Part shown: in pieces, positions 1-64,000 of the stretch
How the letters are laid out: each line of letters starts with the position of its first letter
Numbering within the stretch: the first letter of the stretch is position 1
Assembly (NCBI GenBank): GCA_022825065.1
Contig: JAJDYR010000022.1
Coordinates: 1-64,000, forward strand
Direction: 5' to 3'
Source: a bacterium
Lineage (GTDB): Bacteria > UBA8248
Length of the DNA: 64,000 nucleotides
Position numbers and translations under genes: made by a program
The notes under the pieces: model-generated
Database searches by the model: none
Seen by the model: only the letters and a program-made list of their open reading frames with translations
Told to the model about the DNA's origin: nothing

Positions 1-144
1 AAAGCCTTCGAAATCGACGAAAAAGCGCCGCTCGGGCGCCGTGCGTCATCGTATCATGCCGACGAAGAAGGCCGCCTCCCGAATCAAGCCGTCCACGACT
101 TCATATCAGGCCGTTCCAAAGACTTGGTGAAATATCCGGGCTAG
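1..144 (+). CDS. C-terminal end of an unidentified protein (partial)
   Basis: The first reading frame is open from the window edge to a TAG at 142-144 and gives 47 residues ending in SKDLVKYPG. Residue composition is mixed and polar, as in a real protein tail, but too little is present to name a family. The start lies outside the window. It could also be a chance open frame. The 157 bases that follow (145-301) hold no recognisable gene or signal. Confidence 0.35.
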   Translation, partial: KAFEIDEKAPLGRRASSYHADEEGRLPNQAVHDFISGRSKDLVKYPG

Positions 145-301
145 CCTAAGAACGACACAGTATCGTATCGATGCGTTGATGGATATTGCGAGGAACCTCT
201 TAGGAAAATCCTTACACTTCTTTGGAATCCGAGCAGGTCTGACTTGTGATATTTGTGTGATGTGCTCGTAATAAAATCGGAAAATTTGAGGTTGGGACAC
301 A

Positions 302-1114
302 ATGACCCAAATGGCTCATGACATATACTGTATAGCACTAAGACAACTGAAAACCGCCCTCCGACTATATTTTGAGGAAGTGGACTACTATTCCGTTATC
401 ACGTTGGCGGGTGCCTCGGAGGAGGTGTTTGGTTCTTTACTATTAAAAAAACTCAAGGACACCCTTCGTGATTATTTTGAGCAAGGGGAATACGATTCTG
501 CTATTACATCGACTGATGGATTACAAGAAAGAATCAACAAGCTACGAGAAAAATTTGAGGAAAACGACAAGCTTTGCGAAGAGATTTTAGAAAAACTTCG
601 AAACTATGAGGAACCTAACAGTCTTCCAGGTAAGCTTCTAGGTGGACGTAATCTAGAAAAGAAGCTTCTTAAAGAATTAAAGGGTGTCGTCGATGATAAG
701 ATCAATAGTTTGGAGGAAGATTCTGGCGAGAAAGATGAATCCCTCAAAAAATTGTTGGACCCACTCAAGTGGATGTTTGATTCCTACTGGCCTGCTCTGG
801 ATTCGCTAGCAGATGGCGCAGTCAAGATTGGCGAAATATTTGAAGGTGAAACCCCCAGCCGGAGGGATGTAATTGGAATTGCAAATGAAATACGGAACAT
901 ACTGAAACATGGGTTGCTCGATGAGAGAAAAATTGTCGAGTTTGATGCACTGGAGGTGGCAAAGCACATTCTGGATCGCGCCATCAGTAATTACTCTCAG
1001 CTAACCGGCAATCTCACACCCGAGATGGAGCGGTTTCAGGACATGCACGTTCAAGATAGTCCAGAGATTCGTCTGCCTTCTGAAGAAGATGAGGAATCAT
1101 CCGCCACACAATAA
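302..1114 (+). CDS. HEPN-like helical protein with internal repeat
   Basis: A 270-residue, highly charged, all-helical protein of unknown function. Residues about 16-46 (starting LKTALRLYFEEVDYYS) are echoed at 51-81 (LKDTLRDYFEQGEYDS), an internal duplication. Near the C terminus residues 198-203 read RNILKH, which fits the R-x4-6-H signature of HEPN domains (often RNases in toxin-antitoxin and defence systems), followed by a helix ending LDRAISNYSQL. The tail is acidic. Base composition is more AT-rich than the following genes, which suggests acquisition by transfer. ATG at 302 has a weak GAGG 10 bases upstream; ATG 311 is possible. The HEPN call is an inference from one motif and helical character; the gene could equally be a plain hypothetical. 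Confidence 0.6.
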   Translation: MTQMAHDIYCIALRQLKTALRLYFEEVDYYSVITLAGASEEVFGSLLLKKLKDTLRDYFEQGEYDSAITSTDGLQERINKLREKFEENDKLCEEILEKLRNYEEPNSLPGKLLGGRNLEKKLLKELKGVVDDKINSLEEDSGEKDESLKKLLDPLKWMFDSYWPALDSLADGAVKIGEIFEGETPSRRDVIGIANEIRNILKHGLLDERKIVEFDALEVAKHILDRAISNYSQLTGNLTPEMERFQDMHVQDSPEIRLPSEEDEESSATQ

Positions 1115-1233
1115 CTGAACGAGATTTCACTCACATTCAACTGGTAGAACCGAGCGTATTGCCAGCCCTCTCTGCGAAAATAGAATTTCCTTGGATTCTG
1201 GCTTACACCGTAATGACGGCAAAAAAGAAAAGC

Positions 1234-1253
1234 GGACAGGTCGCGACCTGTCC
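1234..1253. repeat. Short perfect palindrome, CTAC-flanked family
   Basis: GGACAGGTCGCGACCTGTCC is fully self-complementary and is followed by CTAC. The same 20-mer recurs at 42915-42934 and inside 50859-50886. The gene-free stretch 1115-1500 also holds a degenerate GGATTCTGGCTTACACCGTA copy (1193-1212) of the family B end, and a GTGCGT/ACGCAC inverted pair at 1286-1314. Confidence 0.85.
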
Positions 1254-1348
1254 CTACGCAACATCCCGTTTGTCGGGGATAATTGTGCGTAGGGGGCGCA
1301 ATCCCCAACGCACGAGCCGCAATGAGGAAAATACAGATTTCATTTGCA

Positions 1349-1370
1349 GGGGCGGTTCGCGAACCGCCCC
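1349..1370. repeat. Short perfect palindrome, CTAC-flanked family
   Basis: A 22-base perfect palindrome (half site GGGGCGGTTCG) followed by TACGG. It has the same frame as the 1234-1253 element (G-run, variable self-complementary core, C-run, CTAC) but a different core. A partial copy of this core is at 40452-40470. Confidence 0.85.
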
Positions 1371-1500
1371 TACGGAATCCTTTATTCTTTTACAGAAATT
1401 TTTCACCTTATCCCGGGAGATTTATCGAACATTTTTGGGTAAGATTCCGCAAATTTCCCTTTTTCAGACTATCACCCGATTCAAAACTGGAGAGAAAGAC

Positions 1501-2220
1501 ATGGCAATTCGCATCGTGGATTTATCGCAGGAGATTTATGACGGGATGCCCGTATACCCCGGCCACCAGCGGACGGGGGTTTTCCCCAACAAGACGCACG
1601 CGGAGACGGCCAAGGCCTATGCGAACTCGCCCTCGGGCCATACCTCGACGACGAACTGCCTCGTGATGAGCGACCACGGCCCCACGCACGTGGACGCCTT
1701 CTACCACATCGACAAGGACGGGGAGACCATCGACGAACTGGGCCTCGAGTGGTTCTACAACGAGGCGATTTGCCTGGATCTCTCGAAATTCTGCAACACC
1801 GAGGACTGGATGGAGCCGGCCGACCTGGAAGAGGCGTGCGCCAGGGCGAATCTGGAAGTCCCCGACAAGGGAACCGTGCTCATCTGGACGGGCCACTACG
1901 AGGCGAACTACGGCGGCGATTTCCACACCTGGCTTCATGTCTATCCGGGTCTCTCCGAAGCCGCGATGAACTGGCTCGCGGACAGGGGTTGCATCAACGT
2001 CGGCATCGATTCGCCCAGCGTCGATTCCTCACAGGCCTTCCGCGACAAGGGCTACTGGGCCCATAAAGTCTGCCGGGAGCGCAAGGTGCTGAACGTGGAA
2101 AACCTGGCGAACCTCAAAGAGGTGGTGAACACGAAGTTCATCTTCTCGTGCCTGCCGCTCAAGATACGAGGCGGAACGGGTTCGCCCATTCGCGCCGTGG
2201 CGATTTATCACGGCGAGTGA
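1501..2220 (+). CDS. Cyclase-family (kynurenine formamidase-like) hydrolase
   Basis: A 239-residue member of the cyclase/KynB fold family (Pfam Cyclase), metal-dependent hydrolases acting on amides, imides or lactones. The family metal signature HGTHxDxPxH appears as SDHGPTHVDAFYHI (about residues 58-71), and the C-terminal GGTGSPIRAVA loop is typical. The start at 1501 is chosen because AACTGGAGAGAAAGAC supplies a good ribosome site and MAIRIVDLSQEIYDGMPVYPG is the canonical family N terminus; the open frame upstream runs through repeats. The stop is one base from the next start, so it is probably co-translated with the GrdC-like gene. Placement at the head of a reductase operon suggests it prepares or removes a ring or amide substrate; that is inference. 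Confidence 0.88.
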   Translation: MAIRIVDLSQEIYDGMPVYPGHQRTGVFPNKTHAETAKAYANSPSGHTSTTNCLVMSDHGPTHVDAFYHIDKDGETIDELGLEWFYNEAICLDLSKFCNTEDWMEPADLEEACARANLEVPDKGTVLIWTGHYEANYGGDFHTWLHVYPGLSEAAMNWLADRGCINVGIDSPSVDSSQAFRDKGYWAHKVCRERKVLNVENLANLKEVVNTKFIFSCLPLKIRGGTGSPIRAVAIYHGE

Positions 2221-2221
2221 T

Positions 2222-3640
2222 ATGACGGCCTACTTGCGCGCGGCGGCGAACGTCCTCGTTCACGTTCCCGATCTGGTTCGCTACGGCTCGAAGCCCTGGC
2301 GCGAAACGTCAAGCAGCAATCAGGCTCCGGGCGACGTATTCGCCAACCTCCGCTCTTTTGATGAAGCCGTCGGCTACCCGCCGAACCAGGCATTCATCGG
2401 AAACCTGCCGCCCGAGAATCTGGGCGAAATCCCGGCTCCCTGGTACGAAAATCCCCTCGCAGGCGCTTCGCCTGAGGGCCATTTCGGGGAAATCCTCCCG
2501 CAGGATGCTTTCTGCGCGCTTCTGGAAGCCGCCGATCAGTTCGGGTTGATCATGCTCGATAAGGAGCGCCCTGTTCCGGGCGCCGTGGGTTCTGAGGCCG
2601 CCACGGCGCTTCTGAAAAAAGAAAACCCCTCGAAGGAATACGGAGAAGAAGACATTTCCCGGCGCATCGAGGGGGGCGAGGCTTTGCCTCTGTTTCAGGA
2701 GGGGGAGATCATCGGTTGCGTTCGGCGCGATCACGATTCGGACGAGTCCCTGGATGCCCGAATCCTGTTGGAAAACCTCTCGGCCAAGGCCAGCGGCGCA
2801 TACGCGCTCAGCCGGCTTCTCATGCAAGAGCGCATCGCTCCCGAGCACGTAGAATACGTCATCAGTTGCTCGGAAGAGGCGGTCGGGGATCGCTACAACC
2901 GAGGCGGCGGCAATCTCGCAAAGACGATTGCCGAGATGGCGGGCTGCGCCAATGCGGCCGGCGTGGACGTGAAGTCCTTCTGTGCGGCGCCGGTCTACGC
3001 GCTCGTGCACGCGGCGGCCCTGATCGAGGCGGGCGTCGTTGAGAACGCCGTCGTCGTGGGCGGCGGTTCGATGGCGAAGCTCGGCATGAAGGCGTATTTC
3101 CATCTGGAAAAGGGGATGCCCGTCCTGGAAGACGCACTCGGCGGTGTGGCGTTCTTGCTCACGAAAAACCCGGACGCCGGCCCACGGGTGAATCTCGAGG
3201 TCGCCGGACGCCACGCGGCGGGAAAGCCCTCCACACCGCAAGGGCTGGCCGAGGCGCTGGTGCGCGACCCGCTGGCCCGCGCCGGGCGCAAGATTGCGAG
3301 CGTCGATAAGTACGCCGTCGAACTGCACAATCCGGAGATCATGCTGCCGGCAGGGGCGGGCGACGTGGCGGCCGCGAACTACAGGATGCTGGCCGCCCTG
3401 GCGGTCATGGGCGGGGAAATCGCCCGCGAGGAGATACCGGACTTCGTCGAAACGCACGGGATGCCCGGTTTCGCGCCCACGCAGGGGCACATTCCCGCGG
3501 GCGTTCCCTTTCTCGGCCATGCGCTCGAGAGGATGCGGGCAGGAAGCCTACGGAGTACAATGGTCGTCGCCAAAGGGAGTCTGTTTCTGGGCCGGATGTC
3601 CCGGCAGGCAGACGGGGCTTCGGTGCTGATAGAAGGGTGA
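2222..3640 (+). CDS. grdC: GrdC-like component C beta subunit (FabH/thiolase fold)
   Basis: 472 residues resembling GrdC, the beta subunit of glycine/sarcosine/betaine reductase component C, which takes the carboxymethyl group from selenoprotein A and, with GrdD, releases acetyl phosphate. The thiolase-fold core is recognisable: [21 protein letters not shown] (209-229), the probable acyl-accepting Cys254 in [12 protein letters not shown], and the C-terminal [16 protein letters not shown] and [16 protein letters not shown] segments. It is slightly shorter than the clostridial protein as I recall it (about 510). ATG 2222 lies immediately after the cyclase stop. No GrdD (PlsX-like alpha subunit) gene lies nearby, so what releases the product is unclear. 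Confidence 0.85.
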
Positions 3641-3675
3641 TTCATTCGTTTTTTGTAAGAAAGTGGAGGAAATCC

Positions 3676-4128
3676 ATGTTCAAGGGAAAGAAGGTGATCG
3701 CGCTGGGCGAGCGCGACGGCGTTCCCGGCCCGCTGATCGCCGAGTGCCTCGAGGCGGCTGGGGCGGAGGTCGTGTTCCAGAAGACGGAGTGTTTCGTCTG
3801 AACCTCCGCGGGCGCCATGGACCTGGAGAACCAGGCCGCCATCAAGTCGATCGCCGATGATATCGGGTCGGAGAACCTGATGGTGGTATTGGGAATGCCC
3901 GGTGAAGGCCTTCGGCTCGCCGTCGAAACGCTGACCACCGGAGACCCGAGCTGGGCCGGGCCCCTGGCGGGAGTCTCGTTGGGACTCCCCGTTTTTCACA
4001 TCCTGGAAGAAACTGTGCGAGCCGAGGTTCCCGGAGACTTGTACGCCGACAAGCTGCTCATGATGGAGATGGTGCTCGATTTGCCGCAGATAGAAAGCGA
4101 CCTCGCCGATATGCGCGCGGCGGGGTAG
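3676..4128 (+). CDS. grdA: GrdA-like selenoprotein A (TGA 3799-3801 = selenocysteine)
   Basis: Reading through TGA at 3799-3801 gives a 150-residue protein that matches GrdA, the small redox carrier of glycine reductase, over its full length. N terminus [19 protein letters not shown], redox centre [16 protein letters not shown] with Cys39 and Sec42, then [20 protein letters not shown] and MMEMVLDLP. In the family, Sec carries the carboxymethyl selenoether intermediate and C-x-x-U is oxidised then reduced by thioredoxin. Both halves are in the same frame and the homology crosses the TGA without a gap. A ribosome site (GTGGAGGAA) precedes ATG 3676. It sits 35 bases after grdC and 9 before grdE. 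The alternative, a nonsense mutation, is unlikely because codons after the TGA are fully conserved. Confidence 0.93.
3799..3835 (+). promoter_or_regulatory. Selenocysteine codon and SECIS-like hairpin of grdA
   Basis: TGA at 3799-3801 is followed 20 bases later by a perfect 5-bp stem CCTGG/CCAGG (3822-3826 and 3831-3835) around the tetraloop AGAA. Bacterial SECIS elements place an apical loop containing G roughly 16-37 bases after the Sec codon, to be bound by SelB; this one begins 25 bases after it. The hairpin lies within conserved coding sequence (DLENQ), so part of the pairing may be coincidental. Confidence 0.65.
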
Positions 4129-4137
4129 GGGGGAGCG

Positions 4138-5421
4138 ATGTCCATGCGACTCGAAATGGGTTTATTTCCCGTATCAGGAATCATCGTCGGAAACCGGTTC
4201 GAATACAAAGACGAAACGCTCACCGTGGATGCCGATGAGCTGCGTGAACTCGCGCTCGAAGAAGGCGACCTCAAGGACGTGTGCTTTGACGCAGCGGCGC
4301 CGGGCGATTCAGTGAGGATCACCAACGTCCTGGACGCCGTCGAGCCGCTCTACAAGGTAAGCGGGCGCTCTTGCGCATTTCCGGGGTTTCTCGGCCCGGC
4401 GAAGACCGCAGGAGAGGGCCGCACCCACAAGCTGGCCGGCATGTGCGTCATCAGCTCCACCCGTTTCCTGGGGCCCATGACGGGCATCATGAGCTTTCGC
4501 GAGGGGATCATCGACATGTCCGGCCCGGGTGTTGCGCACTGCACGAATTCGGAGACCGCGAACCTCGTCGCCTGCTACGAGCCGCTGGAGGACGCATCGA
4601 ACGAAGCGCACGACGACGCCGTCCGCCTGGCGACGCTTAAAATCGCCTCCCGGCTGGCCGAGCGCACGGCGGAACTCGAACCCGTCAGGCTTGAAACCTT
4701 CGAACTCGGCGACGTCGACCCCGATCTCCCCCGGGTGGTTTTCGTCGATCAGGTCATGCACCAGGCGTCCATGGTGCAGACGTTCATGTACGGCAAGAAC
4801 CTGGGGGATTCGCTCCCCACGCTCATCCACCCCAACGAGATGCTCGACGGCGCGGTGGTGGGGGCGAACTACAAGACGCAGCAGAAGGCGCCGACCTACC
4901 TCCACTGCAACATGCCGCTCATCTACGAGCTCTACCGCCGCCACGGGGTGGACCTGAATTTCACGGGGGTGATCATCACGCGCGGCCACCACGACAACCA
5001 GGCGCTCAAGGAGCGCTCGGGGCACTACGTGGCCAAGCTCGCCACCCTCTTGAAGGCGGACGGCGCGGTCCTCGCCTTCGAGGGCGGCGGCAACTCCACG
5101 GTGGACTACTGGCTCACCGTCCAGGCGCTCGAGCAGATGGGCGTGCGCGCCGTTCCGATCATCTACGAGGTGGGCCGGCCGGGTTCGGGCGAGTTCCCGC
5201 TCGTCTTTCACGTGCCCGAGGCCGACGCCGTCATCTCCAAGGGCATGCAGGGGGAGCGCATCGACGCCCCGGCGATGGAGCGGGTCATCGGCTCGGAAGT
5301 CGTCGAGTTCTACAACGGCAAGCGCGTCAACACCCGCGAGGCCTTCACCCTGGTCGACAGCGACTACTACGCCAGCGAGTGGGCGAAGGACATCAACAAC
5401 ATGGTGGGCAAGGATTATTGA
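4138..5421 (+). CDS. grdE: GrdE-like component B alpha subunit (processing site absent)
   Basis: 427 residues homologous to the GrdE proprotein of glycine/sarcosine/betaine reductase component B: MRLEMGLFPV N terminus, GRTHKLAGMCVI, EGIIDMSGPGVAHC, LIHPNEMLDGAVVGAN, YELYRRHGVDLNFTGVIIT. Classical GrdE is cleaved between Asn and Cys to give a pyruvoyl group that binds the amine substrate. Here the aligned site reads Asn244-Tyr245 (GANYKTQQ), and the nearest cysteine is Cys257. The protein therefore probably stays uncleaved and should not form a Schiff base with an amine. That alignment is from memory of the clostridial sequence. Start 4138 follows GGGGGGAG closely; ATG 4144 is an alternative. 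Confidence 0.85.
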   Translation: MSMRLEMGLFPVSGIIVGNRFEYKDETLTVDADELRELALEEGDLKDVCFDAAAPGDSVRITNVLDAVEPLYKVSGRSCAFPGFLGPAKTAGEGRTHKLAGMCVISSTRFLGPMTGIMSFREGIIDMSGPGVAHCTNSETANLVACYEPLEDASNEAHDDAVRLATLKIASRLAERTAELEPVRLETFELGDVDPDLPRVVFVDQVMHQASMVQTFMYGKNLGDSLPTLIHPNEMLDGAVVGANYKTQQKAPTYLHCNMPLIYELYRRHGVDLNFTGVIITRGHHDNQALKERSGHYVAKLATLLKADGAVLAFEGGGNSTVDYWLTVQALEQMGVRAVPIIYEVGRPGSGEFPLVFHVPEADAVISKGMQGERIDAPAMERVIGSEVVEFYNGKRVNTREAFTLVDSDYYASEWAKDINNMVGKDY

Positions 5422-5482
5422 GAGCGGGAAGCGGTGTTGTGATTTGCCGCTAGTCTTAAAAGTATGGGTATAGGAGTTAAGA

Positions 5483-5761
5483 ATGATTAGAATGAAAATA
5501 TCAGAACAAGAAGCCCAACGTATTCTTTCTCAAATCACACACAAGAGGTTTAAGGAAGGTTTCAAAAAACACTGGCGAAATGGGAGGGGTCCCGTACAGA
5601 AGATTTGTTAGTTGTTCTGTTGGGGAAATAAAAATTTGCAGTGGCCGGAAACCTCACAACAAGTACGTAATGCGTTTGATGCAATATATAGTAAAACCTA
5701 CGATTGGCTAGACAGTAATATTACGATACAGCAGGCATATCTTTTCAGATATGTCGAATAA
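5483..5761 (+). pseudogene. AT-rich broken gene remnant between grdE and grdB
   Basis: The 398 bases separating grdE from grdB are far more AT-rich than either neighbour. A short frame from ATG 5483 (MIRMKISEQEAQRILSQITH, 42 residues) stops at a TAG. In the next frame the sequence continues as RTEDLLVVLLGK and stops. Back in the first frame, further downstream, it reads WPETSQQVRNAFDAIYSKTY and ends with TAA at 5759-5761. These look like pieces of one small protein interrupted by frameshifts. No family is recognised. It may be debris of an insertion that pushed the two component B genes apart. Confidence 0.4.
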
Positions 5762-5819
5762 ACTACAATTACTTGCTTCGAAGATTTGTTTGAACAAGTT
5801 CAATTCAGGAGGCCAGGCC

Positions 5820-7136
5820 ATGAGCGCGAAACTTCGGGTCGTTCACTACTTGAACCAGTTCTTCGCGGGCGTCGGGGGCGAGGAGAGGAGCGATCATCCC
5901 GTATCCGCCCGGCCCGGCCCCGTCGGCCCTGGCGTCTTGCTCGATAAAATCCTGGGCGGGGACGCCGAAGTCGTCGGCACCGTCTTCGCGGGGGACGGCC
6001 TTTTCGCCGAAAACGAGGAGGCTTGCGCCGCAGAAGCTCTCGCTCGGATTCAGGAATACGCGCCTGATCTCCTTATCGCAGGACCCGCCTTCAACGCCGG
6101 GCGCTACGGGCTGGCCTGCGCCGCCGTCTGCCGTGCTGCGGAGGAAGCGGGTGTTCCCGTCGTCACCGCCATGCACCCGGAGAATCCGGGATTTCCCGCC
6201 GCGGGAACGAGCGTCCACACCGTCCCCGCCGCCGATTCCGCCGTCGGCATGGAAGAGGCCCTGGAAGCCGCCGCACGGCTGGGACTCAAGCTCGCCCGCG
6301 GGGATAAGATCGGGAGCGCCGCTGATGAGGGCTACCTCCCGCGGGGGATCCGCTACAACGAAGTCGCGGAACTCCCGACTTCGCGGCGCGCCGTCGACAT
6401 GGTCCTCCGAAAAATCAGAGGCGAGCCCTACCAGACCGAACTCGACGTTCCGACGCTCGAAGAGATAGCGCCCCCTGAGCCCGTCGCCGATCTCAAGAAA
6501 GCCCGCATCGCCATCGTCTCGGAAGGCGGCATGGTTCCTCCCGGCAACCCGGACCGTTTCTCCGGGTCGAGGAACGGGAACTGGGCCACGTATTCCTTCG
6601 AGGGGAAAGACGCGCTTCCGGGCGGCGCGTTCATCTCGATCCACGGGGGCTTCAACACCGTGTTCGTGAACGAGGAGCCCGACCGCATGCTCGCCGTGGA
6701 CGCCTTCCGCAGGCTTGCGGACGAGGGCGAGATCGCCGAGCTTTTCGATGATTTCCTGAGCACCTGCGGGAACGGCGGCGCCTTCGCCGAGATGGACGGC
6801 ATCGGCCGCGCCTGGGCGGCAGAACTCAAAAAGGGCGGGGTGGAGGGCGTCGTGCTCCCCGCCACGTGAGGCACCGGCACGCGCAGCGGGGCTGCGCTGG
6901 CGAGAGCTTTGGAGCGCGAAGGCATCCCCACCGTCATCGTCACCTGCCTGCCCGACGTGGCGCGCGACATCGGGGTCAACCGCATCGTCAACAACCGCGC
7001 CGGGCATTTCCACCATCCTTTCGGCGACCCCTCCCGGACGCCCGAGGCCGAGCGGGAGTGGCGCCTGGGCGCGGCCCGCGCCGCCGTCAAGACGCTCGCC
7101 GAAAGAGTGGACGGCCCCACGGTGTTCGAGTACTAA
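5820..7136 (+). CDS. grdB: GrdB-like selenoprotein B (TGA 6867-6869 = selenocysteine)
   Basis: Reading through TGA 6867-6869 gives 438 residues that align end to end with GrdB, the substrate-specific Sec subunit of glycine/sarcosine/betaine reductase component B. Landmarks: KLRVVHYLNQFFAGVGGEE, VGPG, DLLIAGPAFNAGRYGLACA, AIVSEGGMVPPGNPD, and the Sec site LPATUGTGTRSGAALARALE with Sec350. The downstream part (EREGIPTVIVTCLPDVARDI to GPTVFEY) is conserved in character. Classical GrdB has U-G-T-C-T-R-C; here both cysteines are replaced (Gly353, Ser356). The start at 5820 follows AGGAGG at 5807-5812; the frame upstream to 5751 belongs to the AT-rich remnant. Confidence 0.9.
6867..6897 (+). promoter_or_regulatory. 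Selenocysteine codon and SECIS-like hairpin of grdB
   Basis: After TGA 6867-6869, a perfect 7-bp stem GCGCAGC/GCTGCGC (6881-6887 and 6891-6897) closes a GGG loop that begins 18 bases after the codon. Distance and the G-rich loop fit bacterial SECIS elements recognised by SelB. The stem is stronger than random expectation even in GC-rich DNA. Confidence 0.7.
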
Positions 7137-7310
7137 AGAAAAATCTTCACTCCTCGCAGACCGCACAGGCTCGTTGCGTCTGAACCCAGGAATGACTCTC
7201 CTGTGAACAGAACCGACGGAAACCGGACGCGCCGCTTTTTTGACAATTCTCGCGCCTTGGGTGAAACTGGCGAGCAAGCTACTCCACGAGAAAACATTGG
7301 AGAAAGCCGA

Positions 7311-7700
7311 ATGACGGAATACGAAACCGCAAGCCTCGCCCTGCAACAAGCCGCTCTCGCGGCGCAACAAGCAGCCGTATGGGTTGCCGCTCTCGTCGGC
7401 GCCGCGCAATGCAGCCTGATAGGGTATGGACTCTACATCATGCGCCAGACATCGCGTCAGCGCGACGCCCAGCACCGGGAAAACATGGCGCAGCATCAAG
7501 AGACCATGAAGGCGTTGGAAAGCCGACATCAAGAAGCCATGGCGACGCTGAAAGGTCAGCAAGAAGCGCAAAGCGACCAGCACCGGGAAACGATGGCGGC
7601 CATAGAAAGCCGACACCGGGAAAACATGGAGGCGATCAAAGTCCAGAGCGAATCGCTCAGGGAGCTCATCCGCCGCACGTCCGCACCGCAGGACGGTTGA
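7311..7700 (+). CDS. Small membrane-anchored coiled-coil protein
   Basis: 129 residues, function unknown. An Ala/Gln-rich start is followed by one membrane segment (VWVAALVGAAQCSLIGYGLY, about residues 23-42). The rest is a hydrophilic coiled coil with imperfect repeats of the form ESRHQEAMATLK / DQHRETMAAIESRHRENMEAIK. ATG 7311 is chosen over the longer frame from 7203 because GGAGAAAG precedes it and the longer N terminus looks unrelated. It follows grdB in the same direction after 174 bases; whether it belongs to that operon is not evident. Confidence 0.6.
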   Translation: MTEYETASLALQQAALAAQQAAVWVAALVGAAQCSLIGYGLYIMRQTSRQRDAQHRENMAQHQETMKALESRHQEAMATLKGQQEAQSDQHRETMAAIESRHRENMEAIKVQSESLRELIRRTSAPQDG

Positions 7701-7736
7701 AGGTGTCGGGGCGCCGCCCGCGCCCGTCCTGACGAA

Positions 7737-7758
7737 GGACAACCACAGGGGGTTGTCC
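7737..7758. repeat. Short inverted repeat, stem GGACAACC/GGTTGTCC
   Basis: An 8-bp perfect stem with a 6-base loop, followed by CTGCG. It resembles the GTTGTCCC core of the 40422-40448 element and belongs to the same class of GC-palindromes scattered between genes. Confidence 0.7.
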
Positions 7759-7794
7759 CTGCGAATCCCTCATCCCCCGGTCGGCGTCATTCCT

Positions 7795-8146
7795 CCCGCA
7801 TTTGCCCGCATTTGCGGGGACTCCTCCCTCCGCGCCTGCGCTATCCTCCAAACGCACTTTCGTGAAGGCGAGACGGCGCCATGAGGAAAATTTGCGAATA
7901 TGATCGATACGGACGGAAGGCCGGAAGCATGGAATTTCCTGGATTCGGAATGAGCGGCACGGATTTCGGATTACTGAACAATTCGAAAAATATCGATAAA
8001 TTCATGAAAAGGTTTACGGATAAACTAACATGGCATATATCATATATTTAATAACTTATAACATTTAATTAAAGTTACACATTCATAAATTATCGAAATG
8101 TATCGAATTAAAATTTTTTTCTTCCCCCGCATTTCCCCGCATCTGC
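7795..8146. repeat. Paired CCCGCATTT repeats around an AT-rich tract (locus 1)
   Basis: The gene-free stretch 7701-8343 contains CCCGCATTTGCCCGCATTTG (7796-7815) and CCCCCGCATTTCCCCGCATC (8125-8144) on either side of about 300 bases. The inner part is unusually AT-rich with repeated TATCGAA-type words (7980-8115). The same combination is found again at 34421-34620. Function unknown. Confidence 0.55.
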
Positions 8147-8231
8147 ATGAACCGCAAATCATCCTCCTGGCGCATCCGTTCTCCGGTTCGGCGGGCATCC
8201 TTTTCTGGTGAACTTCAATCCCCGCTCCCGA

Positions 8232-8260
8232 TTGCGAACAAGGGTGCGAGCGGATACTAT
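8232..8260 (+). promoter_or_regulatory. Candidate sigma70-type promoter of the catabolic operon
   Basis: TTGCGA (8232-8237), a 17-base spacer, and TACTAT (8255-8260) lie 84 bases upstream of the acyl-CoA dehydrogenase start. The spacing is optimal and the match to consensus is moderate. Prediction only. Confidence 0.4.
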
Positions 8261-8343
8261 CAGGTACGCAAACATCATGGCTGAGCCTGGAGCTACGTGG
8301 TTTTCTCCGGCTGGTGGCGAAGCCTCATAAACAGAGGACGAAA

Positions 8344-9519
8344 ATGGATTTCACACTCACTCCCGAACAGGTTGAACTCCAAAAAAGGGCGCACGACTTC
8401 GCCGCGCAGGAAATACGCCCCGTCGCGGCGGCGCTCGACAGAGAACCCGACCCGATGAAGCGCTTTCCCTGGGACGTGCTGGAGAAGGGGAGCAGGCTGG
8501 GCTTGAGAACCCTGGCGCTTCCCAAGGCGTTGGGCGGTGCGGGCTGCGATAATCTCACGCTTTGCCTCGTCGGCGAGGAACTCGCCTGGGGCGATATGGG
8601 CACAGCCGTCACCTTCGATCAGACCTGGAAGATATCCCACCTGTTCGACAAGCTGACGAATGACGGCCAGAAGGAGCGTTATCTGAAATCCATTCTGGAA
8701 GACCATCGCTTCCACATGGCCGTCGGGATGACGGAGGAAACCGCCGGATCGGACAACATCATCCCCTACGACAGCCCCGACGCCGGCGTGCGCACGACCG
8801 CCGTGCGCGAGGGGGATGGCTGGATAGCCAACGGGAAGAAGCGGTACATCAGCAACGGCGGAATCGCCAAGCTCTGCATCGTCGCCATGCGGACGGACCC
8901 GACGAAAGGCGTGTCCCAGGGAATGACGTATTTCCTCATCACGCCGGACATGGAGGGTTTCCGGTACGGGAAGATTCACGAAAAAATGGGTCAGCGGCTT
9001 TCCCTGAACGCCGAACTCATTTTTGAGAATTGCCGGATACCGGATGAAAACCGCGTCACGGAAGTGAACCGCGCCATGGAGGCGCGCCGGCAGTTCTTTC
9101 CCGGCTCGAACATAGAAGCGGCCGCCACCGTTCTCGGAACCGCCCGGGCGGCCTATGAAGACGCCCTTACGCACGCGAGGAGCCGGATTCAGGGGGGCAG
9201 GCCGATCATCGAGCATCAGGCGATAGGCTTCATGCTGGCGGATTGTTTCGCCGAGTATGAAGCGAGCCGGAGGCTGCTCCACTACGCCGCCTGGACGGTG
9301 GGCCAGAAAGGCCTATACGACCCCAAGATGGGTTTCATGACCAAGTGTTTCGTGTCCGAATCGTCATATCGAATCGCCACGCGCGCACTGGAGGTCTGGG
9401 GCGGCACCGGTTACATGACGGATGCGCCGATGGAGAAATACATGAGAGACGTGACCAGTTTCCTGCATTCCGACGGAACGAACCAGGTGATGCGCATTCG
9501 TTCCATGAAGTTCTTATAG
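8344..9519 (+). CDS. Acyl-CoA dehydrogenase family flavoprotein
   Basis: 391 residues with the complete acyl-CoA dehydrogenase layout: N-terminal helical domain, FAD/substrate beta domain (AVGMTEETAGSDNI, GWIANGKKRYISNGG), and C-terminal helical domain (ALEVWGGTGYMTDAPMEKYM). The family oxidises acyl-CoA thioesters to enoyl-CoA. The usual catalytic glutamate in YEGT is Asp377 here (HSDGTNQVMRIR). Start 8344 is preceded by ACAGAGGACG; the frame from 8314 adds a basic leader without a ribosome site. It is the first gene of a five-gene operon with spacings of 10, 34, 34 and 3 bases (taking the starts given). The substrate is not predictable from sequence. Confidence 0.9.
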   Translation: MDFTLTPEQVELQKRAHDFAAQEIRPVAAALDREPDPMKRFPWDVLEKGSRLGLRTLALPKALGGAGCDNLTLCLVGEELAWGDMGTAVTFDQTWKISHLFDKLTNDGQKERYLKSILEDHRFHMAVGMTEETAGSDNIIPYDSPDAGVRTTAVREGDGWIANGKKRYISNGGIAKLCIVAMRTDPTKGVSQGMTYFLITPDMEGFRYGKIHEKMGQRLSLNAELIFENCRIPDENRVTEVNRAMEARRQFFPGSNIEAAATVLGTARAAYEDALTHARSRIQGGRPIIEHQAIGFMLADCFAEYEASRRLLHYAAWTVGQKGLYDPKMGFMTKCFVSESSYRIATRALEVWGGTGYMTDAPMEKYMRDVTSFLHSDGTNQVMRIRSMKFL

Positions 9520-9529
9520 CGGAGACGAA

Positions 9530-10618
9530 ATGACAAAATTGGCCATACGCTCACTCGAGGTGATTCCCCTCAAGGTGCCCCTCAAAAAAACATTCCAGAG
9601 CTCGCTCGGCGTGTATACGCATCTCGACGTCGTCGTGGTGCACCTGCATACCGAAGGCGGCCCAAGCGGCACGGGTTTCACGATGGGCCTGGGAGGTGAG
9701 GGCGGCGCCGCCATGCTGCCCTACATCGAAAACGAATTGGCTCCATTGGTGACAGGGCAGGACGCACTGGCCCCCGAGGCGCTTTGGAACCGCATGTGGG
9801 CGCCGAACAAGGCGAGGATGCGAGGCGGCTTGGGCTTGTACTCGCTTTCGGCCGTGGATATCGCCTGCTGGGACATCGTGGCGAAAACAGCCGGCCTCCC
9901 GCTCAATCGCCTGCTGGGCGGGTTCCGCCAGAAAATGCCGGTTTACGGCAGCGGCGGCTGGCACACGCTCCCGGATTCTGAACTTCTCGAAGAAGCCCAG
10001 GAGGCCGCCTCGCTCGGCATGAGCGGCTACAAGCTCAAAATCGGCACGCCGCGCGACGCGGAGCGGCTCGAATACCTCCGCAAGAACATGGGAGAGGATT
10101 TCATTCTCTTTTGCGATGCGAACCAGAACTACAACGTGCGCGAGGCGGTGGAAGTTTCAGCAATGCTGGCGGAATACGGCGTTGCCTGGTTCGAAGAACC
10201 CGTGCTGGCCGATTGCGTCGATGACCTCGCGGAAGTGGCGGAGAAGAGCATGGTGCCCACGGCAGCGGGCGAGAACGCCTACATGCGCTGGGGATTCCGG
10301 GAGATATGCGAGCGCCGCGCGGTGGGCTTTTTGCAGCCCGATGTTTGCCGCTGCGGCGGGGTGACGGAATTCATCAAAATTGCGCATCTGGCCGATGCCT
10401 TCAACATTTCCCTGAGCAGCCATCTGGCGCACGAACTATCGGTCAGCCTCGTGGGCGCAACACCCCGGGGCTATATGGTCGAATACATGGAGTTTTTCTC
10501 TCCCGATGATTTCACGCAGGATTTTTCGGTGCGCGATGGACACATCGATGTCCCCGACGCGCCTGGTCACGGCGTGGAATTCACAACGGATGCACTTGAA
10601 CGCTACAAGGTTTCCTGA
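9530..10618 (+). CDS. Mandelate racemase/muconate lactonizing enzyme-like enolase superfamily protein
   Basis: 362 residues with all enolase-superfamily markers: capping domain, the catalytic K-x-K in GYKLKIG (about 166-168), metal ligands in CDANQNYN, FEEPV and AGENAYM, and the Asp-His pair in LQPDVCRCGG and SSHLAHELS. These are the hallmarks of the mandelate racemase subgroup, which abstracts a proton alpha to a carboxylate. Members dehydrate sugar acids, racemise, or cycloisomerise muconates. The neighbouring FAA hydrolase and CMD-like genes favour a sugar-acid or aromatic-acid route, but the substrate is open. GGAGACGA gives a good ribosome site before ATG 9530. Confidence 0.92.
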   Translation: MTKLAIRSLEVIPLKVPLKKTFQSSLGVYTHLDVVVVHLHTEGGPSGTGFTMGLGGEGGAAMLPYIENELAPLVTGQDALAPEALWNRMWAPNKARMRGGLGLYSLSAVDIACWDIVAKTAGLPLNRLLGGFRQKMPVYGSGGWHTLPDSELLEEAQEAASLGMSGYKLKIGTPRDAERLEYLRKNMGEDFILFCDANQNYNVREAVEVSAMLAEYGVAWFEEPVLADCVDDLAEVAEKSMVPTAAGENAYMRWGFREICERRAVGFLQPDVCRCGGVTEFIKIAHLADAFNISLSSHLAHELSVSLVGATPRGYMVEYMEFFSPDDFTQDFSVRDGHIDVPDAPGHGVEFTTDALERYKVS

Positions 10619-10652
10619 GTTTCCAGGAATCATCCATGGCTAGGAGATGCGA

Positions 10653-11579
10653 ATGAAACTGTTGTCATACAATTACAGAGGTCTTGAGAGGGTCGGCGTT
10701 TATGTGGGCAATCGAATCGCTCACTTATCGCGTCTGGCCGGAATTTTGGGCAGGAGAGAACTCGCGTTCGGCAGTATGATTGAACTCATCAATTCCTGGG
10801 AAACGCATGGACCTGCGCTTCATGAGTTGGTCGCACGGGCGGAGGAAAATGAGAAAGATTTAGCTCCCATCCTCATGGCGCCCGAAGATGTTCATCACAT
10901 ATCCCCGATTCCTCATCCACCCAAGCACGTTCTTTGCATGGGCCTCAACTACCAGGACCATGTAAACGAGGGCCTGCAAGCAAGGGATGTGCAGACGACA
11001 AAGGTTGAACTCGACCACCCCATATTCTTCACCAAGGCCCAGAGCACCCTCATCGGACACAATGAGGGCATACCCGCGCACCGGGTGACGGAAAAACTCG
11101 ATTACGAAGCTGAAATCGCCGTCATCATCGGCAAAAAAGGAAAAAATATCCCCAAGGATGAAGTTTACGGGCACGTCTTCGGCTATTGCTGCGCAAACGA
11201 CATCTCCGCAAGAGATATTCAAAGGCGTCACAAGCAGATTTTCAAGGGCAAAACCCTCGATGGCACATGTCCGCTCGGTCCATACATCGTCCCCAAAGAA
11301 GATTATGGCGACCCGATGAACCAGACCGTAAAGAGCTGGGTGAACGGCGAAGCGCGCCAGGACTCGAACACGAACATGATGATTCACGATATCCCGTCGA
11401 TGCTCTCGGTGCTTTCAGAAGGTTTCACCCTGGAGCCTGGCGATATCTTTTTGACGGGCACGCCCTCCGGTGTGGGATACGCTCGAGAAACACCCTCGTT
11501 TCTAACGCCGGGTGATGTGGTGGAAGTGGAAATCGGTGGACTCGGCCGATTGCGCAACGTGATTATCGAAGCTGACTAG
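10653..11579 (+). CDS. Fumarylacetoacetate hydrolase family protein
   Basis: 308 residues of the FAH family, metal enzymes that hydrolyse, decarboxylate or isomerise oxo-dienoates and acylpyruvates. The catalytic domain starts at PIPHPPKHVLCMGLNYQDH; metal ligands are the acidic pair in KLDYEAEIAVIIG and Asp in CCANDISARDIQ; the C-terminal LEPGDIFLTGTPSGVGYAR loop is typical. ATG 10653 is preferred to 10647 because TAGGAG would abut the earlier codon. Likely acts late in the same degradation route as its neighbours. Confidence 0.9.
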   Translation: MKLLSYNYRGLERVGVYVGNRIAHLSRLAGILGRRELAFGSMIELINSWETHGPALHELVARAEENEKDLAPILMAPEDVHHISPIPHPPKHVLCMGLNYQDHVNEGLQARDVQTTKVELDHPIFFTKAQSTLIGHNEGIPAHRVTEKLDYEAEIAVIIGKKGKNIPKDEVYGHVFGYCCANDISARDIQRRHKQIFKGKTLDGTCPLGPYIVPKEDYGDPMNQTVKSWVNGEARQDSNTNMMIHDIPSMLSVLSEGFTLEPGDIFLTGTPSGVGYARETPSFLTPGDVVEVEIGGLGRLRNVIIEAD

Positions 11580-11613
11580 TGGATTGTGACGTTATACCCA
11601 GGGAGAACGATTG

Positions 11614-12009
11614 ATGACCGAAGAATTTTATCCGCCGGCGATTCGCCGCGGGGATACGCAATACGGAGAAGGATACACGGAAAAACTGTTTGGCCGGCTG
11701 AATAAGCTCGACCCTGATTTCTCCATGCTGTTCCAGCGGTTCGTTCACGGGGGGCTTTACGACCGCGATGTTCTTCCTCACAAGACGAGAGAATTTTGCG
11801 CATTGGCAGCACTGTGCGTCACGGGACGATTCAACCAGATGCGCTCCCATTTCACGGCCGCGCGAAGCTACGGTGCGACGGACAAAGAAATCATGGAGGT
11901 GATTTTTCAGATGTCGCCATACAGCGGAGTTCCCGCCGTTTTAGAGAGCCTCCAGGTATTCGAGGATTGGCTGGAAGCAGGAGGGGCCATGACGGGGTAT
12001 GGGAAATAG
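11614..12009 (+). CDS. Carboxymuconolactone decarboxylase-like protein
   Basis: 131 residues of the CMD/AhpD-like fold: LPHKTREFCALAALCVTGRF, then HFTAARSYGATDKEIMEVIF and SGVPAVLESLQVFEDW. Family members include PcaC and diverse small decarboxylases and alkylhydroperoxidase-like proteins. There is no C-x-x-C of AhpD, so a PcaC-like or unassigned activity is more likely. ATG 11614 has GGGAGAAC upstream. It lies inside the operon, between FAH and SDR genes. Confidence 0.85.
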   Translation: MTEEFYPPAIRRGDTQYGEGYTEKLFGRLNKLDPDFSMLFQRFVHGGLYDRDVLPHKTREFCALAALCVTGRFNQMRSHFTAARSYGATDKEIMEVIFQMSPYSGVPAVLESLQVFEDWLEAGGAMTGYGK

Positions 12010-12012
12010 GCG

Positions 12013-12843
12013 ATGTCTTCTCCACCGGCAAGAGAACGCGGCCTGAAAGGCAAGGTGGCGCTCATCACCGGCGCCGGAGGTGGAATAGGTCGCGGCATCG
12101 CCCGGTGCCTGGCGGAAGAGGGTGTCCATCTGGCATTGGCCGACATCTCAAAATCCGGCGCCGAGGCGGCCGCGGAAGAAATGGAAAAATTCGATATTAG
12201 CGCCGTTCCCTATACGCTCGATGTGACGGACAAGAGTCAATGCGAAGACGTCGTGGATGCGGTCAACAAGAAATTCAGCAGTCTGGATATTGTGGTCAAC
12301 AATGCCGGCGTCATTGGCGGGGCGGATTTCAAGCTGGGCATGCCTCTTTCCGACATCAATGAAGATGATTGGGACGACACGTATAACGTCAACGTAAAAG
12401 GTGTTTTCCTATTGTGCCAAGCCTCGCTTGAAAAAATGAAGGGAAAGGGCTGGGGCCGTATCATCAACATTTCTTCACGCGCCGGGCGTGACGGCCGCGA
12501 AACCATACCGCATTACAGCGCGAGCAAAGCAGCGGTAATTATTTTCACCCAGGCGCTTGCACGTGAAGTAGCGCGAGAAGGCATTACGGTGAACGCAGTC
12601 TGTCCAGGTTTGATTTGGAGCGCAATGTGGAAGCAAATAGCCGAAAAACTCAGAGAAAAATTCCCGAACTTCCAAGGGAAAACAACGAGAGAGATTTTCG
12701 ATGATTTTGTCGAACAAACACCCTTAGGAGTCGAGCAATCGACCGAAGATATCGGGCGAGTGGTCGCCTTTTTAGCGAGCGATGATGCCAAAACTATTAC
12801 AGGTCAAGCCATCCTGGTCGATTCAGGAGCTGTAATGCACTAA
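12013..12843 (+). CDS. Short-chain dehydrogenase/reductase
   Basis: 276 residues of classical SDR type. Cofactor motif TGAGGGIG (about 21-28), Asp at the end of the second strand (LALADIS) which favours NAD(H), NNAG, and catalytic Ser/Tyr/Lys in INISSRAG and HYSASKAAV. The C terminus ITGQAILVDSGAVMH is typical of FabG-like members. Last gene of the operon; three bases after the CMD-like stop. Probably oxidises an alcohol intermediate of the shared pathway. Confidence 0.92.
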   Translation: MSSPPARERGLKGKVALITGAGGGIGRGIARCLAEEGVHLALADISKSGAEAAAEEMEKFDISAVPYTLDVTDKSQCEDVVDAVNKKFSSLDIVVNNAGVIGGADFKLGMPLSDINEDDWDDTYNVNVKGVFLLCQASLEKMKGKGWGRIINISSRAGRDGRETIPHYSASKAAVIIFTQALAREVAREGITVNAVCPGLIWSAMWKQIAEKLREKFPNFQGKTTREIFDDFVEQTPLGVEQSTEDIGRVVAFLASDDAKTITGQAILVDSGAVMH

Positions 12844-12888
12844 TTGAATGAACGTGAATCAAGTGGCGTTGTCGTTAGTAATATTAGT

Positions 12889-12916
12889 TTGACTTGTCTC
12901 TCCAGCCTTGATAATT
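12889..12916 (+). promoter_or_regulatory. Candidate promoter upstream of the M23 peptidase gene
   Basis: TTGACT (12889-12894), then GATAAT or ATAATT at 12910-12916 with 15-16 base spacing, about 90 bases before the M23 start. Good hexamers, slightly short spacing. Prediction only. Confidence 0.4.
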
Positions 12917-13004
12917 TGTTGTATCTATTACAGGTGAGTGACTGGGAAACACTTGCTTCCATTTGTGAAATAAACATTTCAGCAAGTTTCCGGAAGGTGT
13001 ACCC

Positions 13005-13910
13005 ATGGGCAAAAAGTACACCATCGTGATGATACCGAGCAACTCTAGCGGCACCCGCCGCTTTAGTATCACCAGGGGAACGCTAAGCCTGTTGCTTTTC
13101 GGTTTTTGCTCTATCATCGGAACGACGCTTTACCTGACACAAGAGAGAATTTCACTAAAGAAGCACTTAGACAAACTCTCCCCCCTGAAGCAACAAAACC
13201 AGACACAAAAAGAACTTATCGAAAAATTTACCGCCAAACTTCAATCCCTGGATAACAACCTGATACAGATCAAACAACTTGAAGACCAGCTTCGAATCAT
13301 GGCCTCTTTGAAGCCGGGCAAACGAAATGACGACCTCGGTGTAGGAGGTGTTTCAAAGCAAACGTTGCCTGACGACCTGGAAAAACTCACCCCCTCCGAG
13401 CAAAGGTTCATACGGAGACTGAATCGTCAATTCCAGGACATTGAAAGGCGTGCCACCGAGCAGAAAAGCGCGTTCAAAGAACTATTGAGCGCGTTCCGCG
13501 ACAAAAGCGTATTGCTTGCTCACACACCCTCAATATGGCCTGTCAAGGGTTGGCTCTCCTCCAGCTTTGGTTACAGGCGCTCCCCGTTTACGAATCAGCG
13601 AGAATTTCATGCAGGAATTGATGTTGTCGCGAGGGTAGGAACCCCTATATTCGCCCCGGCGGATGGCGTCGTCATCAGCACCAGGAGATTAGGAGGATTC
13701 GGGAAAACTGTTCGAATCCAGCACATGCAGGGCATTGTTACTACATATGCTCATAATAGTGTGAATATGGTGAAAGTCGGTCAGCGCGTAAGGCGAGGTG
13801 ACGTTATTGCCAAAGTCGGTTCCACAGGCAGATCCACCGGCCCCCATCTTCACTATGAAGTCAGGATAAACGGAGTCGCCGTCAATCCCCGGCTGTATAT
13901 CGTAGAGTAA
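13005..13910 (+). CDS. Membrane-anchored M23 (LytM) metallopeptidase
   Basis: 301 residues: short cytoplasmic start, one membrane helix (SLLLFGFCSIIGTTLYL, about 27-43), a periplasmic coiled coil (45-110), and a C-terminal peptidase M23 domain (about 190-301). The zinc site is complete: HAGIDVV for H-x3-D, and GPHLHYEVR for H-x-H. It therefore should cleave peptidoglycan cross-bridges, unlike the degenerate NlpD-like protein at 49078. GGAAGG precedes ATG 13005. It lies 108 bases ahead of secA. Confidence 0.92.
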   Translation: MGKKYTIVMIPSNSSGTRRFSITRGTLSLLLFGFCSIIGTTLYLTQERISLKKHLDKLSPLKQQNQTQKELIEKFTAKLQSLDNNLIQIKQLEDQLRIMASLKPGKRNDDLGVGGVSKQTLPDDLEKLTPSEQRFIRRLNRQFQDIERRATEQKSAFKELLSAFRDKSVLLAHTPSIWPVKGWLSSSFGYRRSPFTNQREFHAGIDVVARVGTPIFAPADGVVISTRRLGGFGKTVRIQHMQGIVTTYAHNSVNMVKVGQRVRRGDVIAKVGSTGRSTGPHLHYEVRINGVAVNPRLYIVE

Positions 13911-14018
13911 AAACTACCACCGCCCGCCTGACATATTTGCTTTTTCTCCTTAAAACACCATGATAGTCTATATTTGCGCAGCAGGTGATTCGTACGCATG
14001 AACCGCATGGAGAATTGA

Positions 14019-16841
14019 ATGATAGGCTCGGTTTTTGAATCAAGCAAATCGATGTTCAAATCAGTGTTCGGCACGGCGAATGACCGAATGCTTAAACAGA
14101 TGGCCCCGATAATCACGGAGATTAATTCTCATGAATCTCGCGTGCAAGGGATGACCGATATAGAGATGCGTGAGGAAACAGAACGCTTCAAGGAACGGCT
14201 CGCCGCCGGCGAAACATTGGATAACATTTTACCGGAAGTGTTCGCTTTGGTGCGGGAAGCAGGCTGGCGTCACCTCCAAATGCGTCACTTTGATGTGCAA
14301 CTCATCGGAGGCGCGATTCTCCACAGCGGAAAAATCGCCGAGATGAAAACCGGGGAAGGCAAAACCCTCGTCGCTACTCTTGCAGCCTATTTGAATGCCC
14401 TGGAAGGCAATGGTGTGCACATCGTTACCGTGAACGATTATCTCGCGAGCCGTGATTCCGAATGGATGGGGCGACTCTTTAGAGCACTCGGCCTCACTGT
14501 CGGGTGCATCCAGCACGGCATGGATGACGATGCGCGTCGGCGTGCATACGCCTGCGACATCACGTATGGCACCAATAACGAATTCGGGTTCGACTATTTG
14601 AGAGACAATATGAAATTCGAACCCGGCAGTCGCGTCATGCGCGAATTGAATTACGCGATTGTGGATGAAGTCGATAGCATATTGATTGATGAAGCCAGGA
14701 CGCCTCTCATCATCAGTGGCCCGGCGGATGAGGCCACGCGGCTGTATGGCGTTATTAACCGCGTCATACGCCCTCTGCTCAAAGAACAACAAGGTGTTGT
14801 CGAGTCAGATATCGAGGAAGAAGATGATGGTTATGTCGAAGGCGGCAAGGATATTATCAGCAAGAAAAAATACGAATATCTCATTGTCGATGAAAAAAGC
14901 CGAACGGTGAACCTGAAAGAAGCGGGCGGGCATGAGGCCGAAAAACTTCTCCGCCGCTCCGGCATCATGGCGAATGACCAAAGTTTGTATGACATGAACA
15001 GCATCACGGTGCTTCATCATGTGGAGCAGGCCCTGAAAGCGCACGTCTTGTTTACGAAAGACATTGATTATGTCGTGAAAGACAACGAGGTTGTTATTGT
15101 CGATGAGTTCACAGGGCGCATGATGCCCGGCAGGCGTTTCAGCGACGGTCTGCACCAGGCGCTGGAGGCGAAAGAAGGCGTCAGGATTCAGGAAGAAAAT
15201 GTGACTTTGGCGACCATCACGTTCCAGAATTATTTCAGGCTCTACAACAAATTGGCCGGCATGACCGGCACAGCGGATACCGAAGCAGCGGAATTCAATT
15301 CCACCTACAAGATAGATGTAGCTGTAGTGCCGACGAACCGCGAACTGATTCGAACCGAATTTCCCGACGTGGTGTATCGCTCTGAGCGGGAAAAGATAGA
15401 TGCCGTTGTGGATGAGATTCTTGAATGCCACAAGAACGGGCAACCGGTACTTGTAGGCACAATAAACATAGAAAAAAGCGAAAGACTCGCCTCGATTCTC
15501 AAAAGAAGACGTATTCCACATCACGTGCTCAATGCAAAAAACCACAGCAAAGAAGCAGAAATCATCGCACAGGCAGGACGCAAGGGAGCTGTCACCATTT
15601 CCACGAATATGGCCGGTCGTGGAACGGATATCCTCCTTGGCGGCAATCCGGAGTTTCTCGCTTCTTCCAAAACGAATACGAATGAAGGCCCCGAGTATGA
15701 AGAGGCTTTGAAAGATTTTCGGGCATCTTGCCAGGCCGAGCATGACGAAGTGGTCGAGCAAGGGGGGCTTCATGTGTTGGGTACCGAGCGCCATGAAAGC
15801 CGTCGCATCGACAACCAGCTCCGCGGTCGCTCGGGCAGGCAGGGAGACCCGGGGAGTTCGAGGTTCTTTCTTTCTCTGGAAGACGACCTGTTGCGCATTT
15901 TCGGCTCCGACAGAATCAAGGGCTTGATGGAAAAACTAGGGATGGAAGAGGGAGTGCCCATCGAAGCCAAAATGGTGACACGCGCCATCGAGAATGCCCA
16001 GAAACGTGTTGAGGCGCATCATTTCGAGATGAGAAAACATCTTCTGGAATACGATGACGTAATGAATAAGCAACGCGAGGTTATCTACTCGATGAGGCAG
16101 GAAATTCTGGAAGCTACAGATGGCCTCGACCAAATCAAAGAGATGGCGTCTACGATACTCGATTCCGTCATCGACTTGCATTTACCCGAGACGGAACACT
16201 TTGAGGATTGGGATATAGAAGCATTCGCGGGCGCCGTTGAAAGCCAATATGGCATCCCCGCAACCATAGAGGGGCGAAAAATAATTTTTTCGGCTTCTGA
16301 ACCAATGGTGGTGGATATAGAAGAAGAACCAAGAGACGAGCTTGCCCAAAGGGTTCATCAACTCATACAAAGTGTTTTGGATGAAAAGTATCGTGACTTC
16401 GAGCCTGAAAGCATTTTAGAACTCGGTAAACTCATTTATATCCAAATCCTGGATACGCAGTGGAAGGATCACCTGACAAACATCGAACAACTGAAAGAGG
16501 GAATCGGGCTCAGGGGCTATGCGCAGGTGAACCCGCTGAATGAATACAAAAAAGAAGCATTCGATATGTTCGGAATGATGACGCAAAAAATTGAAGCAGA
16601 AACGGTTCTCTATATGTACCGGCTTGATATCTCGGATCAGGATATCGCACTGGAAGAATCGCGCCATGAACAAGAAATGGTATTTTCCCATGCGGACGCG
16701 TCGGGATTTGGAGATGCTCCCGCTGGAGATGCGATACAGACATCCACCCCCGTAAAACGCACCACCCCCAAGGTTGGCCGTAATGAACCATGTCCCTGCG
16801 GCAGCGGCAAAAAATACAAGTTTTGCTGCGGAAGATCATAA
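14019..16841 (+). CDS. secA: Preprotein translocase ATPase SecA
   Basis: 940 residues, full length for SecA, the motor that pushes unfolded preproteins through SecYEG. Walker A MKTGEGKT (about 109-116), [12 protein letters not shown], the preprotein cross-linking domain with [14 protein letters not shown], second nucleotide fold with [14 protein letters not shown] and [12 protein letters not shown], helical scaffold, and a C-terminal zinc-binding tail [19 protein letters not shown] that docks SecB and lipids. No damage is visible. Confidence 0.99.
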
Positions 16842-16937
16842 CACCATATTTCTCTGAAATATTCTGATTCGGGTAATTGTAGTTATCTTGCCTCAACTCA
16901 AAATGAAATGTTCCCCCTTTATCAGGAAGGTATGAAA

Positions 16938-17954
16938 ATGCAATTCGGCATCATGCTAAGAGGTCAATTCACCCTGGATGATGATATGCAGTCTCGTTTC
17001 CGTGAATTGATGGAACAAGCCAGAAGGGCGCAGGACTTAGGGTTCGCATCAATCACCAAAGGAAACCACTACAGCGCATATCCACTTCAGGATTTCCAGC
17101 AATTGCCTTTTCTCGCTCGTATCAACGCCGAAGCGCCAAAACTGCGTCTCAACGCCGGCATCGTCCTGTTGTCACTTCACAAACCAATGGATATGGCTGA
17201 GCAACTGGCTACGATTGACGTAATTTCCGGGGGGAAACTTATATTCGGCGCCGGACTCGGCTACCGAGAGGTGGAATTCAGGGGATTCGGCACAACCCAG
17301 AAAGAAAGGGTCAAGCGACTCGAGGAGAACCTGGAGGCTATCAAACGACTTTGGTCGGAAGAAAAAGTGTCGATGAAAGGCTCCCACTTTGAGCTGATCG
17401 AGGCATCGTGCCCCCTGAAGCCCGTTCAGAGCCCACACCCTCCAATTTGGATCGGAGCAAACAGTGACCCCGGAATACGCCGCGCAGCCAGGCTGGGAGA
17501 CTGTTATTATGTAAACCCTCACAATCGCCTTGACACGACAAAGCGCCAGATCGAGTTGTATCGCCGGACACTCGATGAACTCGGCAAACCCTTTCCTGAG
17601 GAGTTCCCGATGCGCCGGGAGGTGTTTGTCGCAAAAGATCGTTCAGAAGCCATTCGGCTCAGTAGACCATTCCTCGAGATAAAATATCGTGAATACCACC
17701 GTTGGGGCCAGGACAAAGCCATGCCAACAGGAGATGACGATCTGGGGCAGCAGTTCGATGATTTATTGAAGGACAGGTTCATCCTCGGATCTCCGGACGA
17801 AGTGGCAGAAGGCATATTGGAACTGGCGGATCTCGGCATAAACCACCTCATCATGAGCATTCAATGGCCGGGGATGCCTCAATCCCTCGTTTTGGAGACG
17901 ATGCAGATGATGGCCGAAGAAGTGTTTCCAAAGGTTCTGCAAGGAGTGAAGTGA
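16938..17954 (+). CDS. Luciferase-like (LLM class) flavin-dependent oxidoreductase
   Basis: 338 residues of the bacterial luciferase-like TIM-barrel family, which uses reduced F420 or FMN. Family segments: MQFGIMLRGQF at the start, ISGGKLIFGAGLGYREVEF, the HPPIWIGANSDPGIRRAARLGD signature, and the C-terminal DEVAEGILELADLGINHL. ATG 16938 is chosen because AGGAAGG lies 7 bases upstream; ATG 16932 and the frame from 16908 are less well placed. It is nearly fused to the following PrpD-like gene, suggesting paired function. Confidence 0.88.
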   Translation: MQFGIMLRGQFTLDDDMQSRFRELMEQARRAQDLGFASITKGNHYSAYPLQDFQQLPFLARINAEAPKLRLNAGIVLLSLHKPMDMAEQLATIDVISGGKLIFGAGLGYREVEFRGFGTTQKERVKRLEENLEAIKRLWSEEKVSMKGSHFELIEASCPLKPVQSPHPPIWIGANSDPGIRRAARLGDCYYVNPHNRLDTTKRQIELYRRTLDELGKPFPEEFPMRREVFVAKDRSEAIRLSRPFLEIKYREYHRWGQDKAMPTGDDDLGQQFDDLLKDRFILGSPDEVAEGILELADLGINHLIMSIQWPGMPQSLVLETMQMMAEEVFPKVLQGVK

Positions 17955-17955
17955 C

Positions 17956-19392
17956 GTGTTATCGACGCCTAATGAAGCAATGTGTCAATTTTCCCGTGAT
18001 CTGGAATTTGCCGACATCCCTCCCGAAGTGGTTCACCAGGCGAAACTATTGATACTTGATTTTTGGGGGATTGCCCTGGCAGCTTGCTCCACGGAAATTG
18101 ACAAGCCCTTGCGGGTTATGATGAACGCCATCACCGGGAGAATTCCGGGCCTCCAAAAGACCTCTTATGAATTAGGGCCTTGCAGCGCAATCGCAGAAAA
18201 AAATCGAATGCCCGCGCCTAACGCTGCTTTTCTGAACGGTGCGCTGGGTCATTCCCTCGATTTTGACGACACGCATGCGAAGTCGATCATTCACACTGCG
18301 GCGCCTGTCGTGCCGGCGGCTTTCGCGGGCGCGGAAGCGTTCCAGAAAACAGGACCAGATATGATTCGGGCCTGCGTGGCCGGGTTCGAATCTGAAATCA
18401 GAATCGGGTTGGCCGCTCCCGGCAAATTCCACGCCCGGGGTTTCCACATGACCGCCATAGCCGGCACTTTCGGCGCCGCCATAGCCTATGCGCTTCAAAG
18501 CGGCTTGAGCGCCGAAAGAATGAACTGGGCTCTTGGCATTTGCGGAAGCATGGCTGCCGGGCTCTTTGAATATCTGGAAAACGGGAGCCCCGTAAAAGCG
18601 CTCCATCCCGGTTGGGCGGCTCATGGCGGCATTTGCTCGACAATTCTTGCAGATAATGATTTCGCTGGTCCACAAACAGTATTTGAGGGCAGATTCGGCT
18701 TGCTCAAAAGCCATCTTGGCGATGATGAATTCGAGGCCGAAGCACTCACGCGGGGCTTGGGTGAAACCTGGGAAACCCTGGCTATTGGTTTCAAACCCTA
18801 TCCTTGCGGCCACGTAATTCATGCGTTTTTAGATGCCGGATTGCGCCTCAAGGAACGTGAGCAAATACCGCACACCAAAATCAAAGGCATTGTTTGCCAT
18901 GCTGCCAAGGGAGCAATCGACCTGGTGCTGGATCCAGTCGAGGTAAAGCGAAAACCCAGGGGTGAATACGATGCGAAATTCTCTTTGCCGTATTGTCTGG
19001 CCAGTATTTTCGTGAGAGGTCAGTGTGGCGTAGATGATTTCGAAAAAAGCGCAATAGAAGACTCCAGGGTCCTGGCCCTGGCGCATAAAGTCTCTTACAT
19101 CCAGGATGACGCACAGGATTTTCCGAGGTACTTCCCTGGAGTCGTTGAAGTTCGGCTTGATGATGGAAGCGCTTTTATCGAAGAGGAAAAACACCAGAGA
19201 GGGTGCGCTGAAAACCCATTCACCGATGAAGATGTGTATGCGAAATTCAAGGATAACGCCCGGCGCAGTCTGTCGCCTGGAGAGGCAGAAGATTTGATGT
19301 CGATGGTGATGACTCTTGAGAACTTGGATAACGTGAACGCTATAGGGGAAATCCTACGAAGCGCAGCTAGTCATCGAGTGGATCCTCTATAA
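17956..19392 (+). CDS. MmgE/PrpD family protein
   Basis: 478 residues of the MmgE/PrpD family, which contains 2-methylcitrate dehydratase, cis-aconitate decarboxylase and many unassigned members. Seen here: PNAAFLNGALGHSLDFDDTH (about 77-96), AGTFGAAIAYALQSGLS, the HPGWAAHGGI segment, and FKPYPCGHVIHAFLDAGL. The GTG start at 17956 overlaps the context of the previous stop and has AAGGAG 9 bases upstream. The substrate is unknown; no citrate synthase or isocitrate lyase neighbours, so methylcitrate is not implied. Its last 26 bases overlap the convergent fbpC-like gene. Confidence 0.88.
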   Translation: MLSTPNEAMCQFSRDLEFADIPPEVVHQAKLLILDFWGIALAACSTEIDKPLRVMMNAITGRIPGLQKTSYELGPCSAIAEKNRMPAPNAAFLNGALGHSLDFDDTHAKSIIHTAAPVVPAAFAGAEAFQKTGPDMIRACVAGFESEIRIGLAAPGKFHARGFHMTAIAGTFGAAIAYALQSGLSAERMNWALGICGSMAAGLFEYLENGSPVKALHPGWAAHGGICSTILADNDFAGPQTVFEGRFGLLKSHLGDDEFEAEALTRGLGETWETLAIGFKPYPCGHVIHAFLDAGLRLKEREQIPHTKIKGIVCHAAKGAIDLVLDPVEVKRKPRGEYDAKFSLPYCLASIFVRGQCGVDDFEKSAIEDSRVLALAHKVSYIQDDAQDFPRYFPGVVEVRLDDGSAFIEEEKHQRGCAENPFTDEDVYAKFKDNARRSLSPGEAEDLMSMVMTLENLDNVNAIGEILRSAASHRVDPL

Positions 19393-20440
19393 CCGTCACA
19401 AAATCCGGCATAATACGGAACCTGATCTCTTCTCCTTCATCCACCCTCAAATTAGGGTGTACGCGCATTTTCAACCGATGCCCCTTGCCAATTTCATCGA
19501 TGATTTCGACTTCCAGCAGGATCGATTGTCCTACGTAGCGAATGGTGCAAATCTTTGCCCCAAAGGGGCCGTTCGGGTCGATTTCAAAACTCTCAGGCCT
19601 CACGGAGATAAAAGCGTCCGTGCCGAATTCAAGGTCACGCATGGAGAGGCATGGCACTGGTCCAATGCTCGTCATCACCTCATCATAACCAGTCGATAAA
19701 ACAATGCCTTGTAAAATATTTGTCTGTCCGACAAAACGGGCAGCGAATTCCGTGGCGGGGAATTGGTAAATTTCACGGGGCGACCCGCCTTGTTCCACTT
19801 TTCCGTTTCGCATGATCAAAATATGGTCGGCCATATACATCGCTTCCTGCGGGTCGTGCGTAACCATCAACGTGGTAACGCCCATTTGCTTGATCAACCT
19901 CAGCGTATCCTCGCGCACTTGGACCCGCAGATTGATGTCGAGCCCGGTAAATGGTTCATCCAAAAGCAGAAGCCGGGGGAGAGGCGCCAATGCCCGGAGC
20001 AGGGCAACGCGCTGCTGCTGGCCGCCTGACAAAGTGTGTGGGTAAGCATCTGTCAATTCTACGATGTCCATTTGGATCATGGCTCTTTGTATTTCAGCCA
20101 GTTTTTCCGGTGAAGGATCATGGAGTCCGAAAGTGATGTTCTGCAAAACATCCAGGTGAGGGAACAGGGCATAATCCTGGAACATGAACCCCACATTCCT
20201 CTTTTCCGGCAGTGTTTCAATTCCACTTGCAGGATCCGAAAGGACCTTTTCGTCAAGACGAATCCTTCCAGACTGCAGTGAAGTCAGTCCTGCCACCAAA
20301 CGCAACAGTGTCGTCTTCCCGCATCCAGAAGGCCCCAACAGACATGCAACTTGACCCTCTTCGACCGTCAAGGACAAATTCTCGATGACTTCTTTGGTTC
20401 CATATGCATGCGAGATATTTTCAATATCGAGCCTGGCCAT
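19367..20440 (-). CDS. fbpC: Ferric iron ABC transporter ATPase (FbpC-like)
   Basis: 357 residues. Walker A LLGPSGCGKTT, signature LSGGQQQRVALLRAL, Walker B RLLLLDEPFTGLD, switch His in VTHDPQEAMYMAD, followed by a C-terminal TOBE-like regulatory domain as in FbpC/CysA-type importers. It couples ATP hydrolysis to transport through the adjacent FbpB-like permease (14 bases upstream in the same operon). The stop codon region overlaps the convergent prpD-like gene by 26 bases. Confidence 0.93.
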   Translation of the reverse strand: MARLDIENISHAYGTKEVIENLSLTVEEGQVACLLGPSGCGKTTLLRLVAGLTSLQSGRIRLDEKVLSDPASGIETLPEKRNVGFMFQDYALFPHLDVLQNITFGLHDPSPEKLAEIQRAMIQMDIVELTDAYPHTLSGGQQQRVALLRALAPLPRLLLLDEPFTGLDINLRVQVREDTLRLIKQMGVTTLMVTHDPQEAMYMADHILIMRNGKVEQGGSPREIYQFPATEFAARFVGQTNILQGIVLSTGYDEVMTSIGPVPCLSMRDLEFGTDAFISVRPESFEIDPNGPFGAKICTIRYVGQSILLEVEIIDEIGKGHRLKMRVHPNLRVDEGEEIRFRIMPDFVTVIEDPLDD

Positions 20441-20454
20441 TTAGAGCGTGATCC

Positions 20455-22149
20455 TCATTTTTCTGCTCCGGGGCGTGCCCCCCGGATGGTGCGGCTCAAA
20501 TAAACGACGGGCAACAAACCTGCCGCAACGATGCTCAAAGAACCAAGCGCACTTTCTTCCAAAAGTTCATCCGAGGCCAGTTGGTGGACATGTGTGGCCA
20601 GAGTTTCAAAATTAAACGGACGCAATATGATTGTCATGGGGAGTTCTTTCATCGTGTCCACAAACACCAGTATCGCTGCCGCCAGGATACCGCCACGAAT
20701 CATAGGCAAATGAATGCGCTTGAGGGTTCTGCCAGGCCCCAGACCCAGTGTTCGAGCAGCGCCATCCATGTTCGGCGTAATTCTCATCAGGCTGGCTTCC
20801 ATCGTGCCATAGGAAAGCGCCAGGAACCGGGACAGATATCCATAGGTAACAGCCGCGATTGTGCCGCTGAAGAACAGACCTGTGGAGATGCCAAAAACAT
20901 TATTGAGAAACCCCTGGATGAAGACATCCATCTTGCCCATGGGAATCAGTACACCGACGGCGAGAACCGCACCGGGTACAGCGTATCCGATACTGGCAAA
21001 CCTGGCAGTCGATTTGAGCAATGTGTTTTCCTTCAGGCGTACGCCATATGCCAAAAAAATGCCTGCCAACACGGATAGGGTTGCGCTGAGGGATGACAAA
21101 ACCAGACTATTGGAAAGATTGGAATAAAAATTACGTGAAATGCTTTCCTCGTAAAAACCCCAGGCGTAATACCCCAAAATACACGATGGCAGAATGAAGC
21201 CGAATCCAATAGGCAACAGACACGAGATCGTTGCGCCCAACAACCTTGCGCCTTGTAATTGATAGCTTGGAAGGGCTTGATATCTGGTGGAAGTATTAAA
21301 ATACCTTTGGTTGGTGCGCGATTTTCTCTCCGCCCACAAAAGAAGCAGGACAAAACAAAGAGCGACAACGGCAAGCTGGGCAGCGCCTGACAGATTGTTC
21401 ATATTGAGCCACACGTCAAAGATTCCAGCCGTGAGCGTTTCCACAGCAAAGAAATCAACCGTTCCAAAATCATTGAGCGCTTCCATCAGAACCAGACTCA
21501 CTCCGATGATGAGCGATGGACGTGCCGAGGGCAGGGCGATGGAAATAAAACTCTGCCACGCTGTTTTGCCCAGAGTTCTGCTCACCTCCAATATGCAAAC
21601 CGATTGCTGCACAAAGGCGACTCGCGCAAGCAGGTAAACATATGGATAAAGAGTAAGCGTCATAACGAAAATTGCGCCGCCGAGAGAACGTATCTCCGGA
21701 AACCAGTACTCTCGACTTGATTCCCATCCAAAGATATCGCGCAATAAGGTCTGTACTGGGCCTGCAAATTCAAAAACGTCGGTATACACATAGGCCACGA
21801 CATACGTAGGCATCGCCAGGGGCAAGAGCAGCGCCCATTCAAAAATCCGTCGTCCTGGGAATCGGCATAGAGTTACCAGCCAAGCAGTGCATGTACCGAT
21901 GACTAACGTGCCCACGCCTACTCCCAACATCAGGCCGATAGTCGTCAGTACATAGCGTGACAATACGGTGGTGACCAGGTGATGCCATATGTCACCACTT
22001 GGCTGAAGGGCGAAAAAGCTTACTGACAGGAGAGGAAGAGCTATAAAAAATGCGAGCAGAAGGGCTCCGCCCGTCCAAAAATCCAATCGAAGCCATTTAG
22101 ACGTCAGCCGCGGTGAGGCTTTTATGTGGAATCCGGCACTTGCGCTCAT
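20455..22149 (-). CDS. fbpB: Ferric iron ABC transporter permease (FbpB-like, two fused halves)
   Basis: 564 residues from ATG 22149, with about twelve membrane segments arranged as two binding-protein-dependent permease modules. This is the FbpB/SfuB duplication in one chain. The EAA-type loops are visible at RTLGKTAWQSFISIALPSARP and ARTLGLGPGRTLKRIHLPM. The longer frame to 22200 begins at TTG inside the stem of an upstream hairpin and is less likely. No strong ribosome site is seen before ATG 22149. Confidence 0.92.
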   Translation of the reverse strand: MSASAGFHIKASPRLTSKWLRLDFWTGGALLLAFFIALPLLSVSFFALQPSGDIWHHLVTTVLSRYVLTTIGLMLGVGVGTLVIGTCTAWLVTLCRFPGRRIFEWALLLPLAMPTYVVAYVYTDVFEFAGPVQTLLRDIFGWESSREYWFPEIRSLGGAIFVMTLTLYPYVYLLARVAFVQQSVCILEVSRTLGKTAWQSFISIALPSARPSLIIGVSLVLMEALNDFGTVDFFAVETLTAGIFDVWLNMNNLSGAAQLAVVALCFVLLLLWAERKSRTNQRYFNTSTRYQALPSYQLQGARLLGATISCLLPIGFGFILPSCILGYYAWGFYEESISRNFYSNLSNSLVLSSLSATLSVLAGIFLAYGVRLKENTLLKSTARFASIGYAVPGAVLAVGVLIPMGKMDVFIQGFLNNVFGISTGLFFSGTIAAVTYGYLSRFLALSYGTMEASLMRITPNMDGAARTLGLGPGRTLKRIHLPMIRGGILAAAILVFVDTMKELPMTIILRPFNFETLATHVHQLASDELLEESALGSLSIVAAGLLPVVYLSRTIRGARPGAEK

Positions 22150-22189
22150 GCCATACCAATTGCAAAAGTTACAATCTTTTTCAAAACAC

Positions 22190-22244
22190 CAAGACCCCAA
22201 AAGCGAATATCCAGAATGAGAATATTAAGGCTTTTGGGATCTTG
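22190..22244 (-). terminator. Stem-loop between fbpA and fbpB (attenuating terminator)
   Basis: CAAGACCCCAAAAGC (22190-22204) and GCTTTTGGGATCTTG (22230-22244) form a 15-bp stem with a single mismatch and a 25-base loop. In the minus-strand transcript it lies 10 bases after the binding-protein stop and is followed by GTGTTTTG, an imperfect T-tract. Such hairpins commonly stabilise or terminate transcripts so that the binding protein is made in excess over the permease. Confidence 0.65.
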
Positions 22245-22254
22245 ATACTAGCTT

Positions 22255-23325
22255 CTAATTGCTGGGGCTAAAGTTATTGTAATCTACCTGGTCTACCAAC
22301 TTGGAAGCGGTTGCACGCTGATTCGCCACTTCGGCCAGGTTGATGGTATCGGCTTTGAATTTTCCCCAAGACGCGACTAACGGATGGATTGTCACGCCCG
22401 TTTTCAATGGGTATTCATAATTCTGGCCGGCGTACAATTTTTGAGCGTATTCTCCACTCAAGAACTCGATGAGGCGAACAGCGTTTTTCCGGTTTTTCGC
22501 ATGCTTTGTGACGGCGGCGCCGCTGATGTTGACGTGCGTGCCCCTGTCCTTTTGATTCGGGAAAACGATGTATGCCGCTTTCGCCCATTCTCTTTGAACT
22601 TTCTTTTTCTTGTTGGTTGCCATTTTCGCCATGTAATACGTATTGGCCAAAGCGAGATCGCATTGTCCTGCGTAAATGGCTTTCGCTTGCGCACGGTCGT
22701 TGCCACCGGGCTTCCGGGCGAGGTTGGACTTGAGACCCTTCAACCATTTCTTGGCTTTCGCTTCGCCCGAATGCGCCACTATGGAAGCGAACAGAGACAC
22801 GTTGTAAACATGTTTCCCCGAACGCGTACAAATCCGGCCTTTCCATTTCGGATCGGCCAAATCCTCATAGCGGGTAATCGCCCCCGGTTTCACGCGCTTT
22901 TTGCTGGCATATATGACACGCCCGCGCGTCGTGAGGCCAAACCAGTGCCCCATGGGATGGCGATAGGAGGAGGGGATATTCTGCTCCAATACTTTCGACT
23001 GTACCGGCTGCAACAGTCCCGCTTCATCCATGTCGTGGAGGCGTCCAATATCCACGGTCAATACCGCATCTGCCGCCCCCGGGGTCGCCTTGATTTTCTC
23101 CAGCATGCCTTTTTTGGCAAAAACGATATTGGTCTTGATGCCTGTTTTTTCAGTGAACGCCTTTAAAATCGGCCTAATGAGAAAAGGCTGTCGGTAGGAA
23201 TAGAGATTTACAACCTCTTCGGCGCTGGCCGTGGTCTTATCCATGGCAAACATGGCCAGAATGAGAAGCATGGAAATTCCAAGGAATCGCTTTGGGCATT
23301 TTGCTCCATCGAGTGCAGCAAACAT
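22255..23325 (-). CDS. fbpA: Ferric iron ABC transporter substrate-binding protein (FbpA-like)
   Basis: 356 residues with a signal peptide (positively charged start, LGISMLLILAMFAM, cleavage probably after TASA near residue 35). The mature chain is of the periplasmic iron-binding class: VVNLYSYRQPFLIRPILKAF, KPGAITRYEDLADPKWKGRI, and the paired tyrosines in LALANTYYMAKM that ligate ferric iron in FbpA. Good ribosome site (AGGAG) before ATG 23325. A palindrome GAAGCCGGCTTC sits at 23373-23384 between this gene and the regulator gene. Part of regulator-fbpA-fbpB-fbpC. Confidence 0.93.
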   Translation of the reverse strand: MFAALDGAKCPKRFLGISMLLILAMFAMDKTTASAEEVVNLYSYRQPFLIRPILKAFTEKTGIKTNIVFAKKGMLEKIKATPGAADAVLTVDIGRLHDMDEAGLLQPVQSKVLEQNIPSSYRHPMGHWFGLTTRGRVIYASKKRVKPGAITRYEDLADPKWKGRICTRSGKHVYNVSLFASIVAHSGEAKAKKWLKGLKSNLARKPGGNDRAQAKAIYAGQCDLALANTYYMAKMATNKKKKVQREWAKAAYIVFPNQKDRGTHVNISGAAVTKHAKNRKNAVRLIEFLSGEYAQKLYAGQNYEYPLKTGVTIHPLVASWGKFKADTINLAEVANQRATASKLVDQVDYNNFSPSN

Positions 23326-23415
23326 GAATTTTATCTCCTGTTCAGAATATCGACCATTTGACCGCGTTATTTGAAGCCGGCTTCAGGCAAGCCAGGGAAA
23401 AAACTTGTGAACAAA

Positions 23416-23970
23416 TCAAACTCGCCGTTTTGATTGCTTTATTTTTTTAGACATGTCGTCGAAGTCGATGACACTGATATCGCAGTGGTAAGAACATGTC
23501 GGGCAAGTATCGACGCTCTCGCATGAGCGGCGAAATTGATGGAATTTCTCGAGAATTTCCTGATTGCCCGGTTCCTCGAAAAAGCGCAACAGATCAAGAA
23601 ACCGATCGATGGAGTTGCCGCTCACGTAATGCTCCATAACGCAGGCGTCGACAAAGGCCTGTTCTTCTTCCACTCCCAAAACGTCTGTCAGGAAGTGCAT
23701 CAAAATAGAGAATTTGCCCGATACGCCCTTGGCTCGTTTCGCGCCGTCTTCTGTCAAGAGAATGCTCTCGTAGACACGATGGGACACGAGACCGTTAGAA
23801 CGGAGTGTCTTAACCGCGGCCGAGACTGCCGGTTTCGCCACACCCAGCATAGAGGCGATATCTGTCACGCGCGCGTAACCTTTACTCTCCTGAAGATCGA
23901 ATATGGCGCGAAGATAGTGTTCCAGGCTGGGCGAAAGGGAACCGCGCGAGTGGTGTAACTGTGGAGTCAT
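23416..23970 (-). CDS. DtxR/IdeR-type metal-dependent repressor
   Basis: 184 residues. N-terminal winged helix (SPSLEHYLRAIFDL, then VTDIASMLGVAKPAVSAAVK as recognition helix) and the dimerisation/metal domain with ACVMEH: Cys110, Glu113, His114 match the C-x2-E-H of iron-type DtxR rather than MntR. An unusual C-terminal cluster follows: Cys150, Cys156, Cys159, Cys163. ATG 23970 is used because AGGGGG lies 9 bases upstream; the frame to 23994 begins with TTG. It heads the iron-uptake operon and probably represses it, and itself, when iron is replete. Confidence 0.9.
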   Translation of the reverse strand: MTPQLHHSRGSLSPSLEHYLRAIFDLQESKGYARVTDIASMLGVAKPAVSAAVKTLRSNGLVSHRVYESILLTEDGAKRAKGVSGKFSILMHFLTDVLGVEEEQAFVDACVMEHYVSGNSIDRFLDLLRFFEEPGNQEILEKFHQFRRSCESVDTCPTCSYHCDISVIDFDDMSKKIKQSKRRV

Positions 23971-23993
23971 AATGTGAACCCCCTTAGAAATCA

Positions 23994-24042
23994 AATAGAC
24001 GCAACTGTTAAATAAAAGTCAATAATGTTAAATCTATTTAAC
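23994..24042 (-). promoter_or_regulatory. Promoter and palindromic operator of the iron operon
   Basis: Reading the minus strand: TTGACT (24017-24022), a 17-base spacer, TCTATT (23994-23999). Immediately upstream is a perfect 16-bp palindrome GTTAAATCTATTTAAC (24027-24042), with an extra half-site TTATTTAAC inside the spacer (24007-24015). The position fits an operator of the DtxR-type regulator encoded next. The remainder of the gap to 24321 is AT-rich with no gene seen. Confidence 0.65.
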
Positions 24043-24321
24043 AATGTTTTCCATACTTTCCTATTTGTCAAGAGGGGAAATGGGAAATTTTGCCGGAACA
24101 TACTCAGGCAGGAGAATCAGAGGGAAAGTGAGGACGAAGAATCTACCTTAACATAATAAATAAATTACTGTTTCAATTGTTTTTATTAAACTAATTCAGA
24201 AAATGAAAACCAATCCCCGGCTTTGCGGTTTTTTATTGTTGGAATAAGTTACTCGTAAGCAATTGCCGAATCGTCCAAATGACAATGGAGAGAAACTATG
24301 TAATCAACAACAGTATCGTGC

Positions 24322-25257
24322 TCATTGCAAAAAAGGTTGAATGGCGCCCCTGACACCCGCCCATTCTCCCAATTCGCCCCATATAACTTTTGATGACTTG
24401 CTCGCTTGCTCGAAAGAATTCTCCTCCCAGGCCTTTCGGGCGGCAGGCAGGAAGTATTCCTTCGCGTTTATCAGCCCTCCCACGAGAACGATACATTCCG
24501 GATTCAGCAAATTCATGATGTTGGCGATTCCAATCCCCAGCGCATAACCGCTGTTTTCCCATATGGCTCTTGCTTCGTCGTCTCCAGAAGCAGCGAGTTC
24601 TGATAAGGAAATCGGTGATACCTTATCGAGCGCCGCTACAGCGGAATCCGGATGCAGTACTGCATGGTCTTTAGCGTCTCTTTCGAGAGCCCAACTCGAA
24701 AAATACGCTTCCAGGCAACCGCGAGAACCACAAGTGCACGACTTGCCGTTTTTTTCAATGATCATATGACCGATTTCCCCTGCCATTCCAGACGCGCCTC
24801 GCCAAATCACTCCATTTTGAACAAATCCTCCACCAACGCCCGTGCCCAGCGTGAGAATGAACATGCTCTCGTATCCTTCGCCCGCACCGGCGAAATATTC
24901 CCCCAGGGCAGCGGCATTCGCATCGTTCATCATTTGAAGCGGAATAGGGGAGAAGGCATCTTCCAACATCCCGAGAATGGGAACCCCGCAAAGAGCGGGC
25001 AGGTTGGGAGAGTCGACTATCTTTCCTGCATCCAGAGACAGAACGCCTGCAACGGCGACCCCGATACCCTTGAGACATTTATCCGAAGAGAGGGATTTTG
25101 CCGCATCCTTGAACAAATCGAGGTAATCGTTCGCCTTCCGGCACCCTCGCACATCCAGGGAGTGGCGCTCTTGCAATTCTCCATCGAGGCTGAATGACGA
25201 TGCCTTGAGAAAAGAGCCCCCTAGATCAAAACCAACGTAGACTTCACTGCCGGGCAA
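24322..25257 (-). CDS. ROK family sugar kinase (glucokinase-like)
   Basis: 311 residues of the ROK family. ATP-binding start VYVGFDLGGSFLKASSF, GVAVAGVLSLDAGKIVDSPN, catalytic Asp in MMNDANAAALGE, TLGTGVGGGF, and the zinc-binding ROK signature GHMIIEKNGKSCTCGSRGCL. These point to a glucokinase or related hexose/N-acetyl-hexosamine kinase. The start is TTG at 25257: the codon just upstream is a stop, and GAGG sits at a good distance. It is last in a minus-strand series with the DUF3047 and glycerate kinase genes. Confidence 0.9.
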   Translation of the reverse strand: MPGSEVYVGFDLGGSFLKASSFSLDGELQERHSLDVRGCRKANDYLDLFKDAAKSLSSDKCLKGIGVAVAGVLSLDAGKIVDSPNLPALCGVPILGMLEDAFSPIPLQMMNDANAAALGEYFAGAGEGYESMFILTLGTGVGGGFVQNGVIWRGASGMAGEIGHMIIEKNGKSCTCGSRGCLEAYFSSWALERDAKDHAVLHPDSAVAALDKVSPISLSELAASGDDEARAIWENSGYALGIGIANIMNLLNPECIVLVGGLINAKEYFLPAARKAWEENSFEQASKSSKVIWGELGEWAGVRGAIQPFLQ

Positions 25258-25349
25258 TTGTCAAAACCTCAGTTCAGTCAAATCGTTCCCTGTGTATTTT
25301 CTTTGAAGGGATGCTCTGCAAAATGAATGAAGACCTCATCAGTTCATCA

Positions 25350-26120
25350 TCATTCGTAGATCCAAGCAGTGGGGTCGGCTGCTTTGGCGAAACGGTCATA
25401 TTGCTCAGCAACTGAAACCCTGGAGGTCTGACCTTTGAATTCGACTTTTGCGAAATAGCTCTCAGCATCAGAAAGCGTATCGTCTGTATCTATCATCAGC
25501 GCGATACCACCGACTTTTGGCGCCTCAGTACCAAACACCCTTCGATAATCTTCCAATACATTGTGTCTTTCGGTTATCCATTTATTGAGGTCACCAACGC
25601 CACTTCTGACGACGATGTAATGGACCATGGGGTTCTTACGGCTTCTTAAAATCGTGCCCTCAGGCACACTGGTCTCCCAGATGTAGCCAATAAACTGGCT
25701 GTTGATGAAGCTGGGGAACCGGGGAAAGACGACATAAACGCCGGCCGCCTGGTCATCGGACTCAAGTTTTCTCGCATCGGCGCCTTCTGGGAGTTTCGTC
25801 ACTTTCCATTTCCATGAAAGCACCGGAAACTTCTCGAGGTCGAGTTTCACTTCCCGGTAAATAGAAACGGACGCCTTTTTGCTTCTCAAGCGAAGCACAT
25901 TCGCATGCCTGTTTTCATCCTGGATGAGTCGAATATCCGCTCTTCCGTGCCACACCTTAAGCGCCCACCCTTTTGGCAACTGCATGGAACTTTTCTGAGC
26001 CGGTCTTAAGGCAAAGTCCGACACAACCACCTTTTCACTCTGGGCGAACGCAGGGGCAGGCAAATTGGTGGCCACAAATATCGCCAAGACGGCGAAAATG
26101 GCCGGGGGGATATACTTCAT
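25350..26120 (-). CDS. DUF3047 exported protein
   Basis: 256 residues with a signal peptide (FAVLAIFVATNLPAPAFA, cleaved near residue 26) and a DUF3047 domain covering the rest: LSWKWKVTKLPEGADAR, DDQAAGVYVVFPRF, IGYIWETSVPEGT, GGIALMIDTDDTLSDAESYF. The fold is a beta-sandwich of unknown function, often next to membrane or export genes. ATG 26120 is preferred to 26126 because AGGA is then 8 bases away. Confidence 0.85.
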   Translation of the reverse strand: MKYIPPAIFAVLAIFVATNLPAPAFAQSEKVVVSDFALRPAQKSSMQLPKGWALKVWHGRADIRLIQDENRHANVLRLRSKKASVSIYREVKLDLEKFPVLSWKWKVTKLPEGADARKLESDDQAAGVYVVFPRFPSFINSQFIGYIWETSVPEGTILRSRKNPMVHYIVVRSGVGDLNKWITERHNVLEDYRRVFGTEAPKVGGIALMIDTDDTLSDAESYFAKVEFKGQTSRVSVAEQYDRFAKAADPTAWIYE

Positions 26121-26194
26121 GAGCATGTCCTATGGAATTCTCAACGATTGGGCGACCCGTGAGATCACGGATAACCGCTGAGATTTAGGCGTTA

Positions 26195-27559
26195 TCAACA
26201 GTTCACCAATAGAATTACCAAGTCCATTACGTTAGTTCCGCTTGGTCCGGTGACTATACAAGCTCCTCGGCGGCGGAGGTAAACGTGACTATTATTATCG
26301 CGCAAATGGACATCTGGGTCAAGCCCTTGATTTTGCGCCGTTTTGGCTGTTCTTCCATCGACAATCCCGCCTGCGGCTTCTGTGGGGCCGTCTCTCCCGT
26401 CGGTGCCTGCGGCCAGAAGGCAGACGTTATCGTAGCCGCGAATTTCAATGGCGAAAGACAGAGCGAGTTCCTGGCACCTGCCTCCCACACCATTTCCCAG
26501 GACTCTTACGGTTGTTTCGCCGCCATATAGAAGGCATCGAGGCGAGAGTTTGTTTTGAGAGTTACCTGAAATCCTTTTGGCGTTTTCCGCGATTGATTTG
26601 CCTGCCTCCCTGGCTTCTCCGCTCAAGGAATTGGTTTGCACCTTCACACTGTAGCCCATTGATTTCGCCTTTTCGAATGCGGCCTCAAGGGCGATTTTGT
26701 TGTTCGCCACAACATGGTGCCTGACACGCCTGAATATCTTGTCTTCAGGAGCAGGGGTATCCGGAATCTCACCTCTGCAACCGGCTTCAATCCTGTTTTT
26801 TATCGCTTCAGGCATATCGTGGAACACACCGTAGCGTTGCAAGTACGCTTTTGCCTGAAAGAAAGTGGTCGAATCACCGGTCGCAGGACCTGATCCAATC
26901 ACATCGAGGGGATCGCCAATCACGTCCGAAACGAGAAGAGCGATCATACGGGCAGGGAAAACCTTCCGGGCCAGATTCCCGCCTTTCAGGTCCGACAAGT
27001 GCTTTCGCACACAATTGAGAGCTTCAATTGGGGCGCCTGCTCGCAAGAGCGCATTCGTGGCGGATTGCTTATCCTCGAGAGAAATTCCCGGTGCGGGTGC
27101 GGGCATCAGAGCTGAGCCTCCGCCGGAGAGCAGGAATATCACCAAATCCTTTTTTCGGGCGCTTAGAGCCAATTTTTCTATTTTCCGGGAAGCTTCCAGT
27201 CCTGAGATATCGGGAACCGGGTGGGCCGCTTCGAGAATCTCGATATGCTTGCATCTTTCCGCATAGCCGTATTGGGTGACGACCGCACCTCCATCAATGC
27301 GATTTCCGAGACGTCGCTCAACCGCACGCGCCATCTGAGAGCTCGCTTTTCCCGCGCCTACAACCAGGATTCTCTCCGTTTCACTGAGAGATATTCTTTG
27401 TTTGCCACAAACGAGAAACTCCTGACCTCGTACCTTTTCGATTCTCATATAACGACAAACAGCCTCACCTGCGTGAACGGCATTCAGCCCGGCCCGGAAG
27501 ATGGCTCGCGCTTCTCTTTTGAGGGATCTCCGACGTTTTGATTGCATATCGCGAGTCAT
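26195..27559 (-). CDS. MOFRL-family glycerate 2-kinase / hydroxypyruvate reductase-like
   Basis: 454 residues. N-terminal DUF4147 domain with VVGAGKASSQMARAVE, AAHPVPD and FLLSGGGSALMPAPAPGISL, then the C-terminal MOFRL domain with LLAAGTDGRDGPTEAAGG and VTGPSGTNVMDL. The family (GckA/TtuD) phosphorylates D-glycerate to 2-phosphoglycerate; some members were first named hydroxypyruvate reductase. With the sugar-acid-type enolase enzyme elsewhere this fits organic acid use, though no direct operon link exists. The start may be 27559 or the ATG at 27547. Divergent from the AcoX-like gene. Confidence 0.9.
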   Translation of the reverse strand: MTRDMQSKRRRSLKREARAIFRAGLNAVHAGEAVCRYMRIEKVRGQEFLVCGKQRISLSETERILVVGAGKASSQMARAVERRLGNRIDGGAVVTQYGYAERCKHIEILEAAHPVPDISGLEASRKIEKLALSARKKDLVIFLLSGGGSALMPAPAPGISLEDKQSATNALLRAGAPIEALNCVRKHLSDLKGGNLARKVFPARMIALLVSDVIGDPLDVIGSGPATGDSTTFFQAKAYLQRYGVFHDMPEAIKNRIEAGCRGEIPDTPAPEDKIFRRVRHHVVANNKIALEAAFEKAKSMGYSVKVQTNSLSGEAREAGKSIAENAKRISGNSQNKLSPRCLLYGGETTVRVLGNGVGGRCQELALSFAIEIRGYDNVCLLAAGTDGRDGPTEAAGGIVDGRTAKTAQNQGLDPDVHLRDNNSHVYLRRRGACIVTGPSGTNVMDLVILLVNC

Positions 27560-27676
27560 CTCATCGAGCAGAGAAATGGAACACGGGTGATGCTTCGCCC
27601 TTTGCGTTGATTCGATGTAATCTTGATTTTACATGAATCCAGAATTTCTTTCTTGGCAAAAAGTAAAGGAGAAGAG

Positions 27677-28681
27677 GTGGCTAGTGTCGGAATCATAGCC
27701 AACCCGCAATCAGGTAAAGACATCCGAAGGCTGGTGGCGTTGGCAAGTTCATTCAGCAACAACGAGAAGGTTTTGATGCTTCGCCGCGTAATGGCGGGTC
27801 TTGCTGCAATGGGTCTGGACAATATCCTGATGTTCAATGATCTCGGCTCCTTGGGCGCTGTCGCAGTGGATGGCTTCCGTCATGAGAATAAAAACTCGAA
27901 AGTAAAGCTCTTTGAAGTGGATGCCAGAGGAGAGACGGCCGATTCCACCAAAGCGGCTCGCAAACTCAATGAGCTGGGCGTCCGGTGTATTATCGTGCTC
28001 GGAGGCGATGGCACCTGCCGTGCTGTCGCCAAAGGATGCAGCAAAATACCCCTGGTCCCTTTATCGACTGGAACGAACAATGCCTTTCCCTTTCCGTGGG
28101 AGGGGACTGTGGCAGGTATGGCCGCGGCTTTATATGCTTTTCATCCAAGAGTTTATGGAAGCGAGAAAAAGGTGACGAAGCAACTCCATGTGAGCCTTGA
28201 TGGCGATTCCGAAAGCGCCTTGATAGATATCGCTATCATCAAGGAATCATTCTACGGGGCGCGTGCAGTCTGGGATATAGGGCGTGTGGATTCGCTGGCG
28301 CTGACGAGAAGCGAGCCCGGGCGTTTGGGGCTTTCTTCATTAGGTGCGAGTTTGCGCCCGATAGATGCAAACGAAGCCGTGGGCCTGTGGTTGAAGTTGG
28401 GAACGAACAGGAAAAGCGGACGTCTCATCCTTTCTCCTATCGGACCCGGGCAGATTGCTTCCGCCCCGGTGATGGAACACGAGGTCGTCAAATCAGGGGA
28501 AACGGTAAAATATCGAGCACCGGATACTCGCGTACTGGCTTTTGACGGGGAGCGGGAATACTTGCTCAACAAAGGAGAAGAAATAGAAATATCGCTGCGA
28601 CTAGATGGGCCGTATGTGCTGAATGTTCCCGAGATTTTGAGGAAAGCGGCTGTCCGAGGCGATTTGAAGTCGAAGAATTGA
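27677..28681 (+). CDS. ATP-NAD kinase / AcoX-like protein
   Basis: 334 residues, NAD-kinase-like fold: VGIIANPQSGKDIRRLVA at the start and the diagnostic GGDGT in CIIVLGGDGTCRAVAKGC. A sugar/diphosphate-type C-terminal half follows (VLAFDGEREYLLNKGE). It resembles AcoX, found next to acetoin dehydrogenase genes in other bacteria; none is present here. GTG 27677 is chosen because AAGGAGAAG is just upstream and MASVGIIANP is the family start; the frame to 27623 is less suitable. Confidence 0.82.
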   Translation: MASVGIIANPQSGKDIRRLVALASSFSNNEKVLMLRRVMAGLAAMGLDNILMFNDLGSLGAVAVDGFRHENKNSKVKLFEVDARGETADSTKAARKLNELGVRCIIVLGGDGTCRAVAKGCSKIPLVPLSTGTNNAFPFPWEGTVAGMAAALYAFHPRVYGSEKKVTKQLHVSLDGDSESALIDIAIIKESFYGARAVWDIGRVDSLALTRSEPGRLGLSSLGASLRPIDANEAVGLWLKLGTNRKSGRLILSPIGPGQIASAPVMEHEVVKSGETVKYRAPDTRVLAFDGEREYLLNKGEEIEISLRLDGPYVLNVPEILRKAAVRGDLKSKN

Positions 28682-28735
28682 CGGCCGCGAAGGCCCCGTC
28701 ATCCCCGGAGGCGGAAGAAAAGTATTTGTATATAG

Positions 28736-28794
28736 TTGACAAAAAGAGGCCAAGTGATTATTTTATGCTGGCACTCGGGATGGTCGAGTGCCAA
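28736..28794 (+). promoter_or_regulatory. Sigma70 promoter with CIRCE-like (HrcA) operator
   Basis: TTGACA (28736-28741), 17 bases, TATTTT (28759-28764). Starting 4 bases later is CTGGCACTC-N9-GAGTGCCAA (28768-28794), against the CIRCE consensus TTAGCACTC-N9-GAGTGCTAA: 7 of 9 and 8 of 9 matches, with the exact 9-9-9 geometry. The expected transcription start lies within the element, the normal place for HrcA repression. A 170-base leader separates it from the ABC operon at 28964; no small gene is seen in that leader. Confidence 0.75.
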
Positions 28795-28963
28795 CATATT
28801 GATAAATAAAGAATTTTGGGGGCAACCTTTTTCATCTCAGACACTTTCGGGATGTTTTTAATCACAAAAACGAATTGCTCAACTTGATATCCGGGAAGAG
28901 AAGAACGACTTGGGCGCAACACTGACAAATGATTTTGCATAGTTTCTATTAGGGAGTTCTTCG

Positions 28964-29944
28964 TTGATACGAGTTGAAAACCTCACAAAATATTACGGCA
29001 AGCTCCGAGGTGTGGAGGACATCTCCTTTCAAGTCGAAGAAGGCGAGGTGCTGGGTTTTCTCGGGCCCAACGGCGCCGGGAAATCCACGACCATGCGCAT
29101 ATTGACGGGTTACATGCCGCCAAACTCCGGCTCCGCCTGGGTGGCGGATGTCAACGTTTCAGAGTCACCACTGGAAGCCCAGAAAAATCTCGGGTACCTC
29201 CCGGAAAACAATCCGCTGTACGGAGATATGACCGTAAGAGCCTATCTGAATTTCGTAGCGTCAATGAAAGGCATGAGCGGTGCGGAAAAAGAGGCTGGCA
29301 TCCAAAGGGTGGTCGGAAGTTGCGGACTCGAAGCGGTTGTCGACCGCTTAATCGGCAATCTGTCAAAAGGATACCGCCAGCGCGTCGGTTTGGCGCAGGC
29401 AATGGTGAACGACCCGCCTGTGTTGATACTCGATGAACCTACCTCAGGCCTCGACCCGGCTCAAATCGTAGAAATCCGGAATTTGATTTCAGAACTCAAG
29501 GGCAACCGCACGCTCATTTTAAGCACGCACATTCTTCCTGAAGTGAACATGGTCTGCGATCGGGTTGTCATTATCCACCAGGGCCATATCGCGGCCGAGG
29601 GAGCGCTCGATTCGCTGGCGGCGAATATGCAAGCCGACTCAACGATACGCATTTCGGCAATGGGAGTCGCCGGCGCGCTATCCGATAAAATGAAAACAGT
29701 ATCGGGGGTCGAGCGCGTAGAACTGCTTGGCACATCAACGGGGGAGGAAGCGCATTTCGCGGTGCATGCAAAAGGCGGTGATGACATTCGCTCTGATCTG
29801 GTAGCCGCAGTCTTCGCGGCGGAGGGAAAACTCACCGAAATCCGCCAGGTTAGGCTGACGCTGGAAGACCTGTTCGTTCGTATCGTCAGCGGAGAACACA
29901 AGCACGACGAGGAAACTGTTGATGAGGAAACCGTAAATGCATAA
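28964..29944 (+). CDS. ABC-2 transporter ATPase (GldA-like)
   Basis: 326 residues. Walker A GPNGAGKST (about 34-42), Q-loop region YLPENNPLYGDMTV, signature LSKGYRQRVGLAQAM, Walker B VLILDEPTSGLDP, switch His in LSTHILPEV, and a C-terminal extension of the DrrA/GldA class. Starts with TTG 28964 (AGGGAG upstream). It overlaps the permease gene by 8 bases. Together with GldF, GldG and DUF4340-like partners it forms the Gld-type ABC module, which drives gliding in Bacteroidetes but is widespread elsewhere with unknown cargo. Confidence 0.92.
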   Translation: MIRVENLTKYYGKLRGVEDISFQVEEGEVLGFLGPNGAGKSTTMRILTGYMPPNSGSAWVADVNVSESPLEAQKNLGYLPENNPLYGDMTVRAYLNFVASMKGMSGAEKEAGIQRVVGSCGLEAVVDRLIGNLSKGYRQRVGLAQAMVNDPPVLILDEPTSGLDPAQIVEIRNLISELKGNRTLILSTHILPEVNMVCDRVVIIHQGHIAAEGALDSLAANMQADSTIRISAMGVAGALSDKMKTVSGVERVELLGTSTGEEAHFAVHAKGGDDIRSDLVAAVFAAEGKLTEIRQVRLTLEDLFVRIVSGEHKHDEETVDEETVNA

Positions 29945-30713
29945 CACCTTCTGGATATACCGGCGCGAGCTCACCTCGTTTTTCTTCTCACCCATCGCTT
30001 ACGTGATCCTCGCCGCATGGACGGTATTGATGGGTATCTTCTACTCCGGTGCTTTCCTCTCCTATGCCGTCGTTTCAATGCAGCTGGCCAGAAATCCCCA
30101 GGCCGCCGCGCAATACAACATCACGCCCACTTCCGCCGTTCTCGAGCCGGTCTTCTCCAGCGTCACCGTAATCCTCTTGTTCGTCGCACCATTGCTTACA
30201 ATGCGCCTGTTCAGTGAAGAGAAGAAACAGGGCACCATAGAATTGATGCTCACTTTCCCCCTGCGAAACGGACAAATGTTCGCCGGGAAATATCTCTCCG
30301 TTTTATCGATCTATCTGATAATGCTGGCAATTACTTTCGTTTATCCGGTTATACTGAGCGCTTTCGTCAATGTAGATTGGACTATCGTCTCCTCGGCCTA
30401 CCTTGGCATGATTCTGACGGGCATGGCGTTCCTTTCCGTCGGTCTAATGGCCAGTTCGTGGACTTCGAATCAAATCGTCGCAGCCATGGTTGCCTTCATG
30501 ATACTTCTCGCAACCTTTCTGATGGAAGCTCTCGCAATATCGGCCAGTGAGCCGTTATCCTCGATTCTCAGGCATCTTTCGCTGGGAATGCACTTGCGGA
30601 ATTTCATCCGGGGCATCATTGATACGCGCGATATAGTTTATCTCGTCAGCATCAATATTTTATGTGGCTTCCTGGTGCTCAGATCTCTTGAATACTACAG
30701 GTGGAGAGGGTAG
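29937..30713 (+). CDS. ABC-2 transporter permease (GldF-like)
   Basis: 258 residues with six predicted membrane helices: the first at SPIAYVILAAWTVLMGIFYSG, then VTVILLFVAPLLTMRLFSEE followed by the conserved KKQGTIELMLTFPLRN loop, and four more to the end. This is the ABC2-membrane-2/GldF type. The ATG at 29937 overlaps the ATPase gene, as is usual for coupled subunits. Confidence 0.92.
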   Translation: MHNTFWIYRRELTSFFFSPIAYVILAAWTVLMGIFYSGAFLSYAVVSMQLARNPQAAAQYNITPTSAVLEPVFSSVTVILLFVAPLLTMRLFSEEKKQGTIELMLTFPLRNGQMFAGKYLSVLSIYLIMLAITFVYPVILSAFVNVDWTIVSSAYLGMILTGMAFLSVGLMASSWTSNQIVAAMVAFMILLATFLMEALAISASEPLSSILRHLSLGMHLRNFIRGIIDTRDIVYLVSINILCGFLVLRSLEYYRWRG

Positions 30714-30717
30714 GAAC

Positions 30718-32406
30718 TTGGAAAACAGAAACCTTTACTTGTTCATCGCCTCCGCCGTCTTATTGCTGATTGGCATCTCCGGCTGGGCCGGTCATGACCA
30801 GTTTTCCGAACCTCCCAGATGGGCTTACGCCACCATCGCCCTGGGGATAGTATGTTTTATTTACACGGTGTGGATTTCGCGAAGTGAACTCCAGGGTGGT
30901 ATGCGCCTCCGCTCAACCCGGACAGGCATACAGGTTGCGCTCATGGTTGTCGTGGTAACGGCTATATTGGTCGTCGTTGGACTCGTGAGTGTGAAGCACT
31001 TCAAGCGTTGGGACGTCACACCGGGAAATTTCTACAGCCTATCCGCGAAAACCATGAATCTGTTGAACAAACTCGATAGAGAAAAAAGGCGGATCGAAAT
31101 CATTGCCTTCACCCGCAAGCTCGAAGAATCTGCAATAACGGAAATTCTGGAGCAATATAGCCGGGCGTCGAAACAAGTCACTTTCAAGTTTTTGAACCTT
31201 GACGCCTCCCCACGCACCGCCAAGAAATATGAAGTAGACGCCTATGGCACATTGGTCGTGATTTACCATTTCAACAAAGAAGAAATCGAGAAGCAGAATC
31301 AATCGGAATCCGACAACAAAGAAAAGAAAAAGACATTCCGATCGGAAAAGATATTCGAACTTTCGGAAAACGCGATCGCCAATGCAATACTGAAAACCAT
31401 CCAAACCGAGCAGAAGCGCGTGTATTACCTCACGGGCCATGGAGAACGGCTATTCTCAGGGCAAGGACGCGAAGCAATGAGGGCTTTGGCCATTGGCATG
31501 AGGGATGACAACTACCAGGTCGATGAACTTCTGTTACTCAGGAAAAAAGGCGTGCCTGAGAATGCCAGCATGTTGATTATAGCGGCGCCTCAAAAAGAGT
31601 TGGAAGAAGTGGAAGTCGAGTATATTGATAACTACATCAAAACTGGCGGAAGACTTCTCGTTTTCCTGGAGCCTGACATGAAGCCGGGGCGTCTGACGGC
31701 GCTCCTGGAGCGATACGGCTTCAAGCTCCCCACGTCTTTCGTCATCGACCCCGAGTCGGTACGCTTCGAGTTGGCGGGTGGTAATATCATCACGCCGTTC
31801 GCCGTTAACTACGGACTGCATGACATCACCAAGCAACTAAAAGGTTTGGCTACGGTATTTCCCACTGTGAGGCATGTATCTGCTACGGGCATGCCGAAGG
31901 CGGGACTGCATTCCGAGGATTTGATCAAAACGGGCCCTGGAAGCTTTACCGTAGAGAACGTATCGCTCCAGAATGGCCAACTCGCCTTCGATCCGAAGAC
32001 CAGAAAAGAAGGTCCCGTCCCGGTAGGCGCCGCCGTCACCGTGACTCTCGATCTTTATACACTTGCGCAAGGGCAGGGGCCTCAAAGCGATACGAAAACC
32101 ACCACGTCCGAGAAGAAAACCAACGAGAAAAACGAAGCAAGAATCGTCGTTTTCGGGGATGCTGATTTTGCGAGCGACGCTTTCATCGGCGCCCAGGGCA
32201 ATGCGAATCTCATTTTTAACACCGTGAACTGGCTCGGTGGCGAGAAAGATCTGATCACCATCCGTCCCAAAAGCCGAGCGGGCGAACCTCTCGTATTGGC
32301 CGGCGGAGAGGGCCGGTTCGTTCATTTGTTCACCGTCTGGATCATGCCATTGTTCATCATCCTTATCGGAGCCGCCGTCTACGTCAGGAGAAGGCAACTG
32401 CGGTGA
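30718..32406 (+). CDS. GldG-like ABC-type uncharacterised transport system protein
   Basis: 562 residues. Three N-terminal membrane helices in the first 100 residues, a large periplasmic domain with KHFKRWDVTPGNFYSLSAKT, YYLTGHGERLFSGQGREAM, GGRLLVFLEPDMKPGRL and VVFGDADFASDAF (DUF4350/GldG IFT52-like), and a C-terminal membrane helix (FTVWIMPLFIILIGAAVYV). TTG 30718 starts the gene, 4 bases after the GldF stop, with GAGAGGGTAGG upstream. It probably forms a complex with the preceding permease. Confidence 0.88.
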   Translation: MENRNLYLFIASAVLLLIGISGWAGHDQFSEPPRWAYATIALGIVCFIYTVWISRSELQGGMRLRSTRTGIQVALMVVVVTAILVVVGLVSVKHFKRWDVTPGNFYSLSAKTMNLLNKLDREKRRIEIIAFTRKLEESAITEILEQYSRASKQVTFKFLNLDASPRTAKKYEVDAYGTLVVIYHFNKEEIEKQNQSESDNKEKKKTFRSEKIFELSENAIANAILKTIQTEQKRVYYLTGHGERLFSGQGREAMRALAIGMRDDNYQVDELLLLRKKGVPENASMLIIAAPQKELEEVEVEYIDNYIKTGGRLLVFLEPDMKPGRLTALLERYGFKLPTSFVIDPESVRFELAGGNIITPFAVNYGLHDITKQLKGLATVFPTVRHVSATGMPKAGLHSEDLIKTGPGSFTVENVSLQNGQLAFDPKTRKEGPVPVGAAVTVTLDLYTLAQGQGPQSDTKTTTSEKKTNEKNEARIVVFGDADFASDAFIGAQGNANLIFNTVNWLGGEKDLITIRPKSRAGEPLVLAGGEGRFVHLFTVWIMPLFIILIGAAVYVRRRQLR

Positions 32407-34265
32407 ACCCCAAGAAAAATCTCTTATTACTACTCGTTTTAATCGTCATCGGTGGCGCTTATTACGTCTACGACGTGAAATGGGCCGCCGAGGAACGCGC
32501 CGCCGAGGAGCGCAAGGTCAAACTCCTGAAGGGAATTGACGAAAAGGCGCTGATAAGAATCGACGTAACAAGAGAAGAGGAACCATACCAGATTATCCGA
32601 ACGGAAAAAGGGTGGCGTTTCGTTAAGCCCATCGACGCTGCTGTCGATACCGATGCGCTCGAGAAACTCCTCGAAGCCGCGACCAAACTCCGCGAGCGCA
32701 GACGCATCGGAAACGTAAAAGACAGGTCAGAGTTCGGAATGGACAAGCCCAGGATGAAAATCACGTTCGGGCTCAAAGACAAAGACGATATTTCCGTCGA
32801 AATCGGGGACAGAACCCCCACGCGCGAGTTCCGATACGCCGCACTGGCGAAGACTCCCGGGATATTCACCCTCCAGCTTTCAGACATCGGCGAATTCAAC
32901 AAGACGGTATTCAGCATTCGGGACAGATCGATCGTTCCCGTGATGCCCGAAAGCGCGCAAAAGGTGATTGTCGAGCCTCAAGACGGTGGCAATTTCACCG
33001 TCGTCCGCAAGAGCAAAGACGAGTGGGCGCTGGTCAAGCCCATCGAGGACAGGGCCGATGCCATAGATTCGGAGGGCATCGTATCTACGCTCAGATGGGA
33101 CAAGGTGCAAAAATTCGTTGAGGAAAAACCGAAGGATCTAGCCCCCTATGGTCTGGATAAGCCAAGACTCACCGTGCGTATTTTCACCGAGGACAAGCAA
33201 AAACCCGCAGACGGCGTCATCCTGGGCGACAGAAAAGTAGAGGCGCCCGGGCCGAGGAGCGGCCAGAAAAAGCCAAAAGCCTATTATTACGCCAGGAGGC
33301 TCTCCGGCGGCCCCGTTATGCTCATCAATGAAAAAACAGTGAAGGACCTGCCGAAATCCGTATTGTCCTTGCGGCACAAGACCGTCATTGATTACGATGT
33401 CGACCACGTCAAGCGTATCCTGATTGAATCGGACGCTCGAAAACTCGACATCGTCCGAAAGGCGAAAAAGAAATGGGATCTCCACGTCACGGCAGGGGAC
33501 GGGAAGCAGGAAAAACTCACCGGCCGCCACAAGCACGTGGACGACCTCATGTGGGACATCAAGTGGATCAACTCGCTAGACTACGTGGATGACCCGGGAG
33601 GCGACCTGTCGAAATACGGCCTTGCGCGGGCGGACGGGGAGGGCGCTCCGCTTCGCTACACCATCTGGCTGAAGAAGAAAGAAGATGCGCCCCTGGAGGA
33701 TAAGTCCTTGATTATCGGGCGCTTCCTCAAGGAGGAGAAAAGGGCGTACGGCCGGATCGAGGGGGAAAAACGCCTGTTCGCCCTCAAGAAAGAAGATTAT
33801 GACAAGATTACGAAGACACCCTATTTCCTGAGCGAGCGGCGCATGCTCCTGTACGCGAAAGACGATGAAATCACTGAAGTTACGGCGCGCTTCCCGGATC
33901 AATCCTTCATGAAGCTCGAGCGCTTCGGCGAAGCCTGGCGCTTCGTCTCCCCCGAGGGGATGGAGGCGGAGTCGGGCAACGTGGAAGACCTCATCGGCGC
34001 ACTCAGGGATTTCGAGCGGGAAGGGGAGGCGAAACCCGGCGAAGCGCCTGATTTCAAAGACTTTATCGTCGAGCTCTCGGGAAAGGACGTCCGCCACGGA
34101 AAGTGGGGGCCGTTTCGCTTCGCGGAGAAGGAGGGCTCTGAGTTCTTCTATGTGCGCGAAGGCGGGAAGGTCTACCGCATCACCAGGAAATGGAATGAGG
34201 ATAAGCTGCCCAAGTCATTGAAAGACTGGGAGAAAGAGAAACAACCCGAAGAGGGGACCTCATAG
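32403..34265 (+). CDS. DUF4340 domain protein, partner of the Gld-like transporter
   Basis: 620 residues. Membrane anchor at the start (LLLLLVLIVIGGAYYVYDV), then repeated DUF4340 modules recognisable by W-x-F-V/L-x-K-P-I (GWRFVKPIDAAVD, EWALVKPIEDRAD, AWRFVSPEG) and FGMDKPRMKITFG / YGLDKPRLTVRIF. Very rich in Lys, Glu and Asp, as expected of an extracytoplasmic beta-repeat protein. GTG start overlaps the GldG stop by 4 bases. This gene commonly closes Gld-type ABC operons; its role is unknown. Confidence 0.88.
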   Translation: MNPKKNLLLLLVLIVIGGAYYVYDVKWAAEERAAEERKVKLLKGIDEKALIRIDVTREEEPYQIIRTEKGWRFVKPIDAAVDTDALEKLLEAATKLRERRRIGNVKDRSEFGMDKPRMKITFGLKDKDDISVEIGDRTPTREFRYAALAKTPGIFTLQLSDIGEFNKTVFSIRDRSIVPVMPESAQKVIVEPQDGGNFTVVRKSKDEWALVKPIEDRADAIDSEGIVSTLRWDKVQKFVEEKPKDLAPYGLDKPRLTVRIFTEDKQKPADGVILGDRKVEAPGPRSGQKKPKAYYYARRLSGGPVMLINEKTVKDLPKSVLSLRHKTVIDYDVDHVKRILIESDARKLDIVRKAKKKWDLHVTAGDGKQEKLTGRHKHVDDLMWDIKWINSLDYVDDPGGDLSKYGLARADGEGAPLRYTIWLKKKEDAPLEDKSLIIGRFLKEEKRAYGRIEGEKRLFALKKEDYDKITKTPYFLSERRMLLYAKDDEITEVTARFPDQSFMKLERFGEAWRFVSPEGMEAESGNVEDLIGALRDFEREGEAKPGEAPDFKDFIVELSGKDVRHGKWGPFRFAEKEGSEFFYVREGGKVYRITRKWNEDKLPKSLKDWEKEKQPEEGTS

Positions 34266-34420
34266 GATTCACCCTCCCGCCACGCTCCCGAGGCTGAAAA
34301 TTCCCCCTCGAACGAATTCCCTTCCCCCCTCGAACGATACGAAGCAATATATCCCTACTTATCAATCGTTTATGCGCGATATCTCGAATCATGTTCAATG
34401 AACTGTTCCGTGGGTCTGCG

Positions 34421-34620
34421 CGCGCATTTCCCCGCATTTGCCGCCGCGCGCGCGCCTGCCGGGGCGTGGTATCCTCACCATGCTTCTGCGAGGGGGAGAT
34501 TTTCACCCCCGCATTTCCCCGCAAAATCACGCATTTCCCCTCGAAAATTTTCAGCAATTTATCGAAAAACCCCGTGAATTTATCTATATTTATCGAAATT
34601 TACCGAAATTTTCGGAAATT
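34421..34620. repeat. CCCGCATTT repeats next to AT-rich ATCGAAA tract (locus 2)
   Basis: Within the gene-free stretch 34266-34845: CGCATTTCCCCGCATTTG (34423-34440), CCCCCGCATTTCCCCGCA (34506-34523), GCATTTCCCC again at 34531-34540, then a tract of TTATCGAAA, TTTACCGAAATTTTCGGAAA words (34557-34620). The two components match locus 1 at 7795-8146, which also shares CGCGCCTGC and TATCCTC between its repeats. No gene is seen. Confidence 0.55.
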
Positions 34621-34845
34621 AAGTGAGGCCCGGAAGGCTCAAGATCAATCCGCCACCTTACTCTGAATCCGGTGCTGCCCGAGATACGCAAACGCGGGGA
34701 AATGCGCAGCGATGCCATCTATAAAGGTTGTATTTCCTCATCCCGTGAGCGAGGAGCAATTCCACCTAATCGGAAGGGATTACGAGCGATGTGTGGGCGC
34801 TAGTCAGGAAAACTGAAATGGATGGCCCTTTATAGATGTCCTTTT

Positions 34846-35697
34846 TCAGGACAAGGCGTCACCGATGGGCCGTTTTTCACCTGGTCGGACGGGGTAGAGC
34901 GCAGGCGCATGACCAAGTGTCGGCGTCTTGCTGTCCGCTCCGAAGGCGATGTCCCTACAGCCGATGTCATCAAGCGCCACGCATTCGACGCGGACGCCGA
35001 GTTGTCCTTCCTCAATATCTACGGTGAGGCGAGCGAATGCGGACTCCCATTCACCGGCGGCTTTACGAGTGGAGCCTCCCATATCGAGCCAGCCTTTCCA
35101 CCACGCCCTTGGCGCGAGAATCTGGACAATCAGCGGCTCCTCGGTGATTTCCACATTGCAACACTCCTTCGCTTCACTGGCGATTACGTCGCGGTTGGCC
35201 TCCACGATAGCGGCGTAACGCAAACCCTCCATTAGCGCCAACAAGGGAGTGTCGCCCCGGCTGCTGGCGTTGCTAGGTTTCACCTTCAACTCAATGATTA
35301 TTAGCCTCCCTCGATCCGTGAGGCCCAGCAAATCGACCTTCCCGATCCTCCTATCTGAGCGCTTGGCTTTCAGAGGAACCTGGTAATCGAGTAGACGAAA
35401 CCAGCCGCCGCCGGAGCGGGGCCAACGCCCTTTCAGGTTCCGGAGCGCAATCGCCAAATGCTCCTCTTTCCGGTTGCTTTTATCGGCATCATCCGGGGAC
35501 GAAATCACCCCGGCGTGTCCGACGAAATAACGCTTGCCCCTTCCGCTTCGCCTCGGAGCGCATCCGCGCAGTCTCTCATATTCGTCGAAAAGGTTTGCCC
35601 GAACGATGTCGGCGATGTTTTTCTCAAGTCCCGTCGTGCGCTTATACAAACCATCATGGAAGAGGATGGGAAAATCGTCGGGACAGAAATGAGACAT
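34846..35697 (-). CDS. PD-(D/E)XK nuclease-like protein
   Basis: 283 residues, no close family recognised. The central part has the nuclease-like pattern KVDLLGLTDRGRLIIIELKV (about 116-135), where Asp-x(n)-Glu-x-Lys matches the PD-(D/E)XK core, flanked by LLDYQVPLKAKRSDRR and by a helix ALMEGLRYAAIVEA. Such proteins occur in restriction, repair and phage defence. The N-terminal 50 residues are basic. ATG 35697 has GGAGAAC upstream. It stands alone on its strand between the gld-type operon and the amidase gene. Confidence 0.6.
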   Translation of the reverse strand: MSHFCPDDFPILFHDGLYKRTTGLEKNIADIVRANLFDEYERLRGCAPRRSGRGKRYFVGHAGVISSPDDADKSNRKEEHLAIALRNLKGRWPRSGGGWFRLLDYQVPLKAKRSDRRIGKVDLLGLTDRGRLIIIELKVKPSNASSRGDTPLLALMEGLRYAAIVEANRDVIASEAKECCNVEITEEPLIVQILAPRAWWKGWLDMGGSTRKAAGEWESAFARLTVDIEEGQLGVRVECVALDDIGCRDIAFGADSKTPTLGHAPALYPVRPGEKRPIGDALS

Positions 35698-35763
35698 TCA
35701 TGTTCTCCAACTGTGTGAGAAATAATCAGGTCGTACTACGTGAATATCGGTACACCCCGCACA

Positions 35764-37164
35764 TCAAAACGACTCGAAATCGGGCGACTCCTTCCACCCC
35801 CCGCGTTCCTCTTCCAGGGCGTGGGCGATTCTGTAGAGCGCGGCCTCGCTGAAATCCGGCCCGACGAGCTGCACCGCCAGCGGCAGCCCGTCTCCCGAAA
35901 ACCCCCGGGGCAGGGATATGGCGGGCGCGCCCAGGGTGTTGACCCAGCGCGTGAAGCGCGTGAGGGAGGCGACGAGCCCCTCGGCTTCTGCGCGCGCCTG
36001 GGCGTGAGAGGGCGCGGGTACGGGCGTCGTCGGCCCGGCCAGCACGTCCACGGCGGAGAACACCTCGCGCCCGTAATAACGAATCAGTTCCTCGCGCCTT
36101 GAGAGTGCTGCGCGATACTCGCTCGAATCAATCCCGCGCCCGGCTTCCAGGCGCGCCAGGATTTCGGGCGTCACCTCGTCCGCGTATCTCTCCAGACGCT
36201 CGCCGTGTATCATCAGCGCCTCGTACTTGAAGACCGTGTTGGCGAGTTCTTCGAGCTCTCCGGTACGGGGAGGCGGCATCGGAACGAGACGCGCGCCCAG
36301 GCGCTCGAGAGCCCCGCATGCTTCCCCGTAAGCCGCTCCCATCTCCCCGGAAACGCCGCTCAATTCCGCCCCTCCCAAAACGCCCACGCGAACGCCCTCG
36401 ATGCTCTCTCCGAGCGCTTCGACGTAATCGGGCACGGGCCGCGTGCTCGCGCTCGCGTCCTGCGGGTCCGGACCCGCGATGGCGGAGAGCACCAGCGCGT
36501 TGTCCGCCACGGTTCGCGTGAGCGGGCCGAAGGTGTCGAGCGTCCAGGAGAGCGGCATCCCCCCGTGCCGGCTCACGCGGCCGTTCGTGGGCTTGAGGCC
36601 CACCACGCCGCAAAACGCCGCAGGCAGGCGGATGGAGCCGCCCGTATCCGTGCCGATGGCGGCCAGCGCCATCCCGCCGGCCACCGCGCATCCCGATCCG
36701 CTGCTCGAACCGCCCGTAACGTGACCCTGCTTCCAGGGGTTCTGCGGGTCGCCGAAATGCTTGTTGCGCCCCGTCGGCCCCATGGCGAGTTCCGCCATGT
36801 TGAGTTTCCCCATGTTGACGGCGCCGGCCTCTTCGAGGCGCTTCCAGATGCTAGACGCCGCATCGGGGGGCGGGTCGTCCTCGAACATCACGCTGCCGCA
36901 AGTGGTGGGGGTTCCCGGAATATGGCAGAGGTCCTTGTAGGCCACCGGAATCCCGTCGAGCGGGCCGATTTCATCGCCGAAGCGGAACCTCCGCTCCGAT
37001 TCGCGCGCGGCCCTGCGCATCTCTCTTTCGCTGACGTGGAAATAGGCCCGAAGCTTGAGATTCCACTTTTTGATGAGGGCGAGGGCGTCGTCGGCAATTT
37101 CGACCGGCGAGACTTCACCGGCGCGGTAGGCGTCCCGCAGCGCCGTTATCGTCCAATCGCTCAT
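35764..37164 (-). CDS. Amidase signature family hydrolase
   Basis: 466 residues. The Ser-cisSer-Lys triad is present: Lys in PVAYKDLCHIP, cis-Ser and nucleophile in TGGSSSGSGCAVAGG and GTDTGGSIRLPAAFCG. The C-terminal APAISLPRGFSGDGLPLAVQ segment is typical of free-standing amidases acting on small amides rather than of GatA, since no gatB or gatC lies nearby. Twenty-five bases separate it from the DinB-like gene, same strand. Confidence 0.92.
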   Translation of the reverse strand: MSDWTITALRDAYRAGEVSPVEIADDALALIKKWNLKLRAYFHVSEREMRRAARESERRFRFGDEIGPLDGIPVAYKDLCHIPGTPTTCGSVMFEDDPPPDAASSIWKRLEEAGAVNMGKLNMAELAMGPTGRNKHFGDPQNPWKQGHVTGGSSSGSGCAVAGGMALAAIGTDTGGSIRLPAAFCGVVGLKPTNGRVSRHGGMPLSWTLDTFGPLTRTVADNALVLSAIAGPDPQDASASTRPVPDYVEALGESIEGVRVGVLGGAELSGVSGEMGAAYGEACGALERLGARLVPMPPPRTGELEELANTVFKYEALMIHGERLERYADEVTPEILARLEAGRGIDSSEYRAALSRREELIRYYGREVFSAVDVLAGPTTPVPAPSHAQARAEAEGLVASLTRFTRWVNTLGAPAISLPRGFSGDGLPLAVQLVGPDFSEAALYRIAHALEEERGGWKESPDFESF

Positions 37165-37189
37165 GGGCGGGTTCTGCGGACCGGACCTG

Positions 37190-37744
37190 TCATCCGCTTC
37201 CCGGGTAGCCCGGAGCCTCGAGGACGCGCGTCATCTGGTCCTGATGGAGATAGTCGTGCGTGCCGGAATAGACGATGCGGTCGTAAATGTTGAGGTCGCC
37301 GTAGCGGAAATGCTCATGCATATAGCGGCTCATGTCGGTGCTCCGGTAAGGGAGCATCATCTTGTGAACCGCCTCCCTGTTGGGGGTGAGCCTGGTGATC
37401 ATCTCGCGGAAATCGCCTTCCCCCTTCGGGATGAGAAAATCGGGCGCCGGAACCCGGCCTTGCTCCCTGCGCCTGAGCGCCTCGCGGCTCATCTTCTGCG
37501 GACTCTCGGGCGCCGTATCCCATGAGCCGGATTCCTCAGCCTCAGCGAGCCTCTTCTCGATGAAGCGCGCGTAATACGCGTCCGTCAACAGGATGTGTTC
37601 GAGATTCTCATGCAGGGACCATTCGCCGTCCGGAGGCCGCCAGTGAACGTGGGAGGTGTCGACCCCCTCGAGAAAGGCGATCAGGTTTTTTCTGTCCTCG
37701 AAAGCCGAGGCGAAAGCCTCATCGAACATCTCTTCCGGCGTCAT
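37190..37744 (-). CDS. DinB-like four-helix protein
   Basis: 184 residues of the DinB/YfiT-like metal-dependent family: first helix pair with FAFEDRKNLIAFLEG-like composition, WSLHENLEHILLTDAYYARF, and the C-terminal GTHDYLHQDQMTRVLEA. The three metal-binding histidines (LEHIL, GTHDYLHQ) are present. Members include thiol transferases and mycothiol-, bacillithiol-dependent enzymes, but many are unassigned. ATG 37744 (AAGGA 9 bases upstream) is used in place of the longer frame to 37798. Confidence 0.78.
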   Translation of the reverse strand: MTPEEMFDEAFASAFEDRKNLIAFLEGVDTSHVHWRPPDGEWSLHENLEHILLTDAYYARFIEKRLAEAEESGSWDTAPESPQKMSREALRRREQGRVPAPDFLIPKGEGDFREMITRLTPNREAVHKMMLPYRSTDMSRYMHEHFRYGDLNIYDRIVYSGTHDYLHQDQMTRVLEAPGYPGSG

Positions 37745-37956
37745 TTTATCGTCCTTCACGTTGGGCGGGCGAGGGTCTTGAACCCCGTCGAATTCCACGT
37801 TGTTATGCCTTCAAGAAACCAAAATACAATATGTACTGGGTTTATGCCATAACTGCGGCGCCGCGGGGTCCCGGGCCGCTTCGCGAAGCGCCCGTTTCTC
37901 CGGAAGGGTTGTTCGCGAACGACCCCTGCAATCGAATTGACGAACAACCAGAATCA

Positions 37957-37978
37957 GGACAGGCACGGAGGCCTGTCC
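37957..37978. repeat. Short inverted repeat GGACAGGC/GCCTGTCC followed by CTACGGG
   Basis: An 8-bp stem with a 6-base loop, same CTAC-flanked class as 1234-1253. An imperfect palindrome GGTTGTTCGCGAACGACC lies just upstream at 37906-37923. Both are inside the gene-free stretch 37745-38380. Confidence 0.75.
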
Positions 37979-38030
37979 CTACGGGACGGCGCCTCTTCGG
38001 CCGGTTCGATTGCCCCTCACTTGTTGAAAG

Positions 38031-38177
38031 GCAACCCCCCCTACCCCCCCTTGACAGGGGGGTAAAAAAGACCGCCCCCCGGCAAGTGGGGGATATGAAC
38101 AAAGACGACGCCCGCCGACGGGCGGATGGGTTTTGGTTCTTCTTACCCCCCTGTCAAGGGGGGGTAGGGGGGGTTGC
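38031..38177. repeat. Family A inverted repeat, copy 1
   Basis: Begins CAACCCCCCCTACCCCCCCT and ends with its complement AGGGGGGGTAGGGGGGGTTG after TTGACAGGGGGG... and ...CCCCCCTGTCAA arms, about 30 bp of nearly perfect terminal inversion around a variable centre. Outer TTGTTGAAAG (38021) and CTTTTTCAACAAACC (38301) words frame it and the family C copy. Confidence 0.9.
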
Positions 38178-38207
38178 CTTTCAGTGGGAGCGCCCTTCGA
38201 TACGCCG

Positions 38208-38290
38208 CCTTCGGCGGCTACTCAGGATGAGGAAAGTGGGGGGCGGGGCCTGTCCCGAGCGAAGGCGAGGGGCCGCTACTCAGGATGAGG
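38208..38290. repeat. Family C direct repeat, copy 1
   Basis: Starts CCTTCGGCGGCTACTCAGGA and contains two CTACTCAGGATGAGG words around GCCTGTCCCGAGCGAAGGCG. A near-identical stretch lies at 45205-45288. Both are preceded by GCGCCCTTCGATAC or a close variant. Confidence 0.8.
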
Positions 38291-38380
38291 CGAAGAAAGA
38301 CTTTTTCAACAAACCTTAAAGGGGGGGCAGGGGGGATGCTCCTTTGAGGAGGCTTTCTCGACAACCCCCTGCGGCGGATT

Positions 38381-39289
38381 TCAGGAATCCCGCCCGGCGC
38401 CGGGAGAACGCACCTCGATGTCCAGCCACTCTTCCCAGAGCTTGATGAGCGAGGCGTATTCTTCGGCCCCGTATCCTCGCTGAATCGCCATCTCATAGAC
38501 GTGGTGTGTCGCGCTGGCGATGAAGGTGGGAACGCGGAGTTCGCGGGCCAGCTCGAGGCACAGGTCGGAATCTTTCGTCGCGAGGTCGGTCGTCATCCCG
38601 GGCGTGAACTCCCCCGGCAGGATGTGCTTTCTGAGCCTGTCCTCCACCTGGCGGCTGCGGCCCGAACTGACGGAGATGACGTCGCAGAGCAAATCGGGGT
38701 CGGCGCCCGCCGCGACGCCCAGCGCCATGGCCTCGGTCAGCGCCGCGAGGTTCACGTGCGAGAGCATGTTGTTCACGACCTTGAACAACATGCCCATGCC
38801 CGATGCGCCGCAATGGAAGATGTTTTTTCCGAAATGCGAGAGAAGGGGCCTGAGCCTCTCGAACCCCGCCTCGCCGCCGCCGACCATCAGCGTGAGGGTG
38901 CCCGCCCTGGCCCCCTGTACGCCGCCGCTCACGGCGGCATCCATCAACTCGGCCCCTTGCGCTTTCACCACCGGGGCCAGTTCCTGGATGAGGGAAGGGG
39001 AGACGGTGCTCGTCTCCGCCAGGAGCGCGCCGTCCCGCGCGCCCGCCAGAATTCCCTCCTCACCCAGGATCACCTCGCGCGATATGTTCGGATGCGGCAG
39101 GGACGTGAAAACGATCTCCGAACGGGAAGCGACGTCCGCCGGGCTGCGCCCCGCGCGCGCGCCCTTGTTCTCCGCCTCCAGCGTGGCTTCCTCCCGGACG
39201 TCGTACGCGGTCACCTCATGACCGGCCCTGATGAGATGGGCGCAAATCTCGCTTCCCATCCGGCCCAGGCCGATAAAACCAAGCTCCAC
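38381..39289 (-). CDS. 3-hydroxyisobutyrate dehydrogenase-family oxidoreductase
   Basis: 302 residues. Rossmann start LGFIGLGRMGSEICAHLI (G-x-G-x2-G), substrate motif DAAVSGGVQGARAGTLTLMV, and the catalytic lysine in GMGMLFKVVNNMLSH. This is the beta-hydroxyacid dehydrogenase family (3-hydroxyisobutyrate, tartronate semialdehyde, or glyoxylate/succinic semialdehyde reductases). The start is GTG 39289: AGGAGG lies 6 bases upstream, and the longer frame runs into the tRNA gene. Confidence 0.9.
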   Translation of the reverse strand: MELGFIGLGRMGSEICAHLIRAGHEVTAYDVREEATLEAENKGARAGRSPADVASRSEIVFTSLPHPNISREVILGEEGILAGARDGALLAETSTVSPSLIQELAPVVKAQGAELMDAAVSGGVQGARAGTLTLMVGGGEAGFERLRPLLSHFGKNIFHCGASGMGMLFKVVNNMLSHVNLAALTEAMALGVAAGADPDLLCDVISVSSGRSRQVEDRLRKHILPGEFTPGMTTDLATKDSDLCLELARELRVPTFIASATHHVYEMAIQRGYGAEEYASLIKLWEEWLDIEVRSPGAGRDS

Positions 39290-39340
39290 CGTTCGCCTCC
39301 TCGCCGGATGCGCCATCCGCCCGTCGGTAATGGATAAAAA

Positions 39341-39417
<77 letters not shown>

Positions 39418-39538
39418 ACCGAAAGAAATGTCCCGCGGAAAAGTTCCGGGCGCGGCAGGGCAGGTGTGCCGAACCGCGCCGGGTTTTCGGCGAAAGAAAT
39501 ATCACAGGCTATTTAGTAAGGCTTAAGCGTGGTGCGCG

Positions 39539-40222
39539 TCAAGGGCTTCGCGTTATCGAGGCCGGGGAAATGAATTTGTCCCGGTAACGGCGTTTTGAGG
39601 GAGCGGGGGAAATTCCGGGAAGGGGGAGGGGGGAGAAGAGGCTGGGAATACGGTCGCCCCTGTATAGCGTGGCGACCCGGTGACCTCCCGTTTTCGAAAC
39701 CGTCGTGCGCGTCATCTCGCGCAGAGCGACGGCCTGGCCGCCGACGAGCAGGCGCATTCGTCCCTTCTTGAGTATCACGGTGGTGAAGTGTCTGTAGGCT
39801 TTCACGGCGAATTCCACTCCCTTGCCGCGCAGCATTGCCGCAGGCGTCGTCACGCTCAGGCTCAGCCCGCAGGAAGCTTCATGGCACCTCACCGTGCCCC
39901 TGTTCAGTCTCGCCGAATACGTGCCGCCCCGCTTCATGCCCACCAATTTGAAGGAAGTGTTCGGCTCCAGCACGAGCCGGCAACCCGGGCGGCGCCGGAA
40001 ATGAATGAGCGCCCTCGAACTCGCGCTCGTGACGATGTGGTCGCCCGGGAGCATCGCGCGTCTGTCTCTGAGGTAAACTTTTTTTCCGCGCGGGAATACG
40101 ATGTGGGGGAAGCCGGATATCGCTCTCATTTCGACGAGGACTTTGTTTTCCGCGACAGCGGAAGAGATCATGCACAGGGGAAACAGATGCACCCCAAGAA
40201 TCAGGATCTTGAGTCTGGTCAT
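39539..40222 (-). CDS. Exported FecR-like domain protein
   Basis: 227 residues with a signal peptide (LKILILGVHLFPLCMISSAVA). The mature part is a FecR-type beta domain: RRAMLPGDHIVTSASSRALIHF, CRLVLEPNTSFKL, RGTVRC, TTPAAMLRGKGVEFAVKA, LKKGRMRLLVGG. FecR domains outside TonB signalling often act as periplasmic structural or sensing modules. No FecI sigma factor is adjacent. ATG 40222 is a clear start. It is moderately certain that the basic C-terminal tail is genuine. Confidence 0.78.
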   Translation of the reverse strand: MTRLKILILGVHLFPLCMISSAVAENKVLVEMRAISGFPHIVFPRGKKVYLRDRRAMLPGDHIVTSASSRALIHFRRRPGCRLVLEPNTSFKLVGMKRGGTYSARLNRGTVRCHEASCGLSLSVTTPAAMLRGKGVEFAVKAYRHFTTVILKKGRMRLLVGGQAVALREMTRTTVSKTGGHRVATLYRGDRIPSLFSPLPLPGISPAPSKRRYRDKFISPASITRSP

Positions 40223-40421
40223 GTCATTCCCGTGGAGTAGCGGCTAAGCGTCAGACCTCACAGAATTTTGTAAAGGATTTTCGGGGGATTTGCAAGTTGC
40301 CTAACTAACGGAAAAGAAACCACATCCCGATGTTCGGGCCTGGGATTGTCGAAAACCCCTGATTCCGTGATTCGGCGTATGTAGCCGACCAGGGAAGAAG
40401 GTCTGACGCGATGGGATTGTA

Positions 40422-40448
40422 GGGACAACCCCTCCTCGGGGTTGTCCC
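40422..40448. repeat. Short inverted repeat, 11-bp stem
   Basis: GGGACAACCCC (40422-40432) pairs with GGGGTTGTCCC (40438-40448) around TCCTC; preceded by TTGTA. A partial AGTTCGCGAACCGCCCCTAC copy follows at 40451-40470. No gene is recognised in 40223-40832. Confidence 0.8.
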
Positions 40449-40566
40449 ACAGTTCGCGAACCGCCCCTACGGGCGAATACGGTTTTGTTCGCCATTCCGG
40501 TGTCAGACCCGACGAATGCGGAAGGGTTTGTCGGAATGACGAATCGAGGCGAAGGCTATGATTACT

Positions 40567-40596
40567 TGTAGGGGCCGCATATATGCGGCCCCTACA
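40567..40596. repeat. 30-bp perfect palindrome, CTAC-flanked family
   Basis: Half-site TGTAGGGGCCGCATA is followed by its exact complement. The TGTAG/CTACA ends are the shared part of the family; the GCCGCATATATGCGGC core recurs at 45090-45109 and, altered, at 45130-45150. Confidence 0.9.
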
Positions 40597-40661
40597 AAAC
40601 CATCGTGCCCCCTCTGCCTCCAATAAAGGGGGGCTCAACTGTCCTTGTCAGGGGATAAAGG

Positions 40662-40773
40662 CAACCCCCCCTACCCCCCCTTGTCAGGGGGGCAAGAAAA
40701 ATCAAAAGCCCCTCCACCGGCGGTGGGCGTCGCCTTTTTTTACCCCCCTGACAAGGGGGGGTAGGGGGGGTTG
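40662..40773. repeat. Family A inverted repeat, copy 2
   Basis: CAACCCCCCCTACCCCCCCT... to ...AGGGGGGGTAGGGGGGGTTG, 112 bp, with TTGTCAGGGGGG/CCCCCCTGACAA inner arms. It is preceded by GGGGATAAAGG, as is copy 3. Confidence 0.9.
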
Positions 40774-40832
40774 GTTTTCAGGGCGAGAGGGACGCTCCCT
40801 CTACCCTCACAAGAGTTTTTTTTCAACCACCC

Positions 40833-41312
40833 CTAAATGAGCGGGTCCCGCCGCGTCGTGATGACGCCGGTCCTCATGCCCGCCGTGTGCAAACCGCCCC
40901 TCAGGCGGCCGTGCTCGATCTTCATGCACCTGTCCATGACGACGAGCAGGCCCGCGGCCTGCGCGCGGGCGGCCTCGGCCTCGTTCACCACTTCGAATTG
41001 CAGCCACAGCGATTTCGCGCCGACCTCTATCGCCTCGTCGACCACCTCCGCAATTTCATCCGGCCTTCGGAACACGTCCACCACGTCGGGCGGATCGGGT
41101 ATCGATGAGACGTCGGGGTAGGATTTCCGGTCCAGTATCCGCTCGTATCTCGGGTTCACCGGGATGACCTCGTAACCCATTCTTTGCAGGTAATACCCCA
41201 CGAAATAGCTGGGTCTCGATTCGTTCGCCGAGAGCCCCACCATCGCCACGCGGCGGTGATTCCGCAGGATGCGGCGAATCGTGCGCGGGTTCTGGTATGC
41301 GGGAAATTTCAT
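40833..41312 (-). CDS. CoA-binding domain protein (YccU-like)
   Basis: 159 residues, a single CoA-binding Rossmann domain: NHRRVAMVGLSANESRPSYF, GYEVIPVNPRYERILDRKSY, VDVFRRPDEIAEVVDEAI, and LWLQFEVVNEAEAARAQAAG, VVMDRCMKIEH at the end. The family is widespread, with unknown role, possibly in CoA-linked regulation. Its ATG 41312 overlaps the stop of the preceding sulfhydrylase gene (TGATG), implying coupled translation. Confidence 0.9.
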   Translation of the reverse strand: MKFPAYQNPRTIRRILRNHRRVAMVGLSANESRPSYFVGYYLQRMGYEVIPVNPRYERILDRKSYPDVSSIPDPPDVVDVFRRPDEIAEVVDEAIEVGAKSLWLQFEVVNEAEAARAQAAGLLVVMDRCMKIEHGRLRGGLHTAGMRTGVITTRRDPLI

Positions 41313-42631
41313 CACGCGCTCTTCGTCGCCTCACCGAGGGCCTGGTCGAGGTCCCAGAGAATGTCGTCGATGTGCTCGAGGCCCACCGAAATCCGGATGA
41401 GGTCGGGCGTGATGTTGCCCGCCTTCAGGTCCTCCTCGCTCAACTGGGCGTGCGTCGTGGAGGCCGGGTGGATGATGAGGCTTTTGGCGTCGCCGACGTT
41501 CGCGAGGTGACTGTGCAGCTGAAGGGCGTTGATGAAGCGAACGGCCGGGTCGAATCCGCCCCGGACGCCGAAGGCGAAAACGGCGCCCTGTCCGTTCGGC
41601 AGATACTTTTGCGCCCTTTCGTATTCGGGGCTGTCCGGCAGCCCAGGATAGCTTACGAAACTGACGCGTGAATCCCCCGCGAGAAACTCGGCCACCTTCT
41701 GCGCGTTCTCGCAGTGGCGCCCCATGCGCAGGGGCAGGGTCTCCAGACCCTGGGCGAACAGGAAACCGTTGAGCGGGCCCAGGCACGACCCGATGTCGCG
41801 CAGGCTCTCCGCGCGCGCCTTCATGAGGAAGCCCAGTTCCCCGAAAGTCTCGAAGAAGCGCAGCCCGTGATAGCCCGGCGAGGGGTCGGTCATGCCGGGG
41901 AACTTTCCGTTCGCCCAGTCGAAGCGCCCCGAATCCACCATGACGCCGCCGATGCTCGTGCCGTGCCCGTCGATGAATTTCGTGGCCGAATGCAAGACGA
42001 TGTCCGCCCCCCATTCGATGGGGCGGCAGAGGTAGGGGGTGGCGAAGGTGTTGTCCACGACGAGGGGAACGCCCGCATCTTCCGCGATTTTCGCGAGGGC
42101 TTCCAGGTCGGCGACGTTGGTGGCCGGGTTCCCTATCGTCTCGCAGTAGATGACGCGCGTCTTCTCCGTCACCGCGGCCCGAAAGTCCTCCGGCCGCGTC
42201 GGGTCGACGAACGTCGTGTGGATGCCGAGTTTTCTGAGCGTGATGTCGAACTGCGTGTAGGTGCCCCCGTAGAGGGCCGCGGAGGAAACGATTTCATCCC
42301 CCGGGTTCGTCAGGGTGAACAGCGCGACGAACTGCGCGGCCTGGCCCGAGGCCGTCGCCAGCCCGCCGACGCCTCCCTCGAGAGCCGCGATGCGCTCCTC
42401 GAAGACGCTCGTGGTGGGGTTTCCGATGCGCGTGTAGACGTACCCGTAATCCTGCAGGGCGAAAAGGCCCGCGGCGTGTTCGTCGTCGTCGAAAACGAAA
42501 CCGGTGGACTGGTAGATCGGCACGGCCCTGGCGCCGGTGGCGGGGTCGGGCCGCGCGCCCGCATGGAGGGCGTTGGTGTCGAAGTGAAACGCTCTCGGGG
42601 CCGTTTCCTCGGGCCTGGATTCCTCGTTCAT
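41312..42631 (-). CDS. O-acetylhomoserine sulfhydrylase family PLP enzyme (MetY-type), copy 1
   Basis: 439 residues of the Cys/Met metabolism PLP family. [20 protein letters not shown] and [12 protein letters not shown] at the start, phosphate-binding [14 protein letters not shown] lysine in [18 protein letters not shown], and C-terminal [20 protein letters not shown]. Converts O-acetylhomoserine and sulfide to homocysteine in the family's best-known members. No SAM riboswitch was recognised upstream. A second, divergent copy lies at 45430-46740. Confidence 0.9.
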
Positions 42632-42759
42632 GTGCGCTCCTCGAAATATGGCATGGTTCCGGTTTTGTAATCTCTAAGATTCATTAAAGCAAGCGGCGGC
42701 CCCGAAGGAAAGGCCTCGGTAAGGGAGTTGTTGAAAAAAACCTTTTCAGGGGATAAAGG

Positions 42760-42906
42760 CAACCCCCCCTACCCCCCCTTGTCAGGGGGGTATAAAGAAG
42801 CAAAAACCCCCTTGTCAGGGGGTATTAAAAAGACGATTTGCCCTCGCCGGGCCGAGGGGGTTTTGCTTTTTCTTACCCCCCTGTCAAGGGGGGGTAGGGG
42901 GGGTTG
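42760..42906. repeat. Family A inverted repeat, copy 3
   Basis: 147 bp with CAACCCCCCCTACCCCCCCT and its complement as ends. The centre holds an extra CCCCCTTGTCAGGGGG segment. Outer GTTGTTGAAAAAAACC (42727) and GCTTTTTCAACAATCCC (42985) words frame the whole gene-free stretch 42632-43104. Confidence 0.9.
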
Positions 42907-42914
42907 GTATTTCC

Positions 42915-42934
42915 GGACAGGTCGCGACCTGTCC
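42915..42934. repeat. Short perfect palindrome, CTAC-flanked family
   Basis: GGACAGGTCGCGACCTGTCC, identical to 1234-1253, followed by CTACAAA; it lies directly after family A copy 3. Confidence 0.9.
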
Positions 42935-43104
42935 CTACAAACCTTCCTCCCCGGCCGACTCGATACCCGATTCACAAAATCAATGCTTTTTCAACAATCC
43001 CACAAGGAGGCGAATACTTGTCGGCGGCGTTGATCTCGTGCCCCCGGCTGCACCATAATCCTTACTCGTTGCGACGCGCCCGCCCCCACGTTATGTGAAA
43101 AGCC

Positions 43105-43860
43105 ATGGCTCGAATACTTCTTTGCAATGATGACGGCATCGATTCGGAAGGATTAAAGGCCCTGTACGCGGCTCTCGCCCCGCTGGGGGATTTGCTCGTC
43201 GTGGCGCCGGACAGGGAGCAGAGCGCCGCGGGACATTCCCTGAGCCTGCATCGCCCCCTGCGAATCAACGAACTGGAGCACAACTGGTTCGCCGTGGACG
43301 GCACGCCCACCGACTGCGTCAACCTCGCCCTGAACGGCCTGTTCAAGAACGAGCACCCCGACATGCTCGTCTCCGGCATCAACAAGGGTGGAAACCTGGG
43401 CGACGACATCACCTATTCGGGAACCGTGGCCGCGGCGATGGAGGCCACCCTCCTGGGGCTGCCCGCGGTGGCGGTCTCCCTCGCCCACGAGGATGGGGAG
43501 ACCCTCGATTTCGAGTTGGCGAAAAAAGTTGCGCGCGCCGGCGCGAGGGAAGTATTATCCCGGGGGCTGGAACCGGGCGTTCTGCTGAACGTCAACGTCC
43601 CGAACATTTCTCCCAAAAAATGCCGGGGGGAGAGAATCACCCGGCAGGGCAAGCGCGTTTACGAGGAAGCCATCGTCGAGAAAATCGACCCGCGCGGACG
43701 CGAGTATTACTGGATAGGGGGAGGCAGCCTCCACTGGAAGGATGAGCCCGACACGGACTTCGAGGCGGTTTCGAACCACCAGGTCTCCATCACGCCCCTG
43801 AGGCTCGACCTGACGGACTATGACGCGATGAAAGGGCTGGAATCTTGGCGTTTTCATTAA
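43105..43860 (+). CDS. surE: 5'/3'-nucleotidase SurE
   Basis: 251 residues, complete SurE. Metal-binding start ILLCNDDGIDSEGL, VVAPDREQSAAGHSLSLHRPL, VDGTPTDCVNLAL, and VSGINKGGNLGDDITYSGTV. It dephosphorylates nucleoside monophosphates and is a stationary-phase survival gene, usually followed by pcm and nlpD. pcm overlaps its 3' end here. Confidence 0.97.
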   Translation: MARILLCNDDGIDSEGLKALYAALAPLGDLLVVAPDREQSAAGHSLSLHRPLRINELEHNWFAVDGTPTDCVNLALNGLFKNEHPDMLVSGINKGGNLGDDITYSGTVAAAMEATLLGLPAVAVSLAHEDGETLDFELAKKVARAGAREVLSRGLEPGVLLNVNVPNISPKKCRGERITRQGKRVYEEAIVEKIDPRGREYYWIGGGSLHWKDEPDTDFEAVSNHQVSITPLRLDLTDYDAMKGLESWRFH

Positions 43861-44525
43861 ACGGAAGAAAGGAAAACCGCTGGAGCCGCTCTCGCGACGA
43901 GATGGTGGACAAACAAATCATCGCCCGCGGAATCGCGGACGCCCGCGTCATCGAGGCCTTGCGCGAGGTGCCGAGGCACCATTTCGCGCCCGAGATATTT
44001 CGCGAAACCGCCTATGCGGACAAGGCGCTGCCCATCGGACACGGGCAGACGATCTCCCAGCCCTACATGGTGGCCGCCGCGCTCGAGGCCCTGGAGCTCA
44101 AGGGCGGGGAGAGGGTCCTTGAGATCGGGGCGGGTTCGGGTTACCTTACCGCGCTTTTGGGGAGGCTCGCGGGCTCCGTCCGCGCGATCGAGCGGGTGCC
44201 CGAACTGGCGGTGAGGGCCAGGGAGCGGCTTGATTCTTTCGGCCTGACGAATTATATGCTCTGGACAGCGGACGGCACCTACGGCTGGCCGGAGGAGGCG
44301 CCCTTCGACGCCATCGTGAGCGCGGCGTCGGCGCCTCGCGTACCGGAGCCATGGGTGCAGCAGGTCGCTCCCGGCGGGCGCATCGTCATGCCCCTGGGCG
44401 AGGGGGAGAAGCAGACCCTCGTGCGGTTCCGCGCCTCCGGAACGGGTGAAGTGCTCCCGCCCGAGGAACTGGTGAACTGTGTTTTCGTGAAACTTGTGGG
44501 AAAATACGGCTGGGAGAACCCGTAG
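43845..44525 (+). CDS. pcm: Protein-L-isoaspartate O-methyltransferase
   Basis: 226 residues. DEMVDKQIIARGIADARVIEA at the start, PRHHFAPE, TISQPYMVAAALEAL, SAM-binding LEIGAGSGYLTALL, and DGTYGWPEEAPFDAIVSAAS. It repairs isoaspartyl residues in damaged proteins using SAM. TTG 43845 inside surE is the only start codon that includes the conserved N-terminal segment; the first ATG (43902) would remove part of it. Co-translated with surE. Confidence 0.95.
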   Translation: MAFSLNGRKENRWSRSRDEMVDKQIIARGIADARVIEALREVPRHHFAPEIFRETAYADKALPIGHGQTISQPYMVAAALEALELKGGERVLEIGAGSGYLTALLGRLAGSVRAIERVPELAVRARERLDSFGLTNYMLWTADGTYGWPEEAPFDAIVSAASAPRVPEPWVQQVAPGGRIVMPLGEGEKQTLVRFRASGTGEVLPPEELVNCVFVKLVGKYGWENP

Positions 44526-44559
44526 GAATACGGCGATTCCGCCGTCTCATGGCTTGTGT

Positions 44560-44636
<77 letters not shown>

Positions 44637-44913
44637 TTTCATATCGCGCGGCGGAAACGGGTTTCCGGGCTTTGAGGCGCCTTACCCTTCAGCGAGCCTG
44701 CCTCGGGGATGCCCAGGCAGCGAACCATACCTCATGTAACACCTCAAGCCATTATTTTTTATTCAATATTTTCAATTGTCTAAATAAAATACCTGATAAT
44801 TCACTTTACATTGAATCTTGAGTTCCTTCCGTTCACTAAACAGAGAATGCACCAGTAGATGGGCCTGTTGAATAACCCGGAATCCGGCCCTTGGAGAGGG
44901 TGTGGTTTCGTTT

Positions 44914-45049
44914 GTCATTCCGGCGAAAGCCGGAATCCATTTTTACGTCTTTTGCTTTTCGTCAGGCTTCCCGCGCATCGGTGGGGAATGAAACGCCGTC
45001 ATTGATTCACCCACATCCGCAAATGGATTCCGGCTTTCGCCGGAATGAC
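44914..45049. repeat. Family B inverted repeat, copy 1
   Basis: Left end GTCATTCCGGCGAAAGCCGG then AATCCATTTT; right end is the complement, AAATGGATTCCGG...GGAATGAC. About 28 bp terminal inversions, each itself a small hairpin (CCGGCGAAAGCCGG). The whole gene-free stretch 44637-45429 is made of repeats; 44740-44830 is AT-rich with nothing recognised. Confidence 0.88.
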
Positions 45050-45089
45050 GGCGTCGTGCTCCGGTTTCGAATGATGCGAGAGGGTGTAG

Positions 45090-45150
45090 GGGCCGCATAT
45101 ATGCGGCCCTGCCTTTCACCGACAAACTCGGGTCGCATAATATGCGACCC
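45090..45150. repeat. Two adjacent palindromes of the CTAC-flanked family
   Basis: GGGCCGCATATATGCGGCCC (45090-45109), preceded by TGTAG, and a 21-base palindrome with arms GGGTCGCATA/TATGCGACCC (45130-45150), followed by CTAC. The two cores differ by one base class but keep the same frame, as if one element had been copied and altered, or as if the pair formed a larger TGTAG...CTACA unit. Confidence 0.85.
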
Positions 45151-45204
45151 CTACAATGGACATGCGCCCTTCGATACAAACGCTCCTTTCTCAGTCGCGT
45201 TTTA

Positions 45205-45288
45205 CCTTCGGCGGCTACTCAGGATGAGGAAAATGGGGGGCGGAGCCTGTCCCGAGCGAAGTCGAGGGGCCGCTACTCAGGGTGAGGG
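45205..45288. repeat. Family C direct repeat, copy 2
   Basis: Matches 38208-38290 with a few substitutions: CCTTCGGCGGCTACTCAGGA, GCCTGTCCCGAGCGAAGTCG, and CTACTCAGGGTGAGG. Followed at 45293 by GGGGTTTTTCAACAGCCCCC, an outer-frame word. Confidence 0.8.
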
Positions 45289-45429
45289 TGGAGGGGTTTT
45301 TCAACAGCCCCCACAAGAGGCGAGCAAGAAAACTCCGGGGAAAAAGCCGTCGCCGGAATATATCTTTCCCCACAAAAAAAGAGGCGCCCCTCTCGGGACG
45401 CCTCCTTTTCGTTTCTCTCTTGCGATGCG

Positions 45430-46740
45430 CTATGCGGCGTCCAGGGCCTGTTCGAGATCGGCGATGATGTCGTCGATGTGCTCGATGCCGATGGAAAGCC
45501 GCACGTAGCCCGGCGTCACGCCCGTCTGTTCCTGCTCCTCGGGGCTGAGCTGGGAGTGCGTGGTGCTGGCCGGGTGAATGGCGAGGCTCCTCGAGTCGCC
45601 GATGTTCGCCACGTGGTAGAACATCTTGAGCGCGTTGATGAAGTTCTGGCCCGCCTCGTAGCCGCCGGTAAGGTCGATTCCGACCAGGCCGCCGTAGCCG
45701 CCCTTGAGATACGTGTCGGCGCGGCGGCGGAATTCCCCGTTCATGAGGCCCGGGAAAATCGTGGTATTCACCTTGGGATGCCCATTCAGGTAGTCCGCCA
45801 CGGCGGCGGCGTTCCGGCAGTGGCGCTCCATCCGCAGGGGCAGGGTCTCGAGGCCTTGCAGGAACAGGAAGGTGTTGAAGGGGCTCATCGCCTGGCCGGA
45901 GTCGCGCAGGAGCGTGACGCGCGCCTTGATGATGTAGGCGATGGGGCCGAGCGGCTTGACGGCCTGGGACCACACGGCGCCGTGGTAGCTCGGGTCGGGC
46001 TGGTTCAGGTAGGGCTGCCTTTCGGGGTGCGCCTCCCAGTCGAAGTTCCCGGCGTCGATGATGATGCCGCCGATGGAGTTGCCGTGCCCGCCGATGTATT
46101 TCGTGCACGAGGAGGCGATGACGGCCGCGCCGTGCTCGAAGGGCTTGCAGAGGCCGTGGGCCGCCGTGTTGTCCACGATGAGGGGAATCCCCAGCTCACG
46201 CCCGAGGTCCGACACTTCCCGGATCGGGAAGACGTGGAGTTTGGGGTTCGGCAGCGTCTCGGCGTAGTAGGCGCGCGTCTTCTCGTCCGTCGCCCGGACG
46301 AAATTCTCCGGGTCTCCGGGGTCCACGAAACGGCACTCGATGCCGATGTCGTCCAGCTGGTTCGCGAAGAGGTTCCACGTGCCGCCGTAGAGGTCCGTCG
46401 AACTCACGATGTTGTCGCCTGCGCGGGCCACGTTCATCACCGCCATCATCGAGGCCGACTGGCCCGAGGATACGGCGAGGCCGCCGACGCCGCCCTCGAG
46501 AGCCGCCAGCCGTTTCTCGAGAACGTCGTTCGTGGGGTTCATGATGCGCGTGTAGATGTTGCCGAGTTCCTTCAGCGCGAAGAGATTGGCCGCGTGATCC
46601 GTGCTGTCGAACTGGTAGGAGGACGTCTGGTAGATCGGCACGGCCACGGCGTTCGTGACGGGATCCTTGCGGTATCCGGCGTGCAGGACGATTGATTCAT
46701 CATTGCTGAGTTCCAATGTCGGCTCTGTTTCCACTGTCAT
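45430..46740 (-). CDS. O-acetylhomoserine sulfhydrylase family PLP enzyme (MetY-type), copy 2
   Basis: 436 residues of the same PLP family as 41312-42631 but clearly divergent. ESIVLHAGYRKDPVTNAVAV, PIYQTSSYQFDSTDHAANLF, SGQSASMMAVMNVARAGDN, PLP lysine in VIASSCTKYIGGHGNSIGG, and RLSIGIEHIDDIIADLEQAL. Start ATG 46740 follows AGAGGG at good spacing; the frame to 46749 begins with GTG against that site. The upstream gap 46741-47033 holds no gene; no SAM riboswitch was recognised. Confidence 0.9.
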   Translation of the reverse strand: MTVETEPTLELSNDESIVLHAGYRKDPVTNAVAVPIYQTSSYQFDSTDHAANLFALKELGNIYTRIMNPTNDVLEKRLAALEGGVGGLAVSSGQSASMMAVMNVARAGDNIVSSTDLYGGTWNLFANQLDDIGIECRFVDPGDPENFVRATDEKTRAYYAETLPNPKLHVFPIREVSDLGRELGIPLIVDNTAAHGLCKPFEHGAAVIASSCTKYIGGHGNSIGGIIIDAGNFDWEAHPERQPYLNQPDPSYHGAVWSQAVKPLGPIAYIIKARVTLLRDSGQAMSPFNTFLFLQGLETLPLRMERHCRNAAAVADYLNGHPKVNTTIFPGLMNGEFRRRADTYLKGGYGGLVGIDLTGGYEAGQNFINALKMFYHVANIGDSRSLAIHPASTTHSQLSPEEQEQTGVTPGYVRLSIGIEHIDDIIADLEQALDAA

Positions 46741-47033
46741 TCCAATCACCCTCTTTCTCGAAAAAGAAAAGATATCGGCAGGGGCGCGAGAGGTTTCGCA
46801 TGAACATTTCCAACCCTGCTGTTCTGGAAAAACAAAACCGAGAATCTACACAAAATCAATGGATTCGGCAAATACACCCGCGGAAAAAACCGCATCGGCG
46901 GGAATCGCCTGAAGCGGTTGACCCGGCGAGGCTCAAGGCCCGAAGATAGCCCGCTGAATCCGGCGTCAGATCTGCTTGAAAACGGCGGGGACAGAACTCG
47001 CCCATCACCTATACGAAAGGAGAAGGTAGCGGC

Positions 47034-48221
47034 ATGAGAAGACAGGCGTCACGCGCGAACCAGAACTGGATTTTCGACAATTTCCTCAAACTCTCAGACA
47101 ACGAGGACGTCCTCCACCCCGGCATCATGGGCACGCGCTATGAGCGGGGTTTCAGGCACCAGGACCTCGAAGCCGTCTACTCGAAGGTCTCGGGCAGGCG
47201 CTCCATCCCCCTCCTGTGGGGCAAGCAGGCCGCTCTTCAGGAGAGCAAGGCGAAAGCGGCCGAGGAGGCGGGCAACCATGTGACCGCCGCCATGCACTAC
47301 AACCGCGCGGGCCTTTGCTACGGACGCGGCCAGCACCTCATCCCCGTCGATGGGCATCCCCGCAAGAAGGAATACTACGCGGGCGTCTCGCGCTGTTTCG
47401 AGAAGATGCGCGAGGTGCGGGGCGGCGACATCCAGAAACACCAGGTGGAGTTCGACCCCGGCAAGAACGCGTATTTCTATTACTGGCCCCAGGAGGGCGG
47501 CGAGCCCAGGCCGACCGTGCTGCTCATCCCCGGGATGGACATGATCAAGGAAGACGGCTTATTGCCCTACAACAACTGGTTCCACGCGCGCGGGATGAAC
47601 TTCGCCATCATGGACGGGCCGGGGCAGGGCGAGTGCAACATCAACCAGGTCTGGGTGGATCATCACAACTACGCGCGCGCGGGGAGCAGGGTCATCGACT
47701 GGCTCGCCGGGCGCGACGAGGTGGATTCGTCTAAAATCGGCATCATGGGCATGAGCATGGGCAGCCGCTGGACGGTGGAGATCGCCGCCCAGGACGAGCG
47801 CGTCAACACCGTGGTCGGCCAGATGGCGAACGTGGGGCCTTCCGACATCATCTTCGACCAGGCCCAGCCCAACTTCAAGCGCATCTACATGTACATGACG
47901 AACATCCTCGACGAGGACGCCTTTGACGAGTTCGTCGAGGAGCGCGACAGCATCTGGCTGCCCCTGGTGGGCAAGATGAAGTCGAACTACCTCCTCGTGG
48001 CGGGCGACATGGACGAGCTCTGCACGCCGGACGACATCGACGTGTTCTTCGAGCACCTGACGTGCCCGCGCGAGCTCTGGATGTATGAGGGCGTCTTCCA
48101 TCCCATGGGCGAGGTGGCCGCGGACATGTACCCCGCCATCGCCGACTGGATGCTGCACTCGCTGAATAACGGCCTGCCGGCGGATCACAACAAGCGGGTG
48201 ATCGTGCCGGAAGGGGGATAG
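47034..48221 (+). CDS. FrsA/dihydropseudooxynicotine hydrolase-like alpha/beta hydrolase
   Basis: 395 residues. An N-terminal helical lid of about 145 residues (with AAMHYNRAGLCYGRGQHL), then an alpha/beta-hydrolase fold: PTVLLIPGMDMIKED, AIMDGPGQGECN, nucleophile Ser in KIGIMGMSMGSRWTVEIAA, acid in LLVAGDMDELCTP, and His in YEGVFHPMGEV. This layout matches the 2,6-dihydropseudooxynicotine hydrolase/DUF1100 group that splits carbon-carbon bonds or esters. Substrate unknown. Ribosome site GGAGAAGG before ATG 47034. Confidence 0.87.
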   Translation: MRRQASRANQNWIFDNFLKLSDNEDVLHPGIMGTRYERGFRHQDLEAVYSKVSGRRSIPLLWGKQAALQESKAKAAEEAGNHVTAAMHYNRAGLCYGRGQHLIPVDGHPRKKEYYAGVSRCFEKMREVRGGDIQKHQVEFDPGKNAYFYYWPQEGGEPRPTVLLIPGMDMIKEDGLLPYNNWFHARGMNFAIMDGPGQGECNINQVWVDHHNYARAGSRVIDWLAGRDEVDSSKIGIMGMSMGSRWTVEIAAQDERVNTVVGQMANVGPSDIIFDQAQPNFKRIYMYMTNILDEDAFDEFVEERDSIWLPLVGKMKSNYLLVAGDMDELCTPDDIDVFFEHLTCPRELWMYEGVFHPMGEVAADMYPAIADWMLHSLNNGLPADHNKRVIVPEGG

Positions 48222-48284
48222 GCGAAGGCGCAGACCTATTGAGAGGGTTGTTGAGAAACTCTTTGTCGATAGTTTCAAGGGAAT

Positions 48285-48396
48285 AACCCCCCCTACCCCC
48301 CCTTGTCAGGGGGGCAAGAAAAAGCAAAACCCCTTCAGCCCGGTGGGGGCGCATCGCCTTTTCATACCCCCCTGACAAGGGGGGGTAGGGGGGTTG
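48285..48396. repeat. Family A inverted repeat, copy 4
   Basis: TAACCCCCCCTACCCCCCCT to GGGGGGGTAGGGGGGTTG with TTGTCAGGGGGG/CCCCCCTGACAA arms. Outer GTTGTTGAGAAA (48247) and TTTTTTCAACAGCCCC (48443) words frame it. Nothing else is recognised in 48222-48631. Confidence 0.9.
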
Positions 48397-48631
48397 CTTT
48401 TCCAGTCGAGAGGAGAGGCCCCTCGACCACAGATAAGGGTGATTTTTTCAACAGCCCCGAGGAGGGGCGAGGAGTCAAAAAGCGGGGTTGCGCACTCCCG
48501 TGCCCGGGAACGGGGTGGGGGACAGGAGGCCTGATGAGCGTATTTCGCGGACGCGGGCTTTCACCGACACTTGACGAGAGCCGCTCGCCCGATAAAATCA
48601 TTAAGTATCAATTCCGCCCCGGGATTTTCTG

Positions 48632-49081
48632 ATGCAGACCATCATCGGCGTCATCGGCGATTCCGATCCGGCTCCCGAAACGGCCGCTCTGGCCGAGGAG
48701 GCGGGCGCCGAGATTGCGCGCGCGGGGGCCGTGCTCGTGTGCGGGGGCCTGGGCGGCGTCATGCAGGCCGCGGCACAGGGCGCGAAAGAAGCGGGCGGCC
48801 TCACGGTGGGCGTCCTGCCTTCGTATGATGCAAAGTCCGCCAACCCGTTCATCGACATTCCCGTCGTCACGGGCATGGGCCACGCCCGGAACGTCGTCAT
48901 CGCGGCGACGGCCCACGCGCTCATCGCCATGCCGGGCGCGCACGGCACCCTTTCTGAAATCGCCATCGGCCTCAAGCTCGGCAAGCGGGTCGTCTCCCTG
49001 GGACGCGAGGCAAGCCCAGCAGGGGTCGTCCCGGCATCGAGCGCGCGCGAGGCCGTGCGGATGGCCCTCGAATCTTCATGA
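48632..49081 (+). CDS. TIGR00725/LOG-like Rossmann protein
   Basis: 149 residues. VIGDSDPAPETAALAEEAGA, GAVLVCGGLGGVMQAAAQGA and ALIAMPGAHGTLSEIAIGLKL identify the TIGR00725 branch of the LOG/DprA-like superfamily (GGVM and P-G-G/A-x-G-T-x2-E signature). LOG enzymes release cytokinin bases from nucleotides or act as nucleotide phosphoribohydrolases; this branch is unassigned. The next gene starts within its stop (ATGA overlap). Confidence 0.88.
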   Translation: MQTIIGVIGDSDPAPETAALAEEAGAEIARAGAVLVCGGLGGVMQAAAQGAKEAGGLTVGVLPSYDAKSANPFIDIPVVTGMGHARNVVIAATAHALIAMPGAHGTLSEIAIGLKLGKRVVSLGREASPAGVVPASSAREAVRMALESS

Positions 49082-49959
49082 GGGACGACGTGGAACTGCC
49101 CATATCAAAGGTTTCGCCCGCATCCGGGGCCCGGAGATGGCGCGCGGTGCGGCGCAGGGGATGTGTCCTGTTTCTCTGCCTGCTTACCGGCTGCGCGCTT
49201 GTCGCACCGCCGCTGCCGCCTTCGCCCAAGAGCAGCCGCGAGATGGGGGGGGTCCGCCACACCGTAAAGCGCGGCGAGAACCTCTGGCGCATCGGGCGCG
49301 CCTACGGGGTGGAGGTCGAGCAGATCGCCGTCCTGAACGGCATCGACAATCCCGACCGCCTGGAAATCGGCCAGCGGCTCTTCATTCCGGGCGCCAGAAC
49401 GACGCGCCTCATCCGGAAAAACGTCAGCGCCAAACCGCCCGAACGCCGCCCGCGCTGGGCGGCGCCGCCGCGGCGCAAGGCTTCCGCAAAGCAGGTGCGG
49501 AAATCTTCGCGTAAGCCGAAAAGCGCCGCTCAGCCGCAACGCGTGAGCAAGAGGAAGACGACGTACCGCAAGCCCTACGGCAAGAGGCCCCGGTTCTCCT
49601 GGCCCCTGCGCGGACGCCTGATCCGCCGCTTCAAGAGGAGCGGCCGCCACAAGGCGGACGGCATCCTCATCGCCGCCCGCGAGCGCGCCCGGGTCCGCGC
49701 CGCCGCTTCGGGCCGCGTCATTTATTCCGATATCGGCCCCGGCAACCTGGGGCGCCTCATCATCCTGCGCCACCACGGGGGCGAGTATCACTCCATCTAC
49801 GCCAACGTCGCCGAGAACCTCGTGCGCAAGGGGCAGAACGTCTCGCGCGGGGCGCCCATCGCCCGCGCGGGCCGCACGCCGCGCTTCAAGACCGCGCGCC
49901 TTCATTTCGAGATCCGCCACCGCACGCGGCCGAAGAACCCGCTGTCCTACCTGCCGTAG
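49078..49959 (+). CDS. NlpD-like lipoprotein: LysM plus degenerate LytM domain
   Basis: 293 residues. Signal with lipobox LLTGCA (Cys about 39), a LysM peptidoglycan-binding domain (HTVKRGENLWRIGRAYGVEV...LEIGQRLFIPG), a Lys/Arg-rich linker, and a C-terminal LytM/M23 domain. The zinc site is damaged: HKADGIL lacks the H-x3-D spacing and the H-x-H pair reads RLHFEIR. This is the state of NlpD/EnvC, which activate amidases instead of cutting. In many bacteria nlpD follows surE-pcm; here it is 4.5 kb downstream. Confidence 0.88.
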   Translation: MRDDVELPISKVSPASGARRWRAVRRRGCVLFLCLLTGCALVAPPLPPSPKSSREMGGVRHTVKRGENLWRIGRAYGVEVEQIAVLNGIDNPDRLEIGQRLFIPGARTTRLIRKNVSAKPPERRPRWAAPPRRKASAKQVRKSSRKPKSAAQPQRVSKRKTTYRKPYGKRPRFSWPLRGRLIRRFKRSGRHKADGILIAARERARVRAAASGRVIYSDIGPGNLGRLIILRHHGGEYHSIYANVAENLVRKGQNVSRGAPIARAGRTPRFKTARLHFEIRHRTRPKNPLSYLP

Positions 49960-50131
49960 GGCCGGTTGCGGACAGGTCGCGGCCCGGCGACGGTCTGCTC
50001 GTCCGCCTGAGAGAAATTTATGCGCGCGCCGTGGTGACACGCCCGAAAGAGAATGCTATCTAGATTTCCTGTCTTGTCACAGATGAACGCCATACGAGGC
50101 CAAACTTCATCGTCCACGAGAGGTAGATCTC

Positions 50132-50659
50132 ATGTCCGACATCACCCGCCTTCTGGAACACATTCGCGACGTGCCCGATTTCCCCAAAGAGGGGATTCTC
50201 TTCAAGGACATCACGCCCATGTTCCAGAACCCCGAAGCCTTCCAGGCGGCGGTGGATTTGGCGGCGGAGCCTTTGGCGGGCGAGGGCATCGACGTCGTGC
50301 TGGGCGTCGAGGCGCGCGGCTTCATCATCGGCGCGCCCATCGCCTACAAGCTCGGCGCGGGATTCGCCCTGGTGAGGAAAGCGGGGAAACTCCCCTGGGA
50401 GAAGACCCAGGCGACTTACGACCTCGAATACGGCACGGACACGCTCGAAATCCACAAGGACGCCGTCGCGCCCGGCGCCAAGGTGCTCATCGCCGACGAC
50501 GTGCTCGCCACCGGCGGCACCGCCTCCGCCTGCGTCTCGCTCGTGGAATCCCTGGGCGGGCGCATCCACGGCTTTTCGTTCCTCATCGAACTCGCGTTCC
50601 TGAACGGGCGCGAGCGCCTCGCTCCACACGCCGTGCGCTCTTTGATAACATACGACTGA
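50132..50659 (+). CDS. apt: Adenine phosphoribosyltransferase
   Basis: 175 residues, standard length. IRDVPDFPKEGILFKDITPM, GVEARGFIIGAPIAYKLGAG, VRKAGKLPW, and the PRPP-binding loop VLIADDVLATGGTASACVSL. It salvages adenine to AMP. Its stop is 3 bases before the tRNA-Arg gene. The 170 bases upstream contain a stray GGACAGGTCGCG half of the palindrome family (49970). Confidence 0.97.
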   Translation: MSDITRLLEHIRDVPDFPKEGILFKDITPMFQNPEAFQAAVDLAAEPLAGEGIDVVLGVEARGFIIGAPIAYKLGAGFALVRKAGKLPWEKTQATYDLEYGTDTLEIHKDAVAPGAKVLIADDVLATGGTASACVSLVESLGGRIHGFSFLIELAFLNGRERLAPHAVRSLITYD

Positions 50660-50662
50660 CGC

Positions 50663-50739
50663 GCCCCCGTAGCTCAGCAGGATAGAGCGCCGGATTCCTA
50701 ATCCGTAGGCCGCAGGTTCGAATCCTGCCGGGGGTACCA
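50663..50739 (+). tRNA. tRNA-Arg (anticodon CCT)
   Basis: Acceptor GCCCCCG/CGGGGGT (terminal G-U), D arm AGCTCAGCAGGATAGAGC, anticodon stem CCGGA/TCCG-type with loop TTCCTAA (anticodon CCT), T arm GCAGGTTCGAATCCTGC, encoded CCA at the 3' end. Confidence 0.96.
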
Positions 50740-50858
50740 AACCGAAATGCTGTCCGTTTGCTATAGACGGAGTTGATGTCGTTGCAGGGCGGGTTTGTTG
50801 CAAAACCCGGAATACGACCCCAACGGAGATTGTTCTCCTGCGAGGAGAATTCCAGTCC

Positions 50859-50886
50859 GTAGGGACAGGTCGCGACCTGTCCCTAC
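50859..50886. repeat. 28-bp perfect palindrome, CTAC-flanked family
   Basis: Half-site GTAGGGACAGGTCG plus its complement. It contains the 1234-1253 core and shows the full GTAGGG/CCCTAC ends. Confidence 0.9.
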
Positions 50887-50908
50887 AAGAGGCGGTGCGG
50901 TTTTGCTC

Positions 50909-51045
50909 GTCATTCCGGCGAAAGCCGGAATCCATCTTGCCTTTGTTTTTTATTTTCTGATTGGTTCTCGCCGATAAAGAGGAGATGAAAAGCCGGCGTA
51001 TTGTCATTCTGTTTTACAATGGATTCCGGCTTTCGCCGGAATGAC
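50909..51045. repeat. Family B inverted repeat, copy 2
   Basis: GTCATTCCGGCGAAAGCCGG to its complement, 137 bp, same ends as copy 1 but a different AT-rich centre. Followed by GGGGTTTTTTCAGCAAGCCCC (51064-51084). The rest of 50740-51360 has no gene; 51150-51350 is AT-rich and unremarkable. Confidence 0.88.
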
Positions 51046-51360
51046 GGTGGTTTTCCCACATCGAGGGGTTTTTTCAGCAAGCCCCTCAATGGGGGAGTGA
51101 GTTTTCTCTCTCCTCGGTCTGCAACAAATCGAAAGGAATATTCGAAAAGTTGCAATTCAACCCTAGTCCTGCCGTGGTACCAGGCTCAAACCACTTGCCC
51201 ATTCGCTTTTCCCTCAACAACCAGAATCTCTCTATTTGAATTGTCAATGTAATCGATATCAGGCTGCTTGACTTTAATACGGTTTCCTCAATATGTTCCG
51301 ACCGACCCAGGAATTAAATTTCCTTTCATTTTTTCACACCTTTACACGAGGTAAGGTCTG

Positions 51361-51855
51361 ATGCGTATTTTGATCACTGCTTGCTGTTTATTGCTCGCTT
51401 CTGGTTGTGCGACTTTTGTTTCCGGCACTTCTCAATCCATTCTGGTCGATGTAATCAACGCCAAAGGGGCTTCATGCAAGGGAATCGACAAACGGGGGAG
51501 GCAATATCATTGGGTCAACACTCCAAGTGCGACAACAGTCCATAAAGGGGATGGGCCGATGGTATTAACTTGCGAGAAAAAAGGATTCAAAAAAACAACA
51601 CACTCGTTCGATGAAACTCTCGTAGCAGCGACCCTCGGCAATATCATACTGGGTGGAGGTATCGGGATTTTGGTCGACGCCGCAAGCGGCGCGGCGCAGG
51701 AATACCCGACAAAAGTAAGCGTCCTGATGGAACCCGAGGACTCGGCTCCCGATGCTCTCAAAAAGCGGTATCAGGAGTTGAAGAAAGAATTGGCTGAAAA
51801 GATGAAAAAGGAAAAAGAAGCCGAGAAGAAAGAAATTTCAGAGTCAGCCAAATAG
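51361..51855 (+). CDS. Small exported lipoprotein
   Basis: 164 residues with a lipoprotein signal, LLASGCATFVSGTSQ (lipid-modified Cys16). The family is recognised only by its start (C-A-T-F-V-S-G-T-S-Q), a PEGA-like beta region (VLTCEKKGFKKTTHSF), a glycine-rich hydrophobic stretch (LGNIILGGGIGILVDAASGA), and a charged coiled tail rich in Lys/Glu. Function unknown. Base composition is lower in GC than neighbouring genes, which fits acquisition. GAGGTAAG precedes ATG 51361. Confidence 0.78.
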   Translation: MRILITACCLLLASGCATFVSGTSQSILVDVINAKGASCKGIDKRGRQYHWVNTPSATTVHKGDGPMVLTCEKKGFKKTTHSFDETLVAATLGNIILGGGIGILVDAASGAAQEYPTKVSVLMEPEDSAPDALKKRYQELKKELAEKMKKEKEAEKKEISESAK

Positions 51856-51899
51856 GGAGCGGGTATCCCGATTTATGACAAGAAGATATTGCTGACCCC

Positions 51900-52190
51900 T
51901 CAAGTCCACCAATCCACCGCGTAGGAGCCGGCGAAGAGGAGGCCGCCGAGGCCCAGCAGGCCGACGGCGGGCTTCACCGCGCCGATGGAGAGCGCGCCCA
52001 GGCCACCGCAGAGCATCAGCGCGCCCGTGCCCCACATGACCTTCACGACGATCGCCTTGGCGTCGATGACGTTTAATGGCCTGTCGTCGTCATCGCCTCC
52101 CGTGGATTTCGCTATCGCGCCGCCGCATTCGGGGCAGGGGTCATCGCCGGAAATTTCAGCTCCGCACTCAGGGCATTTGCTTTCGGTCAT
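51900..52190 (-). CDS. Small zinc-ribbon membrane protein
   Basis: 96 residues. N-terminal double zinc knuckle, KCPECGAEI and PCPECGGAI, followed by an acidic linker (GGDDDDRP) and two membrane segments near the C terminus (GALMLCGGLGALSIGAV, GLLGLGGLLFAGSYAV). Function unknown; such proteins are common small membrane proteins. Confidence 0.75.
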   Translation of the reverse strand: MTESKCPECGAEISGDDPCPECGGAIAKSTGGDDDDRPLNVIDAKAIVVKVMWGTGALMLCGGLGALSIGAVKPAVGLLGLGGLLFAGSYAVDWWT

Positions 52191-52392
52191 GTTCGTTCCT
52201 TCTGCTCAAACTGAGGAGCGGCATAGGGGCTTTCTTCTCGAAAACGGGATTTTCTCATATCGCGGGAGAAGGGGAAACGCGCCGGATATCTTTCGCCGCA
52301 CGAGGCCCGCGCTTTCCGCCCGCGCGCATCGTGTGGGATGATGGATGAGGTTCATCCCGCAACGCCCCGGAAATGAATGAGGAGAAACTCTC

Positions 52393-53310
52393 GTGCCACA
52401 TGAAATCGACCCCGAGCGCGTCGTCGTCACGGAGCCCGTGGCGGGTTCGGAATACCCGGTTCACCTGACCTACGTCGAACTGCTGGACGGCGTGTATGCG
52501 CCGATAGGGCTCAGGATGCCCGAAGGCTCGGGGCCGCACCCCGCCGTGCTGCTCGGGCGGGGGAACGGGGGCGGCGGCATGGCCTGGGTGCGCGAGGCGA
52601 CCCGCAACATGGGCTACATCCAGGAGCGTCTTCTCGAGGCGGGCTACGCCTGCGCCTGGCTGAGGTACCGCGCCGAGGTGGAACTCGGCTACAACAACGG
52701 CGGCCGCCTCGTCGAGGACATCCGGCAGGGACGCCAACTCCTGAACCGCTCACCGCTAGAATACGAGGACGAGATCGCGATCATCGAATACGTGAAGACG
52801 CTGCCCGAGGTGGACGCGGAGCGGGTCGGCCTGATGGGCGTGAGCCACGCGGGCGAGATGATCTTGAAGATTACATCGGAATACGGCGGCGCGCGCGCCT
52901 GCGTGGCCTGCGAGCCGGCTTCTCATGAATTCCTGGACCTCGCGCCGGACGATACCGCCTTCGTGAACGAGGAGACAAAGCTCAGAAACATCGAAGGCAT
53001 GATGATGGAAGAGGTCGGAAAAGTCCGGGCGCGCATCAACGAAGAGCGTGCGCTCGAAAGGATGAAGAGCATTCAAACGCCGATCCTCATCATGGGCAGG
53101 GATGAGGACCACCTGCAGGGCATCTTCCGCGCCACGTATGACCTGATGGTCGAGGCCGGGAAGGACGTCGAGTGGGTCTCCTACGATCATCCGGTGCACG
53201 GCTATATCTTTCCCGAGCGGGAAGGGGACGGGGAGTACGCCGTCGATGAGACGCAAACAGCGGCGATAGGGATGTGCATCGCCTATTTGGACAAACACAT
53301 GAAGAACTGA
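52393..53310 (+). CDS. Dienelactone hydrolase-like alpha/beta hydrolase
   Basis: 305 residues. Fold core PAVLLGRGNGGGGMAW, LRYRAEVELGYNNG, nucleophile Ser in VGLMGVSHAGEMILKI, acid in ILIMGRDEDHLQG and His in DHPVHGYIFP. This is the dienelactone hydrolase/peptidase S9-like branch. The nucleophile elbow is G-x-S-x-A. Substrate unknown. GTG 52393 begins the gene after GGAGAAACTCTC. Confidence 0.85.
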   Translation: MPHEIDPERVVVTEPVAGSEYPVHLTYVELLDGVYAPIGLRMPEGSGPHPAVLLGRGNGGGGMAWVREATRNMGYIQERLLEAGYACAWLRYRAEVELGYNNGGRLVEDIRQGRQLLNRSPLEYEDEIAIIEYVKTLPEVDAERVGLMGVSHAGEMILKITSEYGGARACVACEPASHEFLDLAPDDTAFVNEETKLRNIEGMMMEEVGKVRARINEERALERMKSIQTPILIMGRDEDHLQGIFRATYDLMVEAGKDVEWVSYDHPVHGYIFPEREGDGEYAVDETQTAAIGMCIAYLDKHMKN

Positions 53311-53384
53311 GCTATACTATGCTCATGAGGCGCCTGCGCCCGAGGCGTTCCCGGACCCCGCCGCAATTACGGGATCTTAAACCC

Positions 53385-54845
53385 ATGAAATCCCAGACGA
53401 GAATTTTCTCCTGCCTTGTGGATGATTTCCTGAAACCCGATTCGCTCATTTTCCCGGCATCGGAGAATCTCAGGAACGTCATCTCCCGGATGGCGGAGAG
53501 GAATGCGACCTGCGTTCTCGTGACGGATGAGGAGAACACCCTCACAGGCATTTTTACGGAAAAAGACGTGACGCGCCGCGTCGCCCTGCGGTGCGACGGT
53601 ACGGAGACGATAGAGCAGCTGATGACGCCCCGCGTATACTCCGCGAAGCAGGGGGACTACCTCTATCACACCATCGCGCGCATGCGCCGCCTCGGGCACC
53701 GCCACATGCCGGTGGTGGATGAGGGGAACCGCCCCCTGGGCCTGCTCGACCTGGAGGACGCCATGGCCGTGGCGGCCGCCCATGTGGTGGAGCACATCGA
53801 CGCGCTCACGCAGGTCCCCGAACTCTACGGCTTGCAAGAGGTGAAGGCCGTGCAGGCGGTCGTGGCGCAGGAGCTTCTCGAAGACAACCTCCCCGCGCCG
53901 GAGATTCAGGCGCTGCTCACGCACGTGAACAACGACATCTACAGCCGCGTGACCGAAAAAGTGGCGGCGACCATCGAGAAGGCGGGCGGAGGCGCGCCGC
54001 CCGTCCGCTTCGCCGTGATCGTCATGGGCTCGAGCGGCCGGGGCGAGAACTTCATCAACCCGGATCAGGACAACGGCATCATCCTCGAAGACTATCCCGT
54101 GGAGCGGCACAACGAAGTCAACGAGTACTTCATGCAGTTCTCGGAACTGTTGATCTGGAATCTCGAAGCCATCGGCTTTCCCCTGTGCGACGGCAACGTG
54201 ATGGCGACGAACCCGCTTTGGCGCAAATCGATCTCCGAGTGGAAACACCAGACCCTCCGCTGGTTCCAGAAGAGGAGCACGTTCCAGGTCCAGTTGAGCG
54301 ACATCTTCTTCGACTTCGACACCGCCTGCGGGGATTTGAGCCTGGGGCGGGAATTGCGCAGTCACATCACGACGTTCGTGCAGAAAGAACCCGCCGTGCT
54401 CCAGGCGATGTTCCAGACCGAGGCCGACAGGCACGTCGCTCTCGGCCTGTTCGGCATCCTGCGTACGGAGAGAGCGGGTGAGGGCCTTCCCCCGGGCGTG
54501 AACCTGAAGCACGGGGGCATCCTTCCCCTCGTCGGGGCCGTCCGGCTGCTGGCCCTGAAAGAGGGCATGGAGGCGACCTCCACCTACGAGCGCATCCGTC
54601 TGCTGCACGAGGCGGGGGTTTTCAGCGACGATGAATTCGATGACTACAACGCAGCCCTGGAGCATCTGACCTATCTGCTCCTGCGCCAGCAATTGAGAGA
54701 TTTCAGGCGCATCAAGAAGGCGACGCGCTACGTGAGGAAGTCGGCCATCTCGCGAAGGGAGAAACAGGTCCTCAAGATGTCCCTCAAGGCGGTCCGCTCG
54801 CTCAAGGAGCGGGTGCGAACGGATTTCACCGGCGAGATTCTGTGA
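53385..54845 (+). CDS. CBS-pair plus DUF294 nucleotidyltransferase-like protein
   Basis: 486 residues. Two CBS domains (about 18-130: ATCVLVTDEENTLTGIFTEKD and HRHMPVVDEGNRPLGLLDLED), then the DUF294 nucleotidyltransferase domain with FAVIVMGSSGRGENF and NPDQDNGI, then a helical C-terminal DUF294_C domain. The class resembles GlnD-type uridylyltransferase sensors: adenylate ligands on CBS, unknown target. The start is uncertain: ATG 53385 is used because the frame further upstream (from 53319) encodes only an Arg/Pro-rich leader. Confidence 0.88.
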   Translation: MKSQTRIFSCLVDDFLKPDSLIFPASENLRNVISRMAERNATCVLVTDEENTLTGIFTEKDVTRRVALRCDGTETIEQLMTPRVYSAKQGDYLYHTIARMRRLGHRHMPVVDEGNRPLGLLDLEDAMAVAAAHVVEHIDALTQVPELYGLQEVKAVQAVVAQELLEDNLPAPEIQALLTHVNNDIYSRVTEKVAATIEKAGGGAPPVRFAVIVMGSSGRGENFINPDQDNGIILEDYPVERHNEVNEYFMQFSELLIWNLEAIGFPLCDGNVMATNPLWRKSISEWKHQTLRWFQKRSTFQVQLSDIFFDFDTACGDLSLGRELRSHITTFVQKEPAVLQAMFQTEADRHVALGLFGILRTERAGEGLPPGVNLKHGGILPLVGAVRLLALKEGMEATSTYERIRLLHEAGVFSDDEFDDYNAALEHLTYLLLRQQLRDFRRIKKATRYVRKSAISRREKQVLKMSLKAVRSLKERVRTDFTGEIL

Positions 54846-54896
54846 AAATTACGACACGGGGCTGGTGAAAGAGCCTACCTCCCCGGGGGATAAAAC

Positions 54897-55010
54897 CAAC
54901 CCCCCCTACCCCCCCTTGTCAGGGGGGCATAAAAAGGCGATGCGCCCTCGCCGGGCTGAGGGGGTTTTGTTTTTTCTTGCCCCCCTGATAAGGGGGGGTA
55001 GGGGGGGTTG
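54897..55010. repeat. Family A inverted repeat, copy 5
   Basis: CAACCCCCCCTACCCCCCCT to its complement, 114 bp, with TTGTCAGGGGGG and CCCCCCTGATAA arms (one mismatch) and a central GGGCTGAGGGGGTTTTG. Outer TTCTTCAACACCC lies at 55110. Confidence 0.9.
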
Positions 55011-55123
55011 GTTTTCCAAGCGAATCACCGGCCTACACCGCCCGGTTGCGGGTTTCATCCCTGCCCCGCCGCCGGATTTTCCAATGAGGAAAAACGCGGC
55101 CTTCAAGGGCTTCTTCAACACCC

Positions 55124-55735
55124 TCACGCGGTCGTCTTGAAGCGGTCGAACACCCGCCCGAAGCGCCAGGCGTAGAACTCCACGCTCTCATACAGGCCCG
55201 CTTTGTTATACGGCTCCTCCGCCCAGAACGCACGCGCCGCCTCGATGCCGGGGAAGTCGAGCAGCAGTACGCTTCCGTTTCTGGTCTCCCCGTCATCGGT
55301 GACCAGGGGGCCGCGCACCATCACCGAGTCGCCGTGCTCGGTCAGGTAGGCGACGTGCTCTTCATGCAGGGTCTTGCGGATATCGTTGCCCGTCTTGTCC
55401 AGGGCGTGGACATAAAACTGGAGGTTCCCCTCCCGCCGCGGGCAGTCGCGCCAGGAGTGGGGTACGGTGGCGCGCCAGCGGTGAACCGAGGGCCGCTCCT
55501 GAATCCCCTCGATGATGAACGGCTCGTTCGCCACGTGCTCTTCGGCGGCGGCGCGGTCGGGCAAATCCAGGATGCGGAAGCTGCCCAGTTCGAGCTTCCC
55601 GTCGTCGGTCAGGAACGGACCGGCGAAGCGGGTGGCGTCGTCGAAGCTCTTGAGATAATCGAGGTGCGCCTTGCGGTGAACGTCCCTCAATTCGGCCGCT
55701 TCGGGCCTGTCGTAAATCTTGATGACGAATTCCAT
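55124..55735 (-). CDS. Tandem YciI-like domain protein
   Basis: 203 residues made of two YciI/DGPF-type modules. The first has HRKAHLDYLKSF, FAGPFLTDDGKLELGSFRIL and the second HEEHVAYLTEHGDS, VRGPLVTDDGETRNGSVLLL, each ending in a FIIEGI or YNKAGLYESVE segment. Single YciI proteins are about 95-100 residues and dimerise; here a dimer is fused in one chain. Activity unknown, possibly hydrolase or lyase. Start ATG 55735 (AAAGGA upstream) replaces the longer frame to 55834. Confidence 0.85.
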   Translation of the reverse strand: MEFVIKIYDRPEAAELRDVHRKAHLDYLKSFDDATRFAGPFLTDDGKLELGSFRILDLPDRAAAEEHVANEPFIIEGIQERPSVHRWRATVPHSWRDCPRREGNLQFYVHALDKTGNDIRKTLHEEHVAYLTEHGDSVMVRGPLVTDDGETRNGSVLLLDFPGIEAARAFWAEEPYNKAGLYESVEFYAWRFGRVFDRFKTTA

Positions 55736-56044
55736 GAATGATTTCCTTTCGATGAGAACAAAAACGCTTCTGTCGTGAAGTTTCAGTTGGTGTGTTGACG
55801 CCCGGATTCTATGCGCGGATGGGCAATGCCGCAACGGAGGGAGCAGGGCGTATTACGAGGAAGGTTGAAGAGCGAACTGTTACTTTTGGGCTGTTGAAAG
55901 GCCTTGATGAATGAAGGTTCACCGTGACCTATGAGAGGAAAGAAAACCACTCCCCATTGCGCGGCATCGCAAAGCGACGAGAGAGAAAGAATTACTCCCC
56001 CTTGAGGGGGTAATGGCAACCCCATAAAAGGGAAATCCCATAAG

Positions 56045-56185
56045 GCAACCCCCCTACCCCCCCTTGTCAGAGGGGTAAAAAAGGCAAACCCTCCACCGGT
56101 GGAACAGGGTTTTGGTTCTTCTTGCCGCCCACAAGGGGTTTTGGTTCTTCATACCCCCCTGACAAGGGGGGGTAGGGGGGGTTGC
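56045..56185. repeat. Family A inverted repeat, copy 6
   Basis: GCAACCCCCCTACCCCCCCT to GGGGGGGTAGGGGGGGTTGC, 141 bp, with a duplicated GGTTTTGGTTCTTC word in the centre (56108-56150). Outer GGGCTGTTGAAAGGCC (55890) and GATTTGTTCAACAATCCC (56257) words frame the stretch 55736-56317, which holds no gene. Confidence 0.88.
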
Positions 56186-56317
56186 CTTTCAAGACGAGGT
56201 GCGAGCGGAGCGCGCGAAAGTGGCCTTCCCGTTAAAGGCGATACTCCCCCGAAGAGGATTTGTTCAACAATCCCTTGCCAGGAAGACGGACTCTCACCCG
56301 CCTCGGGCCGGGCATCC

Positions 56318-57508
56318 TCACCCGTCGCACCGGAACGCTTTCATGGGGAAGGTGTGCAGGGAGCGGAACCCCTCGCTGGTGACGATTCCCATGTCGCCCA
56401 TCTGCACGCCGCGTCCTTCCGAGTCCATGGGGTTCGGCTGAATCACCATCACCATGTTCTCGCGGTACTTGAAGTCGGCGGGCGGCGCGAGGTAGTTCGA
56501 ACCCCGGATGCCGATGGAGGGCTGCAGCAGGTCCGTACCGAAGCCGTGCGCGAGGGAATCGTAGATCTGAAAGCCCCGCTCGGGCAGCGGGTCGGTGGCC
56601 TCGAAGACGGCCTGGGCGGAGTTGCCCGCCTTCATCGTTCTGCCCACGCCCTCGTAGACCTCGACCGCGGCGTCGAGCAGCGCCTGATAGGGCGGCGTCG
56701 GGTCGGCTCCTATGGTGAAGGTGCGCAGGCTCTGGCCCGCATAGCCGTAATACGCTGCGCTGATCTCCATGATGAGCACGTCGCCCGCCTCGAGTTTTCT
56801 CCGCGTGGGGTTCTGCCAGGGGACGGGCGTGCGGGGGTTCGACATCGGCGTGGCCGTCACGAACTGCACCATCTGCTCGCCGCCCTGCTCCCGGAACGCC
56901 GCGGCCATCCGGCCCGATAGTTCGATTTCGGGAATCCCCGGTTTCGCGTGGATTCGGGCCGCTTCTATGGCGAGGTCGGTGAGCCGCGCCGCCTCGGTCA
57001 GCCACTCGATTTCCTCGTCGCTCTTGATCAGCCTGAGGTCCCGGAACCTGGCGCTCACGTCCAACCACTCCGCCTCCGGGAAGCGCCCCGCCAGATAGTC
57101 CATGTGCTCGAAGGGCAGCAGGATCCTGAAGCGGGGGTTGACCCCCACCAGGCCGACCCGCTTGTTCCCCAGTCCCAACTCGTCCAATTGATCCGCCATG
57201 CGTTCGGGGTTGCCGTAGGCTCCGTGGCGCACGTCCTCGAAGATGCACTGCATCTGCGCGTTGTGCAGGTGGTTGTAGAGACCCGTGAAGAGGGAAGGGG
57301 GGCCGTCTTTCGGGAAGATCAGATAGCAGTGGTTGAAATCCCGGTAGCACGAAAGCCAGTAGATGTTCGCCTGGGCGTTCCGGTTCGTGCCGCCCATGCC
57401 GAAGAACAAGAGAGCGTCGAGTCCTTCTTCTTCCATCAGGCCTTTCGCCATTCCATGACGCCTGCTCATCTCTGATTCCGAGAAACGCGGATACCAATCT
57501 TCGGACAT
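56318..57508 (-). CDS. M24-fold (creatinase/aminopeptidase P-like) protein without metal ligands
   Basis: 396 residues: creatinase N domain (about 10-150) and pita-bread C domain. The five M24 metal ligands (Asp, Asp, His, Glu, Glu) appear as Glu248 (LIMEIS), Gln259 (YAGQSLRTF), His321 (LAHGFGTD), Gln357 (VIQPNP) and Gly371/Asp372 (QMGDMGIV). Only the histidine remains, so it is unlikely to be a metallopeptidase. Creatinase, a metal-free member of similar length, uses a His in an H-N-P context that reads Gln232-Asn-Pro here, so that assignment is not supported either. Start 57508 has AAGGAGGCGAC upstream. Confidence 0.82.
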   Translation of the reverse strand: MSEDWYPRFSESEMSRRHGMAKGLMEEEGLDALLFFGMGGTNRNAQANIYWLSCYRDFNHCYLIFPKDGPPSLFTGLYNHLHNAQMQCIFEDVRHGAYGNPERMADQLDELGLGNKRVGLVGVNPRFRILLPFEHMDYLAGRFPEAEWLDVSARFRDLRLIKSDEEIEWLTEAARLTDLAIEAARIHAKPGIPEIELSGRMAAAFREQGGEQMVQFVTATPMSNPRTPVPWQNPTRRKLEAGDVLIMEISAAYYGYAGQSLRTFTIGADPTPPYQALLDAAVEVYEGVGRTMKAGNSAQAVFEATDPLPERGFQIYDSLAHGFGTDLLQPSIGIRGSNYLAPPADFKYRENMVMVIQPNPMDSEGRGVQMGDMGIVTSEGFRSLHTFPMKAFRCDG

Positions 57509-57626
57509 GTCGCCTCCTTGCGCGATGACTCTTCGTGGGGGAGAATAATGCAGCCAACGGAAATTCATAGTTTGCGCGGCGCATTATAGCGGGCGCACCA
57601 GGAATATACGACCGGGGAGGAAGCGT

Positions 57627-58721
57627 ATGAGCATCATCGGCCATGGCGTGATTTCAAGAGCAGCGGGCGAACGCACGGAAGTGGAGGAAATCGAGCTGGG
57701 CTCCCCGGGCCCGGGCGAGGTGCTGGTGAAAATCCAGGCCAGCGGCGTCTGCCACACGGACTTGCACTACAAGCTCGGGAAAATCGGAGACGAATTTCCC
57801 TACCTCCTCGGCCATGAGGGTTCGGGTATCGTGCAGGAAGTGGGGGAGGGCGTCTCCGACCTGGCCGTGGGCGATTACGTCGTTCTGGCCTGGCGCGCCC
57901 CCTGCGGTCTCTGCCGGTTCTGCTCCATCGGCCAGCCCAACCTCTGCGCCGCCAGCCTGAACGCGACTTCCAAGATGTACGCGAAAAAAGACGGCCGGCC
58001 TATGAGTCCTTCTCTCGGCATCGGCACGTTCTGCACGCACACCCTCGTTGCCGCGAAGCAGGCGGTGAAAGTGCCCACCGTCTGCACGCCTGAGCAGGCC
58101 TGCCTCATCGGCTGCGGCGTCATGACGGGCGTGGGCGCATGCCTCTACACGGCGCAGGTGCGGCGCGGGAGCAGCGTGGCGGTGTACGGATGCGGCGGCG
58201 TGGGCTGCAGCGTCATCATGGGCGCCAAAATGTCGCGCGCCTCCAAGATCATCGGCGTCGACATCGCCGATAACAAGCTCGACTGGGCGAGGCAATTCGG
58301 CGCGACCGACGTCGTCAACGCGTCTGAAACCGACCCGGTGGAGGCGATCAAGGAACTCACGGGCGGGAACGGCGTCGATTATTCCTTCGAGGCCGTGGGG
58401 ACGCCGCAGACGCTCCTGCAGGCGATGTGGTCGCGCGACCTCGCCGGAACCTGCACGCTCATCGGCGTGCCCGCCCCCGACATGATGATGGAACTGCCCA
58501 TGCTCCAGTTCTTCGGCCTGGGCGGCGCGCTGCGCGTCTCCTGGTACGGGGATTGCCTGCCTTCGCGGGATTTCCCGCTTCTCGCCGACTGGTACGAGAA
58601 GGGAGAGTTGGATCTGGACCGCATGGTCACGAAAGTCATCGGCTTGGACGACGTGGAGCCCGCCTTCGAGGCCATGGAGCGCGGTGAAACCCTGCGATCC
58701 GTCATCCGGAACCCGGATTAA
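57627..58721 (+). CDS. Zinc-dependent alcohol dehydrogenase
   Basis: 364 residues, medium-chain class close to class III/formaldehyde-type. Catalytic zinc ligands in SGVCHTDLHY and GHEGSGIV, the structural zinc quartet in CGLCRFCSIGQPNLC, NAD-binding VYGCGGVGCSVIMGA followed by IGVDIADNK. Oxidises an alcohol or hydroxymethyl-thiol with NAD. GGAGGAAGC precedes ATG 57627. It is divergent from the M24-like gene; they share the 118-base region between. Confidence 0.92.
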   Translation: MSIIGHGVISRAAGERTEVEEIELGSPGPGEVLVKIQASGVCHTDLHYKLGKIGDEFPYLLGHEGSGIVQEVGEGVSDLAVGDYVVLAWRAPCGLCRFCSIGQPNLCAASLNATSKMYAKKDGRPMSPSLGIGTFCTHTLVAAKQAVKVPTVCTPEQACLIGCGVMTGVGACLYTAQVRRGSSVAVYGCGGVGCSVIMGAKMSRASKIIGVDIADNKLDWARQFGATDVVNASETDPVEAIKELTGGNGVDYSFEAVGTPQTLLQAMWSRDLAGTCTLIGVPAPDMMMELPMLQFFGLGGALRVSWYGDCLPSRDFPLLADWYEKGELDLDRMVTKVIGLDDVEPAFEAMERGETLRSVIRNPD

Positions 58722-58790
58722 ATGATATAATAAATGACATGAAGAACCGCTTGCATATCATTGTTTACTAACTAGATGTAGAGACAAATC

Positions 58791-61679
58791 CTAGTCGTCC
58801 AGCGCGTCGGCGAGCACCTCGGCGATGTGGAGCGCCTTCCTGCCGACGCCGGTCGCGATTTGCTGCCGGCAGGAGACGCCGTTGGCGATAGTGGTGGCCT
58901 CTTCATCGCCTGCTCTCAGGGCGGGAAAGAGCTTCGTCTCGCCGATGGCGAGCGAGATGTCGTAGTGTTCTTTCTCGTAGCCGAACGAACCCGCCATCCC
59001 GCAGCAGCCAGAAGGAATCTGCGTCACCTCCAAACCGGGGACCATGCCCAGTATCCCGAGGGAAGGCCCTGTGCCCACCAGGGCTTTCTGGTGGCAATGG
59101 CCGTGGAAGAGGGCTTTTTGCTGTTGCGGAGTCTTGAATTTGAGGTCGAGTTCGCCCTTGTCATGCAGGCTCTGCAGAAATTCCTCGAGCATCCAGGAAT
59201 TCTCCGCCAGGCGCCCCGCCGCATCGCCCGCCACGAGGTCCGGGTATTCGTCTCTGAAAGTGAGCAGGCAGCTCGGCTCCACGCCGATGATCGGTAGGCC
59301 GGCGTCTATGGCGGGGGCCAGCCTCGCGATGTTCTCCTCCGCCAGTTTCTGGCCCTCGCGCAACAGGCCGTGCGAGATCATGGGACGCCCGCAGCAACCC
59401 GTCTCCGCCAGTCCGACCTCGAAGCCCGCCGCTTCCAGCACCTTCACGGCGGCCCTGCCGATTTCGGGATAGTTGAAGTTCGTGAACGTATCGTTCAGGA
59501 ACAAAACCTTTCCGCGCGCGCCGGCCCCGTTTCGTGCGGAAGGCCGGCCCGCAAACCACTCCTCGAAGGTGGGCGTCACGAGGGGAGGGAGCCTTCTCCG
59601 CTTGTCGACACCTAAGAACCTGTCCAGCAGGGAGCGCACGAGGCCGTTCCCCAGCGTCCAGTTCACGACCGGCGCCAAGGGCATGCTCAGGCGGTTGATG
59701 CGCGCGATTTGGCCCATCATCCGCACGCGCAGGGGCACGCCGTTCTTGTCATAGTAGGCCTGCAGCACCTCCGCCTTGATCTTCGCCATGTCCACGCTGG
59801 AGGGACACTCCGCCTTGCAGCCCTTGCAGGAGATGCAAAGGTCCATCACCTCATAGAGCCGCTCGCTGCCAAGGTCCTCACCGGGGATTCCGTTCGCGAT
59901 GACTTCCCTCAGCGCGTTCGCCCGCCCGCGCGTGGAGTGTTCCTCCTCCCTCGTCGCCTGGTAGGAGGGGCACATCGTGCCGTCGCGCTTGCGGCACGCG
60001 CCCACGCCGTTGCAAAGCTCAACCGCGCGCGCGAAGCCGCCGTCGCTCGAGAAATCCATGACGGTCGGAATCTCGGGCGTCTCGTAGGAGCCGTCGAAAC
60101 GGAGGTTTTCGGTGAAGGGGAGGGCGTTCACGATTTTCCCGGGGTTCATCCGGTTCTCGGGGTCGAAGAGCCGCTTCACCTCGACGAACGCCCCGTAGAG
60201 CTTCTCGCCGAAGAACTTGGGCACCCACTGGCTTCTCGCCAGGCCGTCGCCGTGCTCTCCGCTCATGGCGCCGCCGTATTCGAGCACGAGGTCCGCGACT
60301 TCCCCGGCGATGGCGGCCATTTTTTCGATCTCCTCGTCTTCCTTGAGGTTGATGAGCGGGCGCAGGTGCAGCAGGCCCACGCTCGTGTGGCCGTAGTAGG
60401 AGGTTTCCGTGTCGTACTTCTTCATGATGGCCTCGAAATGCCGGTAATAATCCAGAAGATGCTCTGGAGCCACCGCGCAGTCCTCCACGAAGGCGCAGGG
60501 CTTCCAGTCGCCCCGTCGGCCGAGGAGAAAACCCAGGCCGGCCTTGCGCATATTCAGGCAATCCTGCTTGTGGGCGGGGTCATCCAGCGGAACGCGGGCA
60601 TAGCCGATGTTCTTCGCCTCGAGTTCATCGTGCAGGCGCATTACTTTCTCTTTGGCCTCATCGTCGTTTTCGGCGAAAAACTCAATCGTCAGGAACGAAT
60701 CCGGATCGCCCACGACGAAGCTGTCCATGAGGCGCTGGGCTTCGAGGTTCTGCTTGGCGAGTTCGATGATCACCCGGTCGATGATCTCTATCGCCGCCAC
60801 GTCGTGGGCCAGAATGGTCGTACTCGCGGCGAGTGCCTCTTCGATGCTGTGGAAATGCACCACCAGGACGCCGAGCGCCCTGGGCTTGTGACAGACGCGA
60901 ACCTTGGCTTCGGTGACCACGGCCAGCGTTCCCTCGGCGCCCACCATGAGCTTGGCGAGGTTGAAGGGCTGTGATTCCCTGGCGAGTTCATCGAGGTTGT
61001 ACCCGCTCACGCGGCGCATGATGTCGGGGTAGCGGTCTTCAATCTCGACGCGCTGCTCATCCACGATGTCCCTGAGCGCCTTGTGCAGCCTGCCCGAGCG
61101 TGAATCCTTGCGCGTGAGGTCTTCCAGAGACGCCGCATCCAGAGGCCCGAAGGAGAAGGGCTCGCCATCTGCGAAATAGCCTGAAACTTCGATGACGTGG
61201 TCCACCGTCTTCCCGTAGACGATGGAGCGCGAACCCGAAGAGTTGTTGCCCAGCATGCCGCCGATGGTGGCGCGGCTGCTCGTCGAGGTGTTCGGGCCGA
61301 AGACGAATCCGCGCGGGCTTAAGAAATCGTTGAAGTGATCCTGCACCAGCCCCGGCTGGACGCGCGCCCATTCTTCATCGGCGTCCAGTTCGAGCACCTG
61401 GTTCATGTATTTGGAAAAATCGAGCACCAGCGCTTCTCCCACGGTCTGGCCGGCTAGGCTGGTGCCGCCGCCCCGAGGGAGGATGGCGACGTTGTGCTTT
61501 TGGGCGATTCGAAGCGTTTCTTGTACGTCGGCGTTCGTTTTCGGCAACACGAGGCCCACGGGCTCTATCTCGTACATGCTCGCATCGGTGCTGTATATCT
61601 TTCTCGTGAAGGCGTCGAAACGCACTTCACCTTCAATGGCTGCGCGCAAATCTTCTTCAAGTGTAGCAGTAACTACCAT
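58791..61679 (-). CDS. Fused FAD-linked oxidase and 4Fe-4S D-2-hydroxyacid dehydrogenase
   Basis: 962 residues. N-terminal VAO-type FAD domain (PRGGGTSLAGQTVGEALVLD, SRATIGGMLGNNSSG), GlcD-like C-terminal substrate domain with HTSVGLLHLRPLIN and SGEHGDGLARS, then a ferredoxin module with LCISCKGCKAECPSSVDMAK and two CCG domains (TGCCGRPMIS, SGCCGMAGSFGYE). It oxidises D-lactate, glycolate or a related 2-hydroxyacid and passes electrons to the membrane, as in Dld-II/YdiJ-type proteins. Start ATG 61679 has GAGG 7 bases upstream. Confidence 0.92.
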   Translation of the reverse strand: MVVTATLEEDLRAAIEGEVRFDAFTRKIYSTDASMYEIEPVGLVLPKTNADVQETLRIAQKHNVAILPRGGGTSLAGQTVGEALVLDFSKYMNQVLELDADEEWARVQPGLVQDHFNDFLSPRGFVFGPNTSTSSRATIGGMLGNNSSGSRSIVYGKTVDHVIEVSGYFADGEPFSFGPLDAASLEDLTRKDSRSGRLHKALRDIVDEQRVEIEDRYPDIMRRVSGYNLDELARESQPFNLAKLMVGAEGTLAVVTEAKVRVCHKPRALGVLVVHFHSIEEALAASTTILAHDVAAIEIIDRVIIELAKQNLEAQRLMDSFVVGDPDSFLTIEFFAENDDEAKEKVMRLHDELEAKNIGYARVPLDDPAHKQDCLNMRKAGLGFLLGRRGDWKPCAFVEDCAVAPEHLLDYYRHFEAIMKKYDTETSYYGHTSVGLLHLRPLINLKEDEEIEKMAAIAGEVADLVLEYGGAMSGEHGDGLARSQWVPKFFGEKLYGAFVEVKRLFDPENRMNPGKIVNALPFTENLRFDGSYETPEIPTVMDFSSDGGFARAVELCNGVGACRKRDGTMCPSYQATREEEHSTRGRANALREVIANGIPGEDLGSERLYEVMDLCISCKGCKAECPSSVDMAKIKAEVLQAYYDKNGVPLRVRMMGQIARINRLSMPLAPVVNWTLGNGLVRSLLDRFLGVDKRRRLPPLVTPTFEEWFAGRPSARNGAGARGKVLFLNDTFTNFNYPEIGRAAVKVLEAAGFEVGLAETGCCGRPMISHGLLREGQKLAEENIARLAPAIDAGLPIIGVEPSCLLTFRDEYPDLVAGDAAGRLAENSWMLEEFLQSLHDKGELDLKFKTPQQQKALFHGHCHQKALVGTGPSLGILGMVPGLEVTQIPSGCCGMAGSFGYEKEHYDISLAIGETKLFPALRAGDEEATTIANGVSCRQQIATGVGRKALHIAEVLADALDD

Positions 61680-61763
61680 CAGATACCTCATTGATTATAA
61701 AAGATAAAATAATGAACTATCATAAATTACTTTAAGTTCGGAAAACCAGATTTATCATAGGTT

Positions 61764-61822
61764 ACGCGAGCACCGGAGACAAGGGAAGTATCGTCCCTTT
61801 TCGCCATCTCCGCCACACGCGT
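61764..61822 (+). promoter_or_regulatory. Three-tier hairpin in the bioB leader
   Basis: Nested pairs ACGCG/CGCGT (61764-61768, 61818-61822), CGGAGA/TCTCCG (61774-61779, 61807-61812) and AAGGGA/TCCCTT (61781-61786, 61794-61799) around loop AGTATCG give 17 base pairs. The inner stem is followed by TT only. It lies 60 bases before bioB. Possibly a regulatory leader or a cruciform operator shared with the divergent oxidase gene; no known riboswitch class is recognised. Confidence 0.5.
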
Positions 61823-61883
61823 TTGCCAAAGAACAAATGCCGCGTTAAGTTTCTGGCAGAAGCTCAAGAGAAGGAAGGATGTC

Positions 61884-62885
61884 TTGAACTACCACGAACT
61901 GGCGCAGCGCGCCCTGGAAGATGCAAGACCCGGACGAGAAGAAGCGCTCTCCGTCATCCATGCGCCCGATGACGGGATTCTTCAGCTTCTGGACGCCGCC
62001 TTTTCGGTCCGGCGCGCCTATTTCGGAAAGAAAGTGCAGATCCACTACCTCATCAACGCCAAGAGCGGCATTTGTCCGGAGGATTGCGGCTATTGCTCTC
62101 AATCCGCCGTCTCCGGCGCTCAGATCGACAGATACGAACTGGTGGACGAGGAACAACTCATGGAAGGCGCCTCACGGGCCGAGGCGGCCGGTTCGAGGCG
62201 CTACTGCATCGTCATCAGCGCGCGGGGGCCGTCGGACGCGGAAATCGAAAAACTCTGCCAGGCCGTCTCCGAGATAAAATCACGCCACCGCCTTTCCGTG
62301 TGCTGTTCTCTCGGCTTGCTGGAAGCCTCCCAGGCCGCCAGACTGAGCGAGGCGGGCGTCGATCGCCTCAATCACAACCTCAACACGAGCGAGAGCTATT
62401 ATCCCCGAATCTGCTCCACGCACACCTATGACGACCGGGTGGACACCCTGGGCGCGGCGCGCGGGGCCGGCCTCGAATTATGCTCTGGCGTCATTTTCGG
62501 GCAAGGGGAGAGCACCGATGACGTCATCGACGTATGCGAGGCGTTGAGCGCCCTCGCGCCCGAATCCATACCCGTCAACTTCCTCAACCCGATCGGCGGC
62601 ACGCCGCTCGAGGGGAGGCCGCTGCTCGGGCCGATCTTCTGCCTCAAGCTGCTGTGCCTGATGCGCTTCTATAATCCACGCTCGGAAATTCGCGTCGCCG
62701 GGGGAAGGGAAGTCCAGCTAAGGGAACTGCAGCCCCTGGCGCTCTATCCGGCCAACTCGATTTTCGTGGACGGCTACCTCACCACATCCGGCCAGGAATC
62801 GGCCGCCGCTCATCGCATGATCCATGACGCGGGATTCGAACTCGACGTCGCAGGCCATGCCGACCCGGTTTTATCCGAACGATAG
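61884..62885 (+). CDS. bioB: Biotin synthase
   Basis: 333 residues. Radical SAM cluster GICPEDCGYCSQSA (C-x3-C-x2-C), YVI-like VISARGP, NHNLNTSESYYPRI, GVIFGQGEST, PVNFLNPIGGTPLEG and VAGGREVQLR, all BioB signatures, including the Arg that binds the auxiliary 2Fe-2S cluster. Inserts sulfur into dethiobiotin. TTG 61884 starts the gene, with AAGGAAGG just upstream; no in-frame ATG is available there. Other biotin genes are not in the window. Confidence 0.97.
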   Translation: MNYHELAQRALEDARPGREEALSVIHAPDDGILQLLDAAFSVRRAYFGKKVQIHYLINAKSGICPEDCGYCSQSAVSGAQIDRYELVDEEQLMEGASRAEAAGSRRYCIVISARGPSDAEIEKLCQAVSEIKSRHRLSVCCSLGLLEASQAARLSEAGVDRLNHNLNTSESYYPRICSTHTYDDRVDTLGAARGAGLELCSGVIFGQGESTDDVIDVCEALSALAPESIPVNFLNPIGGTPLEGRPLLGPIFCLKLLCLMRFYNPRSEIRVAGGREVQLRELQPLALYPANSIFVDGYLTTSGQESAAAHRMIHDAGFELDVAGHADPVLSER

Positions 62886-63076
62886 TCAAGAATTTCATCT
62901 GTTGTTCCGTCATTCAGGTGAGCCGGTCTTTAAGTGAACAGTTTTCTGCCGCCAACGAGAAGCTTATCTTTCAGGTTTTTTTGATTTGAAGAAATTTAAT
63001 AAACAGGATGTAATATGTTAATTATCAGATATTTAACTCATAAAATCGGATAACCTACATTAAGATATATTCCACG

Positions 63077-64000
63077 CTAATCCCTGTATTTGTCTCGCAC
63101 TTCCGCTCCCGCCATCGCCACTCCGATGGGCCTGAGCACGTGTAAAATGCGAAGCGCATCCTTATGGAATCCCAGTACTCCCGAAAGCTGCTTGTAGGCC
63201 TGCGGCGCCTCGTCCGTATCCGCTCCGCGAAGCTCGACGCCGATGTCCTCGACCCACTCGATCATTTCCGCGCGCGTGATCGCGCCGCCTTTCCGGATGA
63301 GACGACCCTTGCGCCACCTTTTTCTGCCCGCCGCCTTGGTTCTGCTCATCACGCGGCCCGCGCCGTGAACCGTGGAGTAGAGGAGAGATTTCGACCCAGG
63401 CGTCTCCACGCCCTCGGCGATGACGGAAAGATCGCCCATGCTCCCGCCGATAAAACATTTCTGGCCCGGCCAGGCCGGCGTGGCTCCCTTGCGAACTACG
63501 ACACAGCGCATACCGTCGTGCTCTTCCTCCCAGGCGAAATTGTGGTGGTTGTGCACTTCCCATTCTGAGCGGGCTCCCAGGATATCGAGAACACGGGCCC
63601 CCACGTAATCCCTGCCGGCATAAGCGTAGCGCCCCGCCAGCTCCATGGCGGCGAAATAGTCGCTCCCCAGGGAAGAGGCGAGAGAGAATACGGTGGCCCT
63701 GGCGTGCATTTCCTCCCGGGCAGGGGAGTCATGGAACTTTCGGTTTTTCGCCAGATTCAGAAAACCGGTGCATGTTTTGTGGCCAAAGCCCCTGGAGCCG
63801 AAATGAATCCCGAGCCAGAGCGAGTCGTCCACCTCCTCGACGAATAAATCCACATAATGATTGCCCGCGCCGATGGTGCCCAACTGCGAGCGGGCCAGCG
63901 GCTTCAAACCCTCGAATTCGGGCATCACCTTCCAAGCGGGATCATCGAAAAGCGGGTCGTCTATGGGTTCGGGGTTTTTCCGGCCCATGCCGAATTCCAG
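63077..64000 (-). CDS. rtcB: RNA ligase RtcB family protein (partial, N terminus outside window)
   Basis: 307 or more residues, open to the window edge. RtcB landmarks: QLGTIGAGNHYVDLFVEE, GIHFGSRGFGHKT, VHNHHNFAWEEEHDG, VVRKGATPAWPGQ, GSMGDLSVIA, and STVHGAGRVMSRTKA with the histidine that carries GMP. It joins 2',3'-cyclic phosphate or 3'-phosphate ends to 5'-OH ends in tRNA splicing or RNA repair. About 180 N-terminal residues including the first metal ligands are missing. The gap 62886-63076 is AT-rich with no gene seen. Confidence 0.93.
   Translation of the reverse strand: MEFGMGRKNPEPIDDPLFDDPAWKVMPEFEGLKPLARSQLGTIGAGNHYVDLFVEEVDDSLWLGIHFGSRGFGHKTCTGFLNLAKNRKFHDSPAREEMHARATVFSLASSLGSDYFAAMELAGRYAYAGRDYVGARVLDILGARSEWEVHNHHNFAWEEEHDGMRCVVVRKGATPAWPGQKCFIGGSMGDLSVIAEGVETPGSKSLLYSTVHGAGRVMSRTKAAGRKRWRKGRLIRKGGAITRAEMIEWVEDIGVELRGADTDEAPQAYKQLSGVLGFHKDALRILHVLRPIGVAMAGAEVRDKYRD

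Follow-up and report, generated by a model that had tools for sequence, protein, structure and literature searches.

At positions 2222-7136 of its forward strand, the 64,000-nucleotide stretch analysed here (the window) carries a four-gene selenoprotein unit, grdC-grdA-grdE-grdB, whose products may constitute a GrdD-less, pyruvoyl-independent relative of the glycine, sarcosine and betaine reductases, one that would pass its acyl-GrdC to CoA and not to phosphate; our confidence in this reading, taken as a whole, is about evenly balanced. Classical component C, which consists of GrdC and GrdD, forms acetyl phosphate (PMC9908766), and this in turn yields ATP. The host belongs to a little-known, largely sponge-associated phylum, UBA8248, which lately received the name Spongiamicota because its members abound in sponges (PMC11920076).

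The four genes, all on the forward strand, are recognizable by profile search. GrdC (2222-3640), the component C beta subunit in its GrdD-less form, scores 580 bits with NF040746 (cut-off 450), and selenoprotein A, GrdA (3676-4128; PF04723), scores 198 bits with NF040748 (cut-off 130). For component B, the GrdE-like subunit (4138-5421; PF09338, 355 bits) falls under all curated GrdG, FarE and PrdA cut-offs, and the GrdB-like selenoprotein (5820-7136; PF07355, 396 bits; TIGR01918, 410 bits) under the glycine-, sarcosine- and betaine-specific ones. Between grdE and grdB lies the AT-rich, 398-bp remnant of an insertion (5422-5819; no strand assigned); the corresponding gap measures 37-275 bp in most relatives of the GrdD-less type and 3.76 kb in one of them (G004). 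The C-A-E-B order is found in five genera of the phylum (g1, g2, g3, g5 and g6) wherever the contig is long enough, with proteins 58-96% identical to those of the window; the 18 genomes of the phylum that were compared make up a single family.

The preliminary description had seen no GrdD gene in the window, and this holds genome-wide: searched with the GrdD model (NF040747), the window genome and its phylum return PlsX-level matches alone (at most 30 bits), and five GrdC-positive genomes of two other phyla (G065, G112, G250, G386 and G387) return none. GrdD is missing from 19 of 19 GrdC-positive genomes of this type, in three phyla; at completeness values of 67-98%, the probability that chance explains its absence from every one is negligible. 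GrdD-plus genomes invariably have GrdD adjoining GrdC: it is found there, at 494-586 bits, in G053, G090 and G276, and is present also in the reference records of A. noterae, Photobacterium and E. gilvus. Acetate kinase (PF00871) was found in none of the 20 genomes of GrdD-less lineages that were searched (18 of them GrdC-positive), as against three of four GrdD-plus genomes, G090 being the one without it. Having neither GrdD nor acetate kinase, the GrdD-less lineages are missing the protein that makes acetyl phosphate as well as the one that normally consumes it, although the absence of the kinase may reflect lifestyle only.

GrdC itself differs with GrdD status, which, along with the spread of the type to other phyla and the absence of acetate kinase, the preliminary description had missed. 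On the GrdC tree a single branch (support 100/99) divides 18 GrdD-less genomes from six GrdD-plus records. The GrdD-plus rows also lie on one side of a branch on the trees of GrdE (94/83), GrdB (85/81) and GrdA (82/86), so that GrdD status is a single change on these as well, with weaker support (82-94 bootstrap). All four proteins of the window form clades of their own, outside the classical GrdD-plus group; clustering within that group, like a grdD gene elsewhere in the genome, would have refuted the preliminary reading, and neither was found. Past the conserved DG.S motif, the GrdC tail is 5-16 residues long in GrdD-less and 38-45 residues long in GrdD-plus proteins; the window's GrdC is of the tailless kind. 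Eleven columns separate the two groups, among them the Cys of EEACGD (replaced by Val or Ile) and MN (replaced by RY), and six of the eleven, at 215-232 and 251, lie beside Cys254. As the GrdD split is one event on the tree, these residues add no support of an independent kind.

Cys254 (codon 2981-2983) is invariant in 16 of 16 GrdC proteins, and alignments place it at the nucleophile position of KAS III, both in PDB chains (1mzj and 4ylt, for example) and in the FabH profile (hhalign, 97.9% probability). In a low-identity alignment the HQAN region of FabH falls on AAAN in GrdC. An AlphaFold model of GrdC, made with an 8-row alignment, reached a pLDDT of 43, too low for the model to be of use.

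The proposal that both selenocysteines are kept is borne out. The in-frame TGA of grdA (3799-3801), in the CxxU motif CFVU, falls on an invariant Sec column (26 aligned rows), and that of grdB (6867-6869; PATUGTGTRSG, with the Sec in ATU) aligns with Sec in every relative (29 rows); judged by these alignments, both codons are Sec positions. The window genome also encodes the machinery that had been suggested as a check: tRNA-Sec (RF01852, 75.9 bits), SelB (387 bits) and, near selB, SelA (578 bits). A search for SECIS elements gave 50-nt folds after the UGA that were no better than those of shuffled sequences, and known selenoprotein genes folded no better either.

Component B departs from the classical pattern in both of its subunits. 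At the position of the pyruvoyl-forming Asn-Cys pair, the window's GrdE has Asn244-Tyr245 (4867-4872), in GANYKTQQ as against SGNC of classical GrdE and GrdG; the preliminary description was thus right that the processing pair is gone, and by alignment it is missing from all GrdD-less GrdE-type proteins. A PDB search with GrdE retrieved no relatives. The accompanying claim that GrdB lacks two conserved cysteines is correct for the window and does not extend to the type. The window has UGTGTRS where classical proteins have UGTCTRC (the CxxC is lost and the UxxCxxC pattern is not matched), and the second GrdB copies of G112 and G250 (L135 and L137), which also read UGTGTRS, group with the window clade (100/99); other GrdD-less GrdB proteins retain one or both cysteines. 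On these alignments, loss of the CxxC marks the window's subclade and a few others, not GrdD-less systems in general. A further change, CGD to AGD, is confined to the window's genus and G015. Neither the missing Asn-Cys pair nor the missing CxxC is unique: there are precedents in betaine GrdI and in fluoroacetate FarE/FarB. Since the pyruvoyl site, whose cofactor holds amines, is missing, the substrate is likely to be one that needs no Schiff base. Two GrdD-less genomes (G065 and G112) each combine three E-B modules with one GrdC, resembling classical systems in which several B components are served by one A and one C.

How might such a system work? From the observed gene content, gene order, residues and clades, and from the absence of GrdD and acetate kinase, we infer a sequence of five steps, the last of them most tentatively. 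1) GrdE-GrdB would bind a substrate of the acetate type whose C2 bears a good leaving group (a quaternary amine, a sulfonium, a halide or similar) and which would require no Schiff-base activation. 2) By analogy with the known reductases, the GrdB selenolate would displace the leaving group, generating a carboxymethyl-type selenoether. 3) By the same analogy, GrdA, its CxxU motif intact, would receive the two-carbon unit on its Sec. 4) GrdA chemistry would bring it to the acyl level for capture on Cys254 of GrdC, GrdA being re-reduced by thioredoxin or an equivalent. 5) With GrdD missing, acyl-GrdC might discharge to CoA, producing acyl-CoA and no acetyl phosphate. A single GrdC-GrdA pair could serve several substrate-specific GrdE-GrdB modules per genome.

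With GrdD missing, discharge to CoA is proposed, which agrees with the relationship of GrdC to KAS III. FabH begins its catalytic cycle with a half-reaction in which acyl groups pass between CoA and the active-site Cys. That GrdC appears to have no obvious counterpart of the catalytic His of FabH counts against the proposed reading. One can go further and think of a selenium-dependent reductive acyl-CoA synthase, in which a KAS III-type GrdC would load the two-carbon unit, reductively freed on the Sec of GrdA, directly onto CoA (or condense it with another acyl group): in effect, a reductase of C-N, C-S or C-halogen bonds linked to the CoA metabolism of acetate-kinase-less bacteria in several phyla. 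We consider this extended form possible, though less likely than not.

Might acyl-GrdC instead simply be hydrolysed to the free acid? Such an outcome would fit genomes that have neither GrdD nor acetate kinase, and FarE/FarB provide a precedent for reduction without pyruvoyl site or CxxC (PMC10838667). Hydrolysis would not require GrdC, however, and D-proline reductase does without it, whereas every genome here retains a GrdC with its invariant nucleophile Cys; we consider hydrolysis unlikely. Still less probable is that the complex forms acetyl phosphate in the ordinary way, GrdD having given place to an unrelated phosphotransacetylase-like protein whose gene lies elsewhere. The score of GrdC, well over the NF040746 cut-off, would accommodate it, and the genome searches spanned a part of the phosphotransacylases; but there is no acetate kinase to consume the acetyl phosphate, no neighbour of the unit is kept across genera, and GrdC lacks the type of tail that is found only alongside GrdD.

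The preliminary description had put a cyclase in place of GrdD and had suggested that it makes the substrate of the reductase. The gene (1501-2220, forward strand) encodes a cyclase-family metal hydrolase (PF04199 by profile search; relatives include kynurenine formamidase and isatin hydrolase) that retains a metal-type motif, HGPTHVDAFYH, and a single bp separates its end from grdC both in the window and in the sister genome G008 (L016/L105). Cyclase and unit adjoin in only these two, which are closely related, of the 12 genomes whose upstream side is visible; elsewhere the gene upstream of grdC encodes a short-chain dehydrogenase (G004, G005 and G007) or a sensor kinase (g3/g6), or is unrelated, and the cyclase is missing there even from congeners with Grd proteins 86-96% identical to the window's. 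What recurs is therefore the C-A-E-B order and not the five-gene order that had been anticipated. The cyclase is probably co-transcribed in the window, yet it lies outside the conserved unit, which comprises four genes since no other neighbour is kept across genera beside them either. The cyclase was accordingly rejected as a conserved partner; that its product supplies the reductase substrate is very improbable, the 1-bp spacing notwithstanding, and such coupling as a general rule is largely refuted. The broader suggestion, of a divergent Grd-type reductase acting on another substrate, stands as regards the separate clades and the absence of GrdD and of the pyruvoyl site; the cyclase link has fallen away. 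The downstream acyl-CoA dehydrogenase, enolase-superfamily, FAH, CMD and SDR genes (8314-12843) were rejected as clues to the substrate, being shared with G008 only, and conserved neighbours provided no clue across genera. A separate observation, too thin to point to a substrate, is that in G014 (L139) an acyl-CoA dehydrogenase 63% identical to the downstream one adjoins a GrdE-GrdB pair of the second type.

It is scarcely credible that the Grd genes are degenerate copies which serve no function today. Some genomes have insertions between grdE and grdB, and in G010 GrdB is disrupted past its Sec codon, which might suggest as much; but Sec codons, Cys254 of GrdC and open frames are kept in five genera and also in other phyla.

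In the open-licence literature, no description of a GrdC lacking GrdD was found, and provisionally this is the new part, the missing pyruvoyl pair and the missing CxxC having been described before. A Grd system that has GrdC without GrdD throughout a lineage, in genomes free of acetate kinase, would mean that the selenium chemistry need not be tied to substrate-level phosphorylation and might be linked to CoA. Annotation pipelines would label GrdC and GrdA as components of glycine/sarcosine/betaine reductase, and models of the metabolism of sponge symbionts would then include a formation of acetyl phosphate for which the genes provide no basis. The GrdD-less type also presents a natural experiment on the roles of GrdD and of the GrdC tail.

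How does the system compare with those already known? GrdC aligns in its core and its nucleophile Cys with KAS III/FabH and the wider thiolase superfamily (hhalign, 97.9%; PDB 1mzj, 4ylt and others), and differs in having about 180 extra N-terminal residues and a C-terminal DUF5940 domain, and apparently in the lack of an obvious HQAN-type catalytic His. With the models of D-proline reductase, PrdAB (TIGR04480 and TIGR04483), the scores are 28 and 82 bits against cut-offs of 700 and 300. Fluoroacetate reductase of Cloacibacillus porcorum resembles the window's system in that its FarE is without the processing cysteines and its FarB without the CxxC, with selenolate attack and no Schiff base; the proposal for Far is that it delivers to the common A and C proteins of a host that bears grdD (PMC10838667). 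The window lacks the antiporter and radical SAM neighbours of that system, and its GrdE scores 126.5 bits with the FarE model NF053623 (cut-off 675). In betaine reductase (GrdI/GrdH; Enterococcus gilvus, L046), GrdI is likewise without Asn-Cys (SGSF) and hence without a pyruvoyl group, while GrdH retains UxxCxxC, grdD lies beside grdC, and the proteins join the GrdD-plus group on the trees with moderate support; the window's GrdB scores 350 bits with the GrdH model NF040795 (cut-off 775). From the glycine and sarcosine reductases of Peptoclostridium and Acetoanaerobium (GrdE/GrdB or GrdG/GrdF, with GrdA, GrdC and GrdD) the window's system is set apart by the absence of GrdD and acetate kinase, of the tail and the EEACGD Cys of GrdC, of Asn-Cys in GrdE and of the CxxC after the Sec of GrdB; what it has in common with them is the A + B + C architecture, with the CxxU Sec of GrdA, the Sec of GrdB, a GrdE homologue and the KAS III Cys of GrdC.

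The junction between grdE and grdB is a site of insertion in the window (5422-5819) and at two other loci (L020, 4241-8001; L017, 515-2553). What occupies it in the window is an AT-rich remnant of 398 bp; in the congener G004 the junction is 3.76 kb long and holds a gene with a PIN domain as well as its partner ORF, the two together having the look of a toxin-antitoxin pair. The GrdB frame of genome G010 (locus L097, 5337-6461, close to the contig end) departs from the family directly past the Sec codon, probably because of a frameshift or an assembly break.

Gene order is B-E-C-A, not C-A-E-B, in G112 and G250, two GrdC-positive genomes without GrdD outside the window's phylum, and an EVE-domain-like gene follows grdA in the phylum of G112 (L089, L090, L129). 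Two grdA selenoprotein genes stand in tandem within the complete Grd cluster of the Photobacterium sp. DA100 megaplasmid (L045, 3664-4595). In genera g3 and g6 of the window's phylum, grdC is adjoined by a large GAF/PAS hybrid histidine kinase (L097, L098, L103, L106).

The consecutive genes at window 8314-12843 (acyl-CoA dehydrogenase, enolase-superfamily, FAH hydrolase, carboxymuconolactone-decarboxylase-family and SDR) are found as a set again only in the sister genome G008; an acyl-CoA dehydrogenase 63% identical to the window's also adjoins a second-type GrdB at L139. This second GrdE-GrdB type, whose GrdB motif is UGTSTRS, belongs to g3 and g6 (L138 in G010, L139 in G014, L140 in G017, L141 in G013, L108 in G015). 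Immediately upstream there is, at all these loci, a DUF255/thioredoxin-like protein (PF03190, ~500 aa), a candidate reductant.

GrdE-GrdB modules of two phyla have hydantoinase A and B genes nearby (L140, 15176-17998; L141, 8246-12388; L133, 10336-14288), an arrangement reminiscent of the route from creatinine/N-methylhydantoin to sarcosine.
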